Of a DNA stretch of 64,000 bases, positions 1-64,000 are shown piece by piece. The stretch comes from Melioribacteraceae bacterium (GTDB lineage: Bacteria; Bacteroidota; Ignavibacteria; Ignavibacteriales; Melioribacteraceae), in assembly GCA_027030245.1 (NCBI GenBank), contig JALVFE010000032.1, positions 1 to 64,000 on the forward strand, in the 5' to 3' direction. Under the pieces are notes generated by a model that was given only the letters and a program-made list of their open reading frames with translations, did no database searches and was not told where the DNA came from. The number at the start of each line of letters is the position of its first letter. Position 1 is the stretch's first letter. The translations under genes were made by a program, and so were the position numbers.

Positions 1-17
1 AATTTCTTATCTTTCAT
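1..17 (-). CDS. 5' end of an outgoing gene (only 5 full codons visible)
   Basis: On the minus strand an ATG at 17-15 begins Met-Lys-Asp-Lys-Lys and runs off the left edge. A strong Shine-Dalgarno GGAGG (complement of 26-30) lies 8 nt upstream, which is why I take it as a real start. Nothing can be said about the product. Confidence 0.5.
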
Positions 18-136
18 TTGGTTGTCCTCCGACTGTTAGTGATATCTTCTAAGATAATCATAAATTGTTTATTAACAATTTTGCAGCGCGGGACAACCTT
101 TTTTTTCTTTTTAAACATACAATCTTGGTATTAATC

Positions 137-265
137 GATTGTCATTCCGAACTTGTTTCGGAATCTAGAAAGAACTCTATGAGATGCTGAAATAAATTCA
201 GCATGACGGTAAGAAGAACATGTCATCCCGAACTAGTTTCGGGATCTAAAATGAAATCTCTATTT
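137..265. repeat. Dispersed hairpin repeats of the TCATCCCGAA type
   Basis: Two copies of a short element beginning GTCATTCCGAA or GTCATCCCGAA and closing with TTTCGGAATCT or TTTCGGGATCT. Arms 144-150 with 158-164 and 225-232 with 238-245 pair as hairpins. Between them arms 184-191 and 197-204 form another hairpin (ATGCTGAA / TTCAGCAT). A third, diverged copy sits at 609-646. No open frame crosses them. They look like intergenic dispersed repeats, not genes. Confidence 0.6.
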
Positions 266-339
266 CGTTCCGCTAACACTGTATAGTGTGACATATTTAT
301 AGAACATACATTCTAACACAATATTAAAACTCCAGCGGA

Positions 340-600
340 GTGGCACAAGAACTTTGAAAAATAAACTATTTGTTCATTTCTTTTGTCTTGATACAAAAGA
401 AACGAACCAAAGAAAAAATCAAGGCTGAAAACAATTTGCTAAAATTCTTAGCTCCGTAGCTAAAAATAATGAACTCGCCTCGCTATATCTGCCGATATAT
501 CGAGACTCAAACAGCATTATTTTATTAACGCTACTCCGCACGAATTTTTTAACGCAAATTGTTTTAGGCCGTTTATTGTTCTACGAAGAAGATCTAATTG
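340..600. repeat. Structured non-coding intergenic element
   Basis: About 260 bases with no convincing gene, carrying a 10-bp hairpin (377-386 with 393-402, loop 387-392), a TATATCTGCCGATATATCG palindrome-like stretch near 482-500, and stop codons in all frames. The text strongly resembles a repeat family I associate with Bacteroidota-type genomes around the words ACAAAAGAAACGAACC and AATCAAGGCTG; that association is from memory, not from a search. Confidence 0.4.
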
Positions 601-608
601 AAAAAACC

Positions 609-646
609 TGTCATCCCGTCCGCCACTGCGGATTGTTTCGGAATCT
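609..646. repeat. Third, diverged TCATCCCG-type repeat copy
   Basis: Starts TGTCATCCCG and ends GTTTCGGAATCT, as the copies at 137-265 do, but the centre is different (CCGCCACTGCGGA, itself a small palindrome CCGC...GCGG). Confidence 0.5.
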
Positions 647-721
647 AAATAAATTAAATCAGTCTCCAGCGAACGATATGAAAAGTTGATTTTCGAAAAC
701 AGAATTTTGTTTTATTAAAAT

Positions 722-1867
722 TTAAGACTTGACCAAATCGTTTTTTATGCGTGCGGAAAATTTAAGATATCCGAAAATGAGCAATACCAATACATCCAAC
801 AAAATTGTAAAGATTAAAGAAGTTTCCGAATCAATTAATCTTACTACGCCCCATAAATGATACAAACTGCCGAGTAACGAAATGATTACAATTGAGAAAA
901 GTAACACTTTCTTGATAGAACTAAACGCTCCGCCCCAAAAATATTTTTCGATAATTATCGCTAAAAACAAGTAAAAAACCGGCGCCGTTGGCGACATTAA
1001 TCTTTCGTAATCGTTGCCGAAGAGACTGCTGATAACGGCAAAAATTGCCCAAACCAATAGGAAAAGATTTTTCTTGAAAAATTCTATTAATTCATTCCAG
1101 AACAGAAAAGGTATTACCGAAAAAGGCGTGAAAGCAACAACGAACCTTTTCACAAAAGCAACGGGATTAAAAAAATTGTTGATTCCGTATTGTATTTGCG
1201 TTAAATAATTGTCGTCGGTTTCTATTTGTATTGCCAACCGGACAGCAATGAAAATGAATATGATAAGAAACGAAACCGCCGTAAAACTTATATAATCTTT
1301 ACGCGGTGCATTTTTTTCTAATAAGTAGGCAAATCCTACCGGTATAATCAACAAAGCAATTTCTCTGGTTAAGATTCCCAGTGTTGCTATAATGGCGAAC
1401 GAAAAGTATTTCTTTTTCGAAAGCATTAAAAAGGATAAGATAAATAAAAAGTAAGAAAACGTATCGGAAGCTTGGAAATAATCAAATGCCAAAAATTGAT
1501 AAAAATAACGGTTAAACAAAAAAGCAACAGTAGCAAAAAAAGCCGGTTTATAATTTACACCGAAAAACAAAATAAATTCAAAGACGATAAACGATAATCC
1601 TGATAATGCTAAAAGATTTAAAATATAGAAAGAAACATCAATGCCGAAGGGAAGCATACCGGCTAACCACGGTATAAAAATTCTGTAGACATACGGATGC
1701 GGAATTTCCAAATTTATTCCCGGAGCCGAAAGAGCCATTTGTTTGTATTTGAATAAATCTATTCCGCTGTATTGCGGTAAAGAATAATCGATTTTCCCGG
1801 CAAGTAAGATTGCGGTAATTGTGGCAATTAACAAATAAAGATAATATCGTTTTTTTTCAGCAGTCAA
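722..1867 (-). CDS. Polytopic membrane protein, GT-C glycosyltransferase-like
   Basis: 381 residues with roughly nine to ten hydrophobic segments across the whole length. The first loop after TM1 is followed by a conserved-looking patch HPYVYRIFIPWLAG near residue 57, and a TREIALLIIP segment near 165; this layout (long first loop, R/E pairs next to membrane helices) is common in bacterial GT-C type sugar transferases that use lipid-linked donors. The start is a TTG at 1867-1865 because no in-frame ATG lies before the first membrane helix; no strong ribosome site is seen. It faces away from the FAD oxidase gene, so the two share the 1868-1998 gap. The enzyme activity is inferred from topology only. 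Confidence 0.6.
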   Translation of the reverse strand: MTAEKKRYYLYLLIATITAILLAGKIDYSLPQYSGIDLFKYKQMALSAPGINLEIPHPYVYRIFIPWLAGMLPFGIDVSFYILNLLALSGLSFIVFEFILFFGVNYKPAFFATVAFLFNRYFYQFLAFDYFQASDTFSYFLFILSFLMLSKKKYFSFAIIATLGILTREIALLIIPVGFAYLLEKNAPRKDYISFTAVSFLIIFIFIAVRLAIQIETDDNYLTQIQYGINNFFNPVAFVKRFVVAFTPFSVIPFLFWNELIEFFKKNLFLLVWAIFAVISSLFGNDYERLMSPTAPVFYLFLAIIIEKYFWGGAFSSIKKVLLFSIVIISLLGSLYHLWGVVRLIDSETSLIFTILLDVLVLLIFGYLKFSARIKNDLVKS

Positions 1868-1998
1868 ATTTTACCGTTGAATTCCCGATTAATGTTAAAC
1901 CCGAATGTTAATTTACTAATAGAAAACATTTTTTGAAATTGGGAATTATAATCATGCTGGTTATCTTTAATTTTAAATAAATTTCATTTTACCGGAAC

Positions 1999-3486
1999 AT
2001 GATAGTAAAAACAGACAACGCGCAAATACAATCTTATTTGGTTGATGCGGCAAACTACAAAGGATTTTGCGAAGCCGTTTACTTCCCCGAAAACGAAAAC
2101 GAAGTAATGGAGTTAGTCCGTTTTGCAATACGGGAAAAGAAAAAAATAACAGTTGCCGGTAATGGAACCGGACTTACCGGCGCAAGGGTTCCCGAAGGCG
2201 GGATTGTTTTGGCAACGGACAAACTGAATGGAATCATTGAATTAAATGAAGCGGAAAAATATGCGGTGGTTCAGCCTGGAATGTTAATGAGCGATTTTAA
2301 AAAGTTAACGGAAGAAAAAAAATTGTTTTATCCGCCCGACCCAACGGAACAAAATTGTTTTTTAGGCGCAACGGTTGCAACTAATGCTTCGGGAGCGAAA
2401 ACATTTAAATACGGAGCAACCCGTAATTTTGTGTTGGGATTGAATGTTATTCTTCCCGACGGAGAAAAAGTGGTTTTGGAAAGAGGGCGACAATTTGCAA
2501 ACGGATTTAACTTTACTTTGAAAACAGAAAGCGGAAAAAATATTAATTGCAAATTACCGGATTATAAAATGCCGGAAACAAAGCACGCCGCCGGTTATTA
2601 TTGTAAAGAAAATATGGATGTTATCGATCTTTTTATCGGTTCGGAGGGAACGTTGGGAATAATAACTCAAATAAAACTGAAACTCTTGGAAAAACCCGGA
2701 TCATTACTTTCCGCCGTTGTGTTTTTTGAACATGAAAACGATGCTCTGGATTTCATTACGGAAGCAAGAAATAAAAGTTACGAAACAAGAAAAAATATGA
2801 CCGAACTTGGTTTAGACGCAATGGGTTTGGAATATTTTGATAAAAACTCCCTTGATTTTTTACGGGAAGATTTTTCGCAAATCCCTTCGGGTTACGAAGC
2901 AGCCGTTTGGTTCGAGCAAGATTGCACAACCGGTGAATACGAATCGATTTTGGAAAAATGGATTACCTTGCTCCGGAAACACAATGCTAATCCGGATGTT
3001 TCGTGGATTGCGGAAAGCGAAACCGATAGAAAAAAATTTCACGAGTTCCGTCATGCAATTTCATCCAAAGTTAACGAGTTTATTAACAAAAACAATCTCC
3101 GTAAAGTTGGGACCGATACGGCAGTCCCCGATAAAAATTTCATTGATTTCTATTTTTATTCAAAGCGACTTGCCATGGAAAGCGGAATTAAATTTGTAAT
3201 TTACGGGCACTTCGGTAATTCTCATTTACACTTGAACCTGTTGCCGGCAAACGATGCGCAATTTCGCAAAGCCAAATTTATTTATAAACAAATTTTGAAT
3301 AAAGCAGTTGAATTGGAGGGAACAATTTCAGCGGAACATGGTATAGGTAAGTTAAAACGCGAATATCTGTTGGAAATGTTCGGCGAAGAAAATATTAGGA
3401 AAATGGCAAGATTAAAAAAATGTATCGATCCGTATTTGATTTTGGGGATTGGAAATTTGTTCGAAGAAAAATATCTTTTAGAATGA
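1999..3486 (+). CDS. FAD-linked oxidase, GlcD / D-lactate dehydrogenase family
   Basis: 495 residues. N-terminal PCMH-type FAD-binding domain: AGNGTGLTGARVPEGG near residues 54-69 and NCFLGATVATNASGAKT near 119-135 are the typical flavin-contact segments. The C-terminal FAD-oxidase_C part ends with YGHFGNSHLHLN (about 403) and EGTISAEHGIGKLKREYL (about 440), both hallmarks of glycolate oxidase GlcD and D-lactate dehydrogenase. The family oxidises 2-hydroxy acids to 2-oxo acids and passes electrons to a quinone or partner subunit. No GlcE/GlcF or Fe-S domain is fused or adjacent, so a stand-alone D-lactate dehydrogenase-like enzyme is the simplest reading; substrate not decided. It overlaps the next gene by 3 bases (ATGA-type junction). 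Confidence 0.9.
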   Translation: MIVKTDNAQIQSYLVDAANYKGFCEAVYFPENENEVMELVRFAIREKKKITVAGNGTGLTGARVPEGGIVLATDKLNGIIELNEAEKYAVVQPGMLMSDFKKLTEEKKLFYPPDPTEQNCFLGATVATNASGAKTFKYGATRNFVLGLNVILPDGEKVVLERGRQFANGFNFTLKTESGKNINCKLPDYKMPETKHAAGYYCKENMDVIDLFIGSEGTLGIITQIKLKLLEKPGSLLSAVVFFEHENDALDFITEARNKSYETRKNMTELGLDAMGLEYFDKNSLDFLREDFSQIPSGYEAAVWFEQDCTTGEYESILEKWITLLRKHNANPDVSWIAESETDRKKFHEFRHAISSKVNEFINKNNLRKVGTDTAVPDKNFIDFYFYSKRLAMESGIKFVIYGHFGNSHLHLNLLPANDAQFRKAKFIYKQILNKAVELEGTISAEHGIGKLKREYLLEMFGEENIRKMARLKKCIDPYLILGIGNLFEEKYLLE

Positions 3487-5378
3487 AAAATATTAAAATC
3501 TTAAATATTGCATTAATAACATTGTTGTTTGTTTTTACTTGCTCCGCTTCCTTTTCTCAAGTTAGAGTAAAGGGAAAACGCATACCGGCTCAAGTGGATA
3601 ACCGTTTCAGACTTGCGCAGACATACGAACGTGCGGGCGAATATCAAAAAGCTAAAGAATTATATGCAAAACTTTATTCGGAAAATCCGGAGAATTACAG
3701 ATACTTCGATGCGCTGAATAAAATTCATTTGCGATTAAAAGAATACGACGAATCGATTAAGCTGATAGAAGAAAGATTTAAAACCAACAAAGATAACGTG
3801 GCTTATTACGCTTTGCTCGGAACTACTTATTATATCTCGGGAAAAACGAAAAAAGCATACGAAATTTGGGGTGAAGCAATTTCAAAATATCCGGAAAGGA
3901 TTTCGGTTTACCGCGTGATTGCAAATGCCGCTATAGAAAACCGGGCATTCGAAAAGGCAATAGAAATTTACGAGAAAGCCGAAAAGGTTGCCCAAGACCC
4001 GGTTATTTTCGCATACGATTTGGCTAATTTATATAGCGCAACAACCGATTACGAAAAAGCAACGGAAAAATATTGTTTTATTTTGCAACGCCAGCCCACA
4101 CAAGTTGAAAATATTAAACGCAGAATAGCGACTTATTTCAATAAGTATGCGGTTCCCGAAAAAGTAATTGAAATAGTAGAAAACTTTTACAATGAAACTT
4201 CTCTTCCCGTTTACTTGGATTTGCTAAGCTCGCTTTACAGCATGCAAAACAACTATGCAAAAGCATTGTCGGCTGTAATTGAATTAGACAAAAAAGGAAA
4301 TCACAACGGAAAATTGATTTACCGTTTTGCAAATAAATTGCTAAGGGAAAAGAGAACCGGTTATGCGTTAAAATCCTTCGAATATATTTTGGAAAATTAT
4401 CCCGGTTCGGAATATTACTACAAAGCACGGATAGGTTTTGCCCGTGCGAAGGAAACGGAATTGGAAAAATCTGAAATCGATAGCAATCAAGTGTGGAAAC
4501 CGTATCACAAAGTAGTAATTAAAAATCCCGGAGAATACCGCCGTTTAATCAATGAATATCAAAAAATTACTGAAGAGAACGATCACGGCGGAGTTTATAT
4601 CGAAGCGCTTTTCCGGATGGGGAAAATTTATGCTTATAAGTTAAATCAACCGGAAAAAGCCGATAGTTTATTTAAGCTTGTTCTCGATTCGTCACCGTTT
4701 TCGGAATTTTATGCCCCGTCGATTCTTCAGCTGGCGCGATTATCGATTTTGAAAAATGATTTTGAAAATGCAAAACTGTATCTCGGGAAAATTTTGAAAA
4801 GCAAAGTTGCGGATGAAAAAATAAAAAACACGGCTAAACTCAAATTGGCGAAAATAGAATTGTGGAACGGGAATTACAGCGAAGCTTCTAAAAAACTTAC
4901 CGAGATAACCGATAATTTAAAAGATGATAATGCGAACGATGCTATAGAATTATCATTGTTAATTAATACACTGAAAAACGATTCTCTCAGTCTGATGGCA
5001 TTTGCAAAAGCAGATTTATATACCGAACAGCAAAATTTTGCTCAAGCCGCCGCGGAATACGAAAAACTTGCCGGAAACAAGAATTTGTTTTTCCTTAGGG
5101 ATTTGGCGGAGCTGAAATATATCGAAATGCTGATAGCGCTCGATTATTTGCCGCAGGCTGTGTCTTTGCTCACAAAAATCACATCAGAAGAAAGATTTAA
5201 CTTGTATTCCGATAAATTTTTATACTTATTTGGCAATGTTAATTATTACGGTTTGGGAAATAAAGAACAGGCTTTAAAAGCCTACGAAAAATTGCTTGAT
5301 AATTTCCCCAACTCGTTATATCTTGATGATGTCCGACAAATAGTTAAACGATTAAAAACCGAGAGTAAAACTTTATGA
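3483..5378 (+). CDS. Exported tetratricopeptide-repeat protein
   Basis: I place the start at the ATG at 3483, which overlaps the stop of the oxidase gene and opens a clear signal peptide ([18 protein letters not shown], then SASFSQ). The mature protein (about 610 residues) is a chain of TPR units, for example [19 protein letters not shown] near residue 40 and units with the spacing A-x-Y-E-K-A throughout, ending with [20 protein letters not shown], a YfgC/BamD-like TPR close. Probably a periplasmic or envelope scaffold. Coupled translationally to clpX (stop overlaps its start), although no functional link to ClpX is known for such proteins. Confidence 0.82.
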
Positions 5379-6628
5379 AAGAAACAGAAGATCAAAATAC
5401 GGTTCATTGTTCGTTTTGCGGGCGGGACGGAAGCGAAGTTACCAGCATGGTTGCCGGTCCCGATGTTTATATTTGCGATATTTGTATAAAAACAAGTGTG
5501 GATATACTTAAAAACAATCTTGCCGCATACAATACGAAAGAAGTATACAAAGGAACTTTAACACCCGAAGTTATTAAGAAAAGTTTGGACGAATACGTAA
5601 TCGGTCAGGAAAGAGCCAAAAAAGTGCTCGCCGTTGCCGTTTACAATCATTACAAACGGATTAATTCCAATTCTTCGTTTTTCGAATTGGAGGAAGTTGA
5701 AATAGATAAAAGTAATATCTTGTTGATCGGTCCTACGGGCGTTGGTAAAACCTTAATTGCTCAAACATTGGCGAAAATTTTGGACGTTCCGTTCTCAATT
5801 GCAGATGCAACCACTCTTACCGAAGCTGGTTATGTTGGCGACGATGTTGAAACCGTTTTGGTACGTTTGCTTCAAGCTGCGGATTATAATTTGGAAAAAG
5901 CCCAAAAGGGAATAATTTATATCGATGAGATCGATAAAATTTCCAGGAAAAGCGAAAGCACTTCAATAACAAGAGACGTATCCGGAGAAGGCGTTCAACA
6001 GGCTTTGCTCAAAATTTTGGAAGGAACGGTTGCCGGTGTTCCGCCCAGGGGCGGTAGAAAACATCCCGAACAAAGTTTGATTAACATAAACACAAAAAAT
6101 ATTTTGTTTATACTCGGCGGCGCTTTCGACGGAATTGAATCGATAATTGCTTCGCGGATTAATAAAAGCACAATGGGATTCGTATCCGAAGACGAAAAAG
6201 ACAAATCTGTCGAAAAAGATCAACTGCTTGAAAACATTCAACCCGAAGATTTGTTGAAATACGGATTGATTCCCGAACTCATAGGAAGAATTCCGATCAT
6301 CGCACCGTTGCATTCTCTTGACGAAGACGCGCTGAAGAGTATTTTAACCGAACCTAAAAATGCAATCATCAAACAATATAAAAAATTGTTTATGATGGAA
6401 GGAGTGGAACTCGAATTCGAAGAAGCCGCCCTTGATGAAATTATACGGTTGGCAATGGAACGGAAAACCGGCGCAAGAGCGCTCCGCTCGATTGTGGAAG
6501 ACGCTTTGCTCGATATTATGTATGAATTGCCTAATTTGGAAAACGTTGAGAAATGTTTGATTACCAAAGATACAATTCTGAAAAAATCCAAACCGATTTA
6601 TTTGGAATCGGACAGAAAATCCGCTTAG
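5375..6628 (+). CDS. clpX: ATP-dependent Clp protease ATP-binding subunit ClpX
   Basis: 417 residues, usual length. N-terminal zinc-binding domain with the C4 pattern CSFC (12-15) and CDIC (about 33-36). AAA+ core with Walker A GPTGVGKT (about 113-120), Walker [11 protein letters not shown] (about 180) and the pore region after it; the C-terminal [19 protein letters not shown] is typical. ClpX unfolds tagged proteins and feeds them to ClpP in the cytoplasm. ClpP is not next to it. The gene overlaps the TPR gene by 4 bases and is closed by a good hairpin terminator at 6651-6676. Confidence 0.98.
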
Positions 6629-6650
6629 TTTTTAATAAAATGCAAAACAA

Positions 6651-6676
6651 AAAAAGGCTCGTTAAGAGCCTTTTTT
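6651..6676 (+). terminator. Rho-independent terminator after clpX
   Basis: Stem GGCTC (6656-6660) with GAGCC (6666-6670), loop GTTAA, flanked by five A and six T so the stem extends to 10 bp and ends in a T run. It works on both strands and also ends the converging DUF4920 gene. Confidence 0.88.
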
Positions 6677-6698
6677 ATTTTTCACAAATATCAAAAAA

Positions 6699-7163
6699 TT
6701 ATTTTATTACCGCGCCAATCCCTTTAATTTGGTAAACAGTTTTTGATTGCTCTTTTCCGGAACAGCAGCCCTCTTTATGTTCCGCGCCTTCGGCGTGTTC
6801 TTTTTCGTCGCATTCTTCGTTGCTTTTAACTTTAAAAGAATAAACCTCGCCTTCCACAAGCGCCGTTTTGCCCTTTGCTTCTTTGGGAAATACAATTTCA
6901 CCGTCTTTTACTTTTACGCGGATTGATTCCTCTCCGTCTTCGGTCGCAATTTTTATCCAGCATCCTCTATTTGGACAAACATCGGTAACTTTACCTTCAA
7001 TCAATACTTTTTTCCCAACGAAACTGGCGGGATTTTTTAATATTTCGGAGACTTTTGTTTTTTCGGTTAAAGTGATTTTCTTGCCGTATTTTTTCCCTTC
7101 GTCCGCTTTTAAAACGGCAATCATTAAAAATAAAATAATTAATGCTTTGAATGTGTTTTTCAT
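6699..7163 (-). CDS. Exported DUF4920 domain protein
   Basis: 154 residues from an ATG at 7163 preceded by a Shine-Dalgarno-like GAGGT. Signal peptide MKNTFKALIILFLMIAVLKA, then a domain with KNPASFVGKKVLIEGKV, VCPNRGCWIKI and IRVKVKDGEIVFPKEAKGK, the pattern of DUF4920 (OB-like fold, unknown role, seen in Bacteroidota-type genomes). The Cys pair in VCPNRGC and a tail rich in His, Glu and CC residues (residues ~130-145) suggest possible metal contact; that is a guess. A longer reading from 7223 lacks a ribosome site and would bury the signal peptide. Confidence 0.8.
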   Translation of the reverse strand: MKNTFKALIILFLMIAVLKADEGKKYGKKITLTEKTKVSEILKNPASFVGKKVLIEGKVTDVCPNRGCWIKIATEDGEESIRVKVKDGEIVFPKEAKGKTALVEGEVYSFKVKSNEECDEKEHAEGAEHKEGCCSGKEQSKTVYQIKGIGAVIK

Positions 7164-7306
7164 TGTTACCTCATTTTTTGAAAAATGTTTTAGAAAAATA
7201 AAATAAAGGGAATTAACAATCAACGTTAATTATTATTTATTTAGTCGCGCATTTTGTAATATTGTGAAGTAAAATACCGTTTGCTATTTTAAGTCGAGGA
7301 ATAAGA

Positions 7307-8356
7307 ATGAAAAGAAGAAATTTTATTAAAACGGTTTCCGCCGTTACATTGGCAGGTTTGGGCGGAACAAATATTTTTGCACATGATCCGGGTAAACCGG
7401 AGCCCGGAAGAATTTTACCATCAAAATTGAAGAAAGGTGATACGATTGGGTTGATTGCGCCCGGAAGTTTTATAACCCGGGAAGAGTTAAACGAATCCGT
7501 TAAAAATTTAAAGGACTTGGGCTTTAAAGTAAAATACACGGAAAATATTCTTGCCAGGTCGGGATATCTTGCCGGAACCGATAAACAACGCGCCGGTGAT
7601 GTTAATAAAATGTTTGCGGATAAAAAAGTGAAAGGAATAATGTGTGCGCGCGGCGGTTACGGATGTTCGAGAATACTGCCCATGCTTGATTACGATGTCA
7701 TTAGAGAAAATCCCAAACCCCTTGTGGGTTACAGCGATGTAACGGCTCTGCTTTACGGGATTTATTCGCAAACCGGTCTCGTTGGTTTCCACGGACCCGT
7801 TGGAATTTCTACCTTTAATGAATTTTCCGTGGAAAATTTTAATAACGTTTTAGTCAATCCGAAAGTTCCGTATATTATGGAAAGTTATAACGATGAAGAG
7901 AACGACGAATTATTCAAAATATTCCCAATACGTTCCGGTATTGCGGAAGGGGAACTCGTGGGCGGTAACCTTTCGATTGTTGTTTCTTTAATCGGAACAC
8001 CTTACGATGTAAACACGGACGGTAAAATAATTTTTTTGGAAGACGTGGGAGAAGAACCGTACAGAATCGACCGGATGCTAACACAATTAATTCAAGCCGG
8101 TAAATTCGATAACATTGCGGGAATTGCTTTAGGCGTTTTCAAGAATTGCAGGGTAAAAGAAAAAGATCCGTCTTTCAGTAAATCCTTTACACTTGCAGAA
8201 GTTTTATACGACCGGCTTTATAATTTGGGCGTTCCCGTAATTTACGGTCTTTCTTTCGGACATATTGAAAATAAATTCACTTTGCCGGTCGGAATAAAAG
8301 CAAAGCTGGATGTGGGAAATCAAACATTGACTTTACTGGAGAAACCGGTAATATAA
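7307..8356 (+). CDS. LD-carboxypeptidase / MccF-like peptidase (family S66), exported by Tat
   Basis: 349 residues with a twin-arginine style leader (MKRRNFIKTVSAVTLAGLGG). Family S66 signatures are all present: GLIAPGS near 48, ARGGYGCSRIL near 114, the nucleophile serine 143 in GYSDVTALL, the Glu of IIFLEDVGEEPYRIDRML near 240 and the His of SFGHIENKFTLPVG near 315. The family removes the terminal D-alanine from murein tetrapeptides (LdcA) or cleaves microcin C-type compounds (MccF). A Tat leader suggests action in the periplasm. Shine-Dalgarno GAGGA precedes the ATG. priA begins 14 bp downstream, probably in the same transcript. Confidence 0.9.
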   Translation: MKRRNFIKTVSAVTLAGLGGTNIFAHDPGKPEPGRILPSKLKKGDTIGLIAPGSFITREELNESVKNLKDLGFKVKYTENILARSGYLAGTDKQRAGDVNKMFADKKVKGIMCARGGYGCSRILPMLDYDVIRENPKPLVGYSDVTALLYGIYSQTGLVGFHGPVGISTFNEFSVENFNNVLVNPKVPYIMESYNDEENDELFKIFPIRSGIAEGELVGGNLSIVVSLIGTPYDVNTDGKIIFLEDVGEEPYRIDRMLTQLIQAGKFDNIAGIALGVFKNCRVKEKDPSFSKSFTLAEVLYDRLYNLGVPVIYGLSFGHIENKFTLPVGIKAKLDVGNQTLTLLEKPVI

Positions 8357-8370
8357 ATTCAGGATAAGCT

Positions 8371-10836
8371 ATGTATGCCGAAGTTGTTTTTCCGTTACCG
8401 TTTAGAAATGCCTTCACTTATTCCATCCCCAAAGATTTGGTGGATGCGGTAAAGACAGGTGTTCGCGTGGTTGTGCCTTTCGGTAAAAGAACTTTAACCG
8501 GTTATGTGATTAACGTTTCGGAAACTACCAAAGTCGAAAAAGGAATAAAAAAAATAACCGACGTTCTGGACGAAACTCCTATTTTCACATCCGAATCATT
8601 AAAATTTTATCAATGGGTTGCCGATTACTACATCAGTTCTTTGGGCGAAGCGATTAAAAACTCCATACCTTACGGCTCGGAAGTGGAATCTAAAAAAATT
8701 GTGGTTGCCGATAAAGATTTTTGCAAAAAACTTTTAGCCGCTGAAAAAAAACAAACTTCGGTAAGAGCAAAATTGTTAAAGCTTTTATCGGAAAAGGAAG
8801 TTTACAAGATTTCCACTCTGCAAAAATTATTGAAAAAGAAATCGATTCATTCGCAACTTAAATCGCTTGAACGGAAAGGCGCTTTATCGATAATCGATAA
8901 GATTGAAGACCCGAAAGTAAGCGTGAAAAAAGTAAAATATGTTAAGGCGATTGACGATATTGATAAAATTTATGCTTCAATTCCCGAACTGGAAACGAAA
9001 GCCCCGAAGCAAGTTGTGGTGTTGCTCGAATTGGTTTCCGGAAAAGAGAAAAGCATTCCGCAAAGCGAACTTCTGAAAAAAACTAAAACTTCCCACGCAA
9101 CCATTGTTTCGCTTGTTAAAAAAGGATTGATAGAAATTTTCGAGAAGGAAGTCGAGCGCGTTTACAAGGAAACATATTCCGAAAAAATGTTGGATTTTGA
9201 ATTAACCCCCGAACAAAAATCTATCGTAAATGAAATATCGGGATTAATTGAAAACCGGGAGTTCCAAACTTATCTTCTCCACGGGGTTACGGGAAGCGGC
9301 AAAACCCAAGTTTACATCGAACTAGCAAAAGTTGCTCTTGAGAAAGGTTTGAACGCACTTATTTTAGTACCCGAAATTTCCCTTACTCCGCAAATTACTT
9401 CCAGGTTTTACAATCATTTTAAAGAGAACGTTACGGTAATGCACAGTAGAATGTCTCTCGGAGAGAAATATGATTCTTGGCGCAGAATTATAAAGGGAAA
9501 ATACAGAGTGGTAATTGGTCCGCGTTCGGCTTTGTTTTCACCGCTCGAAAATCTCGGATTGATTGTAGTGGACGAAGAACACGATCAGAGTTACAAACAA
9601 TACGATCAAACCCCGAAATATCAAGCAAGGGATACGGCAATAGTAAAAGCCAAATTTAATTCGTGTCCGGTTATTTTAGGTTCCGCTACCCCGTCAATCG
9701 AGAGCATGTATAACGCGAGAACCGGTAAATTCAAACTTGTGGAATTAAAAGAACGCGTTGATTCGGCTAAACTTCCTAAAATTAAATTAGTCGATATGAT
9801 TATTGAAAATAAAAAGAAACGGGTAACCGGAGTATTTTCGCATACACTGTTGGAAGCTATAAGCGACCGTCTGAAAAGAAAGGAATCGGTAATTATTTTA
9901 CAGAACCGGCGGGGATTTGCAACGCAAGTTTACTGCGAAGATTGCGGACATATTGAAATGTGCGACGATTGTTCGGTTTCCATGGTTCACCACATCAGTA
10001 AAAATATTTTGAAGTGTCATTATTGTGGAAACACAAGACCCGTACCAAGGGCTTGCCCCGTTTGCGGTTCGGTGGAAATTAAATTTTTCGGAATCGGCAC
10101 CCAACGCGTTGAAGATGAACTCGAATATCATTTTCCCAATGCAAGAATCGAGAGAATCGATTCGGATACGCTCGATAGAAAAGGAAAGCTGGGAATTATT
10201 TTGAACCGTTTCAGAAAAGGGGAAATAGATATTTTGCTCGGCACCCAAATAGTTTCCAAAGGAATGGATTTTGCGCACGTTACGCTTGTCGGTGTTATCT
10301 CGGCGGAAACAACGTTGTGGTTGCCGGATTTCCGCGCCGACGAACGGACTTTCCAACTTCTTACCCAGGTTTCGGGTCGTGCCGGCAGAAGCAAAATAGA
10401 AGGTGAAGTTATAATTCAAACGCAAAACAGTAGGCATTTCGTTTTGCAAAAAGTTTTACTCAATGATTATTTCGGCTTTTACGAAAAAGAAATTAAATTA
10501 CGGCAACACAGTTACTATCCGCCTTTTTCCCGTCTGGGTTTGATTGAATCGAAAGACGAATACGAAGACAAAGCGCGCGGAGCGATAAATGACTTTTACA
10601 ATTATTTGAAAAAGCGGACCAAAAGGTTAATAATTGCTCCGCCCACCGAAGCCATAATTTCCAAAATAAAAGGGAAATACAGATTTCATCTTATTGTGAA
10701 AAGTCCGAAAATCAAAGACCCGGGCGGTAAAGAATTAAGGCAGGCGATTTTCGATTCGTATGTGGATTTTAAACAAAAATCCCGCTTCCGCGATGTAAGA
10801 TTAACAATAGATATTGATCCGCAAAGTATTATTTGA
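8371..10836 (+). CDS. priA: Primosomal protein N' (replication restart helicase PriA)
   Basis: 821 residues. N-terminal 3'-DNA-binding domain (VVFPLPFRNAFTYSIP), superfamily 2 helicase core with Walker A GVTGSGKT (about 310) and VVDEEHDQSYKQ (about 405), and the two-zinc binding region CEDCGHIEMCDDC (about 520), then CHYCGN and CPVCGS. Late motifs GTQIVSKGMDF and QVSGRAGR are intact. PriA recognises stalled forks and reloads the replicative helicase. Complete and ordinary. Confidence 0.97.
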   Translation: MYAEVVFPLPFRNAFTYSIPKDLVDAVKTGVRVVVPFGKRTLTGYVINVSETTKVEKGIKKITDVLDETPIFTSESLKFYQWVADYYISSLGEAIKNSIPYGSEVESKKIVVADKDFCKKLLAAEKKQTSVRAKLLKLLSEKEVYKISTLQKLLKKKSIHSQLKSLERKGALSIIDKIEDPKVSVKKVKYVKAIDDIDKIYASIPELETKAPKQVVVLLELVSGKEKSIPQSELLKKTKTSHATIVSLVKKGLIEIFEKEVERVYKETYSEKMLDFELTPEQKSIVNEISGLIENREFQTYLLHGVTGSGKTQVYIELAKVALEKGLNALILVPEISLTPQITSRFYNHFKENVTVMHSRMSLGEKYDSWRRIIKGKYRVVIGPRSALFSPLENLGLIVVDEEHDQSYKQYDQTPKYQARDTAIVKAKFNSCPVILGSATPSIESMYNARTGKFKLVELKERVDSAKLPKIKLVDMIIENKKKRVTGVFSHTLLEAISDRLKRKESVIILQNRRGFATQVYCEDCGHIEMCDDCSVSMVHHISKNILKCHYCGNTRPVPRACPVCGSVEIKFFGIGTQRVEDELEYHFPNARIERIDSDTLDRKGKLGIILNRFRKGEIDILLGTQIVSKGMDFAHVTLVGVISAETTLWLPDFRADERTFQLLTQVSGRAGRSKIEGEVIIQTQNSRHFVLQKVLLNDYFGFYEKEIKLRQHSYYPPFSRLGLIESKDEYEDKARGAINDFYNYLKKRTKRLIIAPPTEAIISKIKGKYRFHLIVKSPKIKDPGGKELRQAIFDSYVDFKQKSRFRDVRLTIDIDPQSII

Positions 10837-10837
10837 A

Positions 10838-10866
10838 ACGGGACACGGCCTTCGGTGCCCCGTTAT
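10838..10866 (-). terminator. Terminator hairpin between priA and sucC
   Basis: Arms ACGGGACAC and GTGCCCCGT pair over 9 bp with one mismatch on the plus strand that becomes a G-U pair in minus-strand RNA, then TTT. It best serves sucC but lies between two converging genes. Confidence 0.7.
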
Positions 10867-10875
10867 TAAGAAAGG

Positions 10876-12039
10876 TTAAGCGGAAAGTACGCCGGTAACT
10901 TTTTCCGCGGCATCTTTAAGGGTTGCCGCCACTTCAAAGTTTAATCCCGATTTTTCCAATAGTTTTCGTCCTTCTTCGGCGTTAGTTCCGTCGAGTCTGA
11001 CAACCACAGGGAGATCGACTTTGACTTCTTTAACTGCATCGACAACACCTTGGGCAACTCTGTCGCAACGCACGATTCCCCCGAAAATATTAATCAGAAT
11101 GGCTTTCACATTCGGATCGGATAAAATTATTTTAAATCCGTTTGCCACGGTTTCTTTGTTTGCCGTTCCGCCCACATCTAAAAAGTTGGCAGGTTCACCG
11201 CCGGCCAATTTAATAATATCCATAGTTGCCATAGCCAAACCGGCGCCGTTCACCATACAACCCACGTTGCCGTCGAGCTTGATATAATTCAAATTGTATT
11301 TCGAAGCTTCTATTTCAAGTTTGTCTTCTTCGTCCAAATCTCGGTAAGCCACAATTTCGGGATGTCGGTATAATGCGTTATCGTCGAAATTCATTTTAGC
11401 ATCGAGTGCAATTACGTCCCCTTCTTTCGTAACGACGAGCGGATTGATTTCCGCGATTGATGCGTCGGTGGATTCATAAGCATTGTATAAAGCCATTAAG
11501 AATTTCACGGCATTTTTAAATTGGACTCCGCTCAGCCCAAGCCCGAACGCCAGTTTACGCGCTTGATACGGCTGCATACCAAGTGCGGGGTCGATTGTTT
11601 CTTTTAATATCAATTCGGGAGTTTCAGCTGCTACTTTTTCAATTTCCACACCGCCTTCGGTCGATACCATCACAACGTTTTTCGATTGTGCGCGATCGAG
11701 TGTAATTCCGACGTATAATTCCCTGTCGATATTTACGCCTTGTTCAATTAAAAGTCGTTTTACAACTTTACCTTCTGGTCCGGTTTGATGGGTTACTAAA
11801 GTCATCCCGAGCATTTCCTTGGCAAGTTTTCTTACTTCCCGCAAGTTTTTAGCAAGTTTAACTCCGCCGCCTTTACCTCTACCGCCGGCGTGAATTTGCG
11901 CTTTAACAACCCAAACTTTACCGCCGATTTTTTTAGCCGCGGCAACCGCTTCATCCGGAGTAAACGCAACAATACCTTCCGGAACTGCAACGTTAAATTT
12001 CCGCAAAATTTCCTTTGCTTGATATTCGTGAATTTTCAT
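10876..12039 (-). CDS. sucC: Succinyl-CoA synthetase (ADP-forming) beta subunit
   Basis: 387 residues, family length. ATP-grasp N-terminus [15 protein letters not shown] with [15 protein letters not shown] near 47-61, and C-terminal CoA-ligase part with [10 protein letters not shown] (about 290), [14 protein letters not shown] and [12 protein letters not shown]. It couples succinyl-CoA to succinate conversion with nucleotide phosphorylation in the citric-acid cycle. sucD, the alpha subunit gene, is not adjacent; the gene appears to be transcribed alone and ends at the 10838-10866 hairpin. Confidence 0.97.
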
Positions 12040-12401
12040 AATAAACCTTGAGATTAGTGAGTAATATTTTCAAACAATTAACGAAAATTAAAAATAATTA
12101 GTTAAATAGCCTAAAAGAATTTTTCCCAATACACTCACAAATTGTTTTTTGCATAGTTGATAAATTGATAGTTGGAATAAAAAAATACCTATAAATAAGT
12201 TTGTAAGTCTAATTTAAATTAAGTCAATAGTATAGGCTTGTTATAGAAAATATCATAAAAGTTAATTATAATTTTGATGATTATTGACTATTGATATTTA
12301 AAGTATAATCAGTTATATTTTAAAAGTAATTAATCTCCTATCACCAAAAATGGGATGGTGATAATTAATCAATTAATTGTTAAATTTAATTAGGAGGAAT
12401 T
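12040..12401 (+). promoter_or_regulatory. AT-rich upstream region of the phase-variable lipoprotein
   Basis: 362 bases between the divergent sucC and lipoprotein starts, with no gene. It is very AT-rich. A hairpin (TATCACC at 12339-12345 with GGTGATA at 12357-12363) lies in the probable 5' leader about 40 nt before the start, and the ribosome site AGGAGG is at 12392-12397. I could not pick a single promoter with confidence. Confidence 0.45.
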
Positions 12402-13647
12402 ATGAAAAAAATAAAAATTTCCCCCCCCCCCCCCAATTTTTACATTTATAATTAGTCTCATTATTGCACTCTTTTATTTCCAGAGTTGTCAAAACACCAC
12501 GGCACCGCTTATTAATAATGAAAATGCCGAAGCACTTGAAAAAGCCGGAGAAATTAATCTTATTGAATTAGATATGATTGCCAAAAGTCTTGCTAAGACC
12601 CTTAAAAAAAACGCACTTAGAAAAATATTACGATCGGAAACCCAAAAAGCTGATACAAGGGAACATATACTTGATGCTAAGACGTTTCTCGAGAAAAATT
12701 TTAGTTATAACGGTAAATTTTATAATTTTAAAAAAGAAATGTTAACAATTGCTGCCTCAAATGAAAGAGATATTCTAAACAAAGCGTTGAAAAAATTGAA
12801 CAAGGGTAAAGTAGATATTTATTTCCCGGTTGATAAGCATTTTGAGAAATGGGATCCAAATGATCAGAAAATTAAAGTTGGTTATGTTAACCCGTTTAAA
12901 GAATTTGATCCGGTAAACGTATATGATATTGATGGGAATCATTATCTTTTAAGTTCTAAAGCGCCTCCTGAAGAAGCTGTATTAATGGTTAACTATTGTG
13001 AACATCATGGAAATCATGAAATAACTCCCCAGAGAAGAGAAGACGATCCTGGTGACGGCGATGGCGGAGGTGGTGGCTCCGGCGGTGGTGGATCTGGCGG
13101 AACAAACGACCGAAGAATTTATTTTGAATGGATATCGTTTAATGATTGGTCTGACTATGAACCCTGGACGAGTGGAGACCCGGAATTTAAAATGTTTTTT
13201 GCTATTACGAATAAAAGTACTTATAAATTAACATATACTTTTGGAGATGAATATGGTTATTGGACATGGTATGGAGCTTATAAAAGATATATAGCTACTG
13301 ATGGATGGAATCATAAAAGTCAATATTTTGTAACAATTAAATCTTCAAATACAGATAATGAAGAATATTCTTATGGTTCCGTAAAATTAATTGAGGAAGA
13401 TAAAGATATCGGGGAGGTTTCATTTAATTTAGAAATACCTTTGACCGCATTTATAGATGGGGCAAAAGCTACCTGGACTGTCAAATTTTCTGAATTAGAC
13501 GATGATGTTGGAGAAAATACATTTATAAAACTTTGGAAATCTCCATATTTTAGAGGATATAATGAAAGAAATACAGCACCATTATATAAAACTGAATGTT
13601 CTGTTGCAGGGGGAAGTTATTTGGTTTTTTGGTGGGACCATAGTTAA
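12402..13647 (+). CDS. Surface lipoprotein, frame broken by a 14-cytosine run (phase-off?)
   Basis: An ATG at 12402 with a strong AGGAGG site starts Met-Lys-Lys-Ile-Lys-Ile-Ser, then meets 14 C at 12421-12434. As written the frame stops at TAG 12453-12455. If the run had 13 C (or 16) the frame would join the long downstream frame, giving with 13 C a 414-residue protein: signal helix IFTFIISLIIALFYFQ then SCQNT, a lipoprotein-type cleavage site, an alpha/beta middle part, an acidic-to-glycine/serine linker (about residues 210-230) and a C-terminal beta-rich domain with many aromatics. I do not recognise the family. The rest of the frame (12436-13644) is intact, as expected of an expressed gene, and a terminator follows. 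Sequencing error in the run is the main alternative. Confidence 0.75.
12421..12434 (+). repeat. Poly(C) tract, 14 nt, inside the lipoprotein signal region
   Basis: Fourteen consecutive cytosines at codons 7-11 of an otherwise very AT-rich reading frame. Slippage by one C changes the reading frame, so the tract can switch the gene on and off, as poly(C)/poly(G) runs do in known phase-variable surface genes. Confidence 0.9.
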
Positions 13648-13658
13648 TAGTTTCGAGA

Positions 13659-13684
13659 AGGGCGTTTATAAGAACGCCCTGTTT
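13659..13684 (+). terminator. Terminator after the phase-variable lipoprotein
   Basis: Perfect 8-bp stem AGGGCGTT (13659-13666) / AACGCCCT (13673-13680), loop TATAAG, followed by GTTTT. Confidence 0.85.
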
Positions 13685-13711
13685 TAAATAGACTAAAGAA
13701 TATAATAATTT

Positions 13712-14560
13712 ATGGTTATTAGATTACTAATAATTTTAGAAGTAATTCTAAATTTACAATTATTGGCTCAAGACCAAGAATATAATTGGGTCGACGATAT
13801 TAAGCTAGTTGTGATTCCTAAAATCGGTTATACAATTTCAACAGCTTATCTGGAAGATTTACAAAGTAAATTTATTACATTAGCCGGTAGTAAATTTTTG
13901 AACAGGGATAAATTTGAATTAAACAATAGAGTCCCCATTACCCCATTATCAGATGGTTCTATTTCCGTTGGTTTGAAATACAACAATTATAATATTTATC
14001 TTGATTATCTAATCTCATTTAATAATTTACGGGATAATGCGTACGATTCACCTTATTATTCGGCTAACGGAGAAGAAATAGGAAGCTCAAAATTTATTTA
14101 CAGGTTATTTGAGATTAAAGGTATCTACTATTTTTTAGAAAATGTAGGATTGGGTTTAAAATACCAGACGTTATCAAAAGAGATTGACGTTGTGAATATA
14201 TTGGATAATACAAACGGTTTGCTTATGCAAAATATTGCATCGGCGCATTGGGATAATAAATTACTATTTTTAGTCTTACCCGTTAATTACCCGTTCTACG
14301 GTTTCGGTTCGTCATTTTCCATCGGCTTTTCGGTTCTCTCATCCGGCGAAAATTATTCGTTGATAAATGATTCCGATACGCAATTTAAGAAAGATTATAA
14401 CCCGCCGTTCGTTTTATTTATTAACGCCGGAATAAGTAAAATAATATTTAACTCATTGGAGTTGGGGGTAAAATATAAATTCAATTATGAAACTTCTAAG
14501 GGGAATTATTCATTACTTTCAAATTCAATTTTCATTAGTTTGGGCATACCCGAATTATAA
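13712..14560 (+). CDS. Outer-membrane beta-barrel-like protein (unrecognised family)
   Basis: 282 residues: a signal peptide (MVIRLLIILEVILNLQLLAQ), then alternating aromatic/hydrophobic strands such as VVIPKIGYTIS, ISVGLKYNNYNIYLDYLISF and LGLKYQTLS, and a final strand ending in SIFISLGIPEL, compatible with a small barrel. It sits 30 bp before a TonB-dependent receptor gene, so a receptor partner or accessory porin is a fair inference. No known domain was recognised. The AT-rich composition matches the neighbours. Confidence 0.6.
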   Translation: MVIRLLIILEVILNLQLLAQDQEYNWVDDIKLVVIPKIGYTISTAYLEDLQSKFITLAGSKFLNRDKFELNNRVPITPLSDGSISVGLKYNNYNIYLDYLISFNNLRDNAYDSPYYSANGEEIGSSKFIYRLFEIKGIYYFLENVGLGLKYQTLSKEIDVVNILDNTNGLLMQNIASAHWDNKLLFLVLPVNYPFYGFGSSFSIGFSVLSSGENYSLINDSDTQFKKDYNPPFVLFINAGISKIIFNSLELGVKYKFNYETSKGNYSLLSNSIFISLGIPEL

Positions 14561-14599
14561 TATATTTAATAATCCGTCATTTGTGCTTTTATGTATTTA

Positions 14600-16837
14600 A
14601 TGGATAAATTAACAATATATTTAATTTTGTTAATCATTCTTTCCCCTTCAAACCATTATTCCCAGCATTATTCAGTGTTAAAAGGGAATTTAGTAGATTC
14701 GTTAACAAATCAACCCGTTTATAATGCCAGTATATTAGCTGATGAAATTCAAAGGGGAACCACAAGCAATGAAAGAGGCAATTTTATATTAAAAGTTCCG
14801 GAAAATATCGAAGTTATTACTTTAAAAATATATCACATCTACTATGAAACCAAAACAGTTAAAATTTATCTACATAAACTAAATAAAAAAAATTTTGTTA
14901 TTAAACTGAGGCAAGGTGTTATACCTTTAGGTGCTGTTGTTGTTAAAGGTGAGAAAACCAATGAAAGCGCCGGATATTTAATATCTGGTAAAACAATTAA
15001 TAATTTGCCCGCATTAGCCGAGCCCGATATTATCAGAGCAGTCTCGTTTTTGCCCGGTGTATCGCAGTTCAGTGATTACAATCCTTCTTTACATATAAGA
15101 GGCGGATTTATAGATCAAAATGCAATTGTTTACGACGGAATTGAATTATTCAATCCTTATTATCTGTTGGGTGTATTTAGTTCAATAAATACAAAGACTA
15201 TAGATAAAACTAATATTTGGACTGCGAATTACCCACCGGAACATGCCGGTAGATTAAGCGGCATTATATCATTGAGCAGTATCGATCGGGAATCCAAGCC
15301 TTTTGTGAACTTAAATTTAAGCTTAATAAGTGCAAACTTTACCATTGCAAAGAAATACGGAAACACCTTTCTTTTATTTGGCGTAAAACGTTCTTATTTG
15401 GATTTGATTATGGCTCTTTTAGGTAAAAGAAACTTTGATTTTAAGTTATACAATATAAACTTTAAGGTATCCCATCAATTTTCCGGAGATATTGAGACTG
15501 ATATAATTGCTTTCGAAAATAATGAGATAAGTAATGATCCCAATCTTGAAAATGAAAATTCCCCCAATAATAAAATATACCGTGGTAACAAAGCCATAGG
15601 TATTAAGCAGAGATTTAAAAATCACAGTATTCTCTTTTCATTTTGCCGTAATTTCAACGAATACAGTAATAAAAATTACTACTACAAAAATATAATTGAC
15701 GATTTTGGTGTTAAGTATAAATACGAATTCGATATTAATTATTTAAAACAAAGAATCGGTTTTAATTTCCGGAACATAAATGTATTGAATAATTGGGACT
15801 TGGATAATGATTTTAAAGATTCATTTTTTGGTAAGAATATACCTTTTACCTATGCAAAACGAGCAGGAGTAAATATATACCAGCCTTGGTTGGAAAATGA
15901 AATTTTAGCTCTTAACAAACTAAAGATTAAAATTAAAAATTTGACTATGATTACGAATTTAAGTAATTCGATTTATTTATTTCCCGGATTTACTTTGGAA
16001 TACTATCCTTCACCCGTTTATAAATTTTCTATTAATGCAGAAAAGAATTATCAATTATTAACAACCGGAATATTCGAGGAAGAAAACTATAATCTGATTA
16101 ACAAACCTTATTTTATTATAGCAAAACCATTACAAGCATATATTTTAGGTGTCGGTAACGATTTTAATTTTGGTAATAATTATTATTTGTCGGTAAACGC
16201 TTATTATAAAATTATAACGAAAACACTGAAATTATTGGAGAACAATAAATACCCGGAATTTTCAACAGGCTCAGGAAAATCATACGGTGTTGAAATTATG
16301 TTCGAGAAATTAACAGGTATATTGACTTACCAATTGAACTACACATATCAAAAAACATTTTATTCTTTTAAAAATGAAACCTATCAACCCAAATGGAGTT
16401 TCCCACATTTTATAAAGGGTATTATGGGAATAGAGCTCGGTAAAACATGGAAGTTTAATTTATCTTTTTCTTTCCATAGTGGAGCTTTGTATAATAGAAT
16501 TTTAGGATATTATAAATCCATTGGTCTATTTGCAGGAGAAGATTCGGACAAATACGATGTTGTTCGTCTTTCGGACCACATCATTTTTGACGACAAAAAA
16601 ACTAGATATAAGCCTTATTGGCGGTTGGATGTTTCGTTCAGAAAAAAATATAAAGGAAAATATTTTGATTGGATTTTATATATACAAGTTCAAAATATAA
16701 CTTTTAATGATAATCCGGTGGAAATATATTCCGATAAATTCGCTTTAGATATTATTAAGTATGGCAAACCGCAAGATTCTGGTTATTTATCCGGGTTGCC
16801 AATCATTCCTTCTGTGGGTGCGGAATTTATCTTTTAG
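14600..16837 (+). CDS. TonB-dependent outer-membrane receptor with carboxypeptidase-regulatory-like N-domain
   Basis: About 745 residues from the ATG at 14600 (an ATG at 14591 is also possible; neither has a strong ribosome site). Signal peptide, then a CarboxypepD_reg-like domain (VLKGNLVDSLTNQPVYNASI, about 28-110), a plug domain with LPALAEPDIIRAVSFLPG, HIRGGFIDQNAIVYDGIELFN split across 160-185, and a long barrel ending EFIF, with the terminal aromatic typical of barrels. It imports a substrate across the outer membrane with energy from TonB; the substrate is unknown. The DUF4249 gene begins 5 bp after its stop, so they are one operon. Confidence 0.9.
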   Translation: MDKLTIYLILLIILSPSNHYSQHYSVLKGNLVDSLTNQPVYNASILADEIQRGTTSNERGNFILKVPENIEVITLKIYHIYYETKTVKIYLHKLNKKNFVIKLRQGVIPLGAVVVKGEKTNESAGYLISGKTINNLPALAEPDIIRAVSFLPGVSQFSDYNPSLHIRGGFIDQNAIVYDGIELFNPYYLLGVFSSINTKTIDKTNIWTANYPPEHAGRLSGIISLSSIDRESKPFVNLNLSLISANFTIAKKYGNTFLLFGVKRSYLDLIMALLGKRNFDFKLYNINFKVSHQFSGDIETDIIAFENNEISNDPNLENENSPNNKIYRGNKAIGIKQRFKNHSILFSFCRNFNEYSNKNYYYKNIIDDFGVKYKYEFDINYLKQRIGFNFRNINVLNNWDLDNDFKDSFFGKNIPFTYAKRAGVNIYQPWLENEILALNKLKIKIKNLTMITNLSNSIYLFPGFTLEYYPSPVYKFSINAEKNYQLLTTGIFEEENYNLINKPYFIIAKPLQAYILGVGNDFNFGNNYYLSVNAYYKIITKTLKLLENNKYPEFSTGSGKSYGVEIMFEKLTGILTYQLNYTYQKTFYSFKNETYQPKWSFPHFIKGIMGIELGKTWKFNLSFSFHSGALYNRILGYYKSIGLFAGEDSDKYDVVRLSDHIIFDDKKTRYKPYWRLDVSFRKKYKGKYFDWILYIQVQNITFNDNPVEIYSDKFALDIIKYGKPQDSGYLSGLPIIPSVGAEFIF

Positions 16838-16842
16838 GTTTA

Positions 16843-17532
16843 ATGATGAAAAATATTTTACTTTTATTAATCCTTCTATTACTAACAAGTTGTGTTGATT
16901 CTCCTGTCGAATTAAATAAGCTGGAGCATGATTTAGCGCTTACTTTTGTTATTCGATCAAATAATAACAGGCAGAAAGCATTGGTAACTTATGTTAATTC
17001 ACCGGGTGACAAGTATTCCAATTTCCCCAAACTTGTTAACGACTGCGAATTTTATGTAAACGGCATTAAATTTAATATAAATGATAGTATCGATTACTCG
17101 AGATTTCATAATATCGGATATTTTTATAATTATTATTCGGATAGTTTAAAAACTAAAGATATAGATACGTTTCATTTAAGAGTTGTTAAAGGAAATAATA
17201 TTATTGTTGGGAAAACAATTATGCCGGGAGAATTTAATATTATTGTTTCCGGAAGGACGATTAAATGGTCAAAAAGTTCACGAGCATATTATTATTCTAT
17301 TAAAATTGAAAATACATCTAATAATTTTATTTATAAAGAAACTACAGACGGCTTATTCTATACAATTGCTAATACGGATTTTATTCCCGGGAAATATACA
17401 ATAGAAATCTGTGCTTTTGACAAAAATTATTTTGATTATTATAATAATCAAAAAGATCCTTCGGGAATTAGTGGTGCATACGGAATTTTCGGCAGTGTGA
17501 GATGTGAAAAAATAGTTGCAAATATTAAGTGA
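16843..17532 (+). CDS. DUF4249-type surface lipoprotein
   Basis: 229 residues. Lipoprotein signal MMKNILLLLILLLLTSC with cysteine at the cleavage site, then the D-SPVELNKLEHDLALTFVI opening and the ending GAYGIFGSVRCEKIVAN, which resembles DUF4249 proteins (usually somewhat longer). These are encoded next to TonB receptors in Bacteroidota-type genomes and probably work with the receptor at the cell surface. Directly follows the receptor gene. Confidence 0.7.
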   Translation: MMKNILLLLILLLLTSCVDSPVELNKLEHDLALTFVIRSNNNRQKALVTYVNSPGDKYSNFPKLVNDCEFYVNGIKFNINDSIDYSRFHNIGYFYNYYSDSLKTKDIDTFHLRVVKGNNIIVGKTIMPGEFNIIVSGRTIKWSKSSRAYYYSIKIENTSNNFIYKETTDGLFYTIANTDFIPGKYTIEICAFDKNYFDYYNNQKDPSGISGAYGIFGSVRCEKIVANIK

Positions 17533-17571
17533 GACTTTGGAAGTTATAATATTTTTCGTATGATATAAAAC

Positions 17572-17596
17572 AAAAACCCCCGTTTCCGGGGGTTTT
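17572..17596. terminator. Bidirectional terminator between the receptor operon and pruA
   Basis: Perfect 10-bp stem: AAAACCCCCG (17573-17582) and CGGGGGTTTT (17587-17596), loop TTTC. It serves both converging genes. Confidence 0.93.
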
Positions 17597-17608
17597 ATAG
17601 TGAGAATG

Positions 17609-19159
17609 CTATTGAATTTTCTCGCTAACAGATTTGGCTTGCAAGAAGAGAAGCAAGTAATCCCTTCCGCCTGCCTTTGAATCCGTCCCGGACATGTTAA
17701 ATCCACCGAAAGGATGACCGCCGACCAAAGCGCCGGTGCTCTTACGGTTGAAATATAAGTTGCCCACGTGGAATTCTTTTCTTGCCCTTTCCAATTTCTT
17801 TCTGTTTTTGGAATAAACCGAACCGGTCAATCCGTACATCGTGTTGTTAGCAATTTTCAATGCGTGATCGAAATCTTTTGCTTTTATAACGGCAAGAACG
17901 GGACCGAATATTTCTTCTTGAGCAATTTTCGCAGTCGGTTTAACATCTTTTATAATTGTCGGTTCGATATAATAACCGTCGCCTTCAATTTTCTTTCCGC
18001 CGGTTACCAGCTTGCCTTCTTTTTTGCCGATTTCTATATACGATAAAATATTTGCCTGTGCCGCGGCGTTAATAACGGGACCCATTCTGTAATTGTCTTT
18101 TGCGGGACCGACTTCAATTTTTTCCACTTCCGCTTTAAGTTTTTTGTTGAATTCGGTGTAAACTTTAGCGTCTACAATTGCGCGTGAGCATGCGGAACAT
18201 TTCTGACCTTGGAAACCGAACGCCGAAGCAACAACGCCTTGAACCGCAGCATCGATATCAGCTTCGCTATCTACAATTATTGCATCCTTTCCACCCATTT
18301 CGGCTATAACGCGTTTCAGCCAAATCTGACCGGGTTGAACTTTTGCTGCAAGTTCGTAAATGTGTTGACCAACTCCGACCGAACCGGTAAAAGCGATTGC
18401 GCGGGTTAATGGATGAGCAACCAGTGTATCGCCCACTTCACCACCGGAACCGGTAACGTAATTCAAAACTCCGTCAGGTAATCCGGCTTCTTTCATAATA
18501 TCGAAGAAAAGTTTTCCCATCATCGGCGTATCGCTCGATGGTTTAAGTACAACCGTGTTTCCGGTAACAATTGCCGCCGACGTCATCCCAACCAATATCG
18601 CGAAAGGGAAATTCCACGGTGGAACCACAACGTGAACGCCGAGCGGAATGTAAAAGAGTTCGTTTTTTTCGCCTTTAACTTTTGTGACCGGTTGCTTAGC
18701 CGAATATCTCAAATTTTCGCGTGCGTAAAATTCCAAAAAGTCAATTGCTTCGGCGGTATCCGCATCGGCTTCGACGAAGTTTTTTCCTGCTTCGTAAATC
18801 ATCCATGCGTTTATTTCAAATCTTCTTTTGCGGACAATCTCCGCAGCTTTTAACAAATATTTCGATCGTGTTTCGGCGGGGGTATTTTTCCATGTTTCGA
18901 AAACTTTGGCGGCTTCCCGTACCGCTCTATCGGCAAGGTTTTTATCGGCTTTGTAAAATACACCTATTACTTCTTTTTTGTTCGACGGATTGTATGAGTT
19001 GAATTTTTTCTTACTTCTTAATTTTTTGCCGTTAATTACCAGCTCGTGTGTTTTACCGAATTGCTTGGCAACTTTTTTCAAAGCGTCTACTTGCGCTTGG
19101 TAAACTTTCTTATTGGAAAAGTTGTTTATCGGTTCGTTGCGGAATGGTTTTAGTTTCAT
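17609..19159 (-). CDS. pruA: L-glutamate gamma-semialdehyde (1-pyrroline-5-carboxylate) dehydrogenase, RocA/PruA type
   Basis: 516 residues, the length of the stand-alone enzyme. Aldehyde dehydrogenase core with VVPPWNFPFAILVGMT (about 175), NTVVLKPSSDTP, FTGSVGVGQHIYELAA, the general base in VIAEMGGKDAIIV (about 285) and the catalytic cysteine in FGFQGQKCSACSRAIV (about 325), then GPVLAVI and GGHPFGGFNMSGTDSKAGG near the end. N-terminal EPINNFSNKKVYQAQVDALKKV matches the P5C dehydrogenase branch. It oxidises glutamate semialdehyde to glutamate with NAD, the last step of proline (and arginine) breakdown. A strong AAAGGAG site precedes the ATG. No PutA/proline dehydrogenase gene is adjacent. 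Confidence 0.94.
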   Translation of the reverse strand: MKLKPFRNEPINNFSNKKVYQAQVDALKKVAKQFGKTHELVINGKKLRSKKKFNSYNPSNKKEVIGVFYKADKNLADRAVREAAKVFETWKNTPAETRSKYLLKAAEIVRKRRFEINAWMIYEAGKNFVEADADTAEAIDFLEFYARENLRYSAKQPVTKVKGEKNELFYIPLGVHVVVPPWNFPFAILVGMTSAAIVTGNTVVLKPSSDTPMMGKLFFDIMKEAGLPDGVLNYVTGSGGEVGDTLVAHPLTRAIAFTGSVGVGQHIYELAAKVQPGQIWLKRVIAEMGGKDAIIVDSEADIDAAVQGVVASAFGFQGQKCSACSRAIVDAKVYTEFNKKLKAEVEKIEVGPAKDNYRMGPVINAAAQANILSYIEIGKKEGKLVTGGKKIEGDGYYIEPTIIKDVKPTAKIAQEEIFGPVLAVIKAKDFDHALKIANNTMYGLTGSVYSKNRKKLERARKEFHVGNLYFNRKSTGALVGGHPFGGFNMSGTDSKAGGRDYLLLFLQAKSVSEKIQ

Positions 19160-20432
19160 ATCGAACTCCTTTTATCTTTTTTACATTAATAAAAAAACTT
19201 GCTAAAAAATTAAAATTACATACGTTAATTCAAACAATTTTCCGGTAAAAAACAATTAAAAACGTTGATGTCCAAAATAAAATTCACGGCAAATATTTCC
19301 CTACTGCCAAGGCTCACACTTTTCCTGATGCCGAGGTACATACCTCGGCATAGTTTGGATATGATTAAATCTTTAACCGGTGGAGAGGAGTGATCCTCTC
19401 CGACAGTTTCTTACTCTTGCTCTTAATCTTAATCTCGTCTTTCAAACATATGATCAAGATTAAGAGTAAGATCAGGATTAAGAATTTATATACCGACTGT
19501 TACAAGCGTAGTTAATAATGTAATTATGTTGAGAGAAATAGTTCTTTTCATCATTGAAAATATGGACAGTGATAGTTTGATATTGATTTTTTTCAAACCC
19601 ACCCCTTCCCTCCTTTTGTAAAAGGGAGGGAGTTTAGCTCATCCCCTTAACGAAAGGGGAGGTCGGGAGGGGTTTGGATTTCTTTAGTAAAAATTAAAAA
19701 CTTTCCTTGTTGCCAAAGCCTACGCCTTATCATATTAAATAATTAAATATTAAGCTTTTTCCAGCACGATATGGATATGGAAGGTAGTTGCATGTGGAAA
19801 GGAGTGGTCCTTTCCACCAATGAAATACAATTAAACATTAAAATTTTCCTTATTGAAGATTGGAGACTCGTGACTTCAGTCACGGGCTAAGAAGCGCAAA
19901 CCTCAACGAAAGAAACCGATTCATCGGTTTCCACCATTAAAATAATATTCTAGCTAATGAACGTGATATTTATTTTTGTGATATAAAAAACCGTTAAAAC
20001 GGTTCCGGTTTGTTTTTTTATGCTTAACTATCCCACGGATAAATCCGTGGGGTTGTCGTGTATTGAAAAGCTGAATCAAATATTCTATTTCCTATTTCGG
20101 CAAAATCATTTTCTTCATAAGAGGTGAAGGGACAAGGCATGCCTTGTCCCAGCTAAGATTAAACGAAACTATCCATTATCTCCGAATTCCATACCTCGGC
20201 ATCACCAAGATGCAATTAAATATTTTGCTTTTCCGGAGAGGACTTAATTAAGTGTTAAACTTTTTTAGTGGAAAGGAGTGGTCCTTTCCACCAGAGTAAT
20301 GATTAAATCTTTAACCGGTGGAGAGGAATGGTCCTCTCCACCAATGAAATAAGCGGTTCTCTCCAATAGCGAAATGGGGATTAACACCGGTGAGGAATTA
20401 CGCCAAATCATTTTGGGCACAAGTAGTTTACT
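19160..20432. repeat. Palindrome-rich intergenic island (REP-like)
   Basis: 1.27 kb without a gene, containing at least ten separate short palindromes: 19329-19350, 19382-19401, 19608-19630 with 19642-19660, 19794-19817, 19869-19884, 19912-19931, 19989-20004, 20032-20051, 20129-20150, 20268-20291 and 20317-20342. Several share flanks: the 24-nt hairpin at 19794-19817 is repeated exactly at 20268-20291, and a stretch GATTAAATCTTTAACCGGTG precedes hairpins at both about 19363 and 20301. They look like several families of REP-type hairpins gathered in one spacer. Elsewhere REPs are mobilised by RAYT/TnpA-REP transposases, but no such gene is in the window. Confidence 0.7.
19595..19675. repeat. 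Cloverleaf-like double hairpin inside the palindrome island
   Basis: Two inner hairpins (arms around 19608-19617 / 19620-19630 and 19642-19648 / 19654-19660) are enclosed by a partial outer stem AAACCC (19595-19600) / GGGTTT (19670-19675). The plan of two C-rich/G-rich hairpins separated by a short ACTTTA/AGTTTAG-like link resembles the repeat bracket beside the DUF559 gene at 42557-42645. Confidence 0.5.
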
Positions 20433-21593
20433 TTATTCATTAAACAATGCTTTATAAATCGCATCGTGTATTACGGGGCGGAATTTTATAATTTTTCTGT
20501 TTTTGCGCGTCGGGTAAACCCGGTTTGTAAGAAGGATTACGAAAATTTGTTTATCCTTGTTCACCCAAACGGAAGTACCGGTATAACCTGTATGTCCGTA
20601 AGAATTTTCCGAAAACAAGCTGCCAAAAGAGGAATAACCTTCACGGCTTTTTGTATCCCAACCCAAGCCGCGTGTACTTTGCTTGCTTTGGTTTGTTGTC
20701 CATTGTTCTATCGTGGAGATTTTGATGAAAGCTCTGCCGTTCAGCCTTCCGCCGTTTAACATCATACGGAGGAATTTTGCAAGATCCGGTCCCGTTGAAA
20801 ACAATCCGGCATGACCTGCAACGCCGTGTAGCATATAAGCGCGTTCATCATGCACTTCACCTTGCAGCGGTCTCATTCTGTAAAAGGTATCTATTTCCGT
20901 AGGTGCGCATTGGTTTTTTAAGCTATCCGGAGGATTATACATCGTCCGGTTCATTCCAAGGGGTTTGAATAATTTCTTTTCGAGAAATTTGTCTAATCCC
21001 ATGCCGGTAATTCTTTCTATCACTTTTTGGAGCGTTATCATTCCCAAGTCGCTGTAAACGTATTTGCTTCCGGGTTCATAAATCAGTTCCGAATTCATAA
21101 TATCGTTAATTACTTCTTCTTCGGTGTTGTAAACATCGTAGTATTTTTTAAATGCGGGTAACCCGGAATTGTGTAGAAGCAAGTTGCGGATGGTAATTTT
21201 ATCTTTCCCGTGGTTGTTAAATTCCGGCAAGTATTTAATAACTTTATCGTCAAGTTTCAGTTTCCCTTCGTCGTAAAGCATCATTGCCGCAGTTGTTGTT
21301 CCCACTACTTTTGAGACGGAAGCGAGATCGAAAATCGTATTTAATTGCATTGCCGGGGAAGAGGTATCGTAAGTATAATGTCCGAAAGCTTTTTGGTAGA
21401 TTATACTGTCTTTATTGCCAATTACCAATACGGCGCCGGGAAAAACGGAATCGCGTATGGCTTTATTCATTAGCTTTTCGACATTCGTAAAATCCGGTTT
21501 ATGGTGTTTATGTTCCCAAACGGTCTTTTGAGAATAACCGATTAAAATTATACCGATTAAAAATAAAAATATTATAACTTTATTAAACTTCAT
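20433..21593 (-). CDS. Serine hydrolase of the class C beta-lactamase / PBP family
   Basis: 386 residues. Signal-like N-terminus, then the SxxK motif SVSK (about 94), Tyr motif in KYVYSDLGM (about 177, YSD instead of the usual YxN) and HTGYTGTSVW (about 333) as the KTG-type motif. Typical of the beta-lactamase-superfamily esterases, D,D-peptidases and amidases rather than true antibiotic hydrolases. Last gene of a three-gene set: kinase, AmpG-like permease, this enzyme (it overlaps the permease by 11 bp). That context suggests a role in processing cell-wall fragments; inference only. Confidence 0.88.
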   Translation of the reverse strand: MKFNKVIIFLFLIGIILIGYSQKTVWEHKHHKPDFTNVEKLMNKAIRDSVFPGAVLVIGNKDSIIYQKAFGHYTYDTSSPAMQLNTIFDLASVSKVVGTTTAAMMLYDEGKLKLDDKVIKYLPEFNNHGKDKITIRNLLLHNSGLPAFKKYYDVYNTEEEVINDIMNSELIYEPGSKYVYSDLGMITLQKVIERITGMGLDKFLEKKLFKPLGMNRTMYNPPDSLKNQCAPTEIDTFYRMRPLQGEVHDERAYMLHGVAGHAGLFSTGPDLAKFLRMMLNGGRLNGRAFIKISTIEQWTTNQSKQSTRGLGWDTKSREGYSSFGSLFSENSYGHTGYTGTSVWVNKDKQIFVILLTNRVYPTRKNRKIIKFRPVIHDAIYKALFNE

Positions 21594-23445
21594 TTTCCAC
21601 CTTTGTTTTTTTCCCGAACGTTGGGTCGAGCGGAATAAACTTGGTTATTAAAAATGCGGGAATAGTTGCAATTACAACCCAAATAAAGAAATGTTTATAT
21701 CCGATAATATCGGCAAGCCAACCGCTGAACATTCCGGGCAGCATCATTCCCAAAGCCATAAATCCCGTAGCGATGGCAAAGTGAGCGGTTTTATATTTTC
21801 CTTCCGAGATATAAATCATGTAAAGCATATAAGCCGTAAAGCCGAAACCGTAACCGAACTGTTCGATTGCTACTGAAATTGCAACGGGTAAAAAGGTTTC
21901 CGGCTGAGCGTAAGAAAGATAAATATAAACGGCATCTGGAAGATTGATAGCGATCAGCATCCACCAAATCCAGTATTTCAGTCCGTGTTTTGCGGCAAGG
22001 AATCCGCCGAGAAGTCCGCCAAGCGTAAGAGCAATTATTCCAATGGTTCCGTAAACCAAACCCACTTCGCCGGTTGTTAAACCGAGTCCGCCCAATTCGC
22101 GTGCGTCTAATAAAAACGGTGCGGCTAATTTAACCAATTGCGATTCGCCCAATCTGTATAACAGCAAAAACGCTAAAATCAATCCTATTTTTTCTTTTTT
22201 AAAAAACAGAGCGAAGGTTTTAAAAAACTCGCTTGCAATATTTCTGTTACCTTCCGCCGCGGGTTTATCGTTTTTGGGATATGGCAGAATAAATTTATGA
22301 TACAGAAAGAAAATAATAAACAGTGCGGCAAGCGAAGCGATTGTAATCATCCACGAGAGGGGAATATTACCGGCACGCGCAACGAACAAAGCGGATGCTT
22401 CTTTTTTGAGTTTAGGGTCGGTTTGAATTACTGCGTATGCATTTTTATTCCAATTTTTTCCGGTAAACTCGAATCTTAATCCTTCAACAAGAAAAATATT
22501 TTTATCTCCGCCTTCTTGCCCGAAATTTACTATTGCCGTTTCGCCTGGTGGAGGAGCTTTGGAAAGGTGAAATGCAATTATCCCTACATTCCCGACGAAT
22601 TCTTTTATCTTCTTTACTTTTTTTTCTTCTCCGAAATTTTTTCTCAGAAATTGCTCGAGCCAAGAAGGTTGTTTTGATTTTTTAACCGCCCTGTTCTTTT
22701 CTTCTTTTTTTAACTTTTCGTAGTAAAACCCGTTTGCCGTATTTAGTTTTTTTGCAAGCCGGATTATTGAATCAATTTCCGCTTTATGTTTAGGAACAGC
22801 AGGAATAACAAGTTTTTCAGGTTCCGTTATGATTCTTAATTCACCTTCGAGCGGTTTATGTTTAAGGGAATCGTTAATTATTATTTTGTTCTCCGTTCCG
22901 GGTTTGGCAAATACTTCGAGTTCAACCGGGGGCAAGCCGGTTGTGCTTTCCAGATATCCTGCCAGAATGATGAGTAATCCTTGACCGGTAATCATCGCAA
23001 AACGGTAAAACGTACTGCGTATTCCAACAAAAAAAGCCTGGTCGTGTTCCGAAAGGCCCAGCATGTAAAATCCGTCTGCCGCAATATCGTGAGTAGCCGA
23101 GCTGAAAGCAAGCAACCAGAAAAACGCAAGCGTATATTGGAAAAAATTCGGGACGGGGATTGTGAGGGCAACACCGGCTAATCCCGCGCCGATTAACAGT
23201 TGCATAATAATTATCCAAAACCGTTTGGTTTTGAAAAGGTCGACGACCGGACTCCATAATGGTTTTATTACCCACGGAAGATAAAGCCAACTTGTGTATA
23301 ATGCGATATCTGTATTGGAAATTCCAAGTCTTTTGTACATTATTACCGATACGCTCATTACTATAACGTAAGGAATCCCTTCGGCGAAATACAAAGAAGG
23401 TACCCAAGCCCAAGGATTTCTGTAAGTTCTTTTTTCTTTTGCCAT
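21583..23445 (-). CDS. AmpG-like major facilitator (muropeptide permease type) with a large periplasmic insertion
   Basis: About 620 residues from the ATG at 23445 (a TTG at 23469 is an alternative and would overlap the kinase stop). Start region VPSLYFAEGIPYVIVMSVSVIMY, then TM2-TM5 with KPLWSPVVDLF and SATHDIAADG, a pattern of the AmpG / PAT1 branch. Between TM5 (about 147-163) and TM6 (about 361-384) lies a ~190-residue hydrophilic insertion that should face the periplasm if the N-terminus is cytoplasmic. TM7 onward is ordinary. AmpG takes up anhydromuropeptides. The N-acetylglucosamine kinase-like gene lies 16 bp upstream. Confidence 0.82.
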   Translation of the reverse strand: MAKEKRTYRNPWAWVPSLYFAEGIPYVIVMSVSVIMYKRLGISNTDIALYTSWLYLPWVIKPLWSPVVDLFKTKRFWIIIMQLLIGAGLAGVALTIPVPNFFQYTLAFFWLLAFSSATHDIAADGFYMLGLSEHDQAFFVGIRSTFYRFAMITGQGLLIILAGYLESTTGLPPVELEVFAKPGTENKIIINDSLKHKPLEGELRIITEPEKLVIPAVPKHKAEIDSIIRLAKKLNTANGFYYEKLKKEEKNRAVKKSKQPSWLEQFLRKNFGEEKKVKKIKEFVGNVGIIAFHLSKAPPPGETAIVNFGQEGGDKNIFLVEGLRFEFTGKNWNKNAYAVIQTDPKLKKEASALFVARAGNIPLSWMITIASLAALFIIFFLYHKFILPYPKNDKPAAEGNRNIASEFFKTFALFFKKEKIGLILAFLLLYRLGESQLVKLAAPFLLDARELGGLGLTTGEVGLVYGTIGIIALTLGGLLGGFLAAKHGLKYWIWWMLIAINLPDAVYIYLSYAQPETFLPVAISVAIEQFGYGFGFTAYMLYMIYISEGKYKTAHFAIATGFMALGMMLPGMFSGWLADIIGYKHFFIWVVIATIPAFLITKFIPLDPTFGKKTKVENEV

Positions 23446-23461
23446 TTGTAGTCCGGAATAG

Positions 23462-24391
23462 TTAAGCAATTCTGGAAACGAAATATTGAGCCGCCATTAA
23501 CGCCGCGCCCATTTCAGGCGGCATTGCAGGTTCTTTCACCGATACGTTTTCCAATTGGTTTTTTATTTTTTCGAGAAACATACGCGAATAAAAATTGTCT
23601 TTGGCAATTAAGGAGCCGATTAGCGAAACACCGAGCGGCTTCACGTCTATTAATTTTTTCATCGCTTTAATATGCGAGATGAGTTCTTCGCTTTCTTCAT
23701 CCAAAATTTTCAAGCAAATCTCGTCCCCGTTTTCCGCCGATTTAATCACTAGTGGTGCAACCGATGGAATCTCAAAATTGTTCACGTAAATTTCGGTTAT
23801 AAGCGATTCGGAATTTGTTATGCCCTTTTCCGAAAGTAATCCGGCTAAACTTGTTCCGGGTCCTCTGCCATCGTAGAATTTGGCAACGGCGTTTAACCCT
23901 TTTCTGCCTATGGAATAACCGCTTCCTTCGTCTCCTATAAATCTTCCGAAACCTCCAACGCGGTGGATTTCCCCTTCACTGTCTTTTCCGAACATAATTG
24001 AGCCGGTGCCGGCGATTAAAATACTTCCGGGCTCGCCTTTAAAGGCGCCTTCCAATGCCACTCTTGCGTCACTTTCCACTTCGAACGATTTAACCGGCAG
24101 GTTTTCCCTTTCGCACATTGAAAGAAAATCGTTTTTCATTTTTTCTGCTTCGTTTATTCTTCCGGCGCCGGTGGTTCCAAGCACCACGTAAACAAGATCG
24201 TTTTCGTTAATCCCCGATTTACTAATACATTCGCGTATTAGATCGATTAGAGTTAAAGAAACTTCTCCGGTGCCGCGAAGTAAGAAGTTGGTCGGTCCGC
24301 CCGTACATTCGGCAAAAGTATTTAAGTGTAAATCGGTAAGCACCGCTTTCGATTTGGTTCCCCCGCCGTCAATTCCGATAACAAAATACAT
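23462..24391 (-). CDS. N-acetylglucosamine kinase-like (BadF/BadG/BcrA/BcrD ATPase family)
   Basis: 309 residues. Starts with the phosphate-1 motif GIDGGGTKSKAVLTD (about 5-19); LVYVVLGTTGAGR and the phosphate-2 region ILIAGTGSIMFG (about 124) follow, then GGFGRFIGDEGSGYSIGRKGL (split: GGFGRFIGDEGSGYS and IGRKGL). This is the GlcNAc/MurNAc kinase type. It probably phosphorylates amino sugars released from peptidoglycan. Strong ribosome site GAGGGA before the ATG. First gene of the kinase-permease-hydrolase set. Confidence 0.87.
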   Translation of the reverse strand: MYFVIGIDGGGTKSKAVLTDLHLNTFAECTGGPTNFLLRGTGEVSLTLIDLIRECISKSGINENDLVYVVLGTTGAGRINEAEKMKNDFLSMCERENLPVKSFEVESDARVALEGAFKGEPGSILIAGTGSIMFGKDSEGEIHRVGGFGRFIGDEGSGYSIGRKGLNAVAKFYDGRGPGTSLAGLLSEKGITNSESLITEIYVNNFEIPSVAPLVIKSAENGDEICLKILDEESEELISHIKAMKKLIDVKPLGVSLIGSLIAKDNFYSRMFLEKIKNQLENVSVKEPAMPPEMGAALMAAQYFVSRIA

Positions 24392-24568
24392 TGGTAATCC
24401 CTCGAAAAATAATTCAGTAAAATAGGTAATTTTGGGAGAATTTAAAAGAAAGAGACTTGCTTTAACGAAACAATAATTTGAATTTATCGGTAAAAATGAT
24501 TACAATACATTGTAGTCCTATTTATTAATGTTACAGTAGAATCTGTCAATAAAAAACGGGGGGTGAAA

Positions 24569-25042
24569 ATGCCGGCAGAAAAACTGAAACGTTTTTTGGA
24601 TGAAAATAATATTAAATATGTTTCCATTAAACACTCGTTAGCTTACACATCGCAAGAGATTGCAGCAGCCGCACACATCGAAGGAAGAAGATTAGCAAAA
24701 ACAGTAGTTATTAAAGTGGATGGTAAAATTGCTTTGGCTGTTTTACCCGCTTCTTACAAAGTTGATTTCGATATGTTAAAAAAAGAATTGGGTACGGAAA
24801 ACGTAAGACTTGCAACCGAGCAAGAATTTAAAGACAAATTTCCAGGTTGCGAAGTGGGAGCAATGCCGCCGTTCGGTAATTTATACGGCGTTGATACTTA
24901 TGTGGCAGCTTGTTTGGTTGAAGAAGAAGACATCGCGTTTAATGCCGGAACCCATACGGAGTTAATCAGAATGTCTTATCTCGATTTCGAAAGATTGGTT
25001 AATCCGAAAATTTTAAGGTTCGGCAGAAAGCAGCGTGTTTAG
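24569..25042 (+). CDS. YbaK/EbsC-type aminoacyl-tRNA deacylase
   Basis: 157 residues from the ATG at 24569; a GTG at 24563 is part of the G-rich ribosome site GGGGGGTG instead. N-terminal KHSLAYTSQEIAAAAHIEGRR and VVIKVDGKIALAVLPAS, then AMPPFGNLYG and FNAGTHTELIRMSYLDFERL form the YbaK/ProX fold that removes wrongly attached amino acids from tRNA. Which tRNA is unknown. Stand-alone gene; diverges from the kinase. Confidence 0.9.
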   Translation: MPAEKLKRFLDENNIKYVSIKHSLAYTSQEIAAAAHIEGRRLAKTVVIKVDGKIALAVLPASYKVDFDMLKKELGTENVRLATEQEFKDKFPGCEVGAMPPFGNLYGVDTYVAACLVEEEDIAFNAGTHTELIRMSYLDFERLVNPKILRFGRKQRV

Positions 25043-25084
25043 TGCCGGGGATTGTTTTTGGAATTGATTTTTCTTTTGAATGTG

Positions 25085-25103
25085 TTTACTTTATATAAGT
25101 AAA
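25085..25103. promoter_or_regulatory. 19-bp perfect inverted repeat, candidate metal-regulator (Fur/Zur-type) operator
   Basis: TTTACTT (25085-25091) and AAGTAAA (25097-25103) around TATAT. It sits 19 bp before the first ATG of the metal-uptake operon. Size and symmetry fit Fur-family boxes, but the binding protein is not known and AT-rich DNA can produce such symmetry by chance. Confidence 0.4.
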
Positions 25104-25122
25104 AAATTACAGCTGATTAATT

Positions 25123-25404
25123 ATGACAAAAACGGGTAAACTTTTCCTCGGTATCGGTATAGCGGTATTTTTGTTTTTGTATACCGGTAGCGGTTTTTTG
25201 CATAATCACCAAGCCGATTTGTTTACTCACGACGATTGTCCTGCTTATTTAATAAGTGTTACTTTGGTCGGACTTTCGTTTTTTGCCGCATTGTTGTTAA
25301 AGAATGTATTTCCCAAACCTTTCACTGCATATATTCCTAAAAACATTAACTTTTGTACATCTATATTAGTTTCCTCAATCAACAATAAGGCTCCTCCGTT
25401 CTAA
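25123..25404 (+). CDS. Small membrane protein with His/Asp-rich loop, first gene of the metal operon
   Basis: 93 residues. Two hydrophobic helices (about 7-23 and 46-64) flank a loop FLHNHQADLFTHDDCPAYL that has three His, three Asp and one Cys, a plausible metal-contact site. No family recognised. No strong ribosome site. Placed upstream of the porin, znuA and znuB genes, so a metal-linked role is an inference from context. Confidence 0.6.
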   Translation: MTKTGKLFLGIGIAVFLFLYTGSGFLHNHQADLFTHDDCPAYLISVTLVGLSFFAALLLKNVFPKPFTAYIPKNINFCTSILVSSINNKAPPF

Positions 25405-25471
25405 TCAAGTTTCTTCTTAACACAAAATTAAAACAACAACTATATTAAAATTTAAATAATAAGGATACAAA

Positions 25472-26713
25472 ATGACTGCAAAACTAAGTGTAGTTTTTGT
25501 TTTGGTAGTCGTATCTGTAACCGGAGTTTTCGCACAAACTCAAGCGGATACGACAAAGAATAAATTAAAACAGTTGGAAAAAAGAATCAGAATTTTGGAG
25601 CAAAAACTTCAACAAAAAGAATTGGAAGATTTAATCTGCGAAGCCGAATCGAAAGCGGAAAGTAAAGTTGAAGAAAGAAAAACTAAAGTATTCAAAAGCG
25701 GACAAAGGGCGCTCCAAGCAATTAATCCGGAAATAAGCATAACCGGCGATATCTTCGGAAAATATTCGAAAGAAGAAAAAGATCAAAACGGAGCCTATTT
25801 CAGAGTTTTAGGGGTTCATATTCAGAGCAATCTCGATCCGTTCAGTTTGGCAAAAGCAACCGTGGAATTTAATCCCGAAGGCGTTGAGCTGGGCGAAGCT
25901 TATATGATATGGACGTACTTTTTGCCTAACATAAGTTTAACCGCCGGAAAGTTCAGGCAGAATTTCGGTGTGGTTAACAGATGGCATGAACATTCGTTGG
26001 ATCAGTTCGAATATCCTCTTGCGCTTACTACGATTTTGGGAGACGAAGGCTTAAATCAAATCGGAATTTCCATGAATTGGCTAATGCCATCAATCTTTAA
26101 CGGCGTGCACAATCTTACATTGGAAGTTACCGACGGAATGAACAGTCATTTGTTTTCGGGAAGAACTTTTACATTTCCGGCCGTATTGGCTCACTTAAAA
26201 AACTATTGGGACCTTTCCGAAAACTCATATCTGGAAATCGGTTTTACCGGAATGTACGGAAAAAACAAAACTCCAAAACCGGTAAACGGAATTGTGGAAG
26301 AAGTTGACAAGAACACTTATTTGGGCGGTTTGGATTTAACATATTTTTGGCAACCAGTAAATAAAGCACTCTATAAATCATTTGTCTGGAGAAATGAATT
26401 GTATTACGCTGAGAAGGAATTGCTCGAACCCTATAAAATAAAGGCTTTCGGCGGATATTCATATTTACAATATCAATTTAACGAAAAGTGGTTTGTTGGC
26501 GCACGATTCGATTATACGCAACCTTTTAAATTAAATAACTCGGATGAATCAATAATCCAACTGGTTCCGTATGTTGTTTGGTGGCAAAGTCATTGGGTAA
26601 GGTTACGCCTTCAATATAACTTATTTAAAGCAAATTACGGCTCACAAAAGCAAAATACGTTTATGTTACAAATCACTTGGGCAATGGGTCCGCACAAACA
26701 CGACAGATATTAA
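25472..26713 (+). CDS. Outer-membrane porin-like protein of the metal operon
   Basis: 413 residues. Signal peptide (MTAKLSVVFVLVVVSVTGVFAQ), a coiled coil around residues 28-75 (KLKQLEKRIRILEQKLQQKE), then a porin-type barrel (ITGDIFGKYS, KATVEFNPEGVELGEAY, FRQNFGVVNRWHEHSLDQFE) ending with aromatic strand NTFMLQITWAMGP and a His-rich tail HKHDRY. Bacteroidota relatives are often labelled zinc-regulated outer-membrane proteins. ZnuA begins 14 bp downstream, supporting a metal-entry role. Confidence 0.75.
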   Translation: MTAKLSVVFVLVVVSVTGVFAQTQADTTKNKLKQLEKRIRILEQKLQQKELEDLICEAESKAESKVEERKTKVFKSGQRALQAINPEISITGDIFGKYSKEEKDQNGAYFRVLGVHIQSNLDPFSLAKATVEFNPEGVELGEAYMIWTYFLPNISLTAGKFRQNFGVVNRWHEHSLDQFEYPLALTTILGDEGLNQIGISMNWLMPSIFNGVHNLTLEVTDGMNSHLFSGRTFTFPAVLAHLKNYWDLSENSYLEIGFTGMYGKNKTPKPVNGIVEEVDKNTYLGGLDLTYFWQPVNKALYKSFVWRNELYYAEKELLEPYKIKAFGGYSYLQYQFNEKWFVGARFDYTQPFKLNNSDESIIQLVPYVVWWQSHWVRLRLQYNLFKANYGSQKQNTFMLQITWAMGPHKHDRY

Positions 26714-26727
26714 AAACGGAGATAAAA

Positions 26728-27774
26728 ATGAAATATAAATTATTAATACTTATACTTTTGCTGGGAATCACGGTTTTTCCAATACAGGCAAAGGAGAAAT
26801 TGGTAGTTGTTACTACACTAAGTACTTATGCCGATATTGCAAAGCAAATCGGTAAAGATAAAATTGAAGTTCATTACATCGTAAAAGGAAACGAAGACGC
26901 TCATTTTGTTAGACCCAAACCGAGCTTCGCTGTATTGCTTAATAAAGCGGATGTATTCGTTTCAACAGGTTTGGACTTGGAACTTTGGGTTCCGTCAATC
27001 GTCGATTTATCGAAGAACGAGAAAATCCGTTCCGGGCAACCCGGTTTTGTTGCCGCATACGACGGGATAGAATTGCTTGACAAACCGACGAATCTTTCAC
27101 GAAGCGAAGGCGGATTGCATATTTACGGAAACCCTCACATTACTACCAGTCCGTTAAACTTTAAAGTAATTGCGGAAAACATAACGATTGGTTTGGAAAA
27201 AAACGATCCGGCTAATTCAAAATTTTACAGAACCAATTTGGAAGAATTCAAAAGAAAAGTTGATAATGCTGTTTTCGGTGAGCGTTTGGTAAAATTAATG
27301 GGCGGTAAATTATTAACCAAACTTGCGAATTCGGGCAATCTAATTGATTTTTTACAAAATAAAAGTTTCAAAGGTAGAAAACTTATAGATTATCTTGGCG
27401 GATGGCTTAAGAAAGGAATGATATTCCGCGGCAAACAAGTTGTTGCTTATCATAAAAATTGGCAATATTTCATTCGTCTGTTCGGAATTGATATAGTCGG
27501 TTACGTTGAGCCCAAGCCCGGTATTCCGCCTTCACCCAAGCATGTTGAAGCCCTTATTCAGAAAATGAAAAAGAATAATGTGCGCGTGGTGTTGGCTGCC
27601 AATTATTTCGATGAGAGCAAAGTTAAAAATATTTGCGAGCGCGTAGGCGCCATTCCCGTTATCGTTCCGATGTATGTAAACGGAGCGCCAGGAACGGAAA
27701 ATGTATTTAAGCTTGTTGATTATTGGGTTGAACATCTCCGGGCGGCTTTTACAAAATTAGCAGAAAACAAATAA
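26728..27774 (+). CDS. znuA: Periplasmic metal-binding protein of an ABC transporter (ZnuA-like)
   Basis: 348 residues from ATG 26728, preceded by GGAG. Signal peptide, then KLVVVTTLSTYADIAKQIG, a candidate ligand in NEDAHFVRPKPS (about 54), GNPHITTSPLNFK (about 135) and VVAYHKNWQYFIRLFG (about 235), the cluster A-I pattern of zinc/manganese-binding proteins. No long His-rich loop. An extra ~50-residue stretch (about 180-235) interrupts the usual C-lobe. It hands metal to the permease next door; zinc is more likely than manganese only by context. Confidence 0.88.
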   Translation: MKYKLLILILLLGITVFPIQAKEKLVVVTTLSTYADIAKQIGKDKIEVHYIVKGNEDAHFVRPKPSFAVLLNKADVFVSTGLDLELWVPSIVDLSKNEKIRSGQPGFVAAYDGIELLDKPTNLSRSEGGLHIYGNPHITTSPLNFKVIAENITIGLEKNDPANSKFYRTNLEEFKRKVDNAVFGERLVKLMGGKLLTKLANSGNLIDFLQNKSFKGRKLIDYLGGWLKKGMIFRGKQVVAYHKNWQYFIRLFGIDIVGYVEPKPGIPPSPKHVEALIQKMKKNNVRVVLAANYFDESKVKNICERVGAIPVIVPMYVNGAPGTENVFKLVDYWVEHLRAAFTKLAENK

Positions 27775-27796
27775 TTTAATTAAAAGGAAACTGAAA

Positions 27797-29074
27797 GTGA
27801 ATTTAAGTATTTGGGATATAATGGCTCCGGCCTTTTTCGAATGTTTGATTTTGGTCGGGATACATTCATATTTGGGTTTGCACGTTTTAAGAAGGAAAGT
27901 AATTTTCGTTGATTTGGCATTGGCACAAATCGCGGCTCTCGGAACTACCGTTGGTTTTTTATTCGGAATACTGCCCGGAACAACCGGCGCGTATTGGTTT
28001 TCGCTTTCTTTTACATTCATCGGCGCGGCAGTGTTTTCCGTTTTACGTTTCAGGCATGAAAAAATTCCTCAAGAAGCAATCATCGGTTTGGCATACGCTA
28101 TCGCCGCATCGGTTTCTATCCTTGTTATCGATAAAGCCCCGCACGGCTCAGAACATATTAAAGAAATTCTTACCGGAAGTATTTTGTGGGTGAAGTGGTC
28201 TACAATTCTAAGCGCCGCAATAGTTTATGCGTTTGTCGGAATTTTCCATTATATATTTCGAAGGCAGTTTATTTTAATTTCCGAAAATCCGGATGAAGCA
28301 TACAACCAAGGGCTTTCGGTTAAGTTTTGGGATTTCTTGTTTTATGTTTCTTTCGGGGTTGTAATCACCCATTCGGTAGGAACGGCGGGAGTTCTCCTTG
28401 TTTTTGTTTTTCTGGTTGTGCCGGCTATTACTTCAATGTTGATTACCGATACATGGTGGAAACAATTGGTAATCGGTTGGATAATGGGCTTGATAGTAAG
28501 CGTTGTCGGATTGTATATCTCTTATGTTGCCGATTTGCCAAGCGGACCGACGGTTGTAACGTTCTACGGAATTACTCTGCTGATTGTTGCGTTGATACTC
28601 TATATCGTAAGGGCGGTAGCAAAAGCAAATGCTTTAATAAAAATAGCATTGGGATTGGGAACCGTATTGGTTGTGGTTTTCGGACTTTACTTACTTGGCA
28701 ATTATTTTAATTCCAGCGTGCATGCGGAAGAGCATGAAGATTTGTTAAAGAAAGAACATATGGTTTCGCATGAACCCGTTGCCGATAGTAAGTCCGGTTC
28801 TCTGGATGCATTGCTCAAACAATTTAACGCTTCCGAAGATGATTTTACTAAAATAGATATTGCGGGAAAGATTTGGGATATCGATAAAAAGCAAGGATTA
28901 AAACTTTTATTTCAAATTTTGAAAAGCAGTGAACTTCCTTTCGCGCGGGAAGAAGCGGTAAACAAATTAAGGAAATTGAGCGGTAAAAATTTCGGTTACG
29001 ACTCGGAGAAAAATAAAGAAGAAAACTCCGTATCTTTGCAGAAATGGGAAAGCTGGATTAATTCACAAATGTAA
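27797..29074 (+). CDS. znuB: Metal ABC transporter permease (ZnuB-like) with a C-terminal extension
   Basis: 425 residues from GTG 27797 with AAAGGA upstream. The first ~310 residues form the ABC-3 permease with about nine membrane helices; GIHSYLGLHVLRRKVIFVDLALAQIAALG is split by the usual coupling segment near residue 20-45. Typical permeases end near residue 280-300; here ~115 more residues follow (LDALLKQFNASEDDF, LFQILKSSELPFAREEAVNKL) with HEAT-like helical text on the cytoplasmic side if topology is normal. No ATPase gene lies beside it. Confidence 0.88.
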   Translation: MNLSIWDIMAPAFFECLILVGIHSYLGLHVLRRKVIFVDLALAQIAALGTTVGFLFGILPGTTGAYWFSLSFTFIGAAVFSVLRFRHEKIPQEAIIGLAYAIAASVSILVIDKAPHGSEHIKEILTGSILWVKWSTILSAAIVYAFVGIFHYIFRRQFILISENPDEAYNQGLSVKFWDFLFYVSFGVVITHSVGTAGVLLVFVFLVVPAITSMLITDTWWKQLVIGWIMGLIVSVVGLYISYVADLPSGPTVVTFYGITLLIVALILYIVRAVAKANALIKIALGLGTVLVVVFGLYLLGNYFNSSVHAEEHEDLLKKEHMVSHEPVADSKSGSLDALLKQFNASEDDFTKIDIAGKIWDIDKKQGLKLLFQILKSSELPFAREEAVNKLRKLSGKNFGYDSEKNKEENSVSLQKWESWINSQM

Positions 29075-29085
29075 AATAATATACG

Positions 29086-30183
29086 ATGCGTAAAGATATA
29101 AAACAAACCGCATACGGCACAGCCGGATTCTGGATTTTGCTCATTGCATCGGCAGTAGCGGCATTTTGGGGAACGGCTGAATTCTTTCACGAAGGATGGT
29201 TCGAACCGTACGGTAAATATTTGCCATTCTATTTAATGCCCGCCACAATATTAATTTTATTGAATGTGGTATCTTATTATTTTCCGCGCACAGGAGGTGC
29301 AATAATTATTATCGCTTCCGCTTTGTTTATGTATTGGCGATTTTCCATGTTGAGTAAATTGCACTATTCAACTCCGTCTTCCTTTTGGATTACCGGTATG
29401 GTTTTCCTGACTCCCGGAATTTTGTTTTTAATCGACGGTTATCGCAGAAAATCATTTGCTAAAAACACCGAAGGGTTTTCGTTACGCTCGCATAAAAAAG
29501 TAATTTTTTCAGTTCTTGTTCCACTATTGGTAATGGTAATAACCGCAGTTCCTTTGTTGATAAGAAACATAAACAGAATACCGCTTACTGATTTCGGCGA
29601 AGTGAAAATTAAAGGCAACGGAATTAGTTTGATATTTGCCGGGAAAGGTCCGGGCTGGTTTTACTCGAATAAAGAACCGTTAGTTTATAAAGGTAAAACA
29701 TATTCCGGATTATCCTGGAACGAAATAGCACTTTTCGGGAAAAACCCTTTGGGATTCGACAAAAAACGTTACGGTTTGGGATATAACGGAACTAAAGAAT
29801 CGATATACTATGCAACGCAAAATGATTTCGAAAATTATAACATGTTCAGATACATTAATAAAAACGGAACAAAATTAACCGATACCGTTTACGATTATTG
29901 GCGTTTGCCGGCAATTGACGAGTATGTAAGAGTATTAACTTACAGGGATTCCAACGCGGGCGGCAGATTCGATTTTAAAAAAGGAATAGCGGTTTATTCT
30001 GTAAAACCCGATAAAGACGCACCGGTATGGGCGCCGGATAAAGAAGTAATTTATTATTGGTCGGCTACAAGTGCAAACGATACATGCGCTTACGATATAA
30101 CATATTCCGGGCAAGTGCGTAAAATATTGAAAACCGTGAAGCAAGATTACCGTGGCTTTCGCGCAGTTAGAACGGAAAATTAA
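29086..30183 (+). CDS. Membrane protein with C-terminal FISUMP/Lcl-like (DUF1566-type) domain
   Basis: 365 residues: five to six N-terminal membrane helices, then from about residue 185 a soluble domain ending WRLPAIDEYVRVLTYRDS, VIYYWSATSAND and YRGFRAVR, the words of the FISUMP / Lcl C-terminal domain. Last gene of the metal operon (11 bp after znuB). No function is established for the fusion. Its stop overlaps the opposite gene's stop by 4 bp. Confidence 0.7.
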   Translation: MRKDIKQTAYGTAGFWILLIASAVAAFWGTAEFFHEGWFEPYGKYLPFYLMPATILILLNVVSYYFPRTGGAIIIIASALFMYWRFSMLSKLHYSTPSSFWITGMVFLTPGILFLIDGYRRKSFAKNTEGFSLRSHKKVIFSVLVPLLVMVITAVPLLIRNINRIPLTDFGEVKIKGNGISLIFAGKGPGWFYSNKEPLVYKGKTYSGLSWNEIALFGKNPLGFDKKRYGLGYNGTKESIYYATQNDFENYNMFRYINKNGTKLTDTVYDYWRLPAIDEYVRVLTYRDSNAGGRFDFKKGIAVYSVKPDKDAPVWAPDKEVIYYWSATSANDTCAYDITYSGQVRKILKTVKQDYRGFRAVRTEN

Positions 30184-32834
30184 ATATCTAACCAATAAGT
30201 AAACTTTGCCAGAAAAACATTATTGGATTCCGCATTTAACAAGTTTTCGAAATCCCTTCCCAAGTTGAAATTCCCGGGATCACTGAAGTTTGTTCTGTCG
30301 TGCGACCAAACCAAATAGAGAATTGAACCGGGTAAAACTTCCCAACGGAAAACAAGGGTTCCGCGTAATGATTTAAAATTAAAGTTGGGATTATATATAT
30401 TAAAACTATTTGCCGGACCGTTCCCGTCCGGATCGACGGTGTAGTTGTTTTCATTTTTGTTATACCGTATTGTTGAACCGCTTTCACCGTAAGTTAAATA
30501 ATTTAGGGTTGCCGGTCCGGAGAGTTCTTTGAAGTTCGAATAATCACCTACAGAAATTAGCGGTTGGGCGAAAAGTTGTAAACTCATTGCCGGAGTGAAA
30601 GTCCAGTTTAACCTTATATTAGCCGATAAGGTTTTCTGGTGAAGTTCACCGAAAATATAACGGTTGCCGAAAGTGTTTACTGCAAACTTATCGTTTACGG
30701 TTGAAACATATTGAAGTTTTGAATTACGGACAGAGAACTCAGGTTCCACACTGAAATTAATTTGCGGACTCGGTTTCCATTCGAGCTCCGTATTCAGCGA
30801 AACTGACGCGGAGCCTAATTCATCGCCCGATGTATTAGCACCCGCCGAAAAGATTAAACTTTTCCTGCTGTCCGACGATATGTTGATTCCCAACCAATAT
30901 CCGGCGGGGCTGGCGGCAAGTGGACCGCCGCGGGTTAGACTCCGGCTTGTTGTTCTCAAGCCGTATCCGCCGTCTAAATTTATACTGTAATAATTCATAA
31001 ATTGTAAAAATGCAAAAGTGAAAAAACCATTATTTAACTGATTCCCTTCAAAATCGTAAGTGCGGAAATGAGCGGCATATAAAAATTTCTTGCGGAAAAG
31101 ACCGTCGGGATTAAACCATCTGTAGCCGAGAACGAGATGCCCGTTTATTTTATCGGCATGAAATTGAAAACCCAAATCGTTATTTTCGAAGCCGGGCGAT
31201 ACGGCACCGATTGCGGCGTTAAAGTAAAAATTACCTTGCTGTTTGTTCAACGCAACCCTTGAATAAAATCCCGAAAGCGAAGTGCGGTTGGAATCCAAAC
31301 GCATGTAAGTTGCATCGGGTCTTTGTAAATAACGGTGCGGGGCTTTTTGTAAATTCACCATAAATTCTTTGCTGCCCTGAACGTAAGACCCGACGGCGTA
31401 ACCGGTCAGCACATAAGCTTTATTCGAATCGAGAAACGTCCAACCGTCTATTCCGAAAGTATATGCTTGTTTGCTTAAGATGTTTTGTAAATCGGGATTG
31501 TTCAAATCGCGGTTGACGGAAGTAAGCATAAAGCCCAAAGCGTGTCTTCCGTCATCAAATTCTTTTAGTGTTCTTAAAACCCCGTAATGTGTAAAAGGTT
31601 CAACTTCTGTTTCGTATTTTTTACCTTCCTTAAAATATGAAGCGAACATTCTTTGTGTAAATGCACTGAGCGCACCGATTGATAAATCGCTTCCGATTTT
31701 TCCCGTGACTTTTGCGGCTCCCAATATTCTTGTTTCTTTCGGAAAGTCCGCATAATCATTTGCAGGTAAGGAACCTTGCGGGGCTCGACCTATCCTACGG
31801 GAATAAAAAAGTTGCGGGTTACCGAAGTTGAAGTTCCAATTGTTACTTGAACCCCCGCTTGCAAAGTTAAATATGCTTTGTCCCTCAATAAAAAACGGGC
31901 GCTTCTCGCGGAAGAATGTTTCGAATGCAGTTAGATTAACAACTGCCGGGTCAACTTCAACCTGACCGAAATCGGGGTTGACGGTTAAATCCAAATTTAA
32001 ATTTGCGCCTATGCCGATTTTAAAATCCGCTCCGATGGAAGTAACAAATTGATTGGATTTATAAAACGGATCGTTTTTATCGTGAACAAGAAATTGAGCT
32101 TTTTGTACAATGTAAGGGAATGCCTCAATTCTTTGTTTAGGTTCTATTCCGTTTAATCCGTGTAATTCCGCAAATTTGGATACGAATTTACTCTCGTTTC
32201 GCGAAAGTTTTATAAAGTGATCTTCTTCGTTTTTTCTTTTGATAAACCTTATAAAATCTATTCCCCAAACCATCGAATCGGCTTTGTTAAATCTTAATTG
32301 GGAAAAGGGAATTTTCATTTCCACGCTCCATCCTTGCGGATTAAGTTTGGATTTGCCTTCCCAAACTCCGTCCCAAGAATCATCTGTTGAAGTTTCGTTA
32401 TAAATGGTACCGTCGAGCATGATACCGCCGGCACTTAATCCGAAAAAGTAACCGGTTCTTTTATCGTGGTATGGATCCAAGCCGACGAAAAACATATCGG
32501 TCGGAATAAAAGAATCTTTTCTGGATAAAGTAACGTCGATCGAGTCCGGAGCGCTGTCGTTTAGTTGTGCGGCTATGTAAATGTAATCATCATCGTAAGC
32601 AACCCACACTTTGGTTTCTTCGGTTGCGGGTTTGCCTTCGTCGGGTTCTTTTTGGATTAAATTATCGTAATATTTTGTCTGCCATACTTTTTCGTTTAAG
32701 TTGCCGTCGATTGTAATTTCCTGATTTGTGCGCACAGCAAAAACTTTACGCTTTACTTCTTGTGCTTGTGCCGAAACGAATATTGTCAAACTTAAAATAG
32801 TTATCCAGACAAAGTAAAAAATTTTTTTAAGCAT
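30180..32834 (-). CDS. Outer-membrane DUF5916 protein with CBM9-like N-domain
   Basis: 884 residues. Signal peptide to SAQAQ, then a carbohydrate-binding family 9-like beta-sandwich (ITIDGNLNEKVWQ, VWVAYDDDYIYIAAQLND, DMFFVGLDPYHDKRTGYFF near residues 40-130), followed by a DUF5916 barrel ending in aromatic strands (KFTYWLDI). This family is outer-membrane, of unproven role. Ribosome site AAGGGGAA. Stands alone. Confidence 0.9.
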   Translation of the reverse strand: MLKKIFYFVWITILSLTIFVSAQAQEVKRKVFAVRTNQEITIDGNLNEKVWQTKYYDNLIQKEPDEGKPATEETKVWVAYDDDYIYIAAQLNDSAPDSIDVTLSRKDSFIPTDMFFVGLDPYHDKRTGYFFGLSAGGIMLDGTIYNETSTDDSWDGVWEGKSKLNPQGWSVEMKIPFSQLRFNKADSMVWGIDFIRFIKRKNEEDHFIKLSRNESKFVSKFAELHGLNGIEPKQRIEAFPYIVQKAQFLVHDKNDPFYKSNQFVTSIGADFKIGIGANLNLDLTVNPDFGQVEVDPAVVNLTAFETFFREKRPFFIEGQSIFNFASGGSSNNWNFNFGNPQLFYSRRIGRAPQGSLPANDYADFPKETRILGAAKVTGKIGSDLSIGALSAFTQRMFASYFKEGKKYETEVEPFTHYGVLRTLKEFDDGRHALGFMLTSVNRDLNNPDLQNILSKQAYTFGIDGWTFLDSNKAYVLTGYAVGSYVQGSKEFMVNLQKAPHRYLQRPDATYMRLDSNRTSLSGFYSRVALNKQQGNFYFNAAIGAVSPGFENNDLGFQFHADKINGHLVLGYRWFNPDGLFRKKFLYAAHFRTYDFEGNQLNNGFFTFAFLQFMNYYSINLDGGYGLRTTSRSLTRGGPLAASPAGYWLGINISSDSRKSLIFSAGANTSGDELGSASVSLNTELEWKPSPQINFSVEPEFSVRNSKLQYVSTVNDKFAVNTFGNRYIFGELHQKTLSANIRLNWTFTPAMSLQLFAQPLISVGDYSNFKELSGPATLNYLTYGESGSTIRYNKNENNYTVDPDGNGPANSFNIYNPNFNFKSLRGTLVFRWEVLPGSILYLVWSHDRTNFSDPGNFNLGRDFENLLNAESNNVFLAKFTYWLDI

Positions 32835-32918
32835 TTTCCCCTTTCAAAATAAAAGCATTAAAACGGTATGGAATTTAGACTCCCTTCACCCTGAAAAGTT
32901 ACACTGCAACGGAATATT

Positions 32919-33464
32919 TTAGTAGTTGATATCGAAACGGAATTCGTCTTCTTCCGCTATTGTTTCAACCAGTTTTTTCAAGTTTCCGTTTACTTCAACC
33001 AGAATCAATTTTTCGGGCGAAAAAGCAATAACAAAAAGGCTTTCGGGATTTTCCTCTTCCTCTTGTTTAATATAGATGCCCGTTAATTCATTCCCGCTTT
33101 TTGACTTCACTAAACTTTTCCATCCGCAAGATCTTAAATCGTAAGTAATATTTTTGAGAAAATTGAAAGACAGCGTTCCGCTTTCAAAATCGAGCGGTTC
33201 GTAAATTCCTATTTGCACGTTTGAAATTTGATCGAGCATTTCCTCCAAATCGAAACCGGTATCGGTAAAACTTACAAACGAGCTTGCGAACATAATTCCC
33301 GCCGATCCAACCGAAAATTCAATTTCTTTTCTAAATCTGCAATCCAAATTATCCGTTAGCGAATTTCTTATGTTCCGGAAGTTATTGTTTATTCCGAAAC
33401 ATCCGGAAAGGGATAAGCCTACTACCGAAAGCAGAAAAGCCGACATTATTTTTTTCGTTTTCAT
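32919..33464 (-). CDS. DUF4252-type lipoprotein (second copy)
   Basis: 181 residues. Lipoprotein signal ends LSLSGC. Body resembles the neighbouring DUF4252 protein: KSKSGNELTGIYIKQE and VEVNGNLKKLVETIA match its KSKDEITNIFLKTD and VGNIDMETIGKLS. Overlaps its stop/start by 4 bp. End of the ECF sigma operon. Confidence 0.78.
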   Translation of the reverse strand: MKTKKIMSAFLLSVVGLSLSGCFGINNNFRNIRNSLTDNLDCRFRKEIEFSVGSAGIMFASSFVSFTDTGFDLEEMLDQISNVQIGIYEPLDFESGTLSFNFLKNITYDLRSCGWKSLVKSKSGNELTGIYIKQEEEENPESLFVIAFSPEKLILVEVNGNLKKLVETIAEEDEFRFDINY

Positions 33465-34045
33465 TTTGACCCCGGCATTTTATTTTTATTGTTCAAGGTA
33501 TCCAAACCCGGTATATCGAATTTGTTGGATAATTTACCGATTGTTTCCATATCGATATTCCCGACGATATTGACGAAAGATGCTTCTCCGTCGCTATCGA
33601 TTGACATGATTGCCAAACCTATTATTTGGTCGGTGTTTTCGTCCGTTTTCAAAAATATGTTCGTAATTTCGTCTTTCGATTTTGCTTTAACCATTCTTTG
33701 CCAGTTTTGTTTTTTCAAGTCCTTTTCGATTTTTTTTACTTTTGCTATCAGCTCGCTTTTATTGCTCGGCGAAACTTCGAACGTATTAACTCTGATAAGT
33801 TGCAGACCGTTTAACAGGTTAGAGAGTTCTTGTGAATCTTCGTCTCTGCCTTTGGTAAATTTCGCTACCATTTTCAGCAAGTTGTGATCTATAAGTACTT
33901 CGGTGACTTCTTCCCCGTTTTCGAAAACCGATAAGTCTCCGAAATCAACATAACCGGGATATTTGGAGTAATCTTCGTCTTGCGCGAAAATTGACACGCC
34001 GGTTACTAAAAGTATTGCCAGTATTGATTTAATTAAGTTTCTCAT
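33461..34045 (-). CDS. DUF4252 domain protein, exported
   Basis: 194 residues with signal peptide MRNLIKSILAILLVTGVSIFA. Central MVKAKSKDEITNIFLKTDE and FVNIVGNIDMETIGKL are DUF4252 features. Function unknown in the family. Overlaps the preceding membrane protein by 17 bp, so translation is coupled. Likely target or sensor of the linked sigma factor. Confidence 0.85.
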   Translation of the reverse strand: MRNLIKSILAILLVTGVSIFAQDEDYSKYPGYVDFGDLSVFENGEEVTEVLIDHNLLKMVAKFTKGRDEDSQELSNLLNGLQLIRVNTFEVSPSNKSELIAKVKKIEKDLKKQNWQRMVKAKSKDEITNIFLKTDENTDQIIGLAIMSIDSDGEASFVNIVGNIDMETIGKLSNKFDIPGLDTLNNKNKMPGSK

Positions 34046-34568
34046 TTCCTTTTCCTCCTTTAAGATAATCTTTTAAAACTTTTGTGGTGCGGTATATCGG
34101 TTCGCCTACTTTTTCGGCTAGTATTTCTTTTTCAAGGGTATATTTTGTTTTCTCGAAAGCACCGGCGACCAAAACTATTGTTTGTTTTACTTGTTTTTCC
34201 GCAAGTTTAATTTCTTCTTCGCTGTATTGTTGATTGCTTTTACCGGAAAACAAGACCAAAGAAATGATAACCGCAATTATCAACGCCGCTGCGGGAATTA
34301 GCGGTCTGTTTATAAAATACGAAATGGCGAAAGAAAGCGGATTTGTCTCACCGGTTTTTACCGGAAGTTTCCCGGAAATGTTTTCCGGAGCTTGTATGAA
34401 CAATTCTTGTTTTACCGTTTTTACCTTACGCGCGGTTGCGGAATACTCATCCAGAAGTTTTTTTACTTCTTTATTTCTGCGCGCGAGTAAACGGATTTTT
34501 ATTTTCGTTAAAATATTTACATCGCCGTAAGCGACCGATATTATTTTGTTTTCAAGTTTTGTATTCAT
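34029..34568 (-). CDS. Single-pass membrane protein, candidate anti-sigma factor
   Basis: 179 residues: cytoplasmic N-terminal ~85 residues, one membrane helix (PLIPAAALIIAVIISLVLF, about 89-107) and a periplasmic tail. It starts 1 bp after the sigma factor stop, the usual place of a cognate anti-sigma factor. No zinc-type HxxxCxxC motif is present, so it is not a ZAS-class protein; assignment rests on context and topology. Confidence 0.6.
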   Translation of the reverse strand: MNTKLENKIISVAYGDVNILTKIKIRLLARRNKEVKKLLDEYSATARKVKTVKQELFIQAPENISGKLPVKTGETNPLSFAISYFINRPLIPAAALIIAVIISLVLFSGKSNQQYSEEEIKLAEKQVKQTIVLVAGAFEKTKYTLEKEILAEKVGEPIYRTTKVLKDYLKGGKGNEKLN

Positions 34569-35105
34569 TTATATTACCTGTTCGGTTTTTATTGTTCTCA
34601 ATTTTTTCTGTAATTCTTTTCGCGCTCTAAGTAAATAAACCTTAACGCTGTTAACGGGAATATCAAGCGCTTGAGCAATTTCCTTGTATTTTAATCCTTC
34701 CAATTCATATAAAACGAACACGCTTTTTAACTTATCCGGTAACGAGCGAATCGCGTTTTTAATTAACTCGGATGTTAAAACATCCGGAAAATTATAAACA
34801 ATGTGCCCAACGCTGTGATTCTCAAAAATATTTTCGTTTTCTACCGGATCGGCTAAAATTTCTTTGTTCTTCATACTGTTTCTTTGTCTTAAATGATCTA
34901 TACATAAGTTGTGCGTAGTTTTCATAATCCATGCTTTTGCAGATGACATCTTAAACTTCCCCAAATTCTCCCAGATTTTTATCAATACTTCTTGCGTAAC
35001 ATCTTCGGCATCCATTTTATTCTTAAGCATAAAATATGCGTAGCCGTAAATTTTACTTTTATGCTCTTTTACCAAAAGACCGTATCTTGTTTTTTTCAGT
35101 ATCAT
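34569..35105 (-). CDS. ECF-family RNA polymerase sigma factor
   Basis: 178 residues: region 2 (YGYAYFMLKNKMDAEDVTQE, KAWIMKTTHNLCIDHLRQR) and region 4 (LPDKLKSVFVLYELEGLKYKEIA with VNSVKVYLLRARKELQKKL). Region 1.1 and 3 are absent, so group 4. It starts a four-gene operon with a putative anti-sigma factor and two DUF4252 proteins, and a promoter-like pair with a good ECF pattern lies just upstream. Confidence 0.94.
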   Translation of the reverse strand: MILKKTRYGLLVKEHKSKIYGYAYFMLKNKMDAEDVTQEVLIKIWENLGKFKMSSAKAWIMKTTHNLCIDHLRQRNSMKNKEILADPVENENIFENHSVGHIVYNFPDVLTSELIKNAIRSLPDKLKSVFVLYELEGLKYKEIAQALDIPVNSVKVYLLRARKELQKKLRTIKTEQVI

Positions 35106-35369
35106 CTTTCTACTGTTAAAGACGAATGAGAGGGGTAAAATGTTACAAAATTTTTGAGGAAAAATTAATCTTTTTGAAAAGAATATTAATAAGACCTTTT
35201 GTGATATTTTGATTTATTGAGAAAATATATAAATTTTATTACTTTGATATTCAAATATTATTCCGGGTTTTGATGTGAAACCCAGAGTCCAACATTCGCA
35301 TTGTGAAAAAAACTGCACAAAGTTATTCCGGTCTGTTCTGCATGAAGTTTAATAAAAGTAGGTGTTAAA
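35106..35369. other. Divergent spacer between the sigma operon and cas8
   Basis: 264 bases. Besides the ECF-type promoter on the minus strand, it must hold the cas operon promoter, but I could not choose one among several AT-rich candidates. No gene seen. AGGTG just before the cas8 ATG is the ribosome site. Confidence 0.5.
35121..35147 (-). promoter_or_regulatory. Candidate ECF-type autoregulated promoter
   Basis: On the minus strand, TGTAAC (35147-35142) and CGTC (35124-35121) are separated by exactly 17 nt. Several ECF sigma factors use -35 TGNAAC and -10 CGTC/CGAC with N16-17. It lies about 15 bp before the sigma factor start, as expected for self-control. Confidence 0.55.
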
Positions 35370-37532
35370 ATGATTGAAGCAATAAAAGAAATTGGGGAAT
35401 ATGTTCTAAGATATAGTAGTTCAAAAAGAGCAATAGAAAATGAAGATTTTATTAAAGCTATATGTAATGAACTAGATTTAGTTAAGAAAAATAAAGATAA
35501 TACTTATACCCAAAGAGTTATAATTCTAAATTTTAATTTAGAATCAGATGAGATTGAAATTGATTTTGAGCAAATAGATGATTCTACTGCGAAAAAATAC
35601 GTTTGGATTGGTAACACTATACGACTTAAATTGTATTGTGCTTCTACTTCCAATACCATAAATAGATTACTTTCTTCCACAATATATGAGTTGAAAAATG
35701 TTACTTCAAATGATTTAGCTGATGCACTGAATAATGTCTATATAAAATTCTTTAAAAACTTTGAAGTGATTGATAAAAAAAATAAAAAAAGCATTAAAAG
35801 ACTGATTGATTACACAAAATTTAATTTTGATCAAAATGATAATTTACCTGAATTATATGAAAAATTAACTAAAACAAAAATAAAAGAAGAATATGATAAA
35901 ATAGAAAAAGAATATTATAAGGTTTTAAACAAAAATATTCTTGAAAAAACTAAATTAAAAAAAGAAGAAGTTTCAATTTATTCAATCGCAATAAACAAAA
36001 AAATCGTTTCTCAATTTAAAGAATATAAAGATATGCTGGTTAATGAAAAAATTAATGAGCTTTTCTCAACAGGGGGTAGTTATAAAAATAATGTTACAAA
36101 AGATGGGATATGTTCAATTTGTAATAGACGTATAAATGTAACAAGTAATTTTTCTAGTTTTACTTTAAAGTTTTTTATAAATGATAAACTTGGTTTTTCA
36201 GCAAATTTTGATGGTAAGTTTATTAAAAACTTTAATATTTGCCAAAGGTGTTACCAGTATTTAATAGTAGGCGAAAATTTTATACGGAATAATTTAAATA
36301 CTAGTATAGGATTAAAGACATATATAATTCCAAAATTTATTAGTGAAGAAAAAATTGAAATAAACAATTTTGCAAAATATTTACGAAACAAAACATATAG
36401 ATTAACAAATTTAGCAAGCATCAAAGAATTTGAAGGATTAGTAGAAGTATTTAAGCGGTTCGAAGAAGGGATTCAAAATTATCTTATAAATTATTTATTC
36501 TATGTAAAAAGCAAAAGCGAATTTAAGGTATTAAAGCTCATCAAAGATATTCCCCCAACAAGATTGAATTATATTCAAAAAATAGAAGAAGATATTGCAA
36601 ATTTAGTTGATAAGAAATTTAATGCCAATAGTTATTTCAAGGTATCGTTAAACAAGCTTTGGGGAAATATACCCGTAAAGAAAAAAGATAATCATGGATA
36701 TTCTAAATTCCTTGAAATTATTGACAGCATATTTTCTGACATAAACATTGATTATAATTTTTTAATAAATCTGTATGTTGAAACAAATCGAATAATAAAA
36801 TACAATAATGAAAATTATAATATTCAAGTTAATTCTGAATTAAAATTTTATTTTACTGATAAAATTATTCAACAAAATTTTATTTTGTTGTTTTTTAAGA
36901 AATTAGAAATCTTAGGAGGTTTGAATATGAGTGAAAATGGAAACAATACCGAAAATGAAAATTTTCTGCTGCCCAAAGATATTTTGGAGTATTTTACCGA
37001 TTTTGAAATTTATTCGGATAAGCAGAAGCAGGCATTATTTTTAATCGGTTATTTAATTGGTGAAATAGGAAATAAACAATCACCAACGTCCGATACCAAG
37101 AAAAAACCAATATTGAACAAAATAAATTTTCAGGGAATGGATCATAATAAATTAATAAGATTAACAAATGATGTGTTTGAAAAACTTGTTCAAAATAAAA
37201 TTCTAAGTTTTAATGAAAACATTTTTTCAGCAGCAAAACAATTATTGGAAAGTAATGCTCATTGGCAATTATCAAACCAAGAAAATGTATTTTATGTCTT
37301 ATCCGGTTATGCTTACTCAAATTTTATGATAAGTAAAAGAAGTAAAGAGAAATATAATAGCTTGCTTGAAGATGCATTTAAAATAATTGAACAACTTAGA
37401 CAGGAAAGAAAAGATGTAACTGAATTTGAGAATTATTTGGAAAACGCTAAAACATTAGCAGAAAAAAAAGAATTTGGAAAAGCAATTAAAGAATTAGAAA
37501 AAATAAAAAAGGAGAATAAAAATGGAAAATGA
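35370..37532 (+). CDS. cas8b: Type I-B Cascade large subunit Cas8b (TM1802/Csh1 class)
   Basis: 720 residues, AT-rich. A four-cysteine zinc site is visible: GICSICNRRI (about 247-256) and NICQRCYQYL (about 290-299). Long helical C-terminal part. Cas8b recognises the PAM and opens the target with the Cas5-Cas7 complex. Its last ~200 residues can also be translated from an internal start (see the Cas11 entry). The gene overlaps cas7 by 11 bp. Confidence 0.88.
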   Translation: MIEAIKEIGEYVLRYSSSKRAIENEDFIKAICNELDLVKKNKDNTYTQRVIILNFNLESDEIEIDFEQIDDSTAKKYVWIGNTIRLKLYCASTSNTINRLLSSTIYELKNVTSNDLADALNNVYIKFFKNFEVIDKKNKKSIKRLIDYTKFNFDQNDNLPELYEKLTKTKIKEEYDKIEKEYYKVLNKNILEKTKLKKEEVSIYSIAINKKIVSQFKEYKDMLVNEKINELFSTGGSYKNNVTKDGICSICNRRINVTSNFSSFTLKFFINDKLGFSANFDGKFIKNFNICQRCYQYLIVGENFIRNNLNTSIGLKTYIIPKFISEEKIEINNFAKYLRNKTYRLTNLASIKEFEGLVEVFKRFEEGIQNYLINYLFYVKSKSEFKVLKLIKDIPPTRLNYIQKIEEDIANLVDKKFNANSYFKVSLNKLWGNIPVKKKDNHGYSKFLEIIDSIFSDINIDYNFLINLYVETNRIIKYNNENYNIQVNSELKFYFTDKIIQQNFILLFFKKLEILGGLNMSENGNNTENENFLLPKDILEYFTDFEIYSDKQKQALFLIGYLIGEIGNKQSPTSDTKKKPILNKINFQGMDHNKLIRLTNDVFEKLVQNKILSFNENIFSAAKQLLESNAHWQLSNQENVFYVLSGYAYSNFMISKRSKEKYNSLLEDAFKIIEQLRQERKDVTEFENYLENAKTLAEKKEFGKAIKELEKIKKENKNGK
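36914..36920 (+). promoter_or_regulatory. Internal Shine-Dalgarno site inside cas8b
   Basis: AGGAGGT, six bases before an in-frame ATG at 36927. One of the best ribosome sites in the window, in the middle of a gene, which argues for translation restart rather than chance. Confidence 0.8.
36927..37532 (+). CDS. cas11b: Small Cascade subunit Cas11b from internal start in cas8b
   Basis: 201 residues starting MSENGNNTENENFLLPKDIL, codon 520 of cas8b, in the same frame. Largely alpha-helical with helix pattern LLEDAFKIIEQLRQERKDV near the end. In several type I-B, I-C and I-D systems a Cas11 small subunit is made by internal initiation in the large subunit gene (established in the literature); here the ribosome site makes this likely. 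It would line the belly of the Cascade complex with Cas7. Confidence 0.75.
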   Translation: MSENGNNTENENFLLPKDILEYFTDFEIYSDKQKQALFLIGYLIGEIGNKQSPTSDTKKKPILNKINFQGMDHNKLIRLTNDVFEKLVQNKILSFNENIFSAAKQLLESNAHWQLSNQENVFYVLSGYAYSNFMISKRSKEKYNSLLEDAFKIIEQLRQERKDVTEFENYLENAKTLAEKKEFGKAIKELEKIKKENKNGK

Positions 37533-38589
37533 AAATATCAAAACTTCGAATGGGAGAAATGAAACGATTAATAACAGCGAAATACTCTTTATTTATGAGT
37601 GCGTTACTTGTAATCCTAACGGCGATCCCGATGATGAAAACAAACCGAGGATGGATTATAATAGTAACAGAAATCTTGTTTCAGACGTAAGGTTAAAACG
37701 ATATATACGAGATTACTTATCAAATTATGAAGATCAAGAAATTTTCGTTTCAAAAGTAGACGGCGAAACTGTGGACGCGACGAATAGGCTGAAAAAATTA
37801 ATCGAAGCAAACATTGAAGAAATAAAGAGTAATGATAAATTAAAAAATTTGCTAAAGGGTAAAAAACAAGAGCCTGATGAGAAAAAATTAAGTGAACATT
37901 TAGATTGGTTATTATCAAAATTAATTGATGTAAGGATGTTTGGAGCGACAATGCCTATTAAAAGTGGTGATACCAACAAAGGTTCTTCAATCACATTTAC
38001 AGGACCAATTCAATTTAATTGGGGGTATTCTCTAAATAAAATAAATAACGCTATGGAATCTAATACAATAACATCAGCATTTGCGGGGAAAGGCGAAGAA
38101 TACAGCACAATGGGAAAGGATTATCGTTTAGCATATTCATTAATTGCTTTTTACGGAATAATAAGTGGAAAGAGAGCTGATGAACAATCAAAATTAAGTC
38201 CAGAAGATATTAAGTTATTCGACAAAGCAGTGGTAAAGGCAATTCCAATGGAAGCAACCACAAGAAGCAAAATCGGTCAAACGCCTTTATTTTATTTAAG
38301 AGTTGAATATAAGGGAAATGATTTTTTTACCGGTGATTTTCGAAAGTATATTAAAATAACCGACAAAGAAGAGAAGGAAATGAATTTTGATGATACAGTT
38401 ATATTGCGTTCGACTAACGATTTTAAGTTGGATTTATCAAAATTAAAGGAAAAAATAAGACTTGAAAAAGTTAAAAGTATAATCTTTTGGAAAAATGAAG
38501 ATTTGGAATTATTAGGTTGGGATTTTAACAATAATAACTCTTCTGAAATAATTGAATTTAATCCAGAAGATTCAAAAAGAGAGAAATAA
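37522..38589 (+). CDS. cas7: Cas7 backbone subunit (Csh2 class)
   Basis: 355 residues. Begins ILFIYECVTCNPNGDPDD (about 21-38) with RNLVSDVRLKRYIRDYL, the Csh2/Cst2-like opening (NSNGDPD-type). Further on GATMPIKSG and ITFTGPIQFNWGYSLN. It binds the crRNA in multiple copies. Ribosome site AGGAG before its ATG, inside the end of cas8b. Confidence 0.93.
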   Translation: MENENIKTSNGRNETINNSEILFIYECVTCNPNGDPDDENKPRMDYNSNRNLVSDVRLKRYIRDYLSNYEDQEIFVSKVDGETVDATNRLKKLIEANIEEIKSNDKLKNLLKGKKQEPDEKKLSEHLDWLLSKLIDVRMFGATMPIKSGDTNKGSSITFTGPIQFNWGYSLNKINNAMESNTITSAFAGKGEEYSTMGKDYRLAYSLIAFYGIISGKRADEQSKLSPEDIKLFDKAVVKAIPMEATTRSKIGQTPLFYLRVEYKGNDFFTGDFRKYIKITDKEEKEMNFDDTVILRSTNDFKLDLSKLKEKIRLEKVKSIIFWKNEDLELLGWDFNNNNSSEIIEFNPEDSKREK

Positions 38590-38591
38590 CA

Positions 38592-39383
38592 ATGAATGAT
38601 GGGTTAAATTCTACTGCAAAAATATTAATCTTTGATATCAAAGGGCAAATGGCTCATTTTAGAAAATTTTACACAAACTCATCTTCACTAAGCTATTTAT
38701 TTCCACCCAGAACGGTATTAGCAGGAATAATTGCTGGGATTTTAGGTTTGCCAAGCGAACGCTTTTCAAAAGATAAAACTCAAATTTATTATGAATTACT
38801 AAACAAAAACAATTGTTTTATTGGTTTAAGATTAAAAAGTAACATAAGAAAGATAATCCAGACTGTAAATTATTCATTTACTAAGACACAAAATAACCAG
38901 ATACTATTTGGTAAACCAACACAAATTCCATTAGAAATTTTATTAGATAAAAAATTTGGAAATGAAATTACGTATAGAATTTATTTTTCACATAAAGATG
39001 AAAAAATATACCAAGACTTTAAAGAACTAATCAAAAAAGATACATTTGTATACCCACCTTATTTAGGTATTTCGGAATTTCTTGCAACAACAAAATTTAT
39101 AAACGAAACAGAAGTTACAGTAAAAGAAACTGCAAATGATATTGAAATTTCGTCTGTCTGTAAGTTAAAAGATATCAAGTTAAATTTTGATAAACCCGGT
39201 TTTCAATACCTGGTTGAAAAAATGCCAACGGGGTTTTTAAATGATAGAACCCCACTTGAAACAGAAGATTATGTCGTTGAAGTAAATAAAAGAATTATTC
39301 AGGGAATACCCAAAAACAAGTATTATTCCGTTTCCTACAAAGAAAAAGGGAAGCAAATAAATGAAAATATTCTTTTTATTTAG
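38592..39383 (+). CDS. cas5: Cas5 subunit (type I-B)
   Basis: 263 residues. N-terminal KILIFDIKGQMAHFRKFYTN and YLFPPRTVLAGIIAGILGLP are the usual Cas5 signatures. The protein caps the 5' handle of the crRNA in Cascade. No strong ribosome site; the ATG is 2 bp after the cas7 stop. Confidence 0.93.
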   Translation: MNDGLNSTAKILIFDIKGQMAHFRKFYTNSSSLSYLFPPRTVLAGIIAGILGLPSERFSKDKTQIYYELLNKNNCFIGLRLKSNIRKIIQTVNYSFTKTQNNQILFGKPTQIPLEILLDKKFGNEITYRIYFSHKDEKIYQDFKELIKKDTFVYPPYLGISEFLATTKFINETEVTVKETANDIEISSVCKLKDIKLNFDKPGFQYLVEKMPTGFLNDRTPLETEDYVVEVNKRIIQGIPKNKYYSVSYKEKGKQINENILFI

Positions 39384-39391
39384 TATTTATT

Positions 39392-41887
39392 ATGGAATAT
39401 TATTCACACATAAAACCCAAAAGATATTTATTAATAGAACATTTGTTTGCCGTAGCAAAACGGAGTAAAGTAATTGTCGAGAGCAAAAGTTTTGATTTTA
39501 TTGATAAAAATGTTTTAGCAAACATTTCTTTTTTGATAGGTATTTCGCACGACTTTGGAAAATACACTACTTTTTTTCAAAATAAATTGAATGGATTTTT
39601 AATTGAAGATAGATATTTGGCAAACCACAGTTTCATTTCTGCACTTTTTGGTTTCGAATTAATCAAAGAATATCTGTCGAATATAAATAAAATTAAATTA
39701 CCGCAATTTAAAACAATCCCGCTAATTACTTATTTTGTTATTAAACATCATCATGGGAATTTAAATAACATTGATGATGATGTGAATCCCGCTAGAATTT
39801 TTGAAAGCTTTAAAAGAGTAAACAAGCAAATTCAAGATATATTTGAAAATAAGAATAAAATATTTTCGGATTTCAAAACTTATCCGGAAATTGATTTTGG
39901 TCTCGTAAACGCTGCTTTCAACAATTTAAATAAATATAATATTAAAATTGAACATTCAGATGAAATTCCAAATTTAATTATAGAATTAGATAAAGCTTCG
40001 TATCAATTAAATTTGGAAAACACAAATACGAAAATCTACTTTATAACACAATTTCTATATTCAATATTAATTGATTCGGATAAAAAACATGCTGGTAACG
40101 TTAGAGAAATTAAAAGAAAAAATTTACCTGACAATTTGGTAGATATTCATTTGAATTCATCGGATTTTAAGAAAAAAAATAAAAGTAATCTTAATAAAAT
40201 AAGAAAGGCAATATATAATTCGGTAACAACAAATATTATAAAAGATGAAAATCTCAATCAGAAAATATTCACTATTACGGCTCCAACGGGCACGGGTAAA
40301 ACTTTAACATCTTTTTCAGCAGCATTGAAATTACGTAATAAATTGGCAAAGTGTCTTCATACTGAAAATGAATTCAGAATAATTTATGCGTTACCTTTTA
40401 CAAGCATAATAGATCAAAGTTATACGGTATTTGATGATGTATTAAACCATTTGGAAAATTTTAAAGGAAATGAAAATGAATTTTTATTAAAACATCATCA
40501 TTTATCAGAGGTTATTTACAAGTCTAATGAATCAAACAAAGAAATAGAAGTTGACGAAAGTCTGGCGTTAATAGAATCATGGGAATCAGAAATTATTGTA
40601 ACAACTTTTATACAGTTTTTTTACGCTGTTATCGGCTACAAAAATCGAAGTCTAAAAAAGTTTCACAACATTGTAAATTCTATTATTATTTTGGATGAAG
40701 TTCAAAACATTCCAATTAAATACTGGAAATTATTAAATGTTGTGCTTCATGATTTTGCCGAATACTTTAATTCAAGGATTATATTAATGACGGCAACAAA
40801 ACCACTTATTTTTTCAAAAAATGAATTCATTGAATTAGTTGATGATTATGAAAAGTATTTTAAACTTGACGAACTTAACAGAGTTTCGCTAAATATCGAT
40901 TTTAATAAACAAACCATAGAGGAATTTGCAGATAAAATAAACTTTCAAAATTATGATTCATATTTATTTGTTTTTAATACAATTGGTTCTGCTGAAGCAT
41001 TTTACCAATTATTAAATAGAAAAATAAAAAACAAAAAAACTGAAATAATATTTTTATCGACAAATATTGTTCCCAAAGAGAGAAATGCAAGAATTGGCAA
41101 AATAAAAAGTATTTTAGAAGAAATTAGAAAAGATAAAAGTAATTTTAATAAGTTAATTGTTGTATCAACTCAATTGATTGAAGCCGGAGTAGATATTGAT
41201 TGTGATGTGGTTTATCGAGACAGAGGACCATTAGATTCTGTAATTCAGGTTGCCGGGAGATGCAACAGAAATAAAAGATATGAAATATCAAAAGTTAATC
41301 TTATTGCTTTAGTAAATGAAAGGGATAAGTATTTTTCAAATTATATTTATGACCCTGAATTATTATTTGTATTAAATAAAATACTCGAAGGCAAAAATGA
41401 AATTCAGGAAAAAGAATTTTTAAATATTATTAACAATTATTTCACTTTGGTAAGACAAAAAGTAGCACAAGAAGAAAATATTATTGGTTCAATTATTAGG
41501 CTTAATTTTGATAAACATAACGGAGGGCGTGAATTAAATACAATATCGAGTTTTAGATTAATAACAAAAGATTATCCTACAATTGACATATTTATTGAGC
41601 TTGACGATGGTAATGCAGAAAAAATTTGGTCAAAGTATGAGGCAATAAGTGAAAATAAGAACCTTACCGGGCTTGAAAAAAGAAATGAATTTTTAAAAAT
41701 CAGAAAAGAGTTTAACGACTATATTATTTCCATACCGGAAAGAACCGCACCTCCCGGTTTTGAAAAAGGAATCATAAATTATGTATCCCTTCAAGAAGTT
41801 AAAAAAGAAATTTATTATTTACATGAAACTGGTTTTAAAAGAAATAATGCCGGAAGTGGAGTTTTAGATCCAGCGCAAGGTGACTAA
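39392..41887 (+). CDS. cas3: Cas3 helicase-nuclease
   Basis: 831 residues. HD nuclease first: H17, H53-D54 in ISHDFGKYT, and FVIKHHHGNL about 110-120. Helicase: TAPTGTGKTLTS (about 296-307), IILDEVQNIP (about 433), MTATKP, and QVAGRCNRN (about 618). HD and helicase are in one polypeptide. It shreds DNA recruited by Cascade. Strongly AT-rich, like cas8-7-5. Its stop overlaps the cas6 start by 1 base. Confidence 0.95.
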   Translation: MEYYSHIKPKRYLLIEHLFAVAKRSKVIVESKSFDFIDKNVLANISFLIGISHDFGKYTTFFQNKLNGFLIEDRYLANHSFISALFGFELIKEYLSNINKIKLPQFKTIPLITYFVIKHHHGNLNNIDDDVNPARIFESFKRVNKQIQDIFENKNKIFSDFKTYPEIDFGLVNAAFNNLNKYNIKIEHSDEIPNLIIELDKASYQLNLENTNTKIYFITQFLYSILIDSDKKHAGNVREIKRKNLPDNLVDIHLNSSDFKKKNKSNLNKIRKAIYNSVTTNIIKDENLNQKIFTITAPTGTGKTLTSFSAALKLRNKLAKCLHTENEFRIIYALPFTSIIDQSYTVFDDVLNHLENFKGNENEFLLKHHHLSEVIYKSNESNKEIEVDESLALIESWESEIIVTTFIQFFYAVIGYKNRSLKKFHNIVNSIIILDEVQNIPIKYWKLLNVVLHDFAEYFNSRIILMTATKPLIFSKNEFIELVDDYEKYFKLDELNRVSLNIDFNKQTIEEFADKINFQNYDSYLFVFNTIGSAEAFYQLLNRKIKNKKTEIIFLSTNIVPKERNARIGKIKSILEEIRKDKSNFNKLIVVSTQLIEAGVDIDCDVVYRDRGPLDSVIQVAGRCNRNKRYEISKVNLIALVNERDKYFSNYIYDPELLFVLNKILEGKNEIQEKEFLNIINNYFTLVRQKVAQEENIIGSIIRLNFDKHNGGRELNTISSFRLITKDYPTIDIFIELDDGNAEKIWSKYEAISENKNLTGLEKRNEFLKIRKEFNDYIISIPERTAPPGFEKGIINYVSLQEVKKEIYYLHETGFKRNNAGSGVLDPAQGD

Positions 41888-42555
41888 TGCAAATCCCAAT
41901 TTCTTACATATCTTTCCCAGAAATAAGCTTGCATCCGCATTACGGGCATAAACTACGGGGTTACATTGGCAATTTATTTAAAGAAAAATCCCCGCTTCTT
42001 CATAACCATCTCGAAAATGGCAATTTGCGTTACTCCTATCCTTTGGTGCAATATAAAATTGTTAAGGGTATTCCAATGCTCATCGGATTATCCGAAGGAG
42101 CTGAACTTTTAATTGAATTATTTCTCCGAATAAATGAGCTTGACCTGAACGACAAAAAAATTCGTATCTATTCAAAGAATATAAAAAATGAGGTTTATAC
42201 TCCAGGCCTTTCCGATTCACTCATCGAATATAAATTTTTACTTCCATGGATGGCTTTAAATCAAAATAATCACAAAAAGTATATGAATCTTTTACCTGGC
42301 GCAGAACGCACCGGATTTCTTAATAAAATTCTGATAGGAAACATTTTAAGCTTTTATAAAGGAATAAATTTTACTGTAACTGAAAAAATATATGCCACGG
42401 TAAGTGTGGAGGAGAAAATCTCTGCTTTTAAGAATAATAAAATGACAGTGCTTACAGGAGGGTTTTTAACAAACGCAATACTACCGGATTTTATCGGTAT
42501 TGGTAAATCTGTTGCGAGGGGGTATGGTACAATCAAGAAAAACGACTTACCCTAA
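41887..42555 (+). CDS. cas6: Cas6 crRNA-processing endonuclease
   Basis: 222 residues. C-terminal glycine-rich loop FIGIGKSVARGYGTIK is the Cas6 family hallmark, and an N-terminal ISYISFPEISLHPHYGHKLRGYIG shows the RAMP-like beginning (possible catalytic His in HPHYGH). It cuts the repeat to release crRNA, probably leaving the ATTGAAAC handle. Codon use is less AT-rich than in cas8-7-5-3. Then comes a repeat-filled gap of 100 bp. Confidence 0.85.
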   Translation: MQIPISYISFPEISLHPHYGHKLRGYIGNLFKEKSPLLHNHLENGNLRYSYPLVQYKIVKGIPMLIGLSEGAELLIELFLRINELDLNDKKIRIYSKNIKNEVYTPGLSDSLIEYKFLLPWMALNQNNHKKYMNLLPGAERTGFLNKILIGNILSFYKGINFTVTEKIYATVSVEEKISAFKNNKMTVLTGGFLTNAILPDFIGIGKSVARGYGTIKKNDLP

Positions 42556-42556
42556 A

Positions 42557-42645
42557 TCCCTCTCTAACCAGAGAGGGACTTTACCCGAAGGGATGCCTTT
42601 GGCATAAACTCCCTTCTCTTTTAAGAGAAGGGCGGGGGGATGAGT
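42557..42645. repeat. Left hairpin bracket of the DUF559 gene
   Basis: Three hairpins between cas6 and the DUF559 start: TCCCTCTC (42557-42564) / GAGAGGGA (42571-42578), ATGCC / GGCAT around 42593-42605, and CCCTTCTCTT (42611-42620) / AAGAGAAGGG (42623-42632) followed by GGATGAGT (42638-42645). The last one matches the right bracket at 43038-43075 in the same orientation. Confidence 0.8.
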
Positions 42646-42655
42646 CAGGAGAGCT

Positions 42656-43072
42656 ATGAGTTTATCAAACAACAAAGAAATAAGAATAATTGCAAAAACA
42701 CGCTGCCGGGAACTTCGAAAAAATCAAACAAATGCAGAAAAAATATTTTGGGAAAATGTGCGGAATAGAAAATTTATGGGATTAAAAATAAACCGGCAGT
42801 TCCCAATATTCTATGACCTGCAAGGCACAGAAACATTTTATATTGCCGATTTTTATTGTCACGAGAAGAAATTAATAATTGAAATAGACGGAAAAATTCA
42901 CGAAAAACAACATGATCAAGATGCACAAAGAACATTTATATTAAATTTATTGGGATTTAAAGTAATAAGATTCAAAAATGATGAAGTTGAGCATGACATA
43001 ACGGAAGTATTAAATAAGATTAAATCAATTTTAAATTCCCCTTCTCTTGGAAGAGAAGGGGTTAGAGGATGA
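42656..43072 (+). CDS. DUF559 (VSR-like) endonuclease-domain protein inside the cas operon
   Basis: 138 residues. NQTNAEKIFWENVRNRKFM, FPIFYDLQGTE, ADFYCHEKKLIIEIDGKIHE, then LGFKVIRFKNDEV make a DUF559 domain, a Vsr/PD-(D/E)xK-like fold with D and E-x-D residues. The last 11 residues (SPSLGREGVRG, 128-138) and the stop codon are encoded by the right hairpin repeat. The family is found widely in intergenic-repeat contexts and its function is not clear. It separates cas6 from cas1, so it is not part of any standard I-B set. Role in CRISPR immunity is not shown; a passenger is the simpler view. Confidence 0.88.
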   Translation: MSLSNNKEIRIIAKTRCRELRKNQTNAEKIFWENVRNRKFMGLKINRQFPIFYDLQGTETFYIADFYCHEKKLIIEIDGKIHEKQHDQDAQRTFILNLLGFKVIRFKNDEVEHDITEVLNKIKSILNSPSLGREGVRG

Positions 43073-43075
43073 GTT
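43038..43075. repeat. Right hairpin bracket of the DUF559 gene
   Basis: CCCCTTCTCTT (43038-43048) pairs with AAGAGAAGGGG (43051-43061), followed by TTAGAGGATGAGTT. Same stem and GGATGAGT tail, same orientation, as 42611-42645; it overlaps the end of the DUF559 reading frame. Confidence 0.85.
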
Positions 43076-43095
43076 CGAAAGAGGGGGAATATTAA

Positions 43096-44133
43096 ATGAT
43101 ATTATTTATAGACACATACGGAGCTTTCTTACACGTAGCGGACAACATGTTTGAAGTCCGGCTAAAAAAAGGTGAAGAGACAATCAAGAGAAAAATAGCG
43201 CCGGCAAAAATCAAATCGATATTACTATCGAAAGGAATTTCACTAAGTACCGATGCAATAAATTTAGCACTTACGTACAACATCGACATTCTTTTTCTGG
43301 AATTTGACGGCACACCGTACGGCAGGGTTTGGTACAGTAAACTGGGGAGCACAACAAAAATAAGAAAACAACAGCTGGTTGCAAGCATTACGGAAGAAGG
43401 GCTGAACTTTACAAAAGAGTGGATAATAGGAAAATTGAGTAATCAAGTTGAATTTTTGAAGAGATTAAAAAAGCACCGCTCCGAAAAAGCCGTAATGTTT
43501 GTTAACGTAATTAATAAAATAGAAACGCGGATAAAAGCAATAAGCGAATTAACCGGTAAACGGACTGAAGATGTTGCGGAAAGCATTCGTGGATATGAAG
43601 GAGCAGCCGGAAGAGAATATTTTAGTCTGCTTGGAAAAATACTTCCCCAAGAATACAGATTCGAAACGCGTAGTTACAGACCGGCACGTGATCAGTTTAA
43701 TGCTTTTCTCAATTATGCGTATGGCGTGCTTTATTCCCATGTTGAAAAAGCCTTGATTATTGCCGGTATTGATCCTTTTGTCGGATTTCTGCACCGGGAC
43801 GATTATAATCAAAAATCTATGGTGTTCGATTTTATTGAACCTTACAGAATTTATGCCGAGGAAGTAGTATTCAAATTATTTTCCGCAAAAAAAGTGAATA
43901 AAAAACACACCGATAAAATTACCGGTGGTGTTTCGTTAAATAAAGAAGGTAAATTACTGTTGATGGATTCGTTTAATAAATTTTTGGAAGATGAAAAAAT
44001 TATATTTAAAAACAAAAAGCAAGCAAGACAAAACATAATAAGACTTCAAGCACACGCGTTTGCTTCCCGTTTACTAAAAACAAAATTCAATATGCAGGAG
44101 GTGGAGTATTATGATTTGTTGGGTGATGTATGA
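43096..44133 (+). CDS. cas1: Cas1 spacer-acquisition integrase
   Basis: 345 residues. Catalytic residues visible: E168 in GYEGAAGREYF, H233 in GFLHRDDYNQK and E248 in FDFIEPYRIYAEEV. N-terminal beta domain MILFIDTYGAFLHV. GAGGGGG is the ribosome site. Cas1 with Cas2 inserts new spacers next to the leader. Overlaps cas2 by 23 bp. Confidence 0.97.
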   Translation: MILFIDTYGAFLHVADNMFEVRLKKGEETIKRKIAPAKIKSILLSKGISLSTDAINLALTYNIDILFLEFDGTPYGRVWYSKLGSTTKIRKQQLVASITEEGLNFTKEWIIGKLSNQVEFLKRLKKHRSEKAVMFVNVINKIETRIKAISELTGKRTEDVAESIRGYEGAAGREYFSLLGKILPQEYRFETRSYRPARDQFNAFLNYAYGVLYSHVEKALIIAGIDPFVGFLHRDDYNQKSMVFDFIEPYRIYAEEVVFKLFSAKKVNKKHTDKITGGVSLNKEGKLLLMDSFNKFLEDEKIIFKNKKQARQNIIRLQAHAFASRLLKTKFNMQEVEYYDLLGDV

Positions 44134-44401
44134 TATCAAAAACGACAAAGCCCGTAACAGGGTATCAAAAGCTTGCGAACAAATCGGGTTAAACAGGGTT
44201 CAGTATTCGGTTTTTCTTGGAACGCTGGAACAAAGCGAGGTGGATACCCTGCAAATTCAAATTGAAGAGTACATAAATCCAGAAAAAGATTCCGTGTATA
44301 TTTTTCCGATGAGCAAAGACGAATTAAAGCAAACGGTTCTTTTGGGACAAGCATTTGATAAAAAAATGATAACGGACGAAGTAAAACAATTATTTTTCTA
44401 A
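44111..44401 (+). CDS. cas2: Cas2 subunit of the integrase
   Basis: 96 residues: MICWVMYDIKNDKARNRVSKACEQIG, shown here as MICWVMYDIKND and KARNRVSKACEQIG, the ferredoxin-like Cas2 opening, and RVQYSVFLGTLEQSEV. AGGAGGT site ahead. Bridges two Cas1 dimers. Confidence 0.96.
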   Translation: MICWVMYDIKNDKARNRVSKACEQIGLNRVQYSVFLGTLEQSEVDTLQIQIEEYINPEKDSVYIFPMSKDELKQTVLLGQAFDKKMITDEVKQLFF

Positions 44402-44976
44402 TGATAAGCATCACACCTTCACATATTATCGAATATCTGTATTGTCCGCGATATATTTATTTTCAGTATGTTCTTGGTATGCCACAAAATGAAGAAAAAT
44501 ATTACAAAGCAATAAAAGGAAGGGAAATACACAAATTAAAACTTTCCGAAAACGTAAAATACTTGCGCAAGAGAATTGGAGTGGTGGATAAAAAATTAGA
44601 TGTGTTTTTATCTTATAACAATTTGCGCGGTATAGTCGATGAAGTTTTATTCTTGGAAGATGGTACTGCGGCACCGCTCGACTACAAATATGCTGTTTAT
44701 AAAGACAAAGTATTTACAACTTACAAAACGCAATTAGAATGTTACGCATACTTGATAAGTAAAAATTTTAATATAAATGTTGATAAAGGATTTATTATTT
44801 ACGTTAGAAGCAAGAATAAACTTGTAACGGTTCCAATTTCTAAAGATTATGTTGAAAAAGTATCCGTGGTAATTGACGAAATTGTAACAATAATAGATGA
44901 AAACAAATTTCCCAAAGCCACAAAGTATAAAAGTAAATGCTTAACTTGTACTTTTAAAAATGTATGTGCACGGTAG
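44401..44976 (+). CDS. cas4: Cas4 exonuclease-like protein
   Basis: 191 residues. Cys at IEYLYCPRYIYF (about 14) and the C-terminal CLTCTFKNVCAR (three Cys) form the Fe-S cluster site; RecB-like motifs in GIVDEVLF and APLDYKY (about 90-105). Cas4 trims and orients prespacers by PAM. It comes after cas2, not before cas1 as in many I-B loci. Last cas gene. Confidence 0.94.
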   Translation: MISITPSHIIEYLYCPRYIYFQYVLGMPQNEEKYYKAIKGREIHKLKLSENVKYLRKRIGVVDKKLDVFLSYNNLRGIVDEVLFLEDGTAAPLDYKYAVYKDKVFTTYKTQLECYAYLISKNFNINVDKGFIIYVRSKNKLVTVPISKDYVEKVSVVIDEIVTIIDENKFPKATKYKSKCLTCTFKNVCAR

Positions 44977-45172
44977 TTTCCGGGTATAAATTTATTGATA
45001 AAATTTACTTTGGTCGGGGTAAGTTTAAGTAAAAAAATCTCTTAGAAAGAAAAAATTTTCGGAAAAGTATATTAAAAAGCTTGAATCCCCTTAAAAATTG
45101 TAAAAAATATAGTATCAAAAAGCTTGAAAATACTGCTAAGATATTGTAAAATTAGGGGTTAGAACGGGGTTT
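44977..45172 (+). promoter_or_regulatory. CRISPR leader
   Basis: 196 bases, AT-rich, between cas4 and the first repeat, next to the intact end of the array. It contains a 12-nt direct repeat AAAAAGCTTGAA at 45074-45085 and 45117-45128 (43-nt step). The array is read rightward, from the ATTGAAAC-ended repeats and from the decayed right end. Confidence 0.75.
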
Positions 45173-46981
45173 GTTCTTCACTAAAGTCCAATAAAACAAG
45201 GATTGAAACTACGGGTACAAAACAATATACCCGGAATTGGCGGTTAGGTTCTTCACTAAAGTCCAATAAAACAAGGATTGAAACACAAAATTAGCCCAAT
45301 CTGAATTTTGAGAATTTAAAGTTCTTCACTAAAGTCCAATAAAACAAGGATTGAAACATCGGTCGAGCAAAACGGGAAATTCGTAAAATGGTTGTTCTTC
45401 ACTAAAGTCCAATAAAACAAGGATTGAAACATTTTTAGCTCCTTCTTTTTTGTCGGATTCTTTATCGGGTTCTTCACTAAAGTCCAATAAAACAAGGATT
45501 GAAACGATACTTTAGTGCTAAGAATGAAACGGCAAAACAAACGTTCTTCACTAAAGTCCAATAAAACAAGGATTGAAACTCAGGCAGGCATACGGTTCTG
45601 TTACCGGAATGGTTAAGTTCTTCACTAAAGTCCAATAAAACAAGGATTGAAACTCTACACTCTCAAAATTTTTTCTGTGTTCGTTTAACGTTCTTCACTA
45701 AAGTCCAATAAAACAAGGATTGAAACACACCGCAATAGACGGACTGAAGAACAACGGTATCGTTCTTCACTAAAGTCCAATAAAACAAGGATTGAAACAT
45801 TTGAAAAATCTTCCGTTATCTTCCGGCACGTCTCGTTCTTCACTAAAGTCCAATAAAACAAGGATTGAAACTAAATTCTATTAATTGTTTGTCTGATTCA
45901 TTTTTCAATGTTCTTCACTAAAGTCCAATAAAACAAGGATTGAAACTTGAACCAGCTATACCAAACCACAAACCGTCCACCGTGTTCTTCACTAAAGTCC
46001 AATAAAACAAGGATTGAAACTTCGAAATATTAGTAAAAACAAGTTCCAATCCAGACGTTCTTCACTAAAGTCCAATAAAACAAGGATTGAAACTTGTAGA
46101 ATGTCGATTGATATACCGCTTTGAAATTAGTTCTTCACTAAAGTCCAATAAAACAAGGATTGAAACATTATTCACTGCACGGCTACACCCGAAGGCAGAG
46201 AAGGTTCTTCACTAAAGTCCAATAAAACAAGGATTGAAACCTTCAATCGAGCAGATTCAACGTTGTATCTACATGGTTCTTCACTAAAGTCCAATAAAAC
46301 AAGGATTGAAACTATCCAGACAGTTTTTCGGTAAGTGGTTGGGTGAATTGTTCTTCACTAAAGTCCAATAAAACAAGGATTGAAACATTAATGTTCAAAC
46401 CACCAACGTTTCTATCTTGCGGAGCGTTCTTCACTAAAGTCCAATAAAACAAGGATTGAAACTCTTTGTTGTTTCAAATGTGGAAGGAATCACCGCATTG
46501 TTCTTCACTAAAGTCCAATAAAACAAGGATTGAAACCGGAATTACTTAATGAGGCGGGAGCCGTGCGCTCCCGTGTTCTTCACTAAAGTCCAATAAAACA
46601 AGGATTGAAACTTCAGCATTATGTAACCACTCAACAGATAATCCGAATGTTCTTCACTAAAGTCCAATAAAACAAGGATTGAAACTTTCCCCATTGTTGC
46701 CAACTAAGTATGGCTTGGGAATGTTCTTCACTAAAGTCCAATAAAACAAGGATTGAAACTACCGTCCGAAATCCGGCAAAGTATCGTTGTAAGTCGTTCT
46801 TCACTAAAGTCCAATAAAACAAGGATTGAAACATAATCTGATAAGTTTTGCAACGTCTTTTTGTGCAACTGGTTCTTCACTAAAGTCCAATAAAACAAGG
46901 ATTGAAACACTGCGAGCAAATGGCATTCCTTCGCAAGCGGGAGAGTTCTTCACTAAAGTCCAATAAAACAAGGATTGAAAC

Positions 46982-47277
46982 ATTTTACAACTCAACAATT
47001 TGGGACGGATTCCGAATTGTGTTCTTCACTAAAGTCCAATAAAACAAGGATTGAAACATATTTCAGATTATAGTAATAATCTTGCAGAAATAGTTCTTCA
47101 CTAAAGTCCAATAAAACAAGGATTGAAACATTTTACAACTCAACAATTTGGGACGGATTCCGAATTGTGTTCTTCACTAAAGTCCAATAAAACAAGGATT
47201 GAAACATATTTCAGATTATAGTAATAATCTTGCAGAAATAGTTCTTCACTAAAGTCCAATAAAACAAGGATTGAAAC
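46982..47277 (+). repeat. Tandem duplication of two spacer-repeat units
   Basis: 148-bp block 46982-47129 is repeated exactly at 47130-47277: the two spacers of 39 and 35 bp occur twice in the same order. A record of array recombination or slippage. Confidence 0.97.
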
Positions 47278-47534
47278 ATCAGTTAGCGGCGATAATTAAC
47301 GCCGAAAAATCCGGGTTCTTCACTAAAGTCCAATAAAACAAGGATTGAAACATCTGACCGCTCTCATAAAACGGAAAAGCATACCATTGTTCTTCACTAA
47401 AGTCCAATAAAACAAGGATTGAAACTGCTTACAACCGATCCGGCTACTCCGGACAATGTAGTTCTTCACTAAAGTCCAATAAAACAAGGATTGAAACACT
47501 CCAATATCAATAATAGCAATACAGCAATCCAAAA

Positions 47535-47563
47535 GTTCTATCCCCCAAAACAAGAGTTGAATC
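47535..47563 (+). repeat. Degenerate terminal CRISPR repeat
   Basis: 29 nt starting GTTCT and ending AAAACAAGAGTTGAATC, clearly the repeat with about 8 bases lost in the middle and a few changes. It follows a normal-length spacer of 37 bp, so it marks the old, leader-distal end. Confidence 0.85.
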
Positions 47564-47616
47564 TTAGCTTATAAATACTGGGTTATGTTATATACATTAA
47601 AATTCAGAAGCAATTA

Positions 47617-48075
47617 TCACTTCCCCAAAATTACTTTCTCCAATTTTTTCAGCTTTCCGTATCCATTCATATTTCTAAAAGCAGTTGCATAATATTTGTC
47701 TTTTCCCATAAAGACGGTTATTACCGGACTTTCCGCATTACCGATAAAATCTCCCGAGAGAGGGAAAAAGATTTTTTTTACCGTGTACTTACCTGCCGCG
47801 GGGGAATTTATTTCAATTTCTTTTTCAAGTATTATCTCCAACCCTTTTTCGTCTTTTTTTAATTGATCCAACCGCTCTTTGCCAACGTAAACCCGTATTA
47901 TTTCGGTAGTGTTAGCGCATAATTCTTTTACTTCGGTGAAAATTTTTTCTGTGTCGAGTTTGGAAGTGTTTATGTTTGTTACGTTACCGGAATCGTAATA
48001 AATTATTTTCATGGGCGCTCCCCCGTTGCACGAGAATAAAATGAAGAGTAGTATTATTTGAGAAAATATTTTCAT
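47617..48075 (-). CDS. Small predicted lipoprotein (unrecognised)
   Basis: 152 residues from the ATG at 48075. Signal MKIFSQIILLFILFSC with lipobox cysteine, then a mixed beta-rich domain (RVYVGKERLDQLKKDEKG, TVKKIFFPLSGDFIGN, KDKYYATAFRN) that reads like a secreted inhibitor-type or cystatin-like sheet; family unknown. First lipoprotein after the array; the next gene upstream ends 71 bp before its start. Confidence 0.65.
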   Translation of the reverse strand: MKIFSQIILLFILFSCNGGAPMKIIYYDSGNVTNINTSKLDTEKIFTEVKELCANTTEIIRVYVGKERLDQLKKDEKGLEIILEKEIEINSPAAGKYTVKKIFFPLSGDFIGNAESPVITVFMGKDKYYATAFRNMNGYGKLKKLEKVILGK

Positions 48076-48146
48076 TTCATATCTGCGGTTATCTAAAATT
48101 TTCAGCCGGCGCCAGTGCACCGGCCGAATAATTTTATAATTATAAA

Positions 48147-50240
48147 TTATTTTATTGTGATATCATCGAGTAAAATTGCCGTATCGAAAATACTATCGCC
48201 GACGTCGCCGGCCATTAAATATAACGTTACAACTTTACCTTGAAACGAGCTTATATCAAACGAAGATGTTTGCCAACCGGTCATATAAACATCCCCGCGA
48301 TCGAAAACTATCTCCGGCGATACTCCGATAAGGTCTCCGGGTTGCGGAATTTCGCCTTCGTTCCCGCTGAATTTTTGGGCGCCGAAATCCGCTGCAATTC
48401 CATCTATGGTTTTATGGAGCAAAACGGTTTCATTACCGTTTTTAATTTTAATCATTACTTTAAAAAAGTCCTGAAATTGCGAATTAATATACTCGAGAAA
48501 TTCTTCCGAAAGGAAATTCCATTTTATTGTCAGGGTAGTTTGGTTTTCTTCAACTCTAAACGACTGAAAAATTGTTCCCGTAGAAGTTGTGAATCCCAAG
48601 CCGGTGGATATAATTCCCATAAAACTTCCGCCGGTCGGTCCAAGCGAGCTCAACTTGCTGATAACCCTGCCGTCGCCTTCTTTCGTCCAGCCGTCAATTT
48701 TTCCGAATTCAAAATCTCCGTTAATTAGACTGGCGGGGTAGTGTACATCATTAGCTCCGTTTTTCTCAAAATGGGCAAACGGAGAGTTTGGATCATATTC
48801 ATCCAGATAAGCATCACCGGTATTTTTTAAATCCTGTGCAAGCCTTTTAACCAAACTATCGGCCATTTTAACGCAGAAATCGCTATTAACAACTTTACTG
48901 TAACCGAAATAAGTTTTAGCGCCCTTACCCGTAAAGGCATTTGAGAGATCCGGGTTCATCATACTTTCACAAGAATTATTCAATATAACGCTATTTGGAA
49001 ATTTACCTTTAAGCGCTGAAATAAAAGGTGCGCGCACGGCGTAAATATTTTCCGTTTTTTCTACTCCGCCGGTGTTCGAAATTGTAACATTTTCCCAAAC
49101 GGAAAGTTTGCCTGCTTTGCGCAAGGCGCTGCAGGTTTTATAATCACTTGAATTCGTATCAACGATTTCACCGGTAGCAAATTCCTCACCCATAGAACCG
49201 TGTGTGGCTAAAATTACCAATCCGTAGTCAGTTAAATTGGTTAATGCGGCAATATTTGCTTCTTGATTTACGTAAGACGAAACCGAAAATTCATATTCCG
49301 AATTTTTTAATATTTGTTCAATGGAAGCCCGTTCGTTGTAAGGCGCAAAAGCAGCTTCGTACGGCGCGTAAATGAACACATTTCTGTTTCCTATAATCTT
49401 AGGATCCAGATTGCCGAATATATCGGTTTGTTTGTAAGGTGTTGGAATATCACCGGATTTTTCTCCGACGGTTTGAAATCTTAACGGGATTTTCCTTGTT
49501 TTTTTTCTGTCTTGTAAATACCCGCCTCTGGTTATTACCGAGCCGTTTGCATCTTTAACCGAAAAAACGATTCCCCCGTATAAACCGGATTTATATTTTA
49601 TCAAGATACTGGTTGAGCCGTCGTTCTTTACCGATTCTACCGCAGATTGCCCTTGTAACCATTGAACGGTTTGACCTACCGCGCTGTTTATATTGGATAT
49701 GTTGCCGCCTAAAAATTCCTGGAATTTTGTCACGGCGCTTTCTTGAGTGGAGATAATTTCTTTATGCTCTTTGGAAGTTAATTCAGCGTAAATATTAATC
49801 ACCGCGCTATTCGATTTTCCCGTAACTGTTTTATCTCCCGATTTAACTTTGGCTGTTGCAACCAAGTTAATTGTTTGAGGCGATGATTCGTTTATTTCAA
49901 GAATTCCCGAATAAACATTATCTCCGATAATATCATCACCGTTTTCTAATTTGCCGTTATCGAATAATTTTAAAATTCCGGTCGATTTATCGCCTTCAAC
50001 TTTTTGTAATTGAACAAATGTATCCGCCAGTTCGATGTTCGAGGGAATTTCAATTTTCACGATTACGTCTGTAGCGGTATTAACCAAAATGGCGTCGGGA
50101 TTTATTTCCAGATTACCTATTTCGATTGTTTGAGTTTCTTCGGGTGATGTTGGTGTTTCTTCGTCTTTGCAATGTTGAAACAAAAGAAGCGATGTGAAAA
50201 GGATGATGATGAATAGTGTTGTTTTCTTTTTGAAGCGCAT
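48147..50240 (-). CDS. Lipoprotein with clan CD (caspase/clostripain-like) peptidase features
   Basis: 697 residues from ATG 50240, which has a strong GGGAGGAAAT ribosome site. Signal LFTSLLLFQHC with lipobox. N-terminal ~150 residues are an Ig-like domain (LEINPDAILVNTATDVIV). A peptidase-like core from about 275 has YGLVILATHGSMGEEF (His) and FPNSVILNNSCESMMN (Cys), the His-Gly...Cys pair of clan CD enzymes such as gingipain, clostripain and CHAT proteins. C-terminal jelly-roll (GDFEFGKIDGWTKEGDG, AILLDDITI). Probably an extracellular surface peptidase; specificity unknown. Confidence 0.7.
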   Translation of the reverse strand: MRFKKKTTLFIIILFTSLLLFQHCKDEETPTSPEETQTIEIGNLEINPDAILVNTATDVIVKIEIPSNIELADTFVQLQKVEGDKSTGILKLFDNGKLENGDDIIGDNVYSGILEINESSPQTINLVATAKVKSGDKTVTGKSNSAVINIYAELTSKEHKEIISTQESAVTKFQEFLGGNISNINSAVGQTVQWLQGQSAVESVKNDGSTSILIKYKSGLYGGIVFSVKDANGSVITRGGYLQDRKKTRKIPLRFQTVGEKSGDIPTPYKQTDIFGNLDPKIIGNRNVFIYAPYEAAFAPYNERASIEQILKNSEYEFSVSSYVNQEANIAALTNLTDYGLVILATHGSMGEEFATGEIVDTNSSDYKTCSALRKAGKLSVWENVTISNTGGVEKTENIYAVRAPFISALKGKFPNSVILNNSCESMMNPDLSNAFTGKGAKTYFGYSKVVNSDFCVKMADSLVKRLAQDLKNTGDAYLDEYDPNSPFAHFEKNGANDVHYPASLINGDFEFGKIDGWTKEGDGRVISKLSSLGPTGGSFMGIISTGLGFTTSTGTIFQSFRVEENQTTLTIKWNFLSEEFLEYINSQFQDFFKVMIKIKNGNETVLLHKTIDGIAADFGAQKFSGNEGEIPQPGDLIGVSPEIVFDRGDVYMTGWQTSSFDISSFQGKVVTLYLMAGDVGDSIFDTAILLDDITIK

Positions 50241-50412
50241 ATTTCCTCCCAAATATAAATGATTTGTAAATATTAAGTTATTATATATTAAATTATATCA
50301 ATTCAACTTTGGGAGGAATTGCACAGTAGCAGAGTAAAAGAACAAGAAATATATAAGACAAATATATCGGAATATCAGTTGATAGTCAACAGCAGGTTTT
50401 TAAAAATTCAGG

Positions 50413-51600
50413 TTATTGATTAATCCAGCATTCAATTTCTTTTTCCATATCATCGAGATAATCCAATTCCACTCTGCGCTTTGTGTTATAGTACCATTTT
50501 TCCACTTCGGGATCAGCTTCTATGTTTCTCTTTTGGAAACTGTGCAGTATTTTTATACGCCGTACGTGTTCGTTCAGATAATCGTCGGTAATTACGCCTG
50601 GAATCCCGACTACGCACACGAACTTTTCCAAAGGTTTGTAAAACACCATTCCCGTAAAAACATCTTGATAGGTCAGATTTTTTTTGTCTTTATAATAGTC
50701 GAAGAAATCTTTACCGAACGGAGAGCCTTCGAAATCGAAACCTGCGTCTTCCACTTTTGCAAGTTTGAAAGCCGCATCCCATTTCCCGTTTTGAATTGCA
50801 TGATATGGATTTTTATAGACTATTATATTATTTACATACACGTTTGCGATTTTTCCTTTGTATTTTTGAAATAAAAACCTTCCCATCTGAGCTCCGGTGG
50901 GAGCAAATTTATCATTAAATGCATGTATGTAATTCATTATTATCAAGGCTTTCTTTCCCGGTGTAATCGCATTCAATGAATCGTAAACCCGGATAATCTG
51001 CGCTGCCATTATACTGTCCCGCACAAACCTTCCGTTTCTTTTTAATTCTTTCCTCCATAATTTCGAAAGGTCGTTTGTATCTTTTATCGCATACCAATTC
51101 CATGGAACATCCGACGGATACCAATTTATTTTTTTCGCTTTTGACAGGCGGCTGTTGATTTTATAAACCCTCGTTAAAAAAGCATGGTAATTATATTTTT
51201 CCCACAGTGGCCAAAATGAGGCGTTGCGCTGTATTGTAAAAGCTCTCCGTTTAATTTCTTGGGGAGAGAGATTTTCCGACATTATCAAATTATCCAATTC
51301 CGGTTTGATTGTGCTTACGCCGATTTCGGTGAATAAAGTCCCTACGCTGTCGATAAAATAAGGGTCGCTTAGTATATCCGTGTACAGATCGTATTGAACG
51401 GTATCCCCGTGATGCCTTTCGCATAACATTACCAAGTCATATTTCTTAAATAATCCCAGAACATAATCTTTTGCACTTGTTTTGTTTTTCTCGATAAAAT
51501 TTACATACGGTTTGATATCTTCTTTTGGCAAGATACAGTGGGGAACGGAACAGGAAAAAACAAGAAGGGATAAAAATCCGGCAAAGAGTAAACGTTTCAT
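50413..51600 (-). CDS. Lipoprotein of unknown function, EreA/ChaN-like motif
   Basis: 395 residues, signal MKRLLFAGFLSLLVFSC with lipobox. Residues 57-66 LVMLCERHHGD recall the G/C-E-x-H motif that opens erythromycin-esterase-like and ChaN/Tiki-type proteins, and a second His appears in IIMNYIHAFND (about 210). The similarity is only motif-level, so no activity is assigned. GAGGG ribosome site. Alone, 172 bp upstream of the peptidase-like gene. Confidence 0.55.
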   Translation of the reverse strand: MKRLLFAGFLSLLVFSCSVPHCILPKEDIKPYVNFIEKNKTSAKDYVLGLFKKYDLVMLCERHHGDTVQYDLYTDILSDPYFIDSVGTLFTEIGVSTIKPELDNLIMSENLSPQEIKRRAFTIQRNASFWPLWEKYNYHAFLTRVYKINSRLSKAKKINWYPSDVPWNWYAIKDTNDLSKLWRKELKRNGRFVRDSIMAAQIIRVYDSLNAITPGKKALIIMNYIHAFNDKFAPTGAQMGRFLFQKYKGKIANVYVNNIIVYKNPYHAIQNGKWDAAFKLAKVEDAGFDFEGSPFGKDFFDYYKDKKNLTYQDVFTGMVFYKPLEKFVCVVGIPGVITDDYLNEHVRRIKILHSFQKRNIEADPEVEKWYYNTKRRVELDYLDDMEKEIECWINQ

Positions 51601-51842
51601 TTTTACCCTCTACTTATTTATTTGTAAAAAATAAATAGCCGGATCGAATAATTTATTATACAAAAAATCCTAAAAACTTTAAATATTATTTTCCGTATAT
51701 TGTGCTTCGTTATTTCAGTATTGTTGTTAGTTTATTCCCATACCGCAGTTGTCTAACCAATAAGAAGAAATCACATTTTAATTTTATTAATAATAGTACG
51801 AAATTAAACCGGTGCCCGGTTTAAATTTTAAAAAGGAAAAAG
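51601..51842 (+). other. Long 5' leader region of the helicase gene
   Basis: 242 bases between the divergent lipoprotein start and the DEAD-box gene. AT-rich, with AAAGGA just before the ATG. DEAD-box cold-shock genes often have long leaders; nothing more can be recognised here. Confidence 0.4.
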
Positions 51843-53537
51843 ATGAAAAAATTCGATGAATTAGGTTTGCGGAACGAATTGGTTAAAGCGGTAACCGATT
51901 TGGGTTTTGAAAAACCCACGCCTATACAAAATAAAGTAATTCCGCATCTGTTAAAAGAAGAAAGGGATATAATAGCGTTGGCTCAAACCGGAACCGGAAA
52001 AACCGCCGCTTACGGATTGCCACTGATTCAAAATATAAATCTTCGCTCAAAAAAAGTGCAAGTGCTGATTGTAAGTCCAACCCGCGAATTGTGCGTACAA
52101 ATTGCAAAAGATCTTAATTCATATTCAAAATATTTGCTGGCGTTGAACGTAACGCCTGTGTATGGCGGTTCCAGTATCGATAAGCAAATACAAAGTATAA
52201 AAAAGGGAAGTCAAATAATTTCCGCTACCCCGGGCAGATTGAACGATTTGATAAACAGAAAAGCGATAGATATTTCTACGGTTAAAACGGTGGTTTTGGA
52301 TGAAGCGGATGAGATGCTGAATATGGGATTTAAAGAAGAACTAAACTCAATTTTAAATAAAATTCCCGAAGAACGGCAGACCTTGCTTTTTTCCGCCACC
52401 ATGCCCGATCATTTAATTCACATAGCAAAAAAATATATGCGAAAACCTTTGCATATCACTGTTGGCAAGAAAAATACCGGCGCGGAAAATGTGGAGCATC
52501 ATGTTTATTTTGTGCATTCCCGTGACAGATATATTGCACTTAAAAGAATAATGGATTATTACCCCGATATTTACGGTATTGTATTTTGCAGAACCCGCCG
52601 GGAAACTCAGGAAATTGCCGATAAACTTTTGAATGACGGTTATAATGCCGAAGCTTTGCACGGAGATCTTTCCCAATTTCAGCGGGATATTGTTATGAAT
52701 AAATTCCGCAATATGCACCTTAAAGTTTTGGTTGCGACAGATGTTGCGGCGCGGGGATTGGATGTAAACAATCTCTCGCATATTATTAATTACAATTTAC
52801 CGGAAGACTTGGAAGTCTATACTCACAGAAGCGGAAGAACGGGAAGAGCAGGTAAATCGGGAATCTCGATAATTATTGCAAATCTTAAAGAAAAAGGAAA
52901 GCTTAAACAGCTGGAAAAGAATATCCAGAAAAAGTTTGTAAAAATGAAAGTGCCCACCGGAAAAGAAATTTGTAAAAAACAAATTTTTAATCTTGTGGAT
53001 AAAGTTGAAAACGTAAAAGTAAATTACGAAGACGTTGAAGAGTTTTTGCCGGAAATCTACGGAAAACTGGACTGGATGGACAGGGAAGAATTAATCAAGC
53101 GCTTTGTATCCGTTGAGTTTAACAGGTTTCTTGAATATTATAAAAATATGCCCGATTTATTAGACCCGGAAGAAGTAAAAAACCGTTTTACCGGTGCGAA
53201 CAATCCTTCTTCTTTCACGCGGTTTTTTCTTAACATAAGCAAGCGGGAAGATTTGAAACCCGTTCGATTAATCGGTTTGATAAACGATTTGACGGGAATA
53301 AGAAATATTCCCGTTGGTGAAATTGATATTCAGAAAAATTTTACTTTTTTCGAAGCCGGTTCCGAATTTGCCGGTCTTTTGCAAAAAGCTTTTAATAACG
53401 CCGGCTATAAAAAACGCAGACTTGTTTTGGAAGTAGCGGAAAAACAAAACGGCGCAAAGCGTTCCGGAAGAAAAACGGCAAAAGTTAACAGAAAAAATTT
53501 TAGAAACGGGAAAAAGAAAAAGTCCTTTGCAAAATAA
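51843..53537 (+). CDS. deaD: DEAD-box RNA helicase, DeaD/CsdA class with DbpA-type RNA-binding end
   Basis: 564 residues. Q motif FEKPTPIQNKVIP, motif I AQTGTGKTAAYG (about 40), LDEADEMLNMG (about 151), LLFSATMP, and HRSGRTGRAGK (about 327). A C-terminal DbpA-like RRM appears from about 455 (FLNISKREDLKPVRLIGLIN), followed by a lysine/arginine tail. It remodels RNA or ribosome precursors. Confidence 0.95.
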   Translation: MKKFDELGLRNELVKAVTDLGFEKPTPIQNKVIPHLLKEERDIIALAQTGTGKTAAYGLPLIQNINLRSKKVQVLIVSPTRELCVQIAKDLNSYSKYLLALNVTPVYGGSSIDKQIQSIKKGSQIISATPGRLNDLINRKAIDISTVKTVVLDEADEMLNMGFKEELNSILNKIPEERQTLLFSATMPDHLIHIAKKYMRKPLHITVGKKNTGAENVEHHVYFVHSRDRYIALKRIMDYYPDIYGIVFCRTRRETQEIADKLLNDGYNAEALHGDLSQFQRDIVMNKFRNMHLKVLVATDVAARGLDVNNLSHIINYNLPEDLEVYTHRSGRTGRAGKSGISIIIANLKEKGKLKQLEKNIQKKFVKMKVPTGKEICKKQIFNLVDKVENVKVNYEDVEEFLPEIYGKLDWMDREELIKRFVSVEFNRFLEYYKNMPDLLDPEEVKNRFTGANNPSSFTRFFLNISKREDLKPVRLIGLINDLTGIRNIPVGEIDIQKNFTFFEAGSEFAGLLQKAFNNAGYKKRRLVLEVAEKQNGAKRSGRKTAKVNRKNFRNGKKKKSFAK

Positions 53538-53555
53538 ATTTTCTGAAAATATAAT

Positions 53556-53948
53556 TTATTTCACAAATATCAATGTATCCAAATATGTACCGTTTGATTT
53601 CCGGAATTTGAATAAATATTCTTTTTGGGGTTCTAACGTGAATGTATCTTCAATGGTGATTGATGAAACTATTTGGATACAAACCGCATCTTTCCTGATT
53701 TTCGTGAAATATTCAACGTAAAGGATATCGCCCGATTGCGTTAATTTGCGCTTGTCAAATTCATAACACGGTGTTGGAATACCTAAAACGATTTTGAATT
53801 TTACAACCCCGTTTGAGTTTTGCACCACTTTAATTTTCTCTGCACTTGCCCGAAGATTGTAAATGTAATTTTCGTCGTTGCCCGGTTCAAGTAAAGAGCA
53901 TGCAACGGAAAGAAAAGTAAGCGAAAATAATAAAACAAATTTTTTCAT
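53556..53948 (-). CDS. Small predicted lipoprotein
   Basis: 130 residues: MKKFVLLFSLTFLSVAC signal, lipobox cysteine, then a beta-rich domain with two Cys (TPCYEFDKRKLTQ, DAVCIQIVSSI). No family recognised. Faces the helicase gene end to end. Confidence 0.6.
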   Translation of the reverse strand: MKKFVLLFSLTFLSVACSLLEPGNDENYIYNLRASAEKIKVVQNSNGVVKFKIVLGIPTPCYEFDKRKLTQSGDILYVEYFTKIRKDAVCIQIVSSITIEDTFTLEPQKEYLFKFRKSNGTYLDTLIFVK

Positions 53949-53969
53949 CTTCTTTTCTCCCGGTAAAAT

Positions 53970-54473
53970 TTAATATTCAATTTCTCTCGGATCGTTTTCG
54001 TTTTCAATTTTGAACCATTCGTCTTCGGTAAACTCCATATCGGTGATTTTATCGATAGGAAGTTTAAGGTATTTGCCGTGAGCCGTTACCGCAACGTTTC
54101 CGTTTTCCAAAATAATTTCCCCGGTTCCTTCAAACATCCGGGAAGTTTCGTTTGTTATTCTGGCAACCACTTTCAATTCTTCGTTTAGCGGAATCGGTTT
54201 TCTGAATTTTAGATTTAATTCCAGCGTAACGCCCCAGATATTTTCGTCTTTGATTAACATTGCCCTGCCGATTGTTTCGTCCAGAATGGTGGAAGCGATT
54301 CCCCCGTGTAATCTGCCCGGATAACTTTGATGATATTCGTCCGGGTGAAAAATCGCCACAAGTTCGTTGTTTTCCATTTCGTAAAACGAAGCTTTCAGAC
54401 CGAATTTGTTATTAATTCCGCAGACAAAACACATTTTGGAATTATTTTGCTTTGCAACTACAAGATGTTTCAT
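53970..54473 (-). CDS. PaaI-type hotdog thioesterase
   Basis: 167 residues. N-terminal CFVCGINNKFGLK, then HQSYPGRLHGGIASTILDETIGRAM with the HGG and D/E of the hotdog active site and LNLKFRKPIPLNEE. The family hydrolyses acyl- or aryl-CoA esters. 21 bp before the lipoprotein gene; substrate not known. Confidence 0.87.
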   Translation of the reverse strand: MKHLVVAKQNNSKMCFVCGINNKFGLKASFYEMENNELVAIFHPDEYHQSYPGRLHGGIASTILDETIGRAMLIKDENIWGVTLELNLKFRKPIPLNEELKVVARITNETSRMFEGTGEIILENGNVAVTAHGKYLKLPIDKITDMEFTEDEWFKIENENDPREIEY

Positions 54474-54574
54474 GATTAAACCGATAAAATATTTAGACGA
54501 ATAATTTAAAATACAAAAACAGGAAGGAAATTTCGGTGTAAAAAATCGGTCTATAAAAAGGAATTAAAATAAAA

Positions 54575-54979
54575 TTAAGCTTTTATTCCCGATTTTTCTT
54601 CGAGCGTACGGACGAGAGTGTCCATCAAAACGTTATTTTGAACGGGTTTGGTTAAAAATACATCAACCCCGGCTTTGTAAGCGTTGTCTTTATCGCGTTG
54701 GAAAGCATGCGCGGAAAGTCCAACGACCGGTAGATTTTTATATTCTTCCATTTCCCTAATTTCGCGGGTAAGCTGCAGACCGTCTTTTTTGCCGCGAAGG
54801 GAAATATCCATTAAAATAATATCAAATTTGTGTTGATCCAGCTTTTCGTAAAAAGTCTCTGCCGAATCGCAAATTTCCAAATCGAACCGTCTTTTTAAAA
54901 ATATTTGCAAAAACTTTTGATTTTCGTAATCGTCTTCAACGATTAAAAGTTTGGGTTTCTTTTGTAAAGAGTCGCTCAT
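54575..54979 (-). CDS. Single-domain response regulator (receiver)
   Basis: 134 residues. Acidic pair at LLIVEDDYEN (about 11), phospho-acceptor Asp in FDIILMDISLRGKKDG (about 58), Ser/Thr-like and Lys (LSAHAFQ and FLTKPVQNN). No output domain, so it acts as a shuttle or CheY-like protein. No kinase gene nearby. Confidence 0.93.
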   Translation of the reverse strand: MSDSLQKKPKLLIVEDDYENQKFLQIFLKRRFDLEICDSAETFYEKLDQHKFDIILMDISLRGKKDGLQLTREIREMEEYKNLPVVGLSAHAFQRDKDNAYKAGVDVFLTKPVQNNVLMDTLVRTLEEKSGIKA

Positions 54980-55190
54980 TTTTCCAAAACCTTTTTAATT
55001 TATTCTTATTATCGCAAAATTTTCTTATTGTTTAACCGTAAATTGTAAAATTTTTATACCAAATTAAATGATTAAATATCCACTTTGCAAGTATAATCAT
55101 TTAATTTAAAATATTTTCCATTTTAAAAGATGTTCGCAAAATTTAATTAACTTATTATCGGTAATTAATTAAAAAAAGTAAGAGGAGGCT

Positions 55191-56165
55191 ATGAAATACA
55201 GAAAACTGGGTAAAAGCGATATTGAAGTTTCGGAAATAGGATTAGGATGCTGGACGATGGGCGGGTTGAATTGGCAAAACGGCGTTTCCATCGGTTGGGC
55301 GGATGTTGACGAAAACGAAGTGGCCGAAGCAATAAATTATGCTATCGATATGGGCGTTAATCATTTCGATAATGCGGATGTTTACGGCAACGGAAGGGCA
55401 GAGCGAATGCTGGCAAGGATTTTGGGTAACAGAACCAACGATTTCATAATCGCAACGAAAGTCGGTTGGTTTCCCGGTACGGCGGCACATGCTTACGATC
55501 CGCTTCATATTCGACACCAGTGCGAACAATCGCTTAAAAATTTGAATCGGGATTATATAGATTTGTATTATTTCCACCACGGAAATTTCGGTGAAAACAA
55601 TATGTACCTTGACGATGCGGTGGAAGTTATGTACCGGTTGAAAGAAGAAGGGAAAATCAGATTAATCGGACAATCGGCATATTCCAACGAAGATTTTCTC
55701 CGTTTGGTACCGAAAGTTAAACCGGATGTTCTGCAAAGCTCGGCAAACGCAATAGACGATCATTATTTAGCCGAAGGCACACCGGTAAGAAAATTATTGG
55801 AGGAAGAACAAATGTCGTTTGTGGCGTTCAGTCCGCTGGCTCAAGGTTTGCTTCTCGATAAATATAAAAAAGAAAATCCCCCGGAATTTCAAAGCGGCGA
55901 TCACCGTTCCCGTTCCGATAAATTCAAAGCCGAATATTTGGCTTGGCTTGAACCCAAGCTGAACAAATTAAAGGAAAAATTCGGTTCTTCCACGGAGGAT
56001 TTGGCTCGCGTTGCGTTGCAATATTTACTTCATTATAAAGTTGTCGGTTCTGTAATTCCGGGATTCAGAAATTTACAACAGGTTAAAATCAATCTAAGCG
56101 CTGCGGATAAACCTTTGAGCGATGAAGAATTTGAATTTGTAAGAAAAGTCTTTGCCGGAGATTAA
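55191..56165 (+). CDS. Aldo/keto reductase
   Basis: 324 residues. MKYRKLGKSDIEVSEIGLGC start, catalytic D and Y in NHFDNADVYGNGRAER (about 59), K in FIIATKVGW, H in DLYYFHHGNFG, and NADPH-contact FSPLAQGLL, VIPGFRN near the end. Strong AGGAGG ribosome site. Converges with the YfcC gene with a 1-bp gap; no terminator seen. Confidence 0.93.
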   Translation: MKYRKLGKSDIEVSEIGLGCWTMGGLNWQNGVSIGWADVDENEVAEAINYAIDMGVNHFDNADVYGNGRAERMLARILGNRTNDFIIATKVGWFPGTAAHAYDPLHIRHQCEQSLKNLNRDYIDLYYFHHGNFGENNMYLDDAVEVMYRLKEEGKIRLIGQSAYSNEDFLRLVPKVKPDVLQSSANAIDDHYLAEGTPVRKLLEEEQMSFVAFSPLAQGLLLDKYKKENPPEFQSGDHRSRSDKFKAEYLAWLEPKLNKLKEKFGSSTEDLARVALQYLLHYKVVGSVIPGFRNLQQVKINLSAADKPLSDEEFEFVRKVFAGD

Positions 56166-56166
56166 G

Positions 56167-57564
56167 TTACCAGCCGAGATAAAACGGCGGAATTAACAGA
56201 AGCAAGCCCGCAATAAACAAAATTATTTGAAGAGGCAGAATCCATTTTGCCCAAACCGGCCATGGTATTTTTGCTAGAGTTAAAATTCCCATGGTTACTG
56301 CGGATGTGGGAATTATCAGGTTTGTAAAGCCGTCGCCCAATTGAAAAGCAAGAACTGCTGTTTGTCTGCTTACTCCAACCAAATCGCTGAGGGGCGCCAT
56401 AATCGGCATGGTTAAGGCGGCTTGACCGCTTCCTGAGGGAACGAAAAAATTAATTGCGGTTTGTACGGCAAACATAACTTGGGATGAAATAACCGGGTGA
56501 AAATCTTTAACCGGCTCGGATAAATAGTATAGCAATGTTCCTATAATTTTTCCGTCTTCGGCAATTACCAAAATAGCCCTTGCCAAACCGATTATTAATG
56601 CCGTTGCAACCAAATCTTTTGCCCCGTTCACAAATGCACCGGTAATTTCTTTGGTTTTTAATTTTCCCAGAATTCCCACGGTAATTCCCATTCCCAGAAA
56701 TAACGCGCTTATTTCTTCAATGTACCAACCGAATTCCAAAACCCCGATAACCAAAATAACTAAACCGATAAGAAAAGTAATGAGCACCAATTTATGCGAA
56801 GTATCCAATTTTTCGAAACTGTCTATTTTTTCCTTGTCTAACAAAGAATGTGTATGTTTGTCTATTTCGTAAGTCGGACTTGCCTTCGGATTGTTTTTAA
56901 TTTTCGAGGCGTATTTCGTAACGTAAAATATTGCAATTGCGGTTACCGTAAACCAAACGGTAATTCTGTATCCCATTCCCGAAAAAACCGGAATTCCGGC
57001 AATGCCTTGTGCAATTCCAACGGTAAAAGGATTTAGAAATGCTCCGGCAAAACCTACTCCCGCTCCAACAAAAGGAATTGCAACGCCCGTAACGGAATCG
57101 TAACCCAACATTAAAGCCATTGGAATAAATATTAATATGAACGGAATTACTTCTTCACTCATTCCGAAAATTGCACCGCCGAGTGAGAACAAAGTCATAA
57201 ATATCGGTATTAAAAAAATTCTGACGGTTCTATGGTTTTCGTGGGCTTTAACCACGGCGGAGATTCCCGCAGTAATCGCGCCGGTTTTTTGAAAAACCGA
57301 AAACGCGCCGCCGACTATCAAAACGAAACCGATGATTAACGATGCTTTAACAATTCCTTTTATCGGCGCCGTGAAAACATCGAAGATGCCCTGCGGGTTG
57401 CTTTCTACTTTGTGGAATGAATTTCCGTCTATTACTTCTTTTCCGTTAACGAGTGTTTTATCGAACTCGCCGGCAGGAATAATCCAAGTTAAAATCGCAA
57501 CAATTATTATCAACCCGAAGATTATCAGAAAAGTATCCGGTGTTTTCGATTTATTTTTTCCCAA
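56167..57564 (-). CDS. YfcC / DcuC-family membrane carrier
   Basis: 465 residues, about 12 helices. MGKNKSKTPDTFLIIFGLII, TWIIPAGEFD, GMSEEVIPFILIFIPMALMLGYDS and FFVPSGSGQAALTMPIMAPL are diagnostic of the YfcC (C4-dicarboxylate anaerobic carrier-like) family. Substrate unproven; amino acid or dicarboxylate relatives exist. Start is TTG 57564, overlapping the preceding gene by 14 bp. Confidence 0.9.
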   Translation of the reverse strand: MGKNKSKTPDTFLIIFGLIIIVAILTWIIPAGEFDKTLVNGKEVIDGNSFHKVESNPQGIFDVFTAPIKGIVKASLIIGFVLIVGGAFSVFQKTGAITAGISAVVKAHENHRTVRIFLIPIFMTLFSLGGAIFGMSEEVIPFILIFIPMALMLGYDSVTGVAIPFVGAGVGFAGAFLNPFTVGIAQGIAGIPVFSGMGYRITVWFTVTAIAIFYVTKYASKIKNNPKASPTYEIDKHTHSLLDKEKIDSFEKLDTSHKLVLITFLIGLVILVIGVLEFGWYIEEISALFLGMGITVGILGKLKTKEITGAFVNGAKDLVATALIIGLARAILVIAEDGKIIGTLLYYLSEPVKDFHPVISSQVMFAVQTAINFFVPSGSGQAALTMPIMAPLSDLVGVSRQTAVLAFQLGDGFTNLIIPTSAVTMGILTLAKIPWPVWAKWILPLQIILFIAGLLLLIPPFYLGW

Positions 57565-58903
57565 TAGTTTTTCTCTTTTGTATTAAAAACATTAATTCTA
57601 TTGAAAGTAGAAAATAAAACGGAACGTATTCAACTATGTAAACCCATGTGTATTCCGTCCACACATCCGCAAGCGGAGATAAGTTTGTTAAGTTTATTGT
57701 GAAAAATAAAGAAAGAACGGAATAAAATCCGAAAAACGGGTTAAGCGCCGCCAAGTATCCCAAATACCAAGGATACAAGGTTGCGGCGAAAACGGTAAAA
57801 GCAATAAAAACCGAGTAAGCGGCTTTTAAAAAATCGGAATACTTTATTGATATTATTCCAAGTGTTATTACAAACAAAACCGAGCTTATTTCCCGTGCCA
57901 AATAACCGTTGCGGAAAATTCCGTTCAGTAAAGAATAAACCGAGCCGTTGAAACTCCAGTTTTGCAAATAAGTGAAAAACGATTCGTTTATTGCCCGTGT
58001 TTCCGGAATAATTGGGTAAAGCAAAACTGCTGCGGTTATCAAAAATACCGCTGAGAAATAAAATGATTTTTTCCAGCCGAGCTTTTTTATTAATAACGGA
58101 GCAATAATTACCGGAATTAATTTGGTGATTACGGTCAGCGCAAAAGTAAACGCCGCTTGAATATATTTGCCCGAAAGAATAAGGAAGATAAATACGATAA
58201 AAAACATAATTCCCACCGCATCAATATGGGAATTGATGAAATATTCCATAATTGGAAGTGGGAGCCATGCGTAAAGAATAACGAGATTCCGGTTTTGTTT
58301 TCTTAACTCGAATATTTTAATTAAAAAAACAAACGTAATAAATTCGCATAAAAGGTAGATTAATTTCATTCCCCAATCGGATTCCCCCGAAACAAGATAA
58401 TTAAAAAGGAAAACGGCTTGGGCAACCGTTGGATAAATTGATGTCATGCTTGGAAAAGTAACTTTGCCCGGCAAATTATCGGAATGCAGAAAATTCAATT
58501 CGGGATCGTCCGGCGCTTTTTCGAATGGATTGAATCCGTTAGCTAAAATTTTTCCTTCCCAAATGTATCTGTAAACATCGTCGGAAGTGGAAGGTTCCGC
58601 CGGAATTAACGTTATCCGGTAGAGCAATGCAAAAAAAATAATAACGAATAAAACCGGTTCGGTGTTAAACGCTTTGCTCGCTTTCAGAATAATTTTGTTG
58701 CCGAATTTTATTGTCCTGTTTCTGATAATAAAGTATGCAATCATAAAAAGGATGAAAGTGAAAGCGTAAACCGACATGTAAAGAATGATGTTTTTTCCGG
58801 AACCTTGAAATACGGTAAAGGATAAAAAAGCGAGTTCAATCAGAACAGCAATTCCCAAAAAAATTGTAGCTTTGTTTCCCTGTTGCTTTTCGGACTTTTG
58901 CAA
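57551..58903 (-). CDS. GT-C family membrane glycosyltransferase-like (MptA/B class)
   Basis: 450 residues with about 12 helices. Large first loop with STSDDVYRYIWEGKILANGFNPFE (D-D of the acceptor site, split as STSDDVYRYIWEG and KILANGFNPFE) and FPSMTSIYPTVAQAVFLF, typical of lipid-linked mannosyl/arabinosyltransferases. Starts at TTG 58903 by lack of an earlier ATG. Second such gene in the window after 722-1867. Confidence 0.72.
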   Translation of the reverse strand: MQKSEKQQGNKATIFLGIAVLIELAFLSFTVFQGSGKNIILYMSVYAFTFILFMIAYFIIRNRTIKFGNKIILKASKAFNTEPVLFVIIFFALLYRITLIPAEPSTSDDVYRYIWEGKILANGFNPFEKAPDDPELNFLHSDNLPGKVTFPSMTSIYPTVAQAVFLFNYLVSGESDWGMKLIYLLCEFITFVFLIKIFELRKQNRNLVILYAWLPLPIMEYFINSHIDAVGIMFFIVFIFLILSGKYIQAAFTFALTVITKLIPVIIAPLLIKKLGWKKSFYFSAVFLITAAVLLYPIIPETRAINESFFTYLQNWSFNGSVYSLLNGIFRNGYLAREISSVLFVITLGIISIKYSDFLKAAYSVFIAFTVFAATLYPWYLGYLAALNPFFGFYSVLSLFFTINLTNLSPLADVWTEYTWVYIVEYVPFYFLLSIELMFLIQKRKTIGKK

Positions 58904-59076
58904 AAATATTGTTCCGTTTATTTGTTTTACGTTAAACTCAAAATAAAAAAGAAAATGCTCTTTTTCCGTAAAAAATACGGCTTGCTTTTAACGGAAGGAA
59001 AGGATGGGCTACGGTTTTAAATTCTTTTGTATTGGCTTAAAACTGTTAGCTAAAAATTTAACTGTAACCGGAATTG

Positions 59077-60099
59077 TTATTTGAAAATTTTAATAACCGG
59101 TTCTTTTCCGTCCAACATAAAACCCCTGAACATGCTTTTGGTGTTAAACGGCATGGCAATGTTACCGTATTTGTCAATCCCGATTATACCGCCGTCCCCG
59201 CCTTGCTTAACCAATTTATCCATCACTACTTTCTCAGCGGCTTTTTGAAGCGGTAATTTAGAATATTCCATTAAAGCGGAAATATCGTAAGCCACAACGT
59301 TTCTGATGAAAAATTCACCGTGTCCGGTACACGAAATGGCGCATGTATTATTGTTTGCGTATGTTCCGGCGCCGATTATCGGGGAGTCGCCGATCCGTCC
59401 GAATCTTTTGAATGTCATTCCCCCCGTGGAAGTTCCGGCGGCAAGGTTGCCGTGTTTATCCAAAGCAACGCAACCAACGGTGCCGTATTTTTCATCCCGG
59501 TTTTCCTTGGCGAACGAAATATTTTTCTTCTCACGTTCTTTTTTAACTTTCAGATAATATTTCCAGCGGTCTTCGGTAAAGAAATAACTGCTGTCCACAA
59601 GTTCAACTCCTTGCTCTATTGCAAAAGCTTCGGCGCCATCTCCAGCCAAAAGTACGTGCGGCGATTTTTCCATAACCAACCGGGCAAGACTTATTGGATT
59701 CTTGATGTGTTTCACTCCTGCTACGGCGCCGGCATTTAAGGTTTTCCCGTCCATAATCGATGCGTCGAGTTCGTTTGTTCCCTCTGCGGTAAATACGGCG
59801 CCTTTACCGGCGTTGAAAAGCGGGGAATTTTCCAAAATATTGATTACCGCTTCGACGGCATCCAAACTTGAACCGCCTTTTTCTAAAATTGATGAACCTT
59901 TGGTTAACGCCTCTTTTAATTTCGAAATGTATTTTTGTTTCTTTTCACCGGTGAACGTATCGGGATTAATGTAACCCGCTCCGCCGTGAATTACCAAACC
60001 GAATTCCGCTTTCCGTCCGGGCTCTTCCGGAACTTTTTTAAAACAAGAAATAACCGTTAGTGATAAGGCGATTAAAAGTATTGTCGTTTTTATTTTCAC
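59077..60099 (-). CDS. Isoaspartyl peptidase / L-asparaginase 2-type Ntn-hydrolase lipoprotein
   Basis: 340 residues from GTG 60099. Lipoprotein signal ISC, then FGLVIHGGAGYI, VEAVINILENSPLFNAGKG (about 80) and the new N-terminal threonine in KYGTVGCVALDKHGNLAAGTSTGG (about 205, shown as YGTVGCVALD), where the protein should self-cleave. FGRIGDSPIIGAGTYA is another family site. It splits isoaspartyl or asparagine bonds, here outside the cytoplasm. Confidence 0.9.
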   Translation of the reverse strand: MKIKTTILLIALSLTVISCFKKVPEEPGRKAEFGLVIHGGAGYINPDTFTGEKKQKYISKLKEALTKGSSILEKGGSSLDAVEAVINILENSPLFNAGKGAVFTAEGTNELDASIMDGKTLNAGAVAGVKHIKNPISLARLVMEKSPHVLLAGDGAEAFAIEQGVELVDSSYFFTEDRWKYYLKVKKEREKKNISFAKENRDEKYGTVGCVALDKHGNLAAGTSTGGMTFKRFGRIGDSPIIGAGTYANNNTCAISCTGHGEFFIRNVVAYDISALMEYSKLPLQKAAEKVVMDKLVKQGGDGGIIGIDKYGNIAMPFNTKSMFRGFMLDGKEPVIKIFK

Positions 60100-60136
60100 T
60101 TTCTTTCCCGTAATTTTTTACAAAAGTTAATAGGTT

Positions 60137-61192
60137 TCATTTTTTTGATGTACTTTTGAAAAACTTATCAATGTAAAATTTTTCCCGGGTCAAAATGTTT
60201 TTGTTCTTCGCGATAAACTCTTTTACTTTATTTATAGGTATAACTTTTGAGACTCCGTATTTGTATTTGTAATCCCGTTTAACGTACAGATTACCTTTGT
60301 AGGGAATATCCGGATTAAAAGATTTCTGATCGGACGGTTTAAGTAAAAATCTTTTTTCCGCAAACGTGGTTTTAATAATCCCCACAAGTTCAAAGTTCGG
60401 TATTCCGTCTCTGATTGCAAAAACGGGACCTCCGCTGAATCCTTTATTTACAACCGCATCAATTAGAAAGTAATCTGCTTTTTCATTCCGCGGTTTACTT
60501 ACCAAGCCCCTTGTTATAAGTTTATTGTTAAGCGGGTAACCGAACAAATAAACAAGCGAACCCCAATTTAACTCTTCTGGTTTTCCTATAGGAAAATCGA
60601 GAACGTGTAACTTCATTAAATTTAGACGGTCGAATTTATTTCCCACCAAAGCCAAATCGAGATCTTTATCTTTTGCCAAAATATTAACCACAATTCCGTC
60701 GCTCAGTTCGGGTAGAAAATTTGTTTGTTTTACTTTAATGATTATGCTTTCCACATTTCCGGTAGGAGTACCGTCCTCGTTTAAGTAATATGTAACAGTG
60801 GTATCGGGGAAATCCAGAACGTGTGCGCAGGTAATTAAAAGCGCTCTTTTGTCATCGGTGTAAATTACGGTTCCGGTACCGGAGTAGGTTTCGTGAAAAT
60901 GTTCAACTTCAAGTGCGCTCTTTTTAATTTCGGTGAAATTTTTTTCATCAAACTTGATTTTTTGATCTTCCGAAAAAATGTATGCTTCGAAAAACGCCAT
61001 TGAGTTTATTAGTTTTACGGAACTTAAAATTTTCTCCAAGCTGGGTGTAGCGTCGGCGTAAGGAAAATCCCCGTCGTATTTACCGTCGGTTAGAATTGCT
61101 TTTTTCAAAGTGATTACGTTTGTGGTGCAACCGTATAAGAGAAGAAGGGAAAGAAAGAATACAAAGGGTGAATTTAATTTTTTAAAAGCCAT
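60137..61192 (-). CDS. Trypsin-like serine protease, lipoprotein
   Basis: 351 residues, signal LLLLYGC lipobox. His in LLITCAHVLDFP (about 118), Asp in DKDLDLALVGN (about 173), Ser in VNKGFSGGPVFAI (about 245) give the S1/HtrA-type triad. No PDZ domain is visible. Periplasmic or surface proteolysis. Confidence 0.82.
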   Translation of the reverse strand: MAFKKLNSPFVFFLSLLLLYGCTTNVITLKKAILTDGKYDGDFPYADATPSLEKILSSVKLINSMAFFEAYIFSEDQKIKFDEKNFTEIKKSALEVEHFHETYSGTGTVIYTDDKRALLITCAHVLDFPDTTVTYYLNEDGTPTGNVESIIIKVKQTNFLPELSDGIVVNILAKDKDLDLALVGNKFDRLNLMKLHVLDFPIGKPEELNWGSLVYLFGYPLNNKLITRGLVSKPRNEKADYFLIDAVVNKGFSGGPVFAIRDGIPNFELVGIIKTTFAEKRFLLKPSDQKSFNPDIPYKGNLYVKRDYKYKYGVSKVIPINKVKEFIAKNKNILTREKFYIDKFFKSTSKK

Positions 61193-61302
61193 TTTTCCGC
61201 AAATGTTAAGTGACGGGCTAAAACAATACTAACTAAAAATTGAATCAATTTCAAACCATAAACACGAAACCGTTTTCTGGAGTTCGTGCAATACCGGAAA
61301 AG

Positions 61303-62532
61303 TCAAACGGCATTAATAATTGAATCGTAAACCGCGCCGGTACTTTTTGCTGAAGGGAAGAAGCTTAATATTTTATTAAGAACTTTGTCTACAACCGAAT
61401 CGGGACAAGAAGCTCCGCTGGTTAAAATTATTTTTACGTTTTCTTTTGGCGGAAGAAAATGCAAAGAATGTTTTTCGGCTTTCTCGTGAATATCGAAATG
61501 ATAAATTTCATTTTCCGAAACTATTTTTGTTTCGTCGGTAATGAAGAACGTATTGAATTTATTTTCGAGCAGTTCTACAAGGTGCGAAGTGTTTGAACTT
61601 TTATAACCACCTACAACAATTGCCAAGTCGGCGTTTTCTTTCAGTAAACCGTACGTTGCTTGTTGATTATCGTTTGTGGCATAACAAAGCGTATCCCGCG
61701 TATCGGCAAAGTGATATTTTATATTTTCCTCTCCGAATTTTTCGATAAGTGTTCGCTTGAATAAATCCGCTATTTCTTGGGTTTCCGAAGCAAGCATTGT
61801 GGTTTGGTTTACAATTCCCACTTTGTCAAGATCTTTGTTTACGTCGAACCCCTTTGAAAATTTACCTTCGAACAATTCATAAAATTTATTCTTTTCCAAT
61901 TTACCTAATATTATATCGCTCAATATTTTTGCTTCGTCGATGTTCCGCACAATAACCGAAGGTGCTGATTTGTTGCTGTGCGAAAATGTTGCCCTTGTTT
62001 CTTCGTGTTTGTGCTTGCCGTGAATTATTATCGTATAGCCTTGATTGCCTAATAATTCCGCCCGGTTCCACACTTTTTCGACAAAAGGGCATGTGGTGTT
62101 ATATCTTCTCGTATCTATTCCCAAGCGCTTTAATTTTTCTTCAGTTTCGATACTGGTTCCGAATGCGGGAATGATTACGATATCTTCCGGAGTAATTTCC
62201 TCCCAATCGATAAACATATTTCCTTGGGTATCCATAATGAATTCTATTCCGTGGTCAATAAGGTCTTGATTGACAAGCGGGTTATGAATCATTTCACTCA
62301 AAAGGAAAATTCTCTTTCCTGTGTTTTCGTTTATTGTTTTGTAGGCTATTTCAATTGCGTTTTCCACACCGTAGCAAAAACCGAAGTGACGCGGAATTAA
62401 AAATTTTACCGGACCGAAATCGAGTTCAGTAGGACTGTAATCCCGCTTTTTGGGGTCTTTCTCTTTTCTCTTTTGTTTGATAAGAGAAATTATCGAACTT
62501 TTATATTGATCGGGTATCTCGAATTTTTTCAT
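61303..62532 (-). CDS. ispH: 4-hydroxy-3-methylbut-2-enyl diphosphate reductase IspH (long form)
   Basis: 409 residues. Three conserved Cys: HFGFCYGVENAIE (about 53), NTTCPFVEKVW (about 145) and TSGASCPDSVVDKVL (about 380), around which the 4Fe-4S cluster forms. It makes IPP and DMAPP in the MEP pathway. It has an extra N-terminus and spacer compared with ~300-residue bacterial forms, like the ~400-residue forms of some other lineages. Starts 13 bp before the DUF2911 gene. Confidence 0.95.
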   Translation of the reverse strand: MKKFEIPDQYKSSIISLIKQKRKEKDPKKRDYSPTELDFGPVKFLIPRHFGFCYGVENAIEIAYKTINENTGKRIFLLSEMIHNPLVNQDLIDHGIEFIMDTQGNMFIDWEEITPEDIVIIPAFGTSIETEEKLKRLGIDTRRYNTTCPFVEKVWNRAELLGNQGYTIIIHGKHKHEETRATFSHSNKSAPSVIVRNIDEAKILSDIILGKLEKNKFYELFEGKFSKGFDVNKDLDKVGIVNQTTMLASETQEIADLFKRTLIEKFGEENIKYHFADTRDTLCYATNDNQQATYGLLKENADLAIVVGGYKSSNTSHLVELLENKFNTFFITDETKIVSENEIYHFDIHEKAEKHSLHFLPPKENVKIILTSGASCPDSVVDKVLNKILSFFPSAKSTGAVYDSIINAV

Positions 62533-62545
62533 AATGTTCGGAAAT

Positions 62546-63097
62546 TTATTTGTTGCCCGGAGTAGTATCGATTGTGAAACTCACTCTCAAATTTTCCCAA
62601 TCGATATTAACGTCGGCGGAATAAGGAGTTTTATAATCGATACTGAACATCAATCTTTCCCTGAATGTATGTTTTACGGGTTTAACTTTAAATCTAAGCA
62701 AATCTTCTTTGGGATCGTACTTGAAAGCGCCCCATTGATCAGCAACTTTGTTGAAAATGATTGTCCACTCATCGGGATTCGGAATTGTAAATAAAGCATA
62801 TTTACCTTTCGGAACGAAGTGACCGTTAACCTTTACATCCGTACTGAATTCAATTGTAGTGGCTTCGTTCGCTCCGGTTCTCCATACTTTGTTATACGGA
62901 ACCAACCCGCCCCAAATCTTTCTTCCCTTTACTCCCGGCGTGCCGTAAGTTATTGTTACGTCCGTATAACCGATTGTTTGTCCGACAAAGGCTTTGGGAC
63001 TTAAACGCGGCGGTTCTTTTTTCTGCGCGCTTATGCTCAAGTGCAAAATCAATGATAAAAAGATTATGTATTTTGCGGAAAATAAATAAGTCTTCAT
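62546..63097 (-). CDS. Exported DUF2911 domain protein
   Basis: 183 residues: signal up to ISAQ, then PRLSPKAFVGQTIGYTDVTITYG, KIWGGLVPYNKVWRTGANEATTIEFS and GKYALFTIPN, characteristic of DUF2911 (shown in parts). Beta-rich, extracytoplasmic, function unknown. Confidence 0.88.
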   Translation of the reverse strand: MKTYLFSAKYIIFLSLILHLSISAQKKEPPRLSPKAFVGQTIGYTDVTITYGTPGVKGRKIWGGLVPYNKVWRTGANEATTIEFSTDVKVNGHFVPKGKYALFTIPNPDEWTIIFNKVADQWGAFKYDPKEDLLRFKVKPVKHTFRERLMFSIDYKTPYSADVNIDWENLRVSFTIDTTPGNK

Positions 63098-63156
63098 AAC
63101 TTTCTTTAGTTTGTTTTTGCTCAGAGTTACAAAGATATGATATAATACTTGAAAAT

Positions 63157-64000
63157 TCAGTGCATTTTTAAAGTATTTTTAACCGTTAATTTTAATTTTT
63201 CGATTTTAGGTTTCATTCCTTCGATTCCTTGTAAACCTCCGGTATGAATTGCGATTATCGTCGAACCTTTTTTAAAGTATCCTTTCCTTTCCAAATCGAA
63301 AATGCCGTACATCATTTTTCCGGTATAAACGGGATCGAGTTTAATTCCGTTCAATGTTTCGAATTCTTCAATAAAATTAATCAGTTCCGCTTTAATTTTC
63401 GCATAACCTCCGAAGTGGTAATTTAGTTCGAGATGCCAATTGTTAAATTCTTTTCCGGTGAAATCTTTAATTAGTTTAGTGATATTACGTTCCAGAAACG
63501 AAGCGCCTTTCAAAACCGGGAAACCAATAGCGTATTTGTGGTTATCGAGTCCGGAAATAATTCCCGCAATTGTACCGCCCGTACCGCACGCCGAGCAAAT
63601 ATAATCGAAATCGATCTCAATATCGTCTACAATTTCCTTTGCTCCTTTCAGGGCAAGCAAGTTTGTGCCTCCTTCGGGAATTAAATAAACGTCGCCGAAT
63701 TGTTCGTAGATTTTTTCGATAAAATCGTTATCGTACCTTTTCCGGTAATCGCTTCTGTTTACGTAATGAATTTCCATTCCGATTTCTTTGGCAAAAGTAA
63801 GAGTCGGGTTAAGCGGTAAATGTTCTTCTCCGCGAATCAGTCCGATTGTCTTAAACCCGAAAAGATTTCCTGCGGAAGCCGTAGCGTAAATATGATTTGA
63901 GTATGCACCTCCGAAAGTGAGCAAAGTTTCCTTGCCTTGTCTTTTCGCCTCGATAAGATTGTATTTTAACTTTCGCCACTTGTTTCCTGAAATTGCGTGG
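63157..64000 (-). CDS. PLP-dependent ACC deaminase / D-cysteine desulfhydrase-like, 5' end outside
   Basis: About 280 residues visible. The text SGNKWRKLKYNLIEAKRQG enters from the right edge; its Lys (codon 63980-63982) should carry the PLP. TFGGAYSNHIYATA, LIPEGGTNLLALKGAKEIV and SACGTGGTIAGIISGL are family motifs. It acts on 1-aminocyclopropane-1-carboxylate or D-cysteine; which one is not decided. An apparent start at 63924 is inside the gene. Confidence 0.9.
   Translation of the reverse strand, partial: HAISGNKWRKLKYNLIEAKRQGKETLLTFGGAYSNHIYATASAGNLFGFKTIGLIRGEEHLPLNPTLTFAKEIGMEIHYVNRSDYRKRYDNDFIEKIYEQFGDVYLIPEGGTNLLALKGAKEIVDDIEIDFDYICSACGTGGTIAGIISGLDNHKYAIGFPVLKGASFLERNITKLIKDFTGKEFNNWHLELNYHFGGYAKIKAELINFIEEFETLNGIKLDPVYTGKMMYGIFDLERKGYFKKGSTIIAIHTGGLQGIEGMKPKIEKLKLTVKNTLKMH

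Follow-up and report, generated by a model that had tools for sequence, protein, structure and literature searches.

Does a run of 14 cytosines near the start of a gene, which throws its reading frame out after 17 codons, mark a dead gene, an error in the sequence or a switch? The run lies in the window, the whole stretch of 64,000 nucleotides from a Melioribacteraceae bacterium that was analysed here, and the gene that it interrupts occupies positions 12402–13647. Sequence comparison favours a contingency (phase-variable) locus operating by slippage of the C tract, one of about 19 such genes known here from the Ignavibacteriales (NCBI: Ignavibacteriota), and we put the probability of this reading at roughly 0.8.

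The cytosine tract and its reading frames

The features of the locus and of the genes downstream of it are as follows.

12392–12397, + strand: Shine-Dalgarno-like AGGAGG, 4 nt upstream of the ATG
12402–12455, + strand: present (OFF) reading, consisting of ATG, 17 codons and TAG
12412–12414, + strand: TAA in the phase of the long frame, 5′ of the tract
12421–12434, + strand: poly-C tract of 14 C; predicted ON lengths 10, 13 and 16
12436–13647, + strand: long frame with signal peptide h-region, lipobox Cys and mature lipoprotein (predicted); 403 aa and stop
12487–12489, + strand: putative lipid-attachment cysteine (FQSC), invariant among homologs
13051–13101, + strand: Gly/Ser-rich linker between the N- and C-terminal domains
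13659–13680, + strand: terminator-like hairpin, 3′ of the lipoprotein gene and before the downstream genes
13712–14560, + strand: second gene of the operon, 282 aa, a probable outer-membrane barrel; 29% identity to the syntenic gene of genome G042
14591–16837, + strand: TonB-dependent receptor with a CarboxypepD_reg-like domain, 748 aa; 44% identity to the syntenic G042 gene
16843–17532, + strand: fourth gene, small and lipoprotein-like, 229 aa; 44% identity to the syntenic G042 gene

The run consists of exactly 14 C residues, bounded by T at 12420 on the 5′ side and by AATTTTTAC on the 3′ side, and begins 19 nt past the first base of the ATG at 12402. Translation from this ATG at 14 C gives MKKIKISPPPPNFYIYN followed by a stop. 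The long frame contains no stops from 12436 to 13644 (403 codons), for which P is about 1e-13 in random DNA of equal composition. The TAA at 12412–12414 is in this frame, which therefore lacks an independent start as long as the tract measures 14 C. No ATG, GTG or TTG was found in the long frame 5′ of the lipobox cysteine, and its earliest in-frame ATG, at 12574, would give a leaderless product of 357 aa. Shortening the tract in silico to 13 C (or using 10 or 16) fused the long frame to the ATG, yielding a product of 414 residues, and a change of a single nucleotide in the tract toggled between full-length and truncated products in silico.

A preliminary description of the locus had reported the 14-C run and a frame broken after 17 codons, which we matched base for base. 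The 414-residue frame that it proposed at 13 C agrees with the computed one, lipoprotein status being a prediction, and the good ribosome site and terminator that it mentioned correspond to the AGGAGG and the hairpin listed above. Its suggestion that the gene is off in this DNA is upheld by the 14-C frame and by the lack of an alternative start before the cysteine.

A search for other C or G runs of at least 10 in the 3.81-Mb genome, a draft of 40 contigs, found none, and a first-order model predicts 0.007 runs of 14 in the genome. Elsewhere in the window all C runs are 6 nt or shorter, and 100 dinucleotide-shuffled versions of the window all fell short of the observed count of C8 matches. A mononucleotide tract of this length, so close to the start of the coding sequence, exceeds what chance would give. 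At a length of 14 C in a draft assembly, the count may be off by one.

The predicted lipoprotein, its operon and its homologs

In the predicted lipoprotein, a Gly/Ser linker joins a second domain to a conserved N-terminal one of about 180 residues. The hydrophobic segment and the invariant cysteine were present in seven of seven homologs; the residues at −3 and −2 are FQ, where the classical motif is [LVI][ASTVI]. The N-terminal domain is common to all homologs, and the C-terminal domain matches the ortholog in G042 (uncultured Ignavibacteriales bacterium RB_MAG_00003, from another genus of the same family) over its full length. The linker is a natural Gly-rich, (GGGGS)-like sequence, and the C-terminal domain 3′ of it varies among homologs.

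Comparison of the lipoprotein with Pfam and NCBIfam gave no family match, and comparison with PDB sequences gave no relative (E above 0.06). The T9SS C-terminal sorting domain PF18962/TIGR04183 was sought in it without a match. The AlphaFold model was weak overall (mean pLDDT 55) and good in the N-terminal domain, at about residues 41–130; searched against the PDB, it gave no meaningful structural match. Used as a single-sequence query in a scan of 85,000 genomes, the lipoprotein retrieved zero relatives, and relatives were retrieved when the alignment of seven homologs was used instead.

The order of the four genes is the same in G042, with protein identities of 35, 29, 44 and 44%, the value for the lipoprotein being over its full length. 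The contig carrying the G042 ortholog (C119) breaks off within a C run, at least 18 long, at precisely the position of the window's 14 C. This contig end indicates that the position of the tract is conserved across genera, and that the assembly of the ortholog broke on the tract.

Further relatives were found within the window genus. The window's own genome (G000) contains a paralog on contig C22 with 9 C, out of frame and in frame at 10. The syntenic ortholog of this paralog in the congener Bacterium BMS3Abin04 (G001) has 7 C; it is now out of frame, and a length of 8 would restore the frame. G001 also contains a third member, whose 7 C likewise leave it out of frame. C runs (7–14) are thus found in four of four members of the protein family in this genus, and all four are out of frame.

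An IS-like sequence that also occurs on contig C36 interrupts the C22 paralog close to its 3′ end, so some members may be decaying. The end shared by the two contigs is 125 bp long (end of C22, segment 5690–5816; start of C36, 1–130), and we take it to resemble the 3′ end of an IS3-family transposase gene. On C22 it truncates the lipoprotein paralog, and on C36 it truncates a gene beside a DNA-methyltransferase-like gene.

If a one-off expansion had killed the window gene and decay were under way, an out-of-frame paralog cut by an IS-like end and a genus in which every member is out of frame are what might be seen. However, the window gene retains its 403 open codons and its full-length identity of 35% with the ortholog, the operon is conserved, and the tract is kept in the ortholog and the paralogs. 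We therefore regard a pseudogene as most improbable.

G114 and G110 belong to another family of the order; their homologs start in the ordinary way and lack both the tract and prolines at this position. The homolog in G059 (C301; segment 260–280) has no C tract and carries a run of 21 T about 42 bp before its ATG, the sole T run of at least 16 in that genome. That this T run acts as a promoter-spacing switch is a guess. A/T runs of 19 to 35 also occur in the window's own genome, at or near contig ends (C25 248704–248773, C35 11–35 and C9 129896–129914); these may be assembly ends or real tracts, and the poly-T runs among them were set aside.

A wider set of exported genes with C tracts

About 19 genes from eight genera of the order have one layout, in which an ATG is followed by 3–12 codons (mostly 3–6), a C tract and a signal peptide. 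Tract lengths across the set range from 7 to at least 18, and the layout is followed by a lipoprotein, a T9SS-exported protease or another exported protein. In addition to the homologs described above, the members are as follows.

Other exported genes, by genome and contig: G000 C16 and C21; G001 C45 and C48; G002 C76 and C305; G059 C282, C417 and C302
Other exported genes, by genome: G088, G065, G013, G064 and G144

Among the products are proteases of families M43 and S8, one M36-like protein, T9SS-sorted proteins, further lipoproteins and uncharacterised exported proteins. The PF18962/TIGR04183 sorting domain scored over the cut-off in G002 C76, G059 C417 and G088 C138, and below it in G002 C305 and in G059 C282, a subtilase with a 12-C tract. 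The G144 gene, from another family of the order, has 14 C and a frame of 427 codons. Homologs with shorter tracts, of 7–8 C, enlarge the set further. The G000 C16 gene (C16:237000–247000, − strand, from about 6120 of the segment) is in frame at 9 C; it breaks about 105 codons further on at an A6 run, after which about 600 codons continue in another frame, and the break could be a second switch, decay or an assembly error.

Many of the long C tracts in the window genus proved to lie where other exported genes begin. To check this without selection of examples, the strand bias of the layout was measured in a survey of C/G runs of at least 9 in the 79 genomes of the family. Each run was scored in both orientations for an ATG on its 5′ side, a hydrophobic segment and a long frame, with or without a ribosome site, by criteria set after the first examples had been seen and identical for both strands. 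In total 107 runs were analysed, excluding G083, in which 30 runs of at least 9 clustered on a few foreign-looking contigs; the signal-peptide layout was sought at the G083 C runs that were inspected, and was absent. The full layout with a ribosome site was found for 11 runs in the C orientation and one in the G orientation (sign test P=0.003). With the ribosome-site requirement dropped, the counts were 12 and 5 (P=0.07), a weaker strand control. G/C runs of 7 near CAT showed little excess over the backward control, and the claim therefore rests on the longer tracts and the homologs.

Three pairs of recent duplicates, each within one genome and nearly identical in their 5′ regions, are the closest available substitute for a strain comparison. 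G000 C16 and C21 have 9 and 8 C and are 86% identical in DNA sequence over 363 bp; G001 C45 and C48 have 10 and 8 C at 90% over 358 bp; and G002 C76 and C305 have 10 and 8 C, with upstream DNA 92% identical over 677 bp. Each pair combines a copy whose tract keeps the frame with a copy whose tract breaks it. Tract length thus differs between close copies in other members of the set (9/8, 10/8 and 10/8, and 9/7 between orthologs), the length comparison for the window gene itself being with its distant ortholog only, at 14 against at least 18.

In the G002 pair the 92% identity extends from −669 to +7 of the tract (162–840 of the extracted C76 segment and 2082–2756 of that of C305), after which the genes encode unrelated T9SS proteins. 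That the shared DNA stops at the tract, with unrelated proteins encoded beyond it, suggests that one gene may acquire a copy of another's leader. The G000 and G001 pairs likewise have a leader in common and diverge after it, and the C tract together with ATGTCCGATTAAAAAAA is common to two genera. We tentatively suggest that some of these bacteria have a transferable leader, comprising promoter, ribosome site, start codon and poly-C, that might be copied before unrelated exported genes with the tract as the junction.

Eighteen tracts were readable on both sides, and 7 of these were in frame, close to the one third expected under random slippage. The remaining 11 retain long open frames; five need one C fewer and six need one C more. 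These frames bear on whether the run is ordinary coding sequence for a proline stretch needed in the n-region of the signal peptide. PP or PPP does occur there in all in-frame members. However, the tracts use CCC exclusively, though CCC makes up 27% of Pro codons here (PPP occurring once in 15,109 residues), and the G114 and G110 homologs do without the prolines. The out-of-frame majority rules out a coding role unless most of those tract lengths are assembly errors, and we find it scarcely conceivable.

Slippage might instead occur during expression, by the ribosome (+1 at CCC-C, sensitive to tRNA m1G37 and EF-P) or by RNA polymerase, giving some full-length product from every allele. In the absence of m1G37, runs of the proline codon CCC close to the start of a gene are known to act as +1 shift sites, and exactly a +1 ribosomal shift is what the window allele requires. 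Programmed ribosomal frameshifting fails, however, because the shifts required across the set run in both directions; seven members require none, and a programmed site would be uniform. Slippage at this level is very unlikely to account for the set.

The same frames speak to an assembly or sequencing artefact, in which the true length would be 13 C, or another in-frame value, and the gene stably on. Homopolymers of 14 are error-prone and the genome is a draft, but the tract itself would remain. Moreover, long C runs are found out of frame at the same codons in independent assemblies from different groups, several of the out-of-frame runs are merely 8–10 long, a length usually resolved by short reads, and the ortholog contig breaks within its tract. 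We therefore consider an artefact unlikely. Slippage best fits what the tracts show: their position is conserved, their length varies, and they lie in random frames before a long open reading frame.

The preliminary description had read the run as a phase switch in a single gene just before a TonB receptor operon. The position was confirmed, and the context proved to be conserved in G042. The switch reading gains support from the tract at the same site in the ortholog from another genus and in the paralogs, and also from the recurrence of the layout with examples in and out of frame. The gene does not stand alone, being one member of a set.

The proposed switch and known systems

We propose that slipped-strand mispairing at replication adds or removes single C residues in the tract. 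At 13 C (or 10 or 16), translation would run on from the ATG, across four prolines, to the signal peptide. The ON product would be an outer-membrane lipoprotein of 414 residues, encoded by the first gene of the TonB-receptor operon. At 14 C translation would stop after 17 codons, with no export. In each member of the set, a tract 3–12 codons past the ATG would gate the export of one surface or secreted protein. For the window gene we infer the slippage, its reversibility, the surface location of the product and the advantage conferred, which may lie in evading phage or predators, or in bet-hedging over interactions with nutrients or matrix. The mutS1 family scored over its cut-off in four of five genomes checked. 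With MutS present, mononucleotide slippage would be dampened and rates may be modest; in tracts of 7–8 C, slippage may be slow.

That C tracts recur at the starts of exported genes suggests that random on/off switches form a family in these environmental microbes. Homopolymer phase variation has been studied almost solely in host-associated pathogens and commensals, and a 2025 review identifies a knowledge gap for bacteria of the ocean and the soil (PMC11868660). Searches of open papers turned up neither phase variation in Ignavibacteria nor homopolymer switching of T9SS cargo; the mechanism is already known, and the lack of a report for this lineage and cargo is not proof of novelty. If the proposal is correct, random surface switching would extend outside animal hosts, to lipoproteins and T9SS proteases of uncultured Ignavibacteriales. 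Annotation pipelines would then report many such genes as truncated or absent, and a tract can be the point where an assembly breaks.

Campylobacter jejuni resembles the present case in having an AT-rich genome with long G/C tracts inside reading frames, which act there as reversible ON/OFF switches; strain NCTC11168 has 29 loci with G/C tracts of at least 7 (PMC4965091). Here, in contrast, there is a handful per genome, all right after the start codon and before the signal peptide. In Bacteroides, also of the Bacteroidota lineage, the TonB-receptor outer-membrane system SusC/SusD is phase-variable (reference 61 of PMC11868660), but the switch is a site-specific DNA inversion by an invertase rather than a homopolymer tract. 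The products of nalP and ausI/mspA in Neisseria meningitidis are phase-variable autotransporter proteases, and the G059 C282 product is likewise a subtilase, a likeness drawn at the level of the S8 family. In Neisseria, however, they are type V autotransporters, made by an organism that is both a mucosal commensal and a pathogen, whereas the genes described here encode lipoproteins and T9SS cargo in uncultured environmental Ignavibacteriales.
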